IMG/VR virus record: IMGVR_UViG_3300043570_000882
Coordinates: 1 to 31,668 of that record
Origin: a virus
Length of the DNA: 31,668 nucleotides
Reading direction: 5' to 3' (one strand)
The translations under genes were made by a program, and so were the position numbers. The number at the start of each line of letters is the position of its first letter. Positions within the stretch are counted from its first letter, which is position 1. The notes beneath the pieces are model-generated. The model was not told the DNA's origin and did not search any database. It worked only from the letters and a program-made list of their open reading frames with translations. Below, piece by piece: positions 1-31,668 of the stretch.

Positions 1-88
1 CAAACACTTCATTCTTTATTCTTACATTTTGTCCAAAAGAAATCAGAGAAACGATTAAAAAACTAAAAAGGATAACGATTTTCTTCAT
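1..88 (-). CDS. N-terminus of an exported protein, cut by the window edge
   Basis: Twenty-nine codons run from an ATG at 86-88 to the left edge of the window. The peptide begins MKKIVILFSFLIVSLISFGQ and continues NVRIKNEVF. This is a clear signal peptide: two lysines, a hydrophobic core of about 14 residues, then a short polar region ending in SFGQ, a common cleavage context in Bacteroidetes secreted proteins. No lipobox cysteine is visible, so signal peptidase I processing is more likely than lipidation. The ATATTTATA motif lies 24 bases upstream of the ATG, the same spacing seen before several tail genes. The mature protein lies outside the window and its function cannot be judged; a cell-surface or lysis role is only a guess. 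Confidence 0.7.
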   Translation of the reverse strand, partial: MKKIVILFSFLIVSLISFGQNVRIKNEVF

Positions 89-112
89 ATTATAGCATAT
101 TTTTGTATATAC

Positions 113-121
113 TATAAATAT
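113..121 (-). promoter_or_regulatory. Candidate late promoter element (ATATTTATA)
   Basis: Read on the minus strand this is ATATTTATA, between the polymerase stop codon and the exported-protein start, 24 bases before that ATG. The same element precedes several tail genes in this window at a similar distance. No strong -33 box is evident. Confidence 0.4.
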
Positions 122-126
122 CGTAT

Positions 127-1410
127 CTATAACTTTCCGTAATCCAAACCCCAATTTGCTTTAATAGGAAACCCACCATCCTCAATGATTTCTTTCAATC
201 CTCTAATCAATTCTTTATCAACATCAGTAGGAACATCAAAAAGAAACGAATCATATGTATATAAACAAAATCGAATTTCACTTCCCCCAATCCAATCCAA
301 TATCCTTCTCATCTTATCCACATTCATTTCAGTTTCTACCGCTTGAAGTAGATAGTTGAATACTTTTTGTGGGTTAGGTTGTTCAATCCAGCTCAACGGA
401 ATCTCTCTATGTGGTGTTTGTAAGTAACCTCGCTTTTGTGTTTCAATCCATAATCCATCAATATAATCAGCCACAGCATTGAAGTAAGGTATCTTACGGA
501 AATCATCATCAATACCACCATAAAGTAATTGGAACGTAATTCCTTTCGATTCATCCACACTACATCCATATTGTTCGGCTAACCACTCATGCACCGAAGT
601 TGTTGGGAGTTCGAAGTTTACTAACTTACCAATCAATCGAGGGTGATATGCGTTATAATCCATTTGTAGGAATATTCCATCCGATACAAAACATTCTCTA
701 CTACCATCGGTTTTGTTTAGGGCGGCATAGTTCACACCACCATGTCTATTTGAAGGTCTACCGGTCACCGTAAATGGATTGTACTCCGTAAACACTAAAT
801 TATCGGGTGAAAGCTGTTTGGAAGCTTGAGGCCATCTATCAATAAATTTTTCCCCAACGACACGGATTCCCATTTGTTCAATTCGGGCTAAGGTTGGTAT
901 AAAAATATCGTTATACCAATTATAAGTTTTAGATTTCTGATTGATTGATTTACCAAGTTCGTTTTCAATTGCTTCACACAATTTGAGAATGGGAATGGAT
1001 TGAATGATGTCCTCTTTGTAACCCTTATGAATAAAGGGAGCCACTAAGTTTTGTATTGGTTGAGAATAGTCTATTGTTTTACCATGCTTTAAGAAGTAAG
1101 CGGTGTCAACATCATTCAAGCCTTCCCGTACATCCGTAAAAGATTGTAGTAGCTTTTTCTTTTGGAATACCCATTTTTCTCCGGCAGTATTCAACACACT
1201 AGCTATTTGCTCATTAGAGAGTGATATAGCGTCTGTATGTTGTTGTGGTAGTATATACTTGTCCGATTGGGTTCTAACGAATATAAACGATATATGAGTG
1301 TTATTAGGGTGCTTGTCATTATCTACCCACATAGGATACCAAACGGAAGCTTCGGTCTCCAGCTTTACACTCAATTCATTCAATTCATCAATAGACTCAA
1401 CAATTATCAT
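127..1410 (-). CDS. Short family A DNA polymerase-like protein
   Basis: A 427-residue protein resembling the polymerase half of DNA polymerase I (numbering from the ATG at 1408-1410). Visible landmarks in order are: a TGRPSNRHGGVNYAAL stretch near 216-231, like the Pol I TGRLSS..NLQNIP region; motif A, LQMDYNAYHPRL, with Asp251; motif B, KGITFQLLYGG, from Lys289; a FNYLLQAVETEM helix near 351-362, like the Pol I IQGxAAD helix; and motif C, YTYDSFLFD, with Asp387. Both metal-binding aspartates are present, but motif C reads YDS instead of HDE and the arginine four residues before the motif B lysine is missing. Residues 1-160 look like a degenerate exonuclease domain without a clear DxE. A TTG nine bases upstream is in frame but lies inside the -7 box, so I prefer the ATG. 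Replication or repair polymerase is likely; full activity is unproven. Confidence 0.75.
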   Translation of the reverse strand: MIIVESIDELNELSVKLETEASVWYPMWVDNDKHPNNTHISFIFVRTQSDKYILPQQHTDAISLSNEQIASVLNTAGEKWVFQKKKLLQSFTDVREGLNDVDTAYFLKHGKTIDYSQPIQNLVAPFIHKGYKEDIIQSIPILKLCEAIENELGKSINQKSKTYNWYNDIFIPTLARIEQMGIRVVGEKFIDRWPQASKQLSPDNLVFTEYNPFTVTGRPSNRHGGVNYAALNKTDGSRECFVSDGIFLQMDYNAYHPRLIGKLVNFELPTTSVHEWLAEQYGCSVDESKGITFQLLYGGIDDDFRKIPYFNAVADYIDGLWIETQKRGYLQTPHREIPLSWIEQPNPQKVFNYLLQAVETEMNVDKMRRILDWIGGSEIRFCLYTYDSFLFDVPTDVDKELIRGLKEIIEDGGFPIKANWGLDYGKL

Positions 1411-1416
1411 AGGATA

Positions 1417-1448
1417 CAAAGATACAAAAAAAATCCCAAACTACCAAA
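1417..1448 (-). promoter_or_regulatory. Bacteroidetes-type promoter for the polymerase gene
   Basis: On the minus strand TTTG (1448-1445) is followed by a 20-base spacer and TATCTTTG (1424-1417), an exact match to the Bacteroidetes TAnnTTTG -7 box. The box ends only six bases before the ATG at 1410, so the transcript should have almost no leader. The extended upstream box AATTTGGTAGTTTG is shared base for base with the promoter before the tmRNA. Confidence 0.65.
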
Positions 1449-1468
1449 TTAATGTAGAATGGGATTTT
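1426..1468 (-). terminator. Intrinsic terminator of the tmRNA gene
   Basis: Starting at the last base of the tmRNA CCA end, the minus strand forms a 9-bp stem AAAATCCCA / TGGGATTTT (1468-1460 with 1438-1430) around a 21-base loop, and the T-run continues to 1426. The loop is long, which weakens the call. The loop and the 3' arm are also the upstream part of the polymerase promoter, so stop and restart signals are nested. Confidence 0.5.
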
Positions 1469-1853
1469 GGTGGAGATGAGGGGAATCGAACCCCTGTCTT
1501 ACAAAGTAATCATAATACCAGCATATCACACGTTTAGGTAAAGTTTAATCTTATTCACTTTCCAAAATAATTGGGGCCGTATGGTTAGTACAGCTTTCCA
1601 CCAACCTATCAGTTTTTAAGAGCCGATAGGTAGAGCTCCGTTTTGTTCACTTCTATTTAAATGTTCCACGAGTGATGCGGAATGAACTAAGCAGCGTATG
1701 CGTACTCAGAAGCCCCAATGAATTCCATCATAGAATCAAAGGTCATAGTTGACATTTCGTCAGTTGTTTGTTTGCGCAGATTTAAAGAGCTCTAGCACAT
1801 CTCTCTACGTGTGGTACTACCATTCTCATTGCAATCAAGTCCATGGCATCCCC
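1468..1853 (-). ncRNA. ssrA: Transfer-messenger RNA (tmRNA), phage-encoded
   Basis: This 386-nt RNA carries both tRNA-like ends of a tmRNA. The 5' end GGGGATG pairs with CATCTCC next to an encoded ACCA tail as a 7-bp acceptor stem. The third pair is G-U, the alanine identity element expected of tmRNA. The T arm is AGGGG / CCCCT around TTCGATT (near 1479-1495). The 5' side has the short D-like segment typical of tmRNA, then a probable first pseudoknot (CACA/TGTG and AGAG/CTCT, ending near nt 68), an A-rich single-stranded stretch, and a reading frame ending EYAYAA then TAG. tmRNA with SmpB frees stalled ribosomes and tags the nascent chain for proteolysis. It has its own promoter (1864-1895) and a terminator. 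I see no smpB gene here, so it presumably uses host SmpB and alanyl-tRNA synthetase. Confidence 0.93.
1687..1767 (-). other. Probable tmRNA tag reading frame
   Basis: In the mRNA-like part of the tmRNA one frame ends SEYAYAA followed by TAG (stop at 1687-1689). This resembles the hydrophobic Ala-Ala end of known tags such as YALAA. Reading back from the stop, the frame is open for at least 26 codons to ACA at 1765-1767, in the A-rich region where the resume codon is expected. A shorter option starts at the GGG at 1714-1716 (GASEYAYAA), which resembles Gly-initial Bacteroidetes tags but lies about 48 nt too far from the first pseudoknot. A third option, in another frame, starts at GCA (1773-1775), 10 nt after the pseudoknot, and reads ANKQLTKCQL then TGA. 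Confidence 0.55.
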
Positions 1854-1863
1854 ATATAATATG

Positions 1864-1895
1864 TAAATATACGAAATTAATTTCAAACTACCAAA
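1864..1895 (-). promoter_or_regulatory. Promoter of the tmRNA gene
   Basis: On the minus strand TTTG (1895-1892), a 20-base spacer and TATATTTA (1871-1864) lie upstream of the tmRNA 5' end at 1853. The spacer length equals that of the polymerase promoter, and both share the 14-base AATTTGGTAGTTTG. The -7 box differs from TAnnTTTG only in its last base. The upstream box overlaps the stop codon of the preceding tail gene. Confidence 0.6.
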
Positions 1896-2273
1896 TTATT
1901 TTACTTTTGCGAATTGTAAAAGATTTGAAAGATAATGTGATAAGTTTGGAATAGTTGTAGTAGCTGCTCTTACAGAATTTGAATTTGATTCCATAATTTC
2001 CTGAGGTATTCCTGTTAATCGCCATTGTACCGATACAATGGAGTAATAATCATTAAAGTTTGCATTAGATGCGTTAATTGCCTCTATTTCAAAAATAGGT
2101 GCATTTATATCATTTGCCTTTTGTATAAAATATCTTTCAATATATCCATTATAATAATCCCCATCGGTTGGTTTTGGAAAATATGATATAGGTCTGGCCG
2201 GTGTTACGCTAGGTAAGTTTTTGTCCAATGCCAATTTTGCATATGAAAATACATTTGTTAATCCAGTTTCCAT
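1896..2273 (-). CDS. Small virion or baseplate-associated protein, function unknown
   Basis: A 125-residue protein of a type I do not recognise. It has no signal peptide or membrane segment. The N-terminal half contains a PKPTDGDYYNGYIERYFIQK stretch, aromatic and polar in the manner of small baseplate or neck proteins of T4-like phages, and the C-terminus is a short helical region. It begins five bases after the hub-like gene ends and is the last gene of the tail cluster before the tmRNA, so a baseplate role is likely by position only. Its stop codon overlaps the upstream box of the tmRNA promoter. Confidence 0.6.
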   Translation of the reverse strand: METGLTNVFSYAKLALDKNLPSVTPARPISYFPKPTDGDYYNGYIERYFIQKANDINAPIFEIEAINASNANFNDYYSIVSVQWRLTGIPQEIMESNSNSVRAATTTIPNLSHYLSNLLQFAKVK

Positions 2274-2278
2274 ATTAT

Positions 2279-5080
2279 TTATTTTTCAAAGTGTTGCCTA
2301 TATTGTCCAGTTACAGTAGTTGTCCATAAGTTACCATCAATGTTTTGCTCAATATTAATTACTTGAAAAAATCCATTTTTTTCATATCTTTCAGGTATAC
2401 CAACTATATTAAATATATCTCCTCTACGAATTCCACTCTTTCCCATAATTTTAAAAGTGTATTTTATTGGTAATAATATAGAAGTTTTTGAAACATCACC
2501 ATATGATTCAAATGCATTGTTTTTCATAATATCAAATATTTGAGTATCCGTACAACAATATATTCTAAAATCATTTCGTAAATTTACAAATTTACGAGTA
2601 GCATCTTCAAAATCCTGCTGTGGTCTCTTATCTGACATAGCCGCAATAACTGGATTTAAAATTATATCAATTTTGTTTATATTATTTGTAAGTGTGGTAG
2701 TAGCCGTTTCTTGTACTTGCCTTTTTAAATCCTTTATATCATTTTTTAATTTTTCCCAAGCCTGGCCGTCGGCCGTTGTAGTATCACCTCTCATATTGTA
2801 ATATGGGTCATCCGCAAGTCTAGTAGCCTCAATTATACCGGGATTATAATTAATATAGTCTGTAAAAACCAAAACACCGGCTGCAGTTCTGTATTCAATA
2901 AATTCAGCTTTAGCTAAACCTATTTTAATTGCTCTCCATGCTTTACCTTTCCAACCTGTTGGATTTTTTTGCTTTACCAAAGTACCCTTCCATGTTGCTA
3001 ATTGAGCTTCCTTTGCAGCTAAATCTACTTTAAGAGCAGCTGTGGTTTTTCCTCCTACCGGCGCAGTACCAGTTGGCGTATTATCAGTAAAGCCAATTCC
3101 ACTAAAAAATAAATCCTTTTTATCAGTAAAGATACCACCAATATCTAATCCTTGTGAACTTGGATTTGATGTATAATTTTCTCTTTTTAAAATTATTTGA
3201 TTAGTCATTTCAGATGGAATATCTACTTGTAAATTGGCTTCTAAAAATACAGATAGTTCACCAGCATGCCTAAACAGTTGTATGTTATTTTTTGGTATAG
3301 CACAATACCCTGCAAAATTTTCATCTATAACCGAAAGTTCAATATCTCCATTTTCACCAACTCTTTCTACAATTTGAAAATTCCAAAAAGAATTTACAGC
3401 ATCAGACATTTCGTTTAGCATATCTAACAATACGTCTTTTATTGATTTATTTGCTGAATTTTTTATGGCTTTGCTAAATACATCAAAATTAACATAAAGG
3501 TTTTCCAATTGGCCATGATATCCACTCTTTTCAAAATACCCCGGCCATGATTTGTAATTCCAAGGCTTTCCTCTTGAATCTACTCCAGTTGGAATATTCG
3601 TATATTGAACAAATGATGTAGTACCAATAGATGCATCAAACTCACTGTTTAATACAGAATCAACAGGTACTTCACTATCATTTAAAAAATATGTAAAGAA
3701 ATCAGGTATCTTTCCGGGTATTATTAATTTAGCCGGATTTGTTGAGAATATTTTTGGGAACGCTCCAATTGTGGAATCCGCATTTATTCTTACATTTATT
3801 TCTTTATCTCCTACTTTATAAGTAGTTAAACCATTATTTGCATTTAAAATTCTAATAGCTAAGTCAAACTTTATATATTTGTAATCAGACCCTAATTTTT
3901 CTCTAGGAACAATCCAACTACCAACTTTAAATTCTTTCATCAATCCCAAGCTCTGTCCTACGCTTTCTAAACTATCAATTGTTTTGTATGAATTTACAAC
4001 ACTATTCACTGCGTAATCAAATCCAATTAAATCTCTGGAGTTCCAGGCTGGAACACCCATAACTGCTTTTGTAACCATTTTTGCGACTTCGCCAATTTGC
4101 CTTTCCGGTGGTAATAAATTGAACATATATTTGTATCGTCTACCAGCAACTTCAGGGGCGGTAACGCCTGCCTTTGATATATCGGATATACTAAATAATC
4201 GTACCGAAGGGAACTTTGATACTACTTTTGTTTTTTTACCAGTGGTGGCGTCTGTTTTTACCGTTATTATATTTATATTTTTATGTTGTTGTAAAAAAGT
4301 AGGTAAGCCCGGCATACCTCTTAAATTTACAGTTATTATAAAATTTTCATTTTCGGATGCTACACTACCACCAACTATAAATGCAAAAAATGAATCATAG
4401 TTTCCATAGGATTCAAATCTTTTATTTTGCAATACATCAAAATCTAAATTATCATCTGCAGCTTGTGTTACAATTGTTTTGGTATCGGTTGTATCTATTA
4501 ATTGAGCCAATGCTTCCGTATCACCCCATCCATATTCTATTAATATACTAAAGCCAGGTTCCATAAAATACCTTTGCATTTCTTCTAATTGAGGTAATGA
4601 GAAGCATTTTATTATTAATGTTCCAACTCTTGATATATGGTCTTTCCCTTCTTTTATTTCTAAACTTGTAACAACAGGAGATGGCCTCAATATCCAATCT
4701 TGGTCTTCATCATTATTTTCATTTCCATTTGTTTTTATCAAACCACGTTGATATGCTACAGATGGATATACCCATTTATTTTTAAAGTTTTTTCCAATAG
4801 GGCCGCTACCTTTTTGATTACCATAACTACCTCTATCACTATTTCCTGACATTACTGTTGTAGCTGCTCTAAATGAATCTACTATTTTTAATTCATCATC
4901 TAAAGTTGCAGATTGTAATATTAACCCATCCTCTGCTCCAGAAAAAATTCGTATCCAAGGAAATTTACCAGATAAAGTTTTATTTCTATTTTTATCTTTA
5001 TATGGTCCAGTTGTCATACCGGATGTAATACTATTATACTGGTTTGCTCCTATTTTTGTAAATTTTGGAAATGTTGACAT
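2279..5080 (-). CDS. Probable baseplate hub protein
   Basis: A 933-residue protein. Near residues 130-190 a conserved-looking stretch, RPSPVVTSLEIKEG followed by a helix and IEYGWGD, suggests a structural baseplate domain. The last ~55 residues (RRGDIFNIVGIPERYEKNGFF, then ...TTTVTGQYRQHFEK) look like the beta-rich end of hub proteins of the gp27 / late control D type, with a loop that defines an interface and a terminal strand. Residues about 675-830 are a Lys- and Ala-rich helical insert with likely coiled coils. The neighbours are a LysM protein upstream and a small protein downstream, matching the hub end of a T4-like tail cluster. The hub would form the centre of the baseplate. No lysozyme active-site motif is evident, so this is not a gp5-type fusion as far as I can see. 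Confidence 0.6.
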   Translation of the reverse strand: MSTFPKFTKIGANQYNSITSGMTTGPYKDKNRNKTLSGKFPWIRIFSGAEDGLILQSATLDDELKIVDSFRAATTVMSGNSDRGSYGNQKGSGPIGKNFKNKWVYPSVAYQRGLIKTNGNENNDEDQDWILRPSPVVTSLEIKEGKDHISRVGTLIIKCFSLPQLEEMQRYFMEPGFSILIEYGWGDTEALAQLIDTTDTKTIVTQAADDNLDFDVLQNKRFESYGNYDSFFAFIVGGSVASENENFIITVNLRGMPGLPTFLQQHKNINIITVKTDATTGKKTKVVSKFPSVRLFSISDISKAGVTAPEVAGRRYKYMFNLLPPERQIGEVAKMVTKAVMGVPAWNSRDLIGFDYAVNSVVNSYKTIDSLESVGQSLGLMKEFKVGSWIVPREKLGSDYKYIKFDLAIRILNANNGLTTYKVGDKEINVRINADSTIGAFPKIFSTNPAKLIIPGKIPDFFTYFLNDSEVPVDSVLNSEFDASIGTTSFVQYTNIPTGVDSRGKPWNYKSWPGYFEKSGYHGQLENLYVNFDVFSKAIKNSANKSIKDVLLDMLNEMSDAVNSFWNFQIVERVGENGDIELSVIDENFAGYCAIPKNNIQLFRHAGELSVFLEANLQVDIPSEMTNQIILKRENYTSNPSSQGLDIGGIFTDKKDLFFSGIGFTDNTPTGTAPVGGKTTAALKVDLAAKEAQLATWKGTLVKQKNPTGWKGKAWRAIKIGLAKAEFIEYRTAAGVLVFTDYINYNPGIIEATRLADDPYYNMRGDTTTADGQAWEKLKNDIKDLKRQVQETATTTLTNNINKIDIILNPVIAAMSDKRPQQDFEDATRKFVNLRNDFRIYCCTDTQIFDIMKNNAFESYGDVSKTSILLPIKYTFKIMGKSGIRRGDIFNIVGIPERYEKNGFFQVINIEQNIDGNLWTTTVTGQYRQHFEK

Positions 5081-5097
5081 ATTATTGTAATTGTTTA

Positions 5098-5367
5098 TTA
5101 AAGATAGCGTGGATAATCAACAGGAATTCTTAAAATTGTACCATCTTTAAATCCAATCGGAGCAGTATGTATATTATTTGCCGATGCAATTACCCACCAC
5201 TTACCAGGATCTCCATAAAATTCATTTGCTAATGTATCCAATCTATCTCCAGTTTCTGTTGCAATAGTAATATCCATTGCGTTTATTGGAATGTTTGGTA
5301 ATATAGTTGCTTGATAAGCATCCTTACCATCTAATGTTTTTTTAATAGCATTTTTATTGTATCTCAT
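5098..5367 (-). CDS. LysM-domain baseplate protein (gp53 / tail protein X type)
   Basis: An 89-residue protein made almost entirely of one LysM-like fold. The core DRLDTLANEFYGDPGKWWVI followed by ASANNI fits the LysM helix pattern: an opening hydrophobic segment, FYGDPxxWW, and an Asn-rich turn. A TILRIP strand closes the domain. Small proteins like this occur in contractile tails (P2 gpX; the LysM region of T4 gp53), where they sit on the baseplate hub or sheath end and may touch peptidoglycan. It lies between the 647-residue protein and the hub-like protein, the expected neighbourhood. The fold is well supported; the exact T4 counterpart is inferred. Confidence 0.8.
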   Translation of the reverse strand: MRYNKNAIKKTLDGKDAYQATILPNIPINAMDITIATETGDRLDTLANEFYGDPGKWWVIASANNIHTAPIGFKDGTILRIPVDYPRYL

Positions 5368-5378
5368 ATCAATATATA

Positions 5379-7322
5379 TTAGTTTTTACCAATTTGTGGA
5401 GTAAACAAAAATCCTTTCGTACCATAATCATATTTCAAGTTTCCGTTCAACGCAACCTTCTTAATGTTATTTATATAGCTGGTTATGTCTATATATTGTT
5501 GATTGATTTGTTCACGCTGTTTAAAATCCTTAGCGTTAGGAGCTCTCCCTGCTTTAGTTGTTCTAGTAAAAAAGCTTGGTTTAAAATTTTCTTCCCATTC
5601 CTTTAGTTGATTAAGTAAAGCTTTTTGCTGGTCAACAAGAGCACCAGTTGCTTTGTTTGCTGTAACTTCTGCTTCAGTCAATAGAGCATCTTTAGGAATA
5701 TTTCGTCTAATATACTTTAAATCATTAGAAATCATATCACTTCCAGGATTTTTATTTATATATGCAGGTACGAATAAAGTATGACTTACGGCAGCAAGTG
5801 GTTTTTCTTCTTTTTTTACCTCTTTTTTAGCAGGAAGTTTACCCGTTTTCCACCAAGTTTTTAAAGCTTTAGCAGATTGGGTTATATTATTATCGATAAT
5901 TTGTGCATTAATATATGCGTAATTAAGTAAATCATCAACTGGTTCTTTTATAGCTATACCTGTATTTATTGCGAAGTTACCAACATTTAATACTGCATTG
6001 GCCGTTGATAGTGCAGTATTTAGTGCAAGTACTCCAGGTAAAGCTTTAAAAACCATACCATATTCTCCCATTTTCCAAAAATTTGCTGTCATCGAATTTG
6101 CATTAATTATAGTATATCGATTCACTCTAATTTGGTCATCAATTTCAGCAGCCCCACTTTCTAGCGTTTTGGATACATACCCATATACATTATATCCCTT
6201 TTTGTGAACTTCATCTTGTCTTTTTCTAAAATTTTTTTCAGGTGAGTAACTATCGGATGCTTGCTCATATTCTTCAGCATTCTTAAGTAATTTCATAAAT
6301 GTGCCGCCATATTGTTTTCTATAGTCTTTGCTAGATTGACCATCATAAGCACTCATAGCTGCTGCATTAATAACATCAAAATTGTTTTCAAATGTCTTTG
6401 CTTTTTCTAAATACACATCATTACTTATTCCAAATTTTCCTGCAAAAAAGCTATATGGAGAGGCTATTTCTTTAAGTCCCTCATATATTCCAACATTACC
6501 AATCACTTTATCAGGATTTAGCGTAAACTTAATTGTTTGTAATTTACTACCTCTTGCTTTATACCTTGTAAGACTAGAGGATTTATCTATATAATTCCTA
6601 AGCGTAAAGATAGACCTTTGTGTTGTAGCACCAAGTATATTTAAATCTTTTACAGCTGTAAACAAGTCATGACTTGTATGCGATATAACAGACCCCACTT
6701 TACCAGGAAGGATACCTTTTAAACGATACAAAGTGAGGATATTAACATTCTGCCCAGTTGCAATTAAAAATGATGATAAAATATCCTGTCCTTTATAATT
6801 ATAATACGCTGCGGTTGAAAAAATTCTAGGAACTAATGTAGCTGCTTTAACTTGATTTGCCGTCATTGATATTCCCTTACCAAATCGTACTATCTTACCT
6901 CCATTTCCACCGGTAACTACTACATCAAACATACTAAACAAAGCTTTACCGGCCGCCAATCCTGCTCCCACATGAGATGGGGCCCCTAAAAAAGATGCAG
7001 CCTCATTATAACTAGTTCCTACTGGCGCCCATATACCCTCACCATATGTATTTTTAATTTCAATTCCACCACCATCGTTTACCGGTACTAATGCATTCCA
7101 TATTTTTGCGCTTTTTGCATCTTCTTCGGATAATCCTACACCAGATGTTGGCGTTACATTGTATATTCTACTATCAGCGGCACGATTAGAAATGGTATTT
7201 GATAAAGCGTTTTTTGTTAATTTAATCCCCTGCGAAGGGAGTGTATTCAATGATTTTTTAAAATCATCTGTTATAGTCCCAATTTTTATTGGAGTAGCTA
7301 ATCCAGTTAATATACTTCCCAT
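5379..7322 (-). CDS. Large baseplate-region protein, function unknown
   Basis: A 647-residue protein without a family I recognise. The N-terminal third is Gly/Ala-rich (GTSYNEAASFLGAPSHVGAG and nearby). Around residues 400-470 there is a long moderately hydrophobic helical stretch (MVFKALPGVLALNTALSTAN), followed by a Lys/Glu-rich linker (KKEVKKEEK) near 500 and a helical C-terminal region with a likely coiled coil (VDQQKALLNQLKEWEENF). It has no signal peptide. It sits between the tube-initiator-like and LysM genes with gaps of only 11-12 bases, so it is almost certainly co-transcribed baseplate machinery. Possibilities include a wedge component or a protein held inside the tail that interacts with membranes. 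Confidence 0.55.
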   Translation of the reverse strand: MGSILTGLATPIKIGTITDDFKKSLNTLPSQGIKLTKNALSNTISNRAADSRIYNVTPTSGVGLSEEDAKSAKIWNALVPVNDGGGIEIKNTYGEGIWAPVGTSYNEAASFLGAPSHVGAGLAAGKALFSMFDVVVTGGNGGKIVRFGKGISMTANQVKAATLVPRIFSTAAYYNYKGQDILSSFLIATGQNVNILTLYRLKGILPGKVGSVISHTSHDLFTAVKDLNILGATTQRSIFTLRNYIDKSSSLTRYKARGSKLQTIKFTLNPDKVIGNVGIYEGLKEIASPYSFFAGKFGISNDVYLEKAKTFENNFDVINAAAMSAYDGQSSKDYRKQYGGTFMKLLKNAEEYEQASDSYSPEKNFRKRQDEVHKKGYNVYGYVSKTLESGAAEIDDQIRVNRYTIINANSMTANFWKMGEYGMVFKALPGVLALNTALSTANAVLNVGNFAINTGIAIKEPVDDLLNYAYINAQIIDNNITQSAKALKTWWKTGKLPAKKEVKKEEKPLAAVSHTLFVPAYINKNPGSDMISNDLKYIRRNIPKDALLTEAEVTANKATGALVDQQKALLNQLKEWEENFKPSFFTRTTKAGRAPNAKDFKQREQINQQYIDITSYINNIKKVALNGNLKYDYGTKGFLFTPQIGKN

Positions 7323-7334
7323 ATCATAAATTTA

Positions 7335-9335
7335 TTAAGGTGCTACAATTTTTGGATTTAAATAATCATATAGAGTATGACCATTTTCATATTCCGTATT
7401 ATATACAGTTGATTTACTTTCAATAAATTTAACAGTAATATCTACGTCTACTATCATAGGTAATATCCAATCTTTTGGAGATACATTAGGGTCAAAATCG
7501 TATTTATATCCAATTATACCACCATTATTTTTCCAATCAGATGCCGCTATTGCGCCATTTAGTAATTGTCCATTATGACCAATTTCCCATGGAGTATTTT
7601 CATCAACACTAAATGTCATATTTTCTATAAAGCAATTTCGCTTATCATACATACTACCTAATGTTATTGCTATTATAGGTGGAGCAACTGCATTAACTTC
7701 TCCTTTATATCCCTGTGGATATACCATACCTGCTAATGCGTTCAATCTTCTCCATGCTTTTTGATGTTCAGATAAATTCATAGAAAATACTTTGAATTTA
7801 AATGTTAAGCTTCTCTCAACACCACCATATGTATATGAATTAAATGGGTTTCCTATAAACTTATTAGGCTCCCAGCTTGGTGTAAATGTTTCTTGTAAAT
7901 CGCTAACCGTACATCTAAATTGTAGTGTTTTTCCACTATATTCACTATAAAATTTAAGTGCTACAAAATCATATTCATCAAAAGATTTCTTTTGCGCATC
8001 TAACGCAGTTGTACCAAGATGCATTATGTTGTCACTCATATTTAAAAAATCACCTATTGAACCAATACCTTTATTCAAAAATATAGTGTCTTTCATTTCG
8101 TTATTATGTACACTTGAATATAATTTTCTATCAGGTATCATTTTTTCTAATACTCCATTCATTGTTAGTGTACCATTCACACCATTTAAAGTATAGCCGC
8201 CACCATTCATTTCTGGTTCACCTGTTAATGGATTTTCTATTTGTTCTGGCGTAGTTACTGTTATTGCATTTTTAGATATTAGTCCTTCCATTCTGTGACG
8301 TCTAAAACGACCTTCCATATCTTTTTGAAATGCTAAATTATCAGGTTGTATTGAATTTATTAATGTTCTACCATATGGTTTTTTGGAATACCATTGTTTA
8401 GCTTGTATTGGTATATTAGGGTCTGATTTTTTCGCACGTTCAGGTCCCAATATCATATACGAAAACTTATCACTACCTATTGCATTTATTGTTTTTTTAA
8501 ATAACAAACTTGCACCTGCTTTAAATAAACCAGAAACAACACTAGTAGCGGTAGACATTAAAAAATCTTTACTTTGTGCTACTATATTTTTATTAGATTT
8601 CAGTAAATTATTAACAAACCCAGGTACTTTATCTTTATTTTTTAAATTAATTATTTTTTTTCTAGTATCATATTCACTTATATAATCTTCTTTATTAGAA
8701 TCATATCCTTTTGCAAATTCTTCCGCTACTTTACTTGGAATCATTGGGCCGGGTAATATAGAACCCAATAATCTACTACCAACATCAGATATTGCATTCA
8801 ATGCTAATGGTGTTAAATCAGGCTTTGGTGGTAGTGTTGCTTTTTTTCCATTATTAAATAAATTAGCCATAGCATCTCCGGCGTAGTTACCAACAGCTTG
8901 CCCAATTACATCATCAAGACCACCTGCAGCCCCTTCATCAACCGCCCTTTTCATTACCAATAAAGTTTGTGTATTTTGATTTGTAATTCTAGGAAAATCT
9001 AATCCATATAATACAGGCCTTGCGAAGTTTTGGAATTGTTTCAAACCCACTTCTTCTTGTTCGGTTAAAGTTTCTGATAATTTTATACTTCTAGTATTCC
9101 TCAATTTGTTCATATTACGCAAAACATCAAATCCACTTAAAATATCGCCAACTAAACCACCAGCCGGTTTTCCAGATATTGTAGCATTATTTAATTTATT
9201 AATTGCATAACTGGTTGATGTAATAGGGACAATTCTTTTACTATCTTGAGGCGCATATATTTCTTTTGCCGTTTTTCCAGTATTTGGGCCTGATGGATTT
9301 TTTCTTTCTTTAAATAATTCTTCTAAACTTGGCAT
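7335..9335 (-). CDS. Tail tube initiator / tube cap-like baseplate protein
   Basis: A 666-residue protein. The C-terminal ~230 residues carry the arrangement I associate with T4 gp48/gp54-type proteins: YTYGGVERSLTFKFKVFSMN, then a helix with EHQKAWRRLNALAGMVYPQ, then PPIIAITLGSMY, an IENMTFSVDENTPWE segment and a closing PMIVDVDITVKFIES strand. In T4 those proteins seat the tail tube on the baseplate and start its polymerisation. The N-terminal ~430 residues have no counterpart I recognise and make it about twice the T4 length. It directly follows the tape-measure gene with a gap of three bases, which fits a role at the tube-baseplate junction. The assignment is by pattern and position, without a search. 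Confidence 0.6.
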   Translation of the reverse strand: MPSLEELFKERKNPSGPNTGKTAKEIYAPQDSKRIVPITSTSYAINKLNNATISGKPAGGLVGDILSGFDVLRNMNKLRNTRSIKLSETLTEQEEVGLKQFQNFARPVLYGLDFPRITNQNTQTLLVMKRAVDEGAAGGLDDVIGQAVGNYAGDAMANLFNNGKKATLPPKPDLTPLALNAISDVGSRLLGSILPGPMIPSKVAEEFAKGYDSNKEDYISEYDTRKKIINLKNKDKVPGFVNNLLKSNKNIVAQSKDFLMSTATSVVSGLFKAGASLLFKKTINAIGSDKFSYMILGPERAKKSDPNIPIQAKQWYSKKPYGRTLINSIQPDNLAFQKDMEGRFRRHRMEGLISKNAITVTTPEQIENPLTGEPEMNGGGYTLNGVNGTLTMNGVLEKMIPDRKLYSSVHNNEMKDTIFLNKGIGSIGDFLNMSDNIMHLGTTALDAQKKSFDEYDFVALKFYSEYSGKTLQFRCTVSDLQETFTPSWEPNKFIGNPFNSYTYGGVERSLTFKFKVFSMNLSEHQKAWRRLNALAGMVYPQGYKGEVNAVAPPIIAITLGSMYDKRNCFIENMTFSVDENTPWEIGHNGQLLNGAIAASDWKNNGGIIGYKYDFDPNVSPKDWILPMIVDVDITVKFIESKSTVYNTEYENGHTLYDYLNPKIVAP

Positions 9336-9338
9336 ATC

Positions 9339-11687
9339 TTATTTTCTTTGTCCGTATGAAAAATTGTTTCTACTACTCTTTTCAGATGCTAAAACAATAC
9401 CACTTGTAACCTTTTGTCCATCTAAATAAACATTATTTGATTTATTTGAAAACTCTTGTCTTAATGCTTTCATTTCATTTACTAAAGTATCAATTCCACT
9501 AAAAGCCCCAGCATTACCTGTATTATTTGGCGATAATGACATTTTTCCAATGTTAGATGCTGCATTTAAATTTTCAATTATATTAGGCGCTGCCACTAAA
9601 TCATCATTTGGAGATAGATTTAATAACCCACCTTCTTTTGTAGATATTTGAGTTCTACCATCAGCAGGTGACATTACATCACCAACACTTTTTGCTTTAC
9701 CCATAGATGATAGTAATGCCGCAACAACTCCAGCCGCTAAAGCAACACCAACAAAAGGCATTGCCCCATATGCACTCCATACTTTAGCAATTGCTGCCAT
9801 TTTAGCAGCAATAGCAACTTTCATAGTCATTAACCACATTGCGGTTAATCCTGCTATAATTGCCGGAAACACACCAGGTATAAAATTTAATACTTTAAAT
9901 ACAAATCCAAGTGATTCAGCTATCATAGTAACTAAAGGTGCTAACCCTTCCATCAATGGTAAAAGTGCAGTACCAAGAGATGCAACTATTCCTTTAAATG
10001 AGTTTTCCATTTGAGTAACCTTATCAGCGATTTCTTGCTGAGCGGCTAATTCTTTGGTTTTATTCATCAATTGGTCTTGTGTTAGATTGGTTATATCCAA
10101 CCCTTTATCTATTGCTTGTTGTGCTTTTATAGATTCATCATCGGTAAGGCCTGATAATAGTTTTTGGATTTGTAATTGCTTAGTAAGTTGTTCTACTGTC
10201 ATACCTGCCGCATCTGCTAATACCTTTTTAGTAAACATATCCTGGTCAGCAAATCTACCACTTCTTTCAACCTGTTTTAATATTTCTTTCTGAGCATCTA
10301 CGTTTTTACCAGCATATGCTAATGCTCTTGCTTGCGATAAATTAAATTGACCTCCAACAAATGTTGCAGCTACTAATTCTTTCTCAATTCCATTTTCAAA
10401 ATCTAAAAGGTCTTCGGTTGTTTTTAATACATCTTTTAATGTAGTACCTAATCTTCTAGCTTCAATAGCTTGCTTAGCTATTAAATTAACATCACCTTTA
10501 AAATAGGTATAAGTACTTTCAGCTGATTCAGCTATATCCGCAAATACTTGCGATGGAGCTACGCCAGCTAAATTTGCCATTTGAGCTACTTGCTGTGAAA
10601 CTCCTTGTGCAGTTTCCGCAGATAACCCAGCCATACTCTGCATTATCATACTTACTTTGGCTGCATCTTTTTGAGCAATTCCAAAGTTTTTATTTAATAC
10701 AGTCATTGATGATACCAATGCTTCGGATAATCTAGCGTTATCAGCAAATTCTCCTTTTAGTGCACTAATCGTATCATATACATCATCAGCCGCTATTCCT
10801 AATTGAGAAAAATTATTTCTAATCTTTTTAACTTGATTATCTAAATCTTTTGATTGAGATGCAGTTATTCCAGTTTCTTCTCTAAACTTTTTAGATGCTG
10901 CCGATAATTCTGTAAATGAATCTACAGCTGCTGCTAATAATAATCCTATCAATACAAGTGGTAACATTCCCGACATCAATCCTTTACCTAAATCTTTGGC
11001 CAAATCAACACCATCTTGAAGAAAACCTGGAAGTTTTTCATATAATCTATTACCTTCTTCTTTTATTTGATTTAATCGTTCTTCTTGTTGAATTAAATTT
11101 TCATTTAATTGAAATAAATCTTTTAATTTTTTTTGTTCAGCAGGTCCTAAACTAGCAATACTTTCTTCAAATTTAAGTCTTCTATTAGCTGCATCATTTT
11201 GACCTAAAATTTCATCTTTTACTTTAGCTGCTTCTTCCGCTTGAGTTGTAATAGATGTATATAGGTTTGAATATAGTTCTAATTTTTTTTGATTAATTTT
11301 TAACTCATCATCGCTTAATCCAAATTGTTGTTCTTTTAAATCTAAAATATCTTTAGCAAGAGAAGCAAATGCAGAACCTCCTACTTTATTTGTAGTTATT
11401 AATTTTCTAGCATTAATGTTTAATTTTGTAAAAGAAGTTCCTAAAGAATCTTGTAAATCTTCATATTCTTCAGCTAATGTATTTTGTTTCTCTAATGGTT
11501 CTGCTTGTTTTTGTAAAATCTTTAGCTTTTCCTTCTCTTTCTCAATTCTCTTTTCAAGTCTTTTACGTTCTTCCGCACCAACTATCGCAGCCTTTTTGTT
11601 TTGCTCCTCAATACGCTGATTAGTTTCCTCAATTTCTCTAAGAAGTTCTAACCTAAGCTCTTCTGCACTATCTGATAGTTTATCCAT
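9339..11687 (-). CDS. Tail tape measure protein
   Basis: A 782-residue protein with typical tape-measure architecture. Residues 1-80 are a charged coiled coil (EELRLELLREIEETNQRIEE and on). A hydrophobic segment near 232-251 contains PLVLIGLLLAAA, followed by a long Ala/Gln-rich helical body. A strongly hydrophobic block lies at about 600-660 (PAIIAGLTAMWLM, VALAAGVVAALLSS). The last 120 residues include SPADGRTQISTKEGGLLNLS and PNDDLVAAP, a motif I know from the ends of phage tape-measure proteins. It fixes tail length and is ejected with the DNA; at roughly 0.15 nm per residue the tail would be near 115 nm. Its ATG overlaps the stop of the preceding small gene (TAATG), suggesting coupled translation. 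Confidence 0.9.
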   Translation of the reverse strand: MDKLSDSAEELRLELLREIEETNQRIEEQNKKAAIVGAEERKRLEKRIEKEKEKLKILQKQAEPLEKQNTLAEEYEDLQDSLGTSFTKLNINARKLITTNKVGGSAFASLAKDILDLKEQQFGLSDDELKINQKKLELYSNLYTSITTQAEEAAKVKDEILGQNDAANRRLKFEESIASLGPAEQKKLKDLFQLNENLIQQEERLNQIKEEGNRLYEKLPGFLQDGVDLAKDLGKGLMSGMLPLVLIGLLLAAAVDSFTELSAASKKFREETGITASQSKDLDNQVKKIRNNFSQLGIAADDVYDTISALKGEFADNARLSEALVSSMTVLNKNFGIAQKDAAKVSMIMQSMAGLSAETAQGVSQQVAQMANLAGVAPSQVFADIAESAESTYTYFKGDVNLIAKQAIEARRLGTTLKDVLKTTEDLLDFENGIEKELVAATFVGGQFNLSQARALAYAGKNVDAQKEILKQVERSGRFADQDMFTKKVLADAAGMTVEQLTKQLQIQKLLSGLTDDESIKAQQAIDKGLDITNLTQDQLMNKTKELAAQQEIADKVTQMENSFKGIVASLGTALLPLMEGLAPLVTMIAESLGFVFKVLNFIPGVFPAIIAGLTAMWLMTMKVAIAAKMAAIAKVWSAYGAMPFVGVALAAGVVAALLSSMGKAKSVGDVMSPADGRTQISTKEGGLLNLSPNDDLVAAPNIIENLNAASNIGKMSLSPNNTGNAGAFSGIDTLVNEMKALRQEFSNKSNNVYLDGQKVTSGIVLASEKSSRNNFSYGQRK

Positions 11688-11932
11688 TAGTTATAATCAT
11701 TTGGTATCAACCCCCAATCCTGAAACATTCTGAACATTTCAGGTCTATCATTTTTTAATTTATCAATTTCCGGCTTATATTTGTAGTTTAATTTATCTAC
11801 ATCAGCCTTTAACTTTTGTAAGACAGGGTCTTTATCAATCAATTTTTGAAGTTTTTCAGGTGTTCTCTTTTTAGTAAACAATCCAAAAAATTCTTTTAAT
11901 TTAGATTTTCTTATTTTATAATGTGATGCCAT
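11687..11932 (-). CDS. Small helical protein before the tape measure
   Basis: An 81-residue, lysine-rich, helical protein (KLQKLIDKDPVLQKLKADVD) ending in FRMFQDWGLIPNDYN. An in-frame ATG eight codons upstream is possible. I prefer the ATG at 11930-11932 because the ATATTTATA motif then lies 26 bases upstream, as it does for neighbouring genes, and the leader ATAAACAAACGAAG is A-rich like theirs. The stop codon overlaps the tape-measure start by one base. I do not recognise the family. Its position suggests a tape-measure chaperone or partner. Confidence 0.65.
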   Translation of the reverse strand: MASHYKIRKSKLKEFFGLFTKKRTPEKLQKLIDKDPVLQKLKADVDKLNYKYKPEIDKLKNDRPEMFRMFQDWGLIPNDYN

Positions 11933-11958
11933 CTTCGTTTGTTTATAGTTATTCAATC

Positions 11959-11967
11959 TATAAATAT
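11959..11967 (-). promoter_or_regulatory. Candidate late promoter element before the 81-residue gene
   Basis: Reads ATATTTATA on the minus strand, 26 bases before the preferred ATG at 11932. This supports that start over the one at 11956, which would leave only two bases between motif and start codon. Confidence 0.4.
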
Positions 11968-12000
11968 CTAATAAAAGAAAAAAGTTAGGAATAAGAGTGG

Positions 12001-12204
12001 TTATCTCTTAATCCTAACTTTAGATGCGTTGGAAGATTGTGCTTTTTTAGTATCTTCGTTTTCTTTTTTCTTCGATTCAACTAATTTATTATAATAAAAT
12101 CTCCTAAGATGGGTTGGCATTTTGTACAATTCCATCATCGAAAAACCATTACTATACTCCACCATTTCAAATATTTGAGTGTGGAGTAATAGACTATGAT
12201 TCAT
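12001..12204 (-). CDS. Small tail-assembly chaperone partner, likely a frameshift extension
   Basis: A 67-residue reading frame (MNHSLLLHTQIFEMVEYSNG, then FSMMELYKMPTHLRRFYYNK, then a Lys/Glu/Ser-rich tail). Its ATG lies 11 bases inside the end of the gp26-family gene and is in the +1 frame relative to it. It has no recognisable ribosome-binding region of its own. The same frame is open further upstream through a run of seven T bases, so it could be made as a fusion to the gp26-family protein rather than alone. Tail-assembly chaperones just before the tape measure are commonly made this way (lambda G/GT). T4 gp51 is a possible counterpart; I cannot confirm homology by eye. Confidence 0.6.
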   Translation of the reverse strand: MNHSLLLHTQIFEMVEYSNGFSMMELYKMPTHLRRFYYNKLVESKKKENEDTKKAQSSNASKVRIKR

Positions 12205-12955
12205 CGCCAGGCCAAAAAAACCCTACGCCCATTGGAATAGGCGCCACCTCACTTTCTCCATCTTCATGTACATATGTAAATGTCATGTTCATATCTGGAG
12301 AGATTTTTTTAATATGTTCTCTGAATGCTCTACTATCTTTTGCTAAAAATGAGTTATTAATGAATTTATTGATATGACCTAAATCTGAATTACCATCCAC
12401 ACTTTTAATCATATATCTTAATCTAGTTGTAATTTCATACGAACCATCTTTATTCATTTTCTCTAATGCTGTTATATCTTTATCAATTAACTTCTCATCA
12501 CCATGTGTAAGTAATTTAAATACTAATGTATTACCAGTAGGTGTTGTGAATTGAAATTCATTTTGATTTCCAAAATTAGAATAATCAACATCCTTTGTTT
12601 TAATTTGAGCCAAATCTACTGTTGTTTCAATAGATTTTCCTGCTTTAGATGAATAAAATGAAATATTATAGTTAGGACCATATCCTAATAGTCTTGTTGC
12701 TAATACGATTGCATTTTTATCACCTACTAAAATATCATCTATATTAACAGCATCAACAATAATTGATTCAAATAACTTATCCAATACAATTCCTTTTTTA
12801 ATTAGGTTTGTAGAAGAAAGTATATCTTCCTCTTTTGCTGTCATATATTTTATTGTAATTTGTCCAGAAGATAGAGGATGCTCTTTTGGATATAATTTAC
12901 CTTTTGATGGTAAATCCAACACTTCTGTTGGGAAATCGAATTGTTTTTGATTCAT
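12194..12955 (-). CDS. T4 gp26-family baseplate / tail assembly protein
   Basis: A 253-residue protein of the T4 base plate protein family (Pfam T4_baseplate, typified by gp26). The diagnostic N-terminal half is clear: LDLPSKGKLYPKEHPL near 14-29, ITIKYMTAKEEDILSS near 33-48, then KGIVLDKLFESII, ILVGDKNAIVLATRLLGYG and a Tyr/Phe-rich strand pair. The C-terminal half has a helical segment and ends VGFFWPGDES. In T4 the protein helps assemble the baseplate hub; in this position before the tape measure it likely acts as the main tail-assembly chaperone. A terminator precedes it and an ATATTTATA-like motif stands 26 bases before its ATG. Confidence 0.85.
   Translation of the reverse strand: MNQKQFDFPTEVLDLPSKGKLYPKEHPLSSGQITIKYMTAKEEDILSSTNLIKKGIVLDKLFESIIVDAVNIDDILVGDKNAIVLATRLLGYGPNYNISFYSSKAGKSIETTVDLAQIKTKDVDYSNFGNQNEFQFTTPTGNTLVFKLLTHGDEKLIDKDITALEKMNKDGSYEITTRLRYMIKSVDGNSDLGHINKFINNSFLAKDSRAFREHIKKISPDMNMTFTYVHEDGESEVAPIPMGVGFFWPGDES
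12211..12223 (-). other. Candidate programmed frameshift site
   Basis: The minus strand reads GGG TTT TTT TGG CC in the gp26-family frame, near its end. A +1 or -2 slip on the T7 run enters the frame of the 67-residue ORF, which is open from here (GFFGLAMNHS in the +1 reading). A -1 slip is not predicted to help, since the partner ORF is in the +1 frame. Confidence 0.45.
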
Positions 12956-12981
12956 AACTTTACTTTGTTTAAGTTTGTATA

Positions 12982-12990
12982 TATAAATAC
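12982..12990 (-). promoter_or_regulatory. Candidate late promoter element before the gp26-family gene
   Basis: Reads GTATTTATA on the minus strand, one base different from ATATTTATA, 26 bases before the ATG at 12955. It lies between the tail-tube terminator and the gene, where a new promoter is needed. Confidence 0.4.
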
Positions 12991-13013
12991 ATAGTTTTTA
13001 AAAAATTAGAAAG

Positions 13014-13045
13014 CATAAAAAAGGGGATATTTTGGTATCCCCTTT
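13014..13045 (-). terminator. Rho-independent terminator after the tail tube gene
   Basis: On the minus strand a perfect 9-bp stem AAGGGGATA / TATCCCCTT closes a 6-base loop and runs into a T tract (TTTTTTATG). It starts about 22 bases after the tube stop codon and separates the sheath/tube unit from the chaperone/tape-measure unit. Confidence 0.85.
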
Positions 13046-13066
13046 AGTTTTATGTTTTTTTGAATA

Positions 13067-13567
13067 TTAATATTCAAGAATTGCGTAATCGTATGTTAAT
13101 GTCAAATCGATTGTTGCTGGTTCATTTGTGTTAGAAAAGTCCAATTCACCAAAAGAAGCTTTAGTAATAAATGCTCCTTTTAAAGTCCATTGTTCAACCT
13201 TATCACCAACAGGACCTAACATATAAAAACTAATGTCCTTTTTATAGAATTCAGCGTATCCATCTCTACCAGTAATTGATTCATGTGATAATCTCACCCA
13301 CTCCATTACTAATTGAGCTGCTGAAGGAACTACTGGGTCATATAAAGTGATATTTAAGTCCTGCCACTCACCTTTACCCTTTAATTTTCTATAAACGTTG
13401 ATATGGTCTATTTTTACAGTTTCAAAATTTATTTCTGGTCTGTTTGCTGTTTTAACCATATATGCGGGAATACCCACACTTGTCATTTCCATATAGTAGC
13501 GGTTTTTCATCTTCGGTTCGAAGGTATCCGCTATCATTTGGGTATAATTTAATATATTATCTGCCAT
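13067..13567 (-). CDS. Tail tube protein (T4 gp19 family)
   Basis: A 166-residue protein, nearly the length of T4 gp19 (163). It begins with a short helix and the strand KMKNRYYMEMTSVGIPAYMV, then carries the family pattern: FETVKIDHINVYRKLKGKGE, ITLYDPVVPSAAQLVMEWVR and a closing GAFITKASFGELDF / ATIDLTLTYDYAILEY pair. The protein stacks in rings to form the inner tube through which DNA passes. It follows the sheath gene at a distance of 53 bases and is followed by a strong terminator, the standard sheath-tube pair of contractile tails. The A-rich leader (GGAACAAAAATGGC) fits high expression. Confidence 0.92.
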   Translation of the reverse strand: MADNILNYTQMIADTFEPKMKNRYYMEMTSVGIPAYMVKTANRPEINFETVKIDHINVYRKLKGKGEWQDLNITLYDPVVPSAAQLVMEWVRLSHESITGRDGYAEFYKKDISFYMLGPVGDKVEQWTLKGAFITKASFGELDFSNTNEPATIDLTLTYDYAILEY

Positions 13568-13591
13568 TTTTGTTCCGTTTTATTTTATATT

Positions 13592-13600
13592 AATAAATAT
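13592..13600 (-). promoter_or_regulatory. Candidate late promoter element before the tail tube gene
   Basis: Reads ATATTTATT on the minus strand, 24 bases before the tube ATG, in the sheath-tube gap. It would allow extra transcription of the tube gene relative to the sheath. Confidence 0.35.
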
Positions 13601-13620
13601 CTACTTTGTTTATTTTCGTA

Positions 13621-15969
13621 TTATGCTGAGAAAGATGCTCCAGTTGGTAAGATGTTGAAATCAATTACTATGAATTCAGCAGTCTTAGTTGGTTGAAGGA
13701 ATATTGCTCCAGCTAATATGTTTCTATCAATTACATCCGGTGTGTTATTAGATTCATCCATTACAACATTGAATGCGTACAAACCTTGTCTTTGTTGGAT
13801 ACCCTCTAAATAAGGAGTCACAGTGTTAATGAATCTTGCTCTAGTTTCAGTTGTATTTTGTTCAAATACTAAGTAACGAGATGTAGATGCTATGAACTTC
13901 TTCATAGTGATTAACAATCTTCTAACATTGATTCTATCTAAAGCAGATGCTCTATCTTGCAATGTCTTTTGTCCAAATGCTACAATACCTTGTCCAGGGA
14001 AAGTTGCGATAGGGTTTACTTTATTTTCATAAAGGATATCTCTTTCAGCGTGTGTTAATCTATTCAATACACTAACTGCTCCAGTAATACCACCCCTATT
14101 CAAACCAGCCGGTGCGAACCACTCTGCTGATAATCTATCACTACTAGCGAATACCGCTGGTAATAATGTAGATGGAGGTACAGTTGTAAGTTTGTTTGTG
14201 TTAGAATCTATTGTTTTCATCCAAGGATAGTAACAAGCTGCGTAGTTTGAATCTACTGCTTGCGCTTGTTCAGTTGCTGTTGTAATTGAAGAATTATAAT
14301 CAGTAAAATCAGCAATATAGAAACAATCTTGTCTATTTTCAACCATATCAATCATTTTAGTAACGATTGCAGGATGTAATTCTCTATTAATACCAGGCAT
14401 TGATACTAAGTTAATATCATATTCATCAGGATTAGATAAAGCGTTAATTGCTTTTGAATATCCTAAAGAGCCAGATGCTGTTGATTTAGAACAGTTTAAA
14501 CCTTGTGTATTTGCTGCTCCCCATCCATCATCACCAGCTAATGCTATTTTTACAGTTGGAGATACACCATCAAAACCACCTTGGAAACCTAAAATAAATT
14601 GTCTCTTAACTAAATCAGCTCCAGCTGAACCAGTCATAACATAACTCAATTGAGAATCAAATGAGAATGCTGTATTTGCTCCCGCAACTGCTCCGTTAGG
14701 AATTGGATTTAAATAAGTTGAATTATCTCCAGCTACACCAGCCGTATCAAAGTTCATACCACTATAATATACAGTAGAAGTTGTTGTGTTATTTGCTGAA
14801 CCAGTTTGGTAAATTACCGCTGGTACATATGATGCTTCGGTTGAGTTATTAGTTGCTATTGGATTTGTATATGCTCCATGTCCAAATGGTGCTGCTGATA
14901 TTGGGAATGAACCCGGTTCAGATACTTCAACTCTAAAGTGAATTGATTTATTTGAGTAATCACCATTTTCAGTAATCTTACCATTATCATCAATTGTAAA
15001 CCATCTGTCGCCAATTACTCTAGCAATATATCTAGGAGATGATGGGTCTAAGTTTACATTACCAAATGATTCAATTATAGAAGCTTTCTTATCACTATCA
15101 CCATAACTTCTAAGTGTTACAGAGAATGTTGAATAATCCGTTGAACTATCTTGCCCAGCTGCCTTAACATTAGAAATACCAATTTTGTATTTAGTATTAT
15201 ATGGAGTACCATGTCCTAATGTATGGAAACGGAAAAGTTGATATCTTTCACCACTTACTAATTGAGATACAACCCAAGGAGTAGATGCCTCTTGAGCATC
15301 ATATTCAAAATTTTGGTCAGGTAAATAAAGTAAAGAAGCAGATGCTCTATTACCAATTATATCGGATGAACCAGTAAATGAAGTTGCTATATTTTCAAAG
15401 AATGTATAAGCGTATGCGGCTTTAGCACCAAATGGAGATTCACCAAATACATCAGCTACATCATTTGTTGCTGTTGCTAAAATTGATGCAGATACACTTG
15501 CTGCGGCTGAACCAGAACTTATCAAACCAGATATTACAAATGAACCAGGTATAGTAGCGCTACTTGTAATAGTAGTTTCTGCTTGTATAAATCCTACATC
15601 TTTTAATCCATATGCAGTTGAATGTAATGTAGAGATTAATTTTTGGGAAGTTCCATTAGTAGAACCTGATATCAAAATACCTAAAGGTTTTACTTGTTTA
15701 TATCCATTAATTCCTCCAACTCTTACAATAGTTGCTGCTCCAGCTTCTCTTAAGTAGTTTTGTACTGCATATTCAGTATAATATGTTCCATCAGGTGTTC
15801 CAAAAATTTGTTGGAATTCTGATTGACTTCTTACAATAGTTGGAATGAATGCAGGTCCTTGTTTAAAAGGTCCTACGAATGCTGCTCCAATTTGTCCTAC
15901 TCCTTGCGCTAAGAAGGATAGGTCATTTTCTCTTGTAAATACACCAGGTGATACGATTCTTTCTGCCAT
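13621..15969 (-). CDS. Contractile tail sheath protein (T4 gp18 family)
   Basis: A 782-residue protein. The N-terminus, VSPGVFTRENDLSF then a GQIGAAFVGPFKQGPAF segment and GAATIVRV, is the classic sheath opening; the C-terminal ~170 residues (LDRINVRRLLITMKKFIAST, YLVFEQN, RARFINTVTPYLEGIQQRQG, AEFIVIDFNILPTGASF) form the conserved sheath core and the strand that links neighbouring subunits. T4 gp18 has 659 residues, so this protein carries about 120 extra, probably in the surface-exposed middle (residues ~110-480, rich in Ser, Thr, Gly and Asn). The sheath contracts on host contact and drives the tube through the envelope. A GGAG stands eight bases before the ATG, unusual in this window. Confidence 0.95.
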   Translation of the reverse strand: MAERIVSPGVFTRENDLSFLAQGVGQIGAAFVGPFKQGPAFIPTIVRSQSEFQQIFGTPDGTYYTEYAVQNYLREAGAATIVRVGGINGYKQVKPLGILISGSTNGTSQKLISTLHSTAYGLKDVGFIQAETTITSSATIPGSFVISGLISSGSAAASVSASILATATNDVADVFGESPFGAKAAYAYTFFENIATSFTGSSDIIGNRASASLLYLPDQNFEYDAQEASTPWVVSQLVSGERYQLFRFHTLGHGTPYNTKYKIGISNVKAAGQDSSTDYSTFSVTLRSYGDSDKKASIIESFGNVNLDPSSPRYIARVIGDRWFTIDDNGKITENGDYSNKSIHFRVEVSEPGSFPISAAPFGHGAYTNPIATNNSTEASYVPAVIYQTGSANNTTTSTVYYSGMNFDTAGVAGDNSTYLNPIPNGAVAGANTAFSFDSQLSYVMTGSAGADLVKRQFILGFQGGFDGVSPTVKIALAGDDGWGAANTQGLNCSKSTASGSLGYSKAINALSNPDEYDINLVSMPGINRELHPAIVTKMIDMVENRQDCFYIADFTDYNSSITTATEQAQAVDSNYAACYYPWMKTIDSNTNKLTTVPPSTLLPAVFASSDRLSAEWFAPAGLNRGGITGAVSVLNRLTHAERDILYENKVNPIATFPGQGIVAFGQKTLQDRASALDRINVRRLLITMKKFIASTSRYLVFEQNTTETRARFINTVTPYLEGIQQRQGLYAFNVVMDESNNTPDVIDRNILAGAIFLQPTKTAEFIVIDFNILPTGASFSA

Positions 15970-16029
15970 TTTATTTCTCCGATTATATTGTTTTTAAATG
16001 CTAATATTGAGTATATACAATATTACCTA

Positions 16030-16038
16030 TATAAATAT
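16030..16038 (-). promoter_or_regulatory. Candidate promoter element of the sheath gene
   Basis: Reads ATATTTATA on the minus strand, within TATATTTATATAGG, 60 bases before the sheath ATG. A TTTG lies about 18 bases upstream of the TATATTTA box, as AATTTGTGTTTTG, resembling the AATTTGGTAGTTTG of the tmRNA and polymerase promoters. The leader is longer than for the other genes. Confidence 0.45.
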
Positions 16039-16044
16039 AAAGAA

Positions 16045-16090
16045 AATGTCCAAAACACAAATTTGTTTATAAATAAGTGCTTTGGACATT
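16045..16090 (-). terminator. Hairpin between the 133-residue gene and the sheath gene
   Basis: A near-perfect inverted repeat: AATGTCCAAA, one mismatch, then CAC, pairs across an 18-base AT-rich loop. It begins 25 bases past the stop codon of the 133-residue gene and is followed by TTCTTT, a weak T tract. It may end upstream transcripts or protect the 5' or 3' end of an mRNA. Its downstream arm overlaps the upstream region of the putative sheath promoter. Confidence 0.5.
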
Positions 16091-16114
16091 CAATATTATT
16101 GTAAGTAAATACTA

Positions 16115-16516
16115 TTATGCAGGTGCTCTCTCACCAGTAGGTTCAGGTGTAACACTACCAGAGGTAGGAGACCAAGGTAAATCGTTTTCAGTAACATCAA
16201 TTCTACTGTATTTAACCTCATCTATTTGTCTTTGTATCATTTCGTTAATATGGTTCATATAATTAGATGGACCTACTCCACTAACATAATCTTTAATCCA
16301 TTCCAATACTATTTCTTCTGTCAAATCTTGATAGTCTATAAAACCATCACCATTTACATCTTTAGCTTCAAACGGAGTTGCTCCATGAAATATTCCAGTA
16401 TTACCATCGGAATCCGTACCAGTTATTGTCCATTGAGTACCAACCACAATATTATTTAATGTATCAGTATTTTGCTTTCTTAATGATGTCAATTTCCATT
16501 CGTATGTCAGTGCCAT
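16115..16516 (-). CDS. Small virion protein with an EF-hand calcium loop
   Basis: A 133-residue protein. It starts MALTYEWKLTSLRKQNTDTL with a beta-rich first half (VGTQWTITGTDSDG), then a textbook EF-hand loop at residues 53-64, DVNGDGFIDYQD, with Asp53, Asn55, Asp57 and Asp64 as likely ligands. It ends in a helix (EEIVLEWIKDYV) and a proline-rich tail. Similar short proteins with a YEWK-type start and an EDLTEE-like helix occur in tail clusters of T4-like cyanophages. It lies between the fibre and sheath genes, so it is probably a virion component. The calcium loop is visible directly; the overall role is unknown. Confidence 0.65.
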   Translation of the reverse strand: MALTYEWKLTSLRKQNTDTLNNIVVGTQWTITGTDSDGNTGIFHGATPFEAKDVNGDGFIDYQDLTEEIVLEWIKDYVSGVGPSNYMNHINEMIQRQIDEVKYSRIDVTENDLPWSPTSGSVTPEPTGERAPA

Positions 16517-16535
16517 AATTTATTTGTTTATATGT

Positions 16536-16544
16536 TATAAATAT
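16536..16544 (-). promoter_or_regulatory. Candidate late promoter element before the 133-residue gene
   Basis: Reads ATATTTATA on the minus strand within TATATATTTATAAC, 19 bases before the ATG at 16516. The leader that follows, ATATAAACAAATAAATT, is A-rich like those of neighbouring genes. Confidence 0.4.
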
Positions 16545-16558
16545 ATATTTTTTTGTTT

Positions 16559-16990
16559 TTAAACTTCTAATGAACCACTATAATAATCAGTAGTTAATAA
16601 ATGTCTATATGCTTGTGCCATATGGTCTAATTCAGATGGTACTTCTAACATAAATCTACAATAATGGTCCATACCAGCTGTTCCGATACTTACACCATAT
16701 TTATTATCTCCTGCAATTGTACCAACAAATCCAACTGGTTTTGCATCATTATTTCTTGCAGCTTGGTCTTTCCAAATGGTAACAGCTATTGTTGCCACAT
16801 ATCCCGCTATCCAATAAACTTCAGTACCAGGAGATTCATCTCTAACTGTAAACCCATCTGGTCTAGACGTATCCACTGGTGGGGGAGTATCTGCCATTCT
16901 TTTTTCAATTGTTACGTTTGTAACTACATGATATGCATTAGGTACAATAACTCCAGTTCCAGGTATTTCAAAATCTTTAATTAGTGCCAT
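16559..16990 (-). CDS. Small tail-region protein, function unknown
   Basis: A 143-residue protein starting MALIKDFEIPGTGVIVPNAY followed by HVVTNVTIEKR, with a proline-rich loop (TPPPVDTSRPDGF) near 34-48, a beta segment (EVYWIAGYVATIAVTIWKD) and a C-terminal helix (SELDHMAQAYRHLLTTDYY). There is no signal peptide; the hydrophobic stretch is too short and too aromatic for a membrane helix and looks like a buried strand. It follows the S74 fibre with a gap of four bases and must be co-transcribed with it. A fibre attachment or baseplate accessory role is plausible, by position only. Confidence 0.6.
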   Translation of the reverse strand: MALIKDFEIPGTGVIVPNAYHVVTNVTIEKRMADTPPPVDTSRPDGFTVRDESPGTEVYWIAGYVATIAVTIWKDQAARNNDAKPVGFVGTIAGDNKYGVSIGTAGMDHYCRFMLEVPSELDHMAQAYRHLLTTDYYSGSLEV

Positions 16991-16994
16991 ATTA

Positions 16995-19900
16995 TTATCC
17001 TTTAATATTAAATATTAAATTATTTAAAATTTCTTTTAATTCTTTAATTTCTTCTGATTGTTTTTTTACAATTTCATTTTGCTCCTTAAATGCTTCAATA
17101 AATAATCCTGCAAGATTACCATATGCAACCGCATATTCATCTAAATCTTTCACATATGATACAACTTCCGGAACAATTTCATTTACTTCTTGTGCAATTA
17201 CACCCAATTGTCTTTTATCAGCACCACCATCAGGAATCGTATCATTTTCATTATAAATTTTAGTATAGTAAATACCTCTTAATTGTAAAACTTTATCCAA
17301 AGCGTTATCAACTGTAACAATATCCTTTTTCTTTCTTATATCCGAATAAGCTACGATATTGCCTGTTGCGTAAACACCACCATTACAATATATTGCATAC
17401 CCTCCGGCGGTTGAGGATGTACCCATTCCAGTACAATTATTTCCCAATGAATGATAAAACACCCATCTACCATATCCCTCTATATAACATCCACCATTAC
17501 CACTTCCATCAAACATATAGTAAGGTGAGTTACCAGTACCAATACTTAAACCATACCACCCATTTCTATTACCATCAATTATCCATGAACCATATGACCT
17601 GTTACTTGGGTAGAAGTGTGCACCATTTATTCCAGAATATATTCCATGATGTCCAGTAAGATTTTGCCATGTATGCCAAAATGAATAGTTAGATGAACCA
17701 CTCAATTGAATTAGAATACCACTCATATCATAATCAGAATATAATCTAACTCCTTCATATGAACCAGCGTTTGCTCCAAACTTAAGACCTGTATGATATG
17801 CAATTCTTAAATCCGGATAAGGATAACCCCAACCACCACCTTCTTGGAAGATAGAGTATGCGTTTGTACCTTGTCCAGAGTTACCACCAACTCCAGTGAA
17901 ATCTAAACGAGCTATTCTACAATAATCATTGAATTCACCAGAACTCAATTGAGAATATCCAGTTGGGTTACAATAATATGATGTATTAACTCCTTTATAA
18001 AAGGCGTTAGCCATTACATTTTTATTACCACCACCAGGTCCAATTCTTACTTCACCACCATCATAGTAGTTTAATTCCAATGGGTCACCACCTCTACCAT
18101 TTACAGTATCAAAATATCCGTTTCTACCAATAACGCCATATGAACTATCACCTTGCCAATATAAATTATAATAATATACTGCGTTTAAAGATGATGTTCC
18201 ATCAGGATCTAAATAATATCCACCATTGTTTGAATCTCTAAATGATGTTGCCCATAATGCTGATGTACTTGAATTATTATCATACATTGCAATCTTATAC
18301 CAACCACTAGGGCTATTCCAGCTATATCTCCACCATAAGTTTGCATTCACACCACCAATCATCTGCCATCCGTATGCGTTACTACCATTACTCCAGTGGA
18401 ATGTTTGAATACCAACGTGATGTGATGTATCACCCGGTCTATTTTGTGCACCAGTAGAACCCCAGCTATCAATAAATCCAGAACCCCATCCTAACATTTC
18501 ATTGAAAGTATAAGAACCCCATCCCATATTACCAGTCCAATAAACTTGGTCTCCTGTTATGTAAGGTCTCCAGTAATTATATCTACCGGTTATACCAGTT
18601 TTAGCTTGCGTAGTTTGATTCCATCCATTAATATTTGAATCTCTATCTCCAGCAGGATTTAAATAGTATCCAGTACTTTCATTATCACGATAATAAGTTG
18701 CATCTACATATTGTCTAAACCAAGCTCTTGATGAAATTGCTGCGAATGTTGTACCATAGTTCATTATCAACATACCATGGTCATTCAAAAATCCAGCTTG
18801 TCCTCCCGCGTTTGGATGTGACCAAGCTATACCATACATATTGTTGGTAGCTGAGCCATCATTTGATATTTTATATGCATCACCCATCGCATATACCATT
18901 TGATATCTAGTTGATGTATAAACCCCAACTATACCAGACCCATAGTTATTATCAAGATACAAATAGTTTCCAGAATAAATGTTGTATCCGTTAAGCCTTC
19001 CATTACTATACCAGTTTGTTTCACCATGAAATCTAATGTTCTGTCCACTATAATAGTTTAAGTACATTTGCTTACTAGCACTTGCCGAGTCCAAATGTAA
19101 ATTACCATCCGTTGAAATTACTTGTGCTTGATAACTACCAAGTTTATTACTTGCAGCACCTACATATAGATAAGCTCCCCAAGATGCATTTGGTCCATAT
19201 AGTGTACCAGAGTTATCTCCATTTTGTACAGCCTCTCTAACATATGAATAGTTTCCAGATACAGCAAATGTTTTAATTGTTGAACCATTACTACTTTGAA
19301 TTCTAAATCCAGTACCAGAGTATGCTCTAATTTCTTCCCAATCATCATCTGCGTTCCATAAGAAGTGATTTGTATCTCCGTTAGTTCTTAGATATAATCT
19401 TTGGTCATTCAAACCATAAGAACCAGTCATATTAATACCACCACTAATAGGAATTGCATAAGAACCATAGTTTCCAGCATGCAACATTGCTCTCCATCCA
19501 CTTTGCCAGTTTGTAGTACCATACCATCCGTATCTATGAAGAATTTCACCCTGATAGAAGTAATATTGGTCATGTTGATGTCCACCTAATCCATAGTATT
19601 CAATTAATGTACCATATGAAGATGGTGCTCCACTTTGAGTGTAACTATCCCACATTCTAAATGACATTGATTGAGTACCACTACCATTACCATGAGCTCC
19701 CCAACTATAATCCCATTCTCTATAAGGGAATGTTACTTGGTTTACTACTATTCTATTACTATTCCATAAATAAGTTGTATCATCTGAAACATAATATAAT
19801 GGTGAACGGAAATTACCATTTACCGAATCTGGTGTTATCCATACAGTTTGGTCAGTCATTCTAATTGTTGTAAAATTAGAGTTACCTTCTGTACCAGTAT

Positions 19901-22900
19901 TCAAATCTATTCTTCTTGATGAACCTCTATTTGAGATAATCATTTTACCAGTACCATCATGATTTAATGAGAAACCTTGAGCTGTATAAGCTGCATAAGT
20001 TCCAAATGATTGAGATGAGCCTCCCAAACCAATATATGCTCTATGTGTACCATTTTCAGTAAAGTCTGCTAAACCATATGTAGTTGAATCATTTAAATTT
20101 AATCTAACATTACCAGTAGTAAGATTATTAGTTAAAGTAGTTGTGCCAGCTGTAGTTAATGAATTTATATTAGATGTACCTGCCGGGTCTGAATAGTATC
20201 CAGTATTATCTCTATCATAGAATCTATATGCGTATAAATCTCCAGCTAAAGTAAGAGTACCACCATTAGATAATGCCATTATTTGAGTTGCCCCAGCATT
20301 ATACCAATCATATGCACCATTACCAAAGTTTCTTAAACGAGATGTACCAGCATCTTGTATAAATCCAGTATAATTAGAAGCATCTCCAATATTTAAACCA
20401 GTACTCCAACCAACACCAGCTGCACCACCTGCCCAAATACTTACTCTACCAGAAGAAATTGCAGCTGTGCCACTTAATACAGTTTGTCCACCATATACAT
20501 AGAAAGGAACTGATGGTGAACCAGGAGAACCAACGGATACACCTGCTGTAAAGTTATTATATCCATTAAGGTATAACATGTTAGTATTCCAACCGCTATA
20601 TCTCCCTATTGCTTGCCATCCAGTTAATTGTACAGTCGTATCACCACCACCTGCTACGTTTAATGTAGGTCCAGCAAAATATCCATTACCACTTTCATTT
20701 ACTGAAAATAATTCGTTTGATGCTTTTCTTGCATTGTTTCCAACTATAAATTTACTATCGGTTTGGTTATTATTAGAATCTATACTTACACGTACATCAC
20801 CAGCACCAGCCATATAAAGTACATTACCAGATGAATTATCTTGTACAAGAATCACATCATATGTATTATCTCTATACAAACCAGCGGAAGTATCACTTAA
20901 ATAAAATGCCCCTCCATTTCCACCAGAGTTTGCAATTACCTGATTGAATACAACGTTATCGGTTGTACGAACATTTTGGTTCATATTATAAGCATAAGGG
21001 TCACTTACACTATCCAATAGATATTTCCAACCAGTCCAAGAGTTACCACTATTAGTACTATAATCACCAAAACGAACTCCTAAACGAGTACCACCATAAA
21101 CAGAACTATATGGTGTATATAATTGTAACGAACCGCCACCACCAGAATAAGTTCTCATCATCATTACAGACCCATAATTTGGAAATCCTTCTGTAGATGA
21201 AACGAATGCATTTGTTATGCCTTGTCCAAATGCTTGTGGTAAAGATGATGCACTCCAACCATAATTAGCTAATGCATTTAATAGGTTAGCCGATGTTGCT
21301 ACACCACTTAAGTTTGATGTTACGTTTACAAATGTTGGTGAATCGGTTGTTCTAAGATTTTGATTCATTAAGTGAACTTCCGTAGCTCCCTGTCCAGTAT
21401 CAACCGTAGCAAACGTTACTGCATCAGTTGTACGAACATTTTGATTCATTGCGTACAATTCATTTGCACCTTGTCCAGTATTAACGGTTGCAAATGTTAC
21501 ACCATCAGTAGTTCTTACGTTTTGGTCCATTAAATAAACTTCGGTTGCTCCTTGTCCTGTGTTTAATGTACCACTAAGAACTACGTTACCACTTACGTTT
21601 ACGTTATCATCAAATGACCATCTATCATTACCCTCATCCCAAATAAATTGTTTTGTTGCTGCATTACCTCTCTTAACTTCTATACCAGCGTTTTCGGTTG
21701 GTGTGGTTGATGCTCCAATATCTGCGTTTAATGTAATGATATTATCACCTACATTTAAAGTTGTTGTATTAATATATGTTGTTGTACCACTTACAGTAAG
21801 GTCACCACTAATTGTAGCGTTACCAGTTACTGCTAATGTAGTTCCATCAAAAGTTAAATTTGATTCAACAGTTCCGTTTGGCGCAGTTCCATTTAAAGTT
21901 ATTACACCATTATTTGTTCCACCAGTTAATGATAATAATCCAGATGAACCAGATGTACCACGTGTTCCTGATGTGCCAGAAGTTCCTGATGTGCCAGAAG
22001 TTCCTGATGTACCGCTTGTGCCAGAAGTTCCCGAACTTCCACTTACACCAGATGTTCCTGATGTGCCACTACTTCCACTTGTTCCCGATGTGCCACTTGT
22101 ACCAGATGTTCCTGATGTGCCACTTGTACCAGATGTTCCTGATGTACCTCTTGTGCCAGATGTTCCTGATGTGCCAGACGTTCCCGATGTTCCAGAAGTT
22201 CCGGATGAGCCACTAATACCAGATGTTCCCGAAGTTCCGCTTGTGCCAGAAGTTCCCGATGAACCACTAACTCCAGAAGTTCCTGATGTACCAGATGTAC
22301 CATTTGAACCTTGTGCCCCAGACGTACCACTTGTGCCAGACGTTCCTGATGTACCACTTGAACCTTGTGCCCCCGATGTACCACTTGTGCCAGAAGTTCC
22401 TGATGTACCTCTACTTCCGCTTGTGCCAGAAGTTCCTGATGTACCAGACGTTCCTGATGTACCATTTGAGCCGGATGAACCTTGTATTCCAGAAGTTCCT
22501 GATGTTCCAGAAGTTCCTGATGTTCCACTACTTCCACTTGTGCCAGACGTTCCTGATGTTCCCGATGAACCACCTGTGCCACTTGCTCCACTAGTACCAC
22601 TACTTCCAGAAGTTCCTGATGTACCCCTACTACCTGATGTGCCGCTTGTACCGCTTGTGCCGCTTGTGCCACTTGTACCACTTGTACCACCAGCGCCACC
22701 AGCTCCACTTATACCGGATGTTCCAGAAGTTCCTGATGTACCAGAAGTTCCTGATGTGCCGCTTGTACCACCACTTCCAGATGTACCACCACTTCCTGCA
22801 GTACCAGAACCTCCACCTGCTCCAGTTAGACCAGATGTTCCCGATGTACCACTTGTGCCAGATGTACCGCTTGTGCCAGAAGTACCTCCACTTCCACCAG

Positions 22901-24008
22901 TTCCAGTTGAACCAGTTGGTCCTATTAATCCCGATGTACCAGACGTTCCCGATGAGCCACTACTACCACTACTACCACTCACTCCACTACTTCCACTAGT
23001 ACCAGATGACCCAGATGTACCAGATGACCCAGAAGTTCCCGATGAACCAGATGAACCATTTTGTCCTGATGTTCCTGATGTGCCAGAAGTTCCTGATGTG
23101 CCAGATGAACCGCTTGTACCAGAAGTTCCTGATGACCCAGAAGTTCCACGACTTCCTGATGTGCCAGAAGTTCCTGATGTGCCAGAAGTTCCTGATGTGC
23201 CAGATGTTCCTGATGTACCAGACGTTCCCGATGTACCAGAAGTTCCTGATGTGCCCCTTGTGCCGGATGTTCCTGATGTACCACTTGTGCCAGATGTTCC
23301 TGATGTGCCGGATGTTCCTGATGTGCCAGAAGTTCCTGATGTGCCAGAAGTTCCTGATGTGCCGCTTGTACCAGATGTACCAGATGATGCTGCAGATGTT
23401 TTTATACCTATTTTACCACTTACAGTATTATAAACTAAAACTTCTTGAGTTGTTAAATCTTGTTGTAGTGAACCAGTTCCAAATGTTAATGAACCAGTTA
23501 TACCAACACTACCAGTAAATTCTTGCTTATCATTTTGTGCATCACCAAATTTGTTACTTCCACTTGCGTAGATTATTGATGATGAAATATATGTTGCGAA
23601 TAATTCAGTTGTATTTATTTTTCCAGTTACATTTAAGTTACCAGCAATATTTGTATTTGTGTTTACTTGTAATCCTAAATTTGGAGATATAATTGCTGTT
23701 GCAGAGCCTGATTTTAATCTGTCTAAATCCCCAATTGCACCAGCATTAATATTAAATAATCCACCTCCATCACCTCTAAATAATGATGCTGTTATTGAAC
23801 CACTAATTTGTGTGTTTCCTCTTATTTGCAAAGTAGAACCACCACCAGTTCCTATAATATTTGTCTGAACTGCGGATGCTGTAAAATTTCCTACAACACT
23901 TACAGATTCCGATGAAGCATTTATAATAGAGCTACCACTTACAAAAAGAGATATACTATTTACACTATTTAAATTTAAGCCATTTGGGTCTTTACCATTA
24001 AACTGCAT
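16995..24008 (-). CDS. Giant tail fibre with collagen-like repeats and S74 chaperone
   Basis: A 2337-residue fibre. Residues 1-204 are beta-rich with one GDGGGLFNI...ISPNLGLQVNT module. About 204-689 are Gly-x-x repeats, mostly GTS. About 690-900 include TNNGVITLNG..ESNLTFDGT and three tandem 26-residue copies of TGQGAxExxxMxQNxRTTD. The long shaft to ~2220 has several FxDxNxxGYYxDPxG repeats (such as RDNTGYYSDPAGTSNINSL) and Trp/Tyr/Gly-rich segments that may bind sugars. The last 116 residues are a peptidase S74 intramolecular chaperone: SDIRKKKD begins at Ser2222, with Lys2227 five residues on, matching the Ser-Lys dyad of endosialidase tails, then a coiled coil (EQNEIVKKQSEEIKELKEIL). The chaperone aids trimerisation and then cuts itself off, presumably before Ser2222. 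A long side or tail fibre that recognises the host is the likely role. Confidence 0.9.
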   Translation of the reverse strand: MQFNGKDPNGLNLNSVNSISLFVSGSSIINASSESVSVVGNFTASAVQTNIIGTGGGSTLQIRGNTQISGSITASLFRGDGGGLFNINAGAIGDLDRLKSGSATAIISPNLGLQVNTNTNIAGNLNVTGKINTTELFATYISSSIIYASGSNKFGDAQNDKQEFTGSVGITGSLTFGTGSLQQDLTTQEVLVYNTVSGKIGIKTSAASSGTSGTSGTSGTSGTSGTSGTSGTSGTSGTSGTSGTSGTSGTRGTSGTSGTSGTSGTSGTSGTSGTSGTSGTSGTSGSRGTSGSSGTSGTSGSSGTSGTSGTSGTSGQNGSSGSSGTSGSSGTSGSSGTSGSSGVSGSSGSSGSSGTSGTSGLIGPTGSTGTGGSGGTSGTSGTSGTSGTSGTSGLTGAGGGSGTAGSGGTSGSGGTSGTSGTSGTSGTSGTSGISGAGGAGGTSGTSGTSGTSGTSGTSGSRGTSGTSGSSGTSGASGTGGSSGTSGTSGTSGSSGTSGTSGTSGTSGIQGSSGSNGTSGTSGTSGTSGTSGSRGTSGTSGTSGTSGAQGSSGTSGTSGTSGTSGAQGSNGTSGTSGTSGVSGSSGTSGTSGTSGTSGISGSSGTSGTSGTSGTSGTSGTRGTSGTSGTSGTSGTSGTSGTSGTSGSSGTSGTSGVSGSSGTSGTSGTSGTSGTSGTSGTSGTRGTSGSSGLLSLTGGTNNGVITLNGTAPNGTVESNLTFDGTTLAVTGNATISGDLTVSGTTTYINTTTLNVGDNIITLNADIGASTTPTENAGIEVKRGNAATKQFIWDEGNDRWSFDDNVNVSGNVVLSGTLNTGQGATEVYLMDQNVRTTDGVTFATVNTGQGANELYAMNQNVRTTDAVTFATVDTGQGATEVHLMNQNLRTTDSPTFVNVTSNLSGVATSANLLNALANYGWSASSLPQAFGQGITNAFVSSTEGFPNYGSVMMMRTYSGGGGSLQLYTPYSSVYGGTRLGVRFGDYSTNSGNSWTGWKYLLDSVSDPYAYNMNQNVRTTDNVVFNQVIANSGGNGGAFYLSDTSAGLYRDNTYDVILVQDNSSGNVLYMAGAGDVRVSIDSNNNQTDSKFIVGNNARKASNELFSVNESGNGYFAGPTLNVAGGGDTTVQLTGWQAIGRYSGWNTNMLYLNGYNNFTAGVSVGSPGSPSVPFYVYGGQTVLSGTAAISSGRVSIWAGGAAGVGWSTGLNIGDASNYTGFIQDAGTSRLRNFGNGAYDWYNAGATQIMALSNGGTLTLAGDLYAYRFYDRDNTGYYSDPAGTSNINSLTTAGTTTLTNNLTTGNVRLNLNDSTTYGLADFTENGTHRAYIGLGGSSQSFGTYAAYTAQGFSLNHDGTGKMIISNRGSSRRIDLNTGTEGNSNFTTIRMTDQTVWITPDSVNGNFRSPLYYVSDDTTYLWNSNRIVVNQVTFPYREWDYSWGAHGNGSGTQSMSFRMWDSYTQSGAPSSYGTLIEYYGLGGHQHDQYYFYQGEILHRYGWYGTTNWQSGWRAMLHAGNYGSYAIPISGGINMTGSYGLNDQRLYLRTNGDTNHFLWNADDDWEEIRAYSGTGFRIQSSNGSTIKTFAVSGNYSYVREAVQNGDNSGTLYGPNASWGAYLYVGAASNKLGSYQAQVISTDGNLHLDSASASKQMYLNYYSGQNIRFHGETNWYSNGRLNGYNIYSGNYLYLDNNYGSGIVGVYTSTRYQMVYAMGDAYKISNDGSATNNMYGIAWSHPNAGGQAGFLNDHGMLIMNYGTTFAAISSRAWFRQYVDATYYRDNESTGYYLNPAGDRDSNINGWNQTTQAKTGITGRYNYWRPYITGDQVYWTGNMGWGSYTFNEMLGWGSGFIDSWGSTGAQNRPGDTSHHVGIQTFHWSNGSNAYGWQMIGGVNANLWWRYSWNSPSGWYKIAMYDNNSSTSALWATSFRDSNNGGYYLDPDGTSSLNAVYYYNLYWQGDSSYGVIGRNGYFDTVNGRGGDPLELNYYDGGEVRIGPGGGNKNVMANAFYKGVNTSYYCNPTGYSQLSSGEFNDYCRIARLDFTGVGGNSGQGTNAYSIFQEGGGWGYPYPDLRIAYHTGLKFGANAGSYEGVRLYSDYDMSGILIQLSGSSNYSFWHTWQNLTGHHGIYSGINGAHFYPSNRSYGSWIIDGNRNGWYGLSIGTGNSPYYMFDGSGNGGCYIEGYGRWVFYHSLGNNCTGMGTSSTAGGYAIYCNGGVYATGNIVAYSDIRKKKDIVTVDNALDKVLQLRGIYYTKIYNENDTIPDGGADKRQLGVIAQEVNEIVPEVVSYVKDLDEYAVAYGNLAGLFIEAFKEQNEIVKKQSEEIKELKEILNNLIFNIKG
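16998..17345 (-). other. Peptidase S74 domain at the fibre C-terminus
   Basis: This 116-codon stretch encodes the self-cleaving chaperone of the fibre. The Ser codon at 17343-17345 starts SDIRKKKD; LGVIAQEVNEIVPEVV is the conserved middle; and a heptad coiled coil closes the chain. Cleavage before the serine is expected from the family, not shown here. Confidence 0.85.
21943..23393 (-). repeat. Gly-Thr-Ser collagen-like repeat array in the S74 fibre
   Basis: About 480 codons of Gly-x-x triplets, overwhelmingly GTS with some GSS, GVS, GIS, GAQ, GSR and GTR. Proline occurs at one point only (GLIGPTGSTG). The DNA is a degenerate 9-base repeat with local exact 18-base tandem units, for example two copies at 23162-23199. 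Because Gly, Thr and Ser codons vary, most copies are not identical. Occasional charged triplets (GSRG, GTRG) and hydrophobic ones (GISGAGGAG) interrupt it. Confidence 0.9.
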
Positions 24009-24027
24009 TCCGTTTACCTTTTATTTT

Positions 24028-24360
24028 TTATGATACTTCTAATACTGAAACAACAACATCGGCAGAATTTGCTAATGATGATGTTACTGATATAAAATCA
24101 TTTGCTCCTAAAACTAATTTTTGTTCTCCACCAACCAAAACAGTTGCACTACCTTGTGGTATCAATACATCTTTAACTAAATATACACATTTATTTTGAG
24201 TTGAATTTCTAACCATAGCACTTACTGAAATATTTTGTGATGCTGCATTTGCAACATTCACACCAATTATCGTAGTTGTTATTGCTAATGGTGTTTGGTA
24301 TGCAATTACGCCAGCCGTTCCTACCGAACCTGTAATACTATTTTTGAATGTGTTTGCCAT
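24028..24360 (-). CDS. Small beta-rich virion protein
   Basis: A 110-residue protein starting MANTFKNSITGSVGTAGVIA, with strands TTTIIGVNVANAASQNISVS and CVYLVKDVLIPQGSATVLVG, and ending VVVSVLEVS. I recognise the general pattern (MANTFKN, then an ITTTIIGxNxAN strand, then PxGSAxxxxGGxKLVL) from small structural proteins near fibre genes of T4-like and marine phages. The fold is probably an all-beta sandwich or stalk cap. It is packed between two fibre-type genes with gaps of 12-19 bases. Its function is unknown; a fibre connector or decoration protein are options. Confidence 0.65.
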   Translation of the reverse strand: MANTFKNSITGSVGTAGVIAYQTPLAITTTIIGVNVANAASQNISVSAMVRNSTQNKCVYLVKDVLIPQGSATVLVGGEQKLVLGANDFISVTSSLANSADVVVSVLEVS

Positions 24361-24372
24361 TTTATTTTATTT

Positions 24373-24651
24373 TTATCCTAATGCTATTGCAAATGCTAAT
24401 GCAGTATCTAATACATCAACATTATCAACTCTAAATCCTCCTTGTGTTAAAAATATAGAACCAGTGATAACTTGAGAACCAGTTACAAATAATCTACTTG
24501 TTACATTTAAATTACTAAATGTAGCTTGCTCTACTTCAATAGTACCTTTAAATGAACCAGTAATAGAGCCCGTAAATGAACCACTTAAATTAGCGTAAGC
24601 ATTTGAAGCTTGTGAAATTGAGCCGGAAAATATGGGACTATGAATTATCAT
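24373..24651 (-). CDS. Short fibre-like protein
   Basis: A 92-residue protein rich in Ser, Gly and Thr: SGSFTGSITGSFKGTIEVEQ, then NLNVTSRLFVTGSQVITGSI, then FLTQGGFRVDNVDVLDTALA. The SGSxTGSxxG and LxVTGSQxITGSI pattern matches the N-terminal beta modules of both giant fibres, so it is probably a paralogue or a detached piece of one. It has no signal peptide. It may form a short trimeric beta-helix plug or adaptor between fibre and baseplate. It is a complete ORF with its own candidate promoter, so I do not call it a pseudogene. Confidence 0.6.
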   Translation of the reverse strand: MIIHSPIFSGSISQASNAYANLSGSFTGSITGSFKGTIEVEQATFSNLNVTSRLFVTGSQVITGSIFLTQGGFRVDNVDVLDTALAFAIALG

Positions 24652-24677
24652 CTATATTATATACATTTCGTTATGTG

Positions 24678-24686
24678 TATAAATAT
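24678..24686 (-). promoter_or_regulatory. Candidate late promoter element before the short fibre-like gene
   Basis: Reads ATATTTATA on the minus strand within TTATATTTATACAC, 26 bases before the ATG at 24651. It lies in the largest gap of the fibre cluster. Confidence 0.4.
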
Positions 24687-24700
24687 AAATAATTTTCCTT

Positions 24701-25144
24701 TTAAGGTTTAACAGGCCAGTTGATGGAAAACGGATTGGATTGAGATGTAATATCTCTTAATGTTTGTCTATATGTTTGCCACAATTCTTTAGTTTCGGTA
24801 GGAATATCCGCTAATTGTGTCCAATCGCATTCTGACAATAATTCATTTCGTTGTGTTCTAACAATAAACCATTGATTTTCTATTCTATAATCAATTTCGG
24901 ATTGGGTTGCGGTTGTTTGATTCCAGCTTTGATAATATACACCATCCGTTAGGACAGGAGTTCCTTCGGTAATATTTTTTGTGTAGTCATTTGGTATTAT
25001 AGTTGGTGTAACTTCATACATATCCCACTCAGCCAAAACTTCATTTGTTAAATTAATAGGAAAACTTACATTAGGATGCGATGCTCTTAGTGTAGGTATA
25101 TCATATGGATAATTAATTGTATCTTCTATTATTCTTAAATACAT
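24701..25144 (-). CDS. Phage tail assembly chaperone-like protein
   Basis: A 147-residue protein. The C-terminal half contains WFIVRTQRNELLSECDWTQL, ADIPTETKELWQTYRQTLRD and SNPFSINWPVKP. This RNxLLxxxDWTQLxDxP...WxxYRQxLRD...PxxxxWPxxP pattern is the signature of the Phage_tail_APC family, found at the end of fibre operons. The N-terminal half (INYPYDIPTLRASHPNVSFP) resembles the strand region of that family. Such proteins are thought to help fibres fold or attach. The gene lies between the PKD protein and small fibre genes, separated from the former by one base, which supports a fibre-maturation role. Confidence 0.8.
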   Translation of the reverse strand: MYLRIIEDTINYPYDIPTLRASHPNVSFPINLTNEVLAEWDMYEVTPTIIPNDYTKNITEGTPVLTDGVYYQSWNQTTATQSEIDYRIENQWFIVRTQRNELLSECDWTQLADIPTETKELWQTYRQTLRDITSQSNPFSINWPVKP

Positions 25145-25145
25145 A

Positions 25146-26048
25146 TTATTTAAAGTTTGCAGGTATAGATGCGAAGTTTGATAAGCCTATACAATTCAAA
25201 AATGCACCAGTACCAGTTGGTGTTGGTGTTCTACTCCATATTGTAGGAGCTGTTCCAACTAATGCATTTGATGTAGTAGTCATATTATAAACATTTTGAA
25301 AGTTGGTTACACTTAAATTATTTGTAAATTGTAATACGTTTGTCAATGCTCTACAATTTCTAAATGTACCAGAAAAAGATACTACATTTGTATTAGTATC
25401 AAATAGTGTTGATGGAACTGTTGTTAAATTTGTACAAGCAAGAAAACAAGATGCAAATGTTGTTGCTAATGTTGGTGCATCAAATAGTCCTGATGGTACA
25501 GTTGTTATTGTTGTTATACTAGAAAAACTATCCGTAAATGATGTTGCATTTGGAGAATAATCAAATAAATCCGCTGGTATTGCTGTAATTTTTGTACCTC
25601 TCATAAATGATGCAAAACTTGTTACTTCACTTAATCCCGTATATCCACCTACTCCACTCAAAGATGCACTACCGGGAATTGCTGTTAAATTTAAACATCC
25701 ATAAAAATTAACTACTCTCAATCCAACAATTCCCCATTGAACTAATTCAGTTATCAAACTTCTAATAGATGCGTTATTATCCACACGAAATCCTGGCATA
25801 TATCCACTAATAGTAATTGTATATGTTCCAGCAGATGCGTATGTATGAATTCTATCTGCCGATGTAGATGATGTAATTAATGGAGAGTTTGCACTTCCAT
25901 CACCCCATTGAATATATAATGAAGGGGTTAATCCTGCAAAATCTACTAAAGGTACAGTAAATACCGTACTTGCTGCTGTTGTTGTTACTTTAAATACAAA
26001 TGGATACACTGCTGATGATGATGTTTCTACTAATCTTTTATAAATCAT
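25146..26048 (-). CDS. PKD plus BspA-like leucine-rich repeat surface protein
   Basis: A 300-residue protein. Residues about 17-85 form a PKD-like beta domain with the hallmark IQWGDGS and a closing HTYASAGTYTITISG. The rest, about 90-300, is made of irregular leucine-rich-type repeats: TAIPADLFDYSPNATSFTDS, TVPSGLFDAPTLATTFASCF, TVPSTLFDTNTNVVSFSGTF. Each has a TxxPxxLFD...xxxF core like the BspA/DUF285 surface proteins of Bacteroidetes and mycoplasmas. No signal peptide is visible, so it is not host-type secreted. Between a giant fibre and a tail-assembly chaperone it probably makes the tip or an adhesin of a tail fibre. The PKD call is firm; the receptor-binding role is inferred. Confidence 0.7.
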   Translation of the reverse strand: MIYKRLVETSSSAVYPFVFKVTTTAASTVFTVPLVDFAGLTPSLYIQWGDGSANSPLITSSTSADRIHTYASAGTYTITISGYMPGFRVDNNASIRSLITELVQWGIVGLRVVNFYGCLNLTAIPGSASLSGVGGYTGLSEVTSFASFMRGTKITAIPADLFDYSPNATSFTDSFSSITTITTVPSGLFDAPTLATTFASCFLACTNLTTVPSTLFDTNTNVVSFSGTFRNCRALTNVLQFTNNLSVTNFQNVYNMTTTSNALVGTAPTIWSRTPTPTGTGAFLNCIGLSNFASIPANFK

Positions 26049-26059
26049 AACCTTTTATT

Positions 26060-29000
26060 TTAAGCCATATTTTTACCAACCACAAATCCATAGAATGTAG
26101 TTCCTCCATCATAAGTATAGAAAACTAAAACATCTATACCAGAAGTTGTAAGGATTGGAGCACTTCCACCAGCCCAATCAACATTCACAGGCCATGTAAT
26201 TACAAATGCTTGTGCATTTGCAGTTATCAATGTAAATCCAAATGCTTTACCTGCAGGTGCGTTACTAAATGTTATAGTTGCGTTACCATTAAATGTTCTT
26301 TTGAAGTTATTAGCGGTTGACATATCTATTGTAGCAGACCCACCAGTTCCTAAATCATTATAAATTTCTCTATATGATGTTGCTTCCAAATATGTACTAG
26401 CATCCATTCCACCTGTTAGTGTGATGTTACCAGTTTGGTTAGTATCACCAATTAATGTTAATATACTTCCATCAAATGTAAAGTTGCTTTCCGCAGTTGC
26501 TCCAACAGGTGCATTGTTATATGTTAATATACCATCATTTGTTGTTCCTACTATACTAAGACCAGATCCCGATGTACCACCACTACCAGAAGTACCAGAT
26601 GAAAAACCTGGAGCGTTTGTTCCAGATGAACCACTACTTCCCGTATTTCCTGATGTTCCAGAAGTTACACCATAGAAAGATGTACCAGACGAACCACTTG
26701 AACCAGCTGCTCCAGTAGAACCAATAGCACCAGACGTACCCGATGTTCCAGATGAACCAAAGAATGTACCATTTACACCAGATGAACCCGATGTTCCAGA
26801 TGACCCAGATGTTCCAGAAGAACCATATCCAGATGTTCCTGATGTGCCACTACTTCCTGAAGTTCCAGATGAACCAAACATTGTACCATTCACACCGGAT
26901 GTTCCCGTTGAACCAGAAGTTCCTGAAGACCCGGCTGTACCTGTTGAGCCGCTTGTACCAGAAGTTCCTGATGTTCCAGAAGTTCCCGATGAACCAAACA
27001 TTGTACCATTAACTCCCGATGTACCAGATGTTCCATTAGAACCACTTATACCAGATGTTCCATTAGAACCACTTATACCAGACGTTCCTGATGAGCCAGA
27101 CGTTCCTGATGAACCAAACATAGTACCATTAACTCCCGATGTACCGGCCGAACCAGTTGTACCGCTTGTGCCAGAAGTTCCACCAGTACCCGTTGTGCCA
27201 GAAGTTCCCGATGTACCAGAAGTTCCTGATGTTCCGGAAGAACCAAACATTGTACCATTTACACCAGACGTTCCTGTTGAACCAGAAGAGCCTGCAGTTC
27301 CCGATGTACCATTTGTTGCATCTAATCCAGACGTTCCAGATGACCCAGATGTCCCACTACTTCCAAAGAATGTACCATCTAATCCAGAAGTTCCTGATGT
27401 GCCAGATGAACCAGACGAACCAGATGTACCAGCTCCAGATGTTCCCGATGAACCAGATGTGCCACTACTTCCAAAGAATGTTCCATCTAAACCGCTTGTT
27501 CCAGATGAACCCGATGACCCAGACGTTCCAGATGTACCAGCTCCAGATGTTCCACTACTTCCAGCTGAACCATTTGTACCACTACTTCCAAAGAATGTAC
27601 CATCTAATCCAGAAGTTCCTGATGAGCCAGATGAACCAGACGTTCCACTTGAACCAGCACCATCAGTACCACTTGTACCAGTTATACCACTAGTCCCACT
27701 ACTTCCAAAGAATGTACCATCTAATCCAGAAGTTCCTGATGTGCCAGATGAACCAGACGTTCCTGAAGACCCAGATGAACCAGACGAACCTCCACTACCA
27801 TTTGTACCACTAGTCCCACTACTTCCAAAGAATGTACCATCTAATCCAGATGTGCCAGACGTTCCGGATGAACCTCCACTGCCGCTTGAACCACCACTTC
27901 CACTTGAACCGCTTGTACCACTACTTCCAGATGTTCCTGATGAACCTCCACTGCCACTACTACCACTACTTCCAAAATAAGTACCATCTAATCCAGATGT
28001 TCCACTTGTACCAGATGTACCGCTTGAGCCACTTGTGCCAGATGTACCGCTTGTGCCAGATGTTCCACTACTTCCAAAATAAGTACCATCTAATCCAGAT
28101 GTTCCAGATGACCCAGATGTTCCTGATGTGCCAAATGTTCCCGATGTACCATCCGTACCAGATGTGCCAGATGAACCGGATGTTCCGCTAGTGCCAGAAG
28201 TTCCATTTGTACCTGTACTACCACTCGTACCACTACTTCCTGATGTACCAGATGTACCATCAGAACCAGATGTGCCCGATGTACCAGAAGTTCCCGATGT
28301 ACCAGCTGATCCCGATGAACCTCTTTCACCAGAAGTTCCCGATGTGCCAGATGTACCATCAGTACCACTTATTCCCGATGTGCCAGATGTTCCATCCGTA
28401 CCACTCGTACCACTACTTCCAGAAGTGCCGCTTGTGCCAGATGTACCATCAGTACCACTTATTCCGCTTGTGCCAGAAGAACCAGAAGTTCCTGACGTAC
28501 CAGATGAGCCATCAACCCCAGACGTTCCTGATGACCCAGATGTACCAGAAGTTCCCGATGAACCCGTTGAACCAGAAGTTCCTGAAGACCCAGACGAACC
28601 AGAAGTTCCTGAAGACCCAGATGTTCCGGATGACCCAGATGAACCTGTTGTACCACTTGAGCCGCTTGTACCAGAAGTTCCCGATGAACCAGATGTACCA
28701 TCAGAACCAGACGTTCCTGAAGACCCAGAAGTTCCCGATGACCCAGACGAACCAGCTGAGCCAGTTGTTCCCGATGTACCAGATGATCCCGATGAACCTC
28801 CACTTCCCGATGTGCCAGATGTTCCCGATGTACCACTTGAACCAGCTTCTCCTTTAGAACCAGACGTACCAGACGTTCCCGATGTACCAGCAGTTCCTGA
28901 TGTGCCAGAAGTTCCAGATGAACCGTTTGAACCAGAAGTACCCGATGTGCCAGATGTACCACCCGTACCACCTGTACCAGTTGTTCCCGCTGTTCCACCA

Positions 29001-31668
29001 CTGCCACTAGTACCACTTGAGCCACCAGTACCAGTTGAACCAGAAGTTCCACTACTACCGCTTGTACCACTACTTCCGCTAGAACCACTACTACCAGACG
29101 TTCCTGAAGACCCAGAAGTTCCTGAAGACCCAGAAGTTCCGGATGAGCCAGATGTACCACTACTTCCAGAAGTTCCCGATGAACCGGTTGAACCAGATGT
29201 TCCTGAAGACCCAGATGAACCAGAAGTTCCTGATGAACCAGAAGACCCAGAAGTTCCCGATGTGCCACTTGTTCCAGAAGTTCCTGATGTGCCAGATGTT
29301 CCAGATGAACCACTACTACCAGAAGACCCAGATGTTCCCGAAGACCCAGATGAACCAGAAGTTCCCGATGAGCCAGAAGTTCCCGAAGACCCAGATGAAC
29401 CAGACGTTCCTGAAGACCCAGAAGTTCCTGAAGACCCAGAAGTTCCGGATGAGCCAGATGTACCACTACTTCCAGATGAACCCGTAGAACCAGAAGAACC
29501 AGAAGTTCCTGATGAACCAGCTGAACCGGAAGAACCACTACTACCAGATGAACCTGACGTTCCTGATGAGCCGGCAGTTCCAGATGAACCTGCTGTGCCA
29601 GATGAACCGGCTGAACCATTTGTACCAGATGAACCACCAGTACCTGTTGTACCTGATGAACCTACTGCTGCTGCTATATTTCTTCTTTCTAATTTTTTAG
29701 TTAAACTATTCCATACAACAACTTCTTCGGATGAGCCAGTTGGTAATGAGTTTATTAACAAATTACTATTTGCTATAATACTACCACTAACACCCAAGCT
29801 ACCACTAATTGTAAGTGATGCGTTTATTGTTTGGTCTGTGTTAATTTGTAAGAATGATGATGTATCAGATGATGGAGTATTTAATGCAAATAATGCATAA
29901 GATGCGGTGAATGCTAACGATGCAGTTCCAACTAACATTGAAGAAGTTTGTGAACTAAGTAAATCACCAAAACCAGCACCACCACCACCTAATATTCTTA
30001 CTAATACTCCATCTGAACCAGAAGATATTACATCAACACCAGAACCAGTAAAATGAATTTTTCCTACTTGTGCTTTTACTAATGAACTTGTTTGATATAT
30101 AAATAGTTCAGTACCACCACCACCGGCTCCTGCATTTAATGCATATGATGCGGTTAATGCGTAAGAAGAACTTACTGCACTAAACACAGCCATTGAAGAT
30201 GTTTGTGAGTTTCTTACTAAGTTTTGAATATCATTTAATGCTGATAATGATGCTGAATCAAATCCAGTAACATTTCTTGCTGTTTCAGCAACGAATGCAT
30301 ATGATGATGAAAGTACCGTACCAATAACTCTACCACCTTCTATTGTACCACTAATCAAAGAACCACCACTACCAATTACAGCATGTCCACTTGTCAATCC
30401 ACTAAATACAATTTGAATTGTATCATCATTTATTGATTTTATTGTACCGGGTAGGATTTGGTCTTCTGAACCTGTAGCGTAAACCTGTACCATTGGATAT
30501 CTAATTCCTAAATTGTGTACAATTGTTAAACTACTTACATTGTTAAAAGATACCGTTTCAGTTAATGAAGTTTCAGGTTGAGGAATATAATGTCCTCTAG
30601 TTGGGTCATATCTTAAAATATCATAATCAATACTTGCAGTTGGTCCATTTCCTTCATATGCGTATGTACCTCTTAAACCTCCACTTACTATTGGAGAATA
30701 TATTTGAGTACTTCCGGTTATTGTATATGCTCTTAAATTATCACCAACATAAAGATTACCCCAAATACTTGCAGATGTATTAACTACAAATCCGTTATCA
30801 GGGGAAATTGATGCTGTAAATGAACCACTTTTTAATATAAATGTTTCAAATGATAAGTTAGCAATATTAATATTATATAACCCACTACCATCTCCTCTAA
30901 AGGTTGAACCACTTCCAACCAATGATACATCACCACCAGTTACAAACAATCCACCACTAACTAATAAAGATGATGATATGTTTACTTTTGTATTTACTAC
31001 TAAACCCAAATTAGGAGAAATTACAGCTTCAACAGACCCAGATTTAATTCTATCTAATTGTAAATCTTCCAATGCATTTGCAGGGATATTAAATAATCCA
31101 CCACCATCACCTATATAAAGAGATGCTGTAATTGGTACATTTACATTCAATTCATCAGGACTTACTATTGCTCTAGCAGAACCAGATTGAATTCTGTCTA
31201 ATTGAAGGTCTTGTAATGCTGATGCGGGGATATTAAATAGTCCACCACCATCTCCATCATAACGAGATGCCGATAGAGTACCACTTACTATTGCTGCACC
31301 ACTCACTATTAAACTCAAAGATGAAGATGGTACAACTCTATCAATTGTCGTATAAGTGTTAATTACGAGTCCCGTATTAGGTGCTATGGATGCTGTTACA
31401 GAACCAGATGCTATTCTTGGTGCAGCTGTTGCAGCTACATTTGTTAAATTAGAACCATCTCCTATAAAAGTAAATGCTTCTATACTACCACTTACTTTTA
31501 TAGAACCAGTAAATTGAGAACCTATTTGAGAGCCAGTTGCAGGTGTTTCTACTCTAAATCCAAAGTTAGGAGATACAGAAGCTGTGACACTTCCACTTGA
31601 GATTTTTGGAGATGCCGCCGCAACAACATTTGTAATTTGAGAACCATCTCCAATGAAATAATTTGCAG
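26060..31668 (-). CDS. Giant collagen-like tail fibre, 5' end beyond the window
   Basis: At least 1,868 residues are visible. A TTG-initiated frame from 31318 is only part of it: I translated 31319-31668 and found the same frame open to the edge (first full codon at 31664-31666), with two further repeat modules (FIGDGSQITN and FIGDGSNLTN). The N-terminal part carries five GDGxxLxNx...ISPNxGLxVNT modules. A beta segment VSSLTIVHNLGIRYPMVQVY follows, of a kind common in tail fibres, then SSYALTASYALNA stretches. About 1,030 residues of GTS/GSS repeats come next, with 12 (L/V)(D/N)GTxFG inserts. The C-terminal ~165 residues contain TNDGILTYNN..ESNFTFDGS and end YGFVVGKNMA. No S74 domain is present, so it must trimerise by another route. 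Confidence 0.9.
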   Translation of the reverse strand, partial: ANYFIGDGSQITNVVAAASPKISSGSVTASVSPNFGFRVETPATGSQIGSQFTGSIKVSGSIEAFTFIGDGSNLTNVAATAAPRIASGSVTASIAPNTGLVINTYTTIDRVVPSSSLSLIVSGAAIVSGTLSASRYDGDGGGLFNIPASALQDLQLDRIQSGSARAIVSPDELNVNVPITASLYIGDGGGLFNIPANALEDLQLDRIKSGSVEAVISPNLGLVVNTKVNISSSLLVSGGLFVTGGDVSLVGSGSTFRGDGSGLYNINIANLSFETFILKSGSFTASISPDNGFVVNTSASIWGNLYVGDNLRAYTITGSTQIYSPIVSGGLRGTYAYEGNGPTASIDYDILRYDPTRGHYIPQPETSLTETVSFNNVSSLTIVHNLGIRYPMVQVYATGSEDQILPGTIKSINDDTIQIVFSGLTSGHAVIGSGGSLISGTIEGGRVIGTVLSSSYAFVAETARNVTGFDSASLSALNDIQNLVRNSQTSSMAVFSAVSSSYALTASYALNAGAGGGGTELFIYQTSSLVKAQVGKIHFTGSGVDVISSGSDGVLVRILGGGGAGFGDLLSSQTSSMLVGTASLAFTASYALFALNTPSSDTSSFLQINTDQTINASLTISGSLGVSGSIIANSNLLINSLPTGSSEEVVVWNSLTKKLERRNIAAAVGSSGTTGTGGSSGTNGSAGSSGTAGSSGTAGSSGTSGSSGSSGSSGSAGSSGTSGSSGSTGSSGSSGTSGSSGTSGSSGTSGSSGTSGSSGSSGTSGSSGTSGSSGSSGTSGSSGSSGSSGTSGTSGTSGTSGTSGTSGSSGSSGTSGSSGSSGTSGSTGSSGTSGSSGTSGSSGTSGSSGTSGSSGTSGSSGSSGSSGTSGSSGTSGSTGTGGSSGTSGSGGTAGTTGTGGTGGTSGTSGTSGSNGSSGTSGTSGTAGTSGTSGTSGSKGEAGSSGTSGTSGTSGSGGSSGSSGTSGTTGSAGSSGSSGTSGSSGTSGSDGTSGSSGTSGTSGSSGTTGSSGSSGTSGSSGTSGSSGSSGTSGSTGSSGTSGTSGSSGTSGVDGSSGTSGTSGSSGTSGISGTDGTSGTSGTSGSSGTSGTDGTSGTSGISGTDGTSGTSGTSGERGSSGSAGTSGTSGTSGTSGSDGTSGTSGSSGTSGSTGTNGTSGTSGTSGSSGTSGTDGTSGTFGTSGTSGSSGTSGLDGTYFGSSGTSGTSGTSGTSGSSGTSGTSGTSGLDGTYFGSSGSSGSGGSSGTSGSSGTSGSSGSGGSSGSGGSSGTSGTSGLDGTFFGSSGTSGTNGSGGSSGSSGSSGTSGSSGTSGTSGLDGTFFGSSGTSGITGTSGTDGAGSSGTSGSSGSSGTSGLDGTFFGSSGTNGSAGSSGTSGAGTSGTSGSSGSSGTSGLDGTFFGSSGTSGSSGTSGAGTSGSSGSSGTSGTSGLDGTFFGSSGTSGSSGTSGLDATNGTSGTAGSSGSTGTSGVNGTMFGSSGTSGTSGTSGTSGTTGTGGTSGTSGTTGSAGTSGVNGTMFGSSGTSGSSGTSGISGSNGTSGISGSNGTSGTSGVNGTMFGSSGTSGTSGTSGTSGSTGTAGSSGTSGSTGTSGVNGTMFGSSGTSGSSGTSGTSGYGSSGTSGSSGTSGSSGVNGTFFGSSGTSGTSGAIGSTGAAGSSGSSGTSFYGVTSGTSGNTGSSGSSGTNAPGFSSGTSGSGGTSGSGLSIVGTTNDGILTYNNAPVGATAESNFTFDGSILTLIGDTNQTGNITLTGGMDASTYLEATSYREIYNDLGTGGSATIDMSTANNFKRTFNGNATITFSNAPAGKAFGFTLITANAQAFVITWPVNVDWAGGSAPILTTSGIDVLVFYTYDGGTTFYGFVVGKNMA
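26750..28100 (-). repeat. Register-breaking inserts spaced about 117-120 bases apart
   Basis: Twelve copies of G(L/V)(D/N)GT(F/Y/M)FGSSG lie in the downstream part of the repeat. In transcription order there are two GLDGTYFG, five GLDGTFFG, four GVNGTMFG and one GVNGTFFG. Distances between successive copies are mostly 117-120 bases (39-40 codons), with extremes near 102 and 147. Each insert adds one residue, moving the glycine register. Confidence 0.8.
29093..29476 (-). repeat. Exact 78-base direct repeat within the fibre gene
   Basis: The sequence at 29093-29170 recurs without change at 29399-29476, 306 bases (102 codons) away. The surrounding repeat copies differ in codon choice, so this exact match suggests a recent duplication or gene conversion. 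Confidence 0.85.

Follow-up and report, generated by a model that had tools for sequence, protein, structure and literature searches.

The window, that is the whole stretch of 31,668 nucleotides of the virus record IMGVR_UViG_3300043570_000882 that we analysed, is a 31.7 kb virus contig, and its minus strand carries a complete one-piece tmRNA (ssrA) gene of 386 nt, read from its 5′ end at 1853 to 1468. The Rfam model RF00023, run with Infernal, matches the gene over its entire length (model positions 1-374 of 374) with 94.2 bits and an E value of 1e-35, where the cut-off is 47. The initial annotation had called a complete phage tmRNA at exactly these coordinates, without giving the strand, and had suggested such a covariance model as a check; the match above the cut-off bears the call out. 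The tRNA-like domain is also as it was described there, with a seven-pair acceptor stem including a G3-U pair, a T arm and an encoded CCA. ARAGORN called no tmRNA in the window, and we count this against the interpretation that we favour below. The features of the locus, in the direction of transcription, are as follows.

1864 to 1895, minus strand: promoter-like element, TTTGG (1895-1891), a 19-nt gap and TATATTTA (1871-1864); the motif is found in relatives
1468 to 1853, minus strand: tmRNA gene; full-length Rfam match, and 72 of 80 related contigs have a full-length homologue upstream of the polymerase-like gene
1847 to 1853, minus strand: 5′ strand of the acceptor stem, GGGGAUG (G3-U); Rfam alignment and sequence
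1773 to 1807, minus strand: pseudoknot 1 (PK1), stem S1 UAGAGA (1807-1802) with UCUUUA (1788-1783) and stem S2 UGUGC (1799-1795) with GCGCA (1777-1773); knot search sequence by sequence
1762 to 1772, minus strand: 11-nt linker AACAAACAACU from PK1 to the resume codon, with A at -4 and C at -5; alignment, knot search and sequence
1750 to 1762, minus strand: hairpin UGAC-GAAAU-GUCA where the tag frame begins; synonymous-codon controls, also present in the MFE fold
1690 to 1761, minus strand: tag reading frame, 24 codons from GAC, DEMSTMTFDSMMEFIGASEYAYAA; core motif in relatives, only open frame, pN/pS 0.44, ARAGORN in relatives
1687 to 1689, minus strand: tag stop codon UAG; sequence
1647 to 1682, minus strand: probable pseudoknot 2 (PK2), hairpin UUCCGC..GUGGAA (1682-1664) with the loop UCACU pairing with AGUGA (1651-1647); by eye from the alignment of relatives
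1479 to 1495, minus strand: T arm; Rfam alignment, fold and sequence
1472 to 1478, minus strand: 3′ strand of the acceptor stem, CAUCUCC, followed by A and the encoded CCA (1471-1468); Rfam alignment and sequence
1430 to 1468, minus strand: terminator-like hairpin AAAAUCCCA/UGGGAUUUU and then a U run, starting from the CCA end; read from the sequence
127 to 1419, minus strand: DNA polymerase-like protein of 430 aa, the downstream neighbour on the same strand; PHROG 17 DNA polymerase, E 2.6e-15

Relatives of the polymerase-like protein are annotated as DNA polymerase family A in Flavobacterium phage immuto, and the other genes of the window (tail sheath, tail tube, baseplate) are those of a contractile-tailed phage, with a sheath that is closer to a Microcystis phage (46%) than to a Flavobacterium phage (39%). 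The motif TTTG-N17..24-TAnnTTY, which we take to be the promoter form of Bacteroidota, is present in 67 of 126 distinct regions upstream of the tmRNAs, while base-shuffled versions give a mean of 2.9 and a maximum of 10 of 126. This promoter form, the phage relatives and a BT4734-like domain near one of the tmRNAs point to a Bacteroidota host. A TATCTTTG box at 1417-1424 (minus strand) is placed just before the polymerase-like gene and after the terminator-like hairpin of the tmRNA, and the two genes may therefore be transcribed separately. In the 40.9 kb scanned near the polymerase gene of Flavobacterium phage immuto, Microcystis phage Mel-JY01 and LR756508, no tmRNA reached the Rfam cut-off. 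Elsewhere in the window, two ORFs on the minus strand (16995-24008 and 26060-31318) encode 2337 and 1752 aa with long GSSGTSGTSG repeats, and are perhaps tail fibre or adhesin-like; the repeats are accompanied by long, probably spurious ORFs on the opposite strand.

The best 80 of 111 IMG/VR contigs encode the polymerase-like neighbour, and upstream of it a full-length tmRNA is present in 72 of them (45 distinct sequences including that of the window), an at least partial match in 76 and no match in four. Among 130 distinct full-length relatives, 121 have the GGGG start and CUCCA near the end. This linkage to the polymerase gene is one of two ways in which tmRNAs were collected blind to the tag; the other was a search for GGCCCC, a conserved stretch towards the 3′ end of the RNA, and the two sets share contigs. 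The GGCCCC set comprises 90 of 119 stretches among the matches listed, those already fetched by the tag pattern being left out. A DNA pattern for the commoner form of the tag core was found in at least 120 IMG/VR stretches, and 119 among the matches listed lie within such tmRNAs. In the 3.8 Mb of fetched loci, a core-like motif occurs 245 times inside tmRNAs and once outside, in L190, which is also the sole pattern match without a tmRNA. In 52 of the 64 tag-pattern loci that extend 1.5 kb or more downstream, no polymerase homologue is seen there, and the tmRNA therefore occurs in different contexts.

The predicted resume codon is GAC at 1761-1759 on the minus strand, about nt 93 of the tmRNA and 11 nt after PK1. 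Passages of PMC2481249 give the same distance for E. coli, with the linker AAAAAAUAGUC and A86 at -4 as the key base; the window has C and not U at -5, a point against our interpretation, though U85C is tolerated in E. coli according to the same passages. Since MAFFT, judged by eye, shifts the PK1 stems between types, they were searched sequence by sequence, with the gap to the resume codon fixed at 10-12 nt. An H-type PK1 was found in 78 of 89 distinct 5′ regions compared to 44 of 445 shuffles, the relatives using 26 different S1 and 31 different S2 pairings, and within the permitted 10-12 nt the most common gap was 11 nt (51 of 78). In 11 of the 89 regions no PK1 was found at the threshold used, which weighs on the other side. 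The Rfam alignment has an alternative S1 for the window, AGAG with CUCU at 1789-1786, and as read by eye it places the consensus resume codon GCA opposite the GAC of the window. A comparison of resume codons with related phages, also suggested in the initial annotation, shows A at -4, A at -3 and G at +1 to be invariant in 60 of 60 aligned relatives.

These results leave little room for resumption elsewhere. It had been claimed that the tag frame is offset from the codon expected by geometry, but GAC is 11 nt from PK1, at the position that the invariant bases mark. Another option named there, GCA at 1775-1773, was said to come exactly 10 nt after PK1; the knot had been misplaced, and GCA belongs to the 3′ strand of S2. 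The tag ANKQLTKCQL, which has no degron, would thus start within PK1. GCA is a common resume codon, and 31 of 163 relatives use it at the position that we assign to the resume codon, but the only frame that relatives keep open over the core is that of the long tag, and we regard a start at this GCA as having a negligible probability. Resumption at GGG (1716), with the short conventional tag GASEYAYAA, has in its favour that many tags of the bacterial sample described below are 9 aa long with an initial G. A covariance alignment had been expected to settle whether a normal tag of 8-12 aa starts there. The Rfam alignment instead sets the resume codon at GAC, GGG being codon 16 of the tag and 56 nt after PK1; some relatives have no G codon at that position (ESFDYAVAA type), and the frame upstream, which would then not be expected to be conserved, is conserved. 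This start, too, is extremely improbable, and we rejected both on the Rfam alignment, the invariant bases, the PK1 search and the coordinates.

From GAC the frame is open to the UAG at 1689-1687, and the tag is DEMSTMTFDSMMEFIGASEYAYAA, 24 aa with the core STMTFDSMMEFIGA. The frame ending in SEYAYAA-TAG that the initial annotation pointed out does exist as an ORF (1761-1687), and its option of a long, Met-rich tag is supported by the comparison with relatives, with the modification that the length of 24 is slightly below the 26-29 residues given. Tags are 23-26 aa long among 163 distinct tmRNA sequences with 69 distinct tags, a count that includes loci selected by the tag and a few resume codons that the script misplaced by 1-3 codons (tags with N, T, N*N or ILN in front). 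Counted by distinct tmRNA sequences, the exact tag of the window is the most frequent (17 of 163). Its own core variant is FDSMMEFIGA, and the commoner form of the core is S-T-M/W-T-F-E/D-D-x-M-A/S-F-V-G-A. When read in the frame anchored at the stop codon, the 45 distinct polymerase-linked tmRNAs have one kind of tag throughout, e.g. DVELSTWTFDDVMSFMGADLAVAA, DVELSTWNFEDAMAFVGAYDYAVAA and DEMSTMTFEDLMAFVGADYAVAA. ARAGORN called a tmRNA in 67 of the 80 relatives, and in 55 of these it gave the core tag (14 times the exact 24-aa tag of the window); for the other 12 it chose a reading at least about 110 nt further on and without an -AA end, which does not favour our interpretation. The end A-x-A-A is present in 25 of 25 distinct tags of the tag-blind sets and in 65 of 69 distinct tags overall, and the earlier suggestion of tagging without degradation would find no support in such ends. 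The exceptions (ATFA, AVSA, AVTA and VLMAA) count against our interpretation. VLMAA ends the tag of contig G123 (L161 1101-1478), the sole contig with both smpB and a tmRNA of the family.

The motif S[TSDE]x[TSN][FYW][DEG][DS]xM in the core is present in 73 of 73 scorable polymerase-linked tags and in 83 of 83 of the GGCCCC set; 49 loci without a tag were left out of the scoring (35 from a T-arm set, 7 GGCCCC, 4 tag-pattern and 3 polymerase-linked). In 28 distinct tag-blind segments the 14 core codons are free of stops in frame 0 throughout, while frame 1 is interrupted in 27 of the segments and frame 2 in 22. The pN/pS of the core is 0.44 in these segments, and variability at third codon positions is double that at the first and second. 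The core evolves as protein. Among 32 tag-blind representatives there are 496 pairs; in the 49 with tmRNA bodies less than 60% identical, the cores share 72% of their amino acids on average, and in those below 55% (n = 11) 75%, with no pairs below 50%. A value of about 80% for bodies below 50% identity is inflated because loci chosen by the tag are included, and the tag-blind figure is the one to use. The hydrophobic moment of the core was not above that of shuffles in four tags; in these it is not a clear amphipathic helix, a point against our interpretation.

The start of the tag seems to follow another rule. A hairpin with a score of at least 4 is possible in 49 of 52 distinct starts, compared to a mean of 29.2 and a maximum of 38 in 500 controls in which the same peptides were given resampled synonymous codons. 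The stem varies between relatives (GUAGA/UCUAC, AGAAGA/UCUUCU, AAGUUGA/UCAACUU, and UGAC/GUCA in the window), and paired changes of V..T to E..S at the tag start follow base pairing. Judging from the excess over the controls and from these matched changes, RNA structure seems to have shaped the first few residues, and the peptide the remainder of the tag. P5 appears to have been replaced in the window tmRNA. Both hairpin results could be taken to mean that the whole extra length is RNA structure, a start hairpin in place of a P5-like helix, with the peptide as a by-product in which the last residues alone matter. The hairpin, however, spans just about the first 6-8 codons, and the codon-position bias and pN/pS of the core are not accounted for, which makes this explanation improbable.

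Another possibility is a decaying or passenger tmRNA without function, and the CCA is indeed encoded in only 58 of 130 distinct full-length relatives. Hosts can add CCA, and the promoter-like element upstream, the many alternative PK1 pairings and the purifying selection on the tag all argue against decay, which we consider very improbable. The gene is, in our opinion, probably that of a functional phage tmRNA, charged with alanine, with a tag in two parts: a normal -AA degron and a conserved, putative docking peptide.

This kind of tag was looked for outside the phage group. A 29-base pattern that describes F/Y-D/E-D-x-M-A/S-F-V/I/M-G-A had one match in 84,980 prokaryote genomes (257 billion bases), within a transporter-like gene; the window's FDSMMEFIGA does not fit the pattern, and the scan covers the commoner core alone. 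The match (L205) was considered as a lead to the host and dismissed, as it sits in a 583-aa ORF that is a transporter by its look. When 50,697 phage records and 72,556 plasmids were searched with tblastn, neither the common form of the tag nor that of the window had a match. In the control, a consensus-like query would have recovered 69 of 69 tags from the phage collection and 68 of 69 from the plasmids, the type of the window only at the margin, and the window's own tag was searched too for that reason; this query could detect 43 and 31 of the 69 tags, and the exact tag at 5e-8 and 2e-7. In the phylum of a Bacteroidetes bacterium MAG, 106 of 109 tags called by ARAGORN are 9-10 aa (GENNYALAA, ADDYSYAMAA) and none has the phage core. 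This sample is 110 of 114 genomes above the cut-off, one of them without a call; the three calls at 14, 15 and 33 aa, like a single 10-aa one, look like misreadings. According to passages of PMC11915505, 10 aa is the most frequent tag length in a database of 97,179 tmRNA sequences, for which the virus input was RefSeq.

Other viral contigs have long tags of a different kind. A tag-blind scan for the T arm gave, among the matches listed, 72 ARAGORN tags, and 10 of these are 21-31 aa and lack the core, five of them with an -AA end; tag lengthening by phages may have happened several times. L334 has a tmRNA (6053-6451, plus strand) for which ARAGORN gives the 21-aa tag GNVLDKMETLGLVRESEVTVA; the product of an smpB nearby (6557-6970, minus strand) is 55% identical to the SmpB of contig G123. 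The tmRNAs of L313, L315, L332, L386 and L389 have other ARAGORN tags of 24-31 aa, that of L386 being confirmed by Rfam. Two further tmRNAs, L022 3388-3811 and L007 4520-4952, keep a normal T arm and have, downstream of the probable PK2, an inserted segment that contains a second, T-arm-like hairpin, GUGUG-AUUCGAA-CACAC.

Partner genes were found in some members and count on both sides. One of 14 large contigs (G123) has smpB, 4.8 kb from the tmRNA, and three have clpP, which favours our interpretation. No smpB was found in the other 13, and the clpP of G123 has an internal stop and is far from the tmRNA, which are points against it; most members appear to use the SmpB of the host, though the contigs may be incomplete. 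In five loci (L101, L132, L162, L247 and contig G132) clpP is 3.5-3.9 kb upstream of the tmRNA on the same strand, again in favour. Among the 99 family loci with at least 4.6 kb upstream, though, only four (L101, L132, L162 and L247) have it near the tmRNA, and this low share counts against our interpretation. A clpP at L539 3398-3901 belongs to this sub-group with phage clpP upstream of the tmRNA.

We hypothesize that the tmRNA, charged with alanine and aided by SmpB (probably that of the host in most members), would enter stalled ribosomes, which would resume at GAC (1761) and add alanine and DEMSTMTFDSMMEFIGASEYAYAA to the unfinished chain. The tag would then have three layers. Its first 6-8 codons would double as a short RNA hairpin, the conserved core could be a docking site for a protease or adaptor of host or phage, and the conventional C-terminal Y/L-A-x-A-A would be a ClpXP-type degron that leads to ClpXP-type degradation by the host. 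The phage would thereby rescue ribosomes during infection and route the products to a proteolysis of its choosing. More specifically, and as a tentative proposal that we consider possible rather than probable, a large group of probable Bacteroidota phages may re-address the output of ribosome rescue: the core would be read by a protease or adaptor outside the usual ClpXP route of the host, some members would bring their own ClpP or SmpB, and stalled chains, perhaps mostly those of the host, would be recycled under phage control.

The main rival to our interpretation keeps the same 24-aa tag and gives the core a non-proteolytic task; it would block or titrate a host protease or defence factor, or sort the tagged chains, and degradation would be secondary. 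That the core is conserved together with the degron, and that searches of prokaryote genomes, plasmids and the bacterial tag sample did not find the tag beyond viral contigs, would agree with such a task. The A-x-A-A ends of nearly all tags and the clpP linked to the tmRNA in a few members speak for proteolysis, and we regard the non-proteolytic core as rather unlikely.

The nearest precedent for an unusually long tag that is read by a different protease is that of Mesoplasma florum. Its ssrA tag is printed with 27 residues and is degraded by Lon according to passages of PMC9097571 and PMC8138137, and the latter connects the long tag with a lack of ClpXP. The tag described here differs in being viral and in mostly keeping the -AA end. 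Similarity of the core to the Lon-directed tag of Mesoplasma was tried and rejected, as alignment scores for eight tags were not above those of shuffles (fractions 0.06-0.69), and this is counted against our proposal. With E. coli ssrA, and with bacterial one-piece tmRNAs (RF00023) in general, the window tmRNA shares the tRNA-like domain with G3-U, T arm and CCA, the PK1, the 11-nt linker with A at -4 and the tag that ends in -AA. It differs from them in having a tag of 24 aa instead of 10, the commonest length in the passages of PMC11915505, a conserved internal core and a hairpin at the start of the tag. The tmRNAs of Bacteroidota are similar in the position of the resume codon, at about nt 90-103 in the first 29 called against 93 in the window, and in that many tags have an end of the -Y-A-x-A-A type; the difference is again in the short tags without the core.

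Phage tmRNAs as such are already known. Passages in the literature report them from the Bxz1 group, Bacillus phage G and DS6A (PMC4131195), from Melnitz and 402 phages (PMC9004378), from huge phages with both tmRNA and SmpB (PMC7162821) and in PMC12656738. The present case is similar in that a tmRNA is part of a phage genome, sometimes together with SmpB, whereas tag length and sequence are left undiscussed in those passages and the tag of the window is absent from the 50,697 phage records. No long conserved phage tag is described in the literature covered, in which subscription papers are scarcely represented.

An unusual and constant tag that more than 100 viral contigs conserve as protein, and that our searches of bacterial genomes and plasmids did not find, indicates that the tag itself, and not only ribosome rescue, is under selection. 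The core and its putative partner might also yield a new pair of degron and protease or adaptor for use in Bacteroidota.
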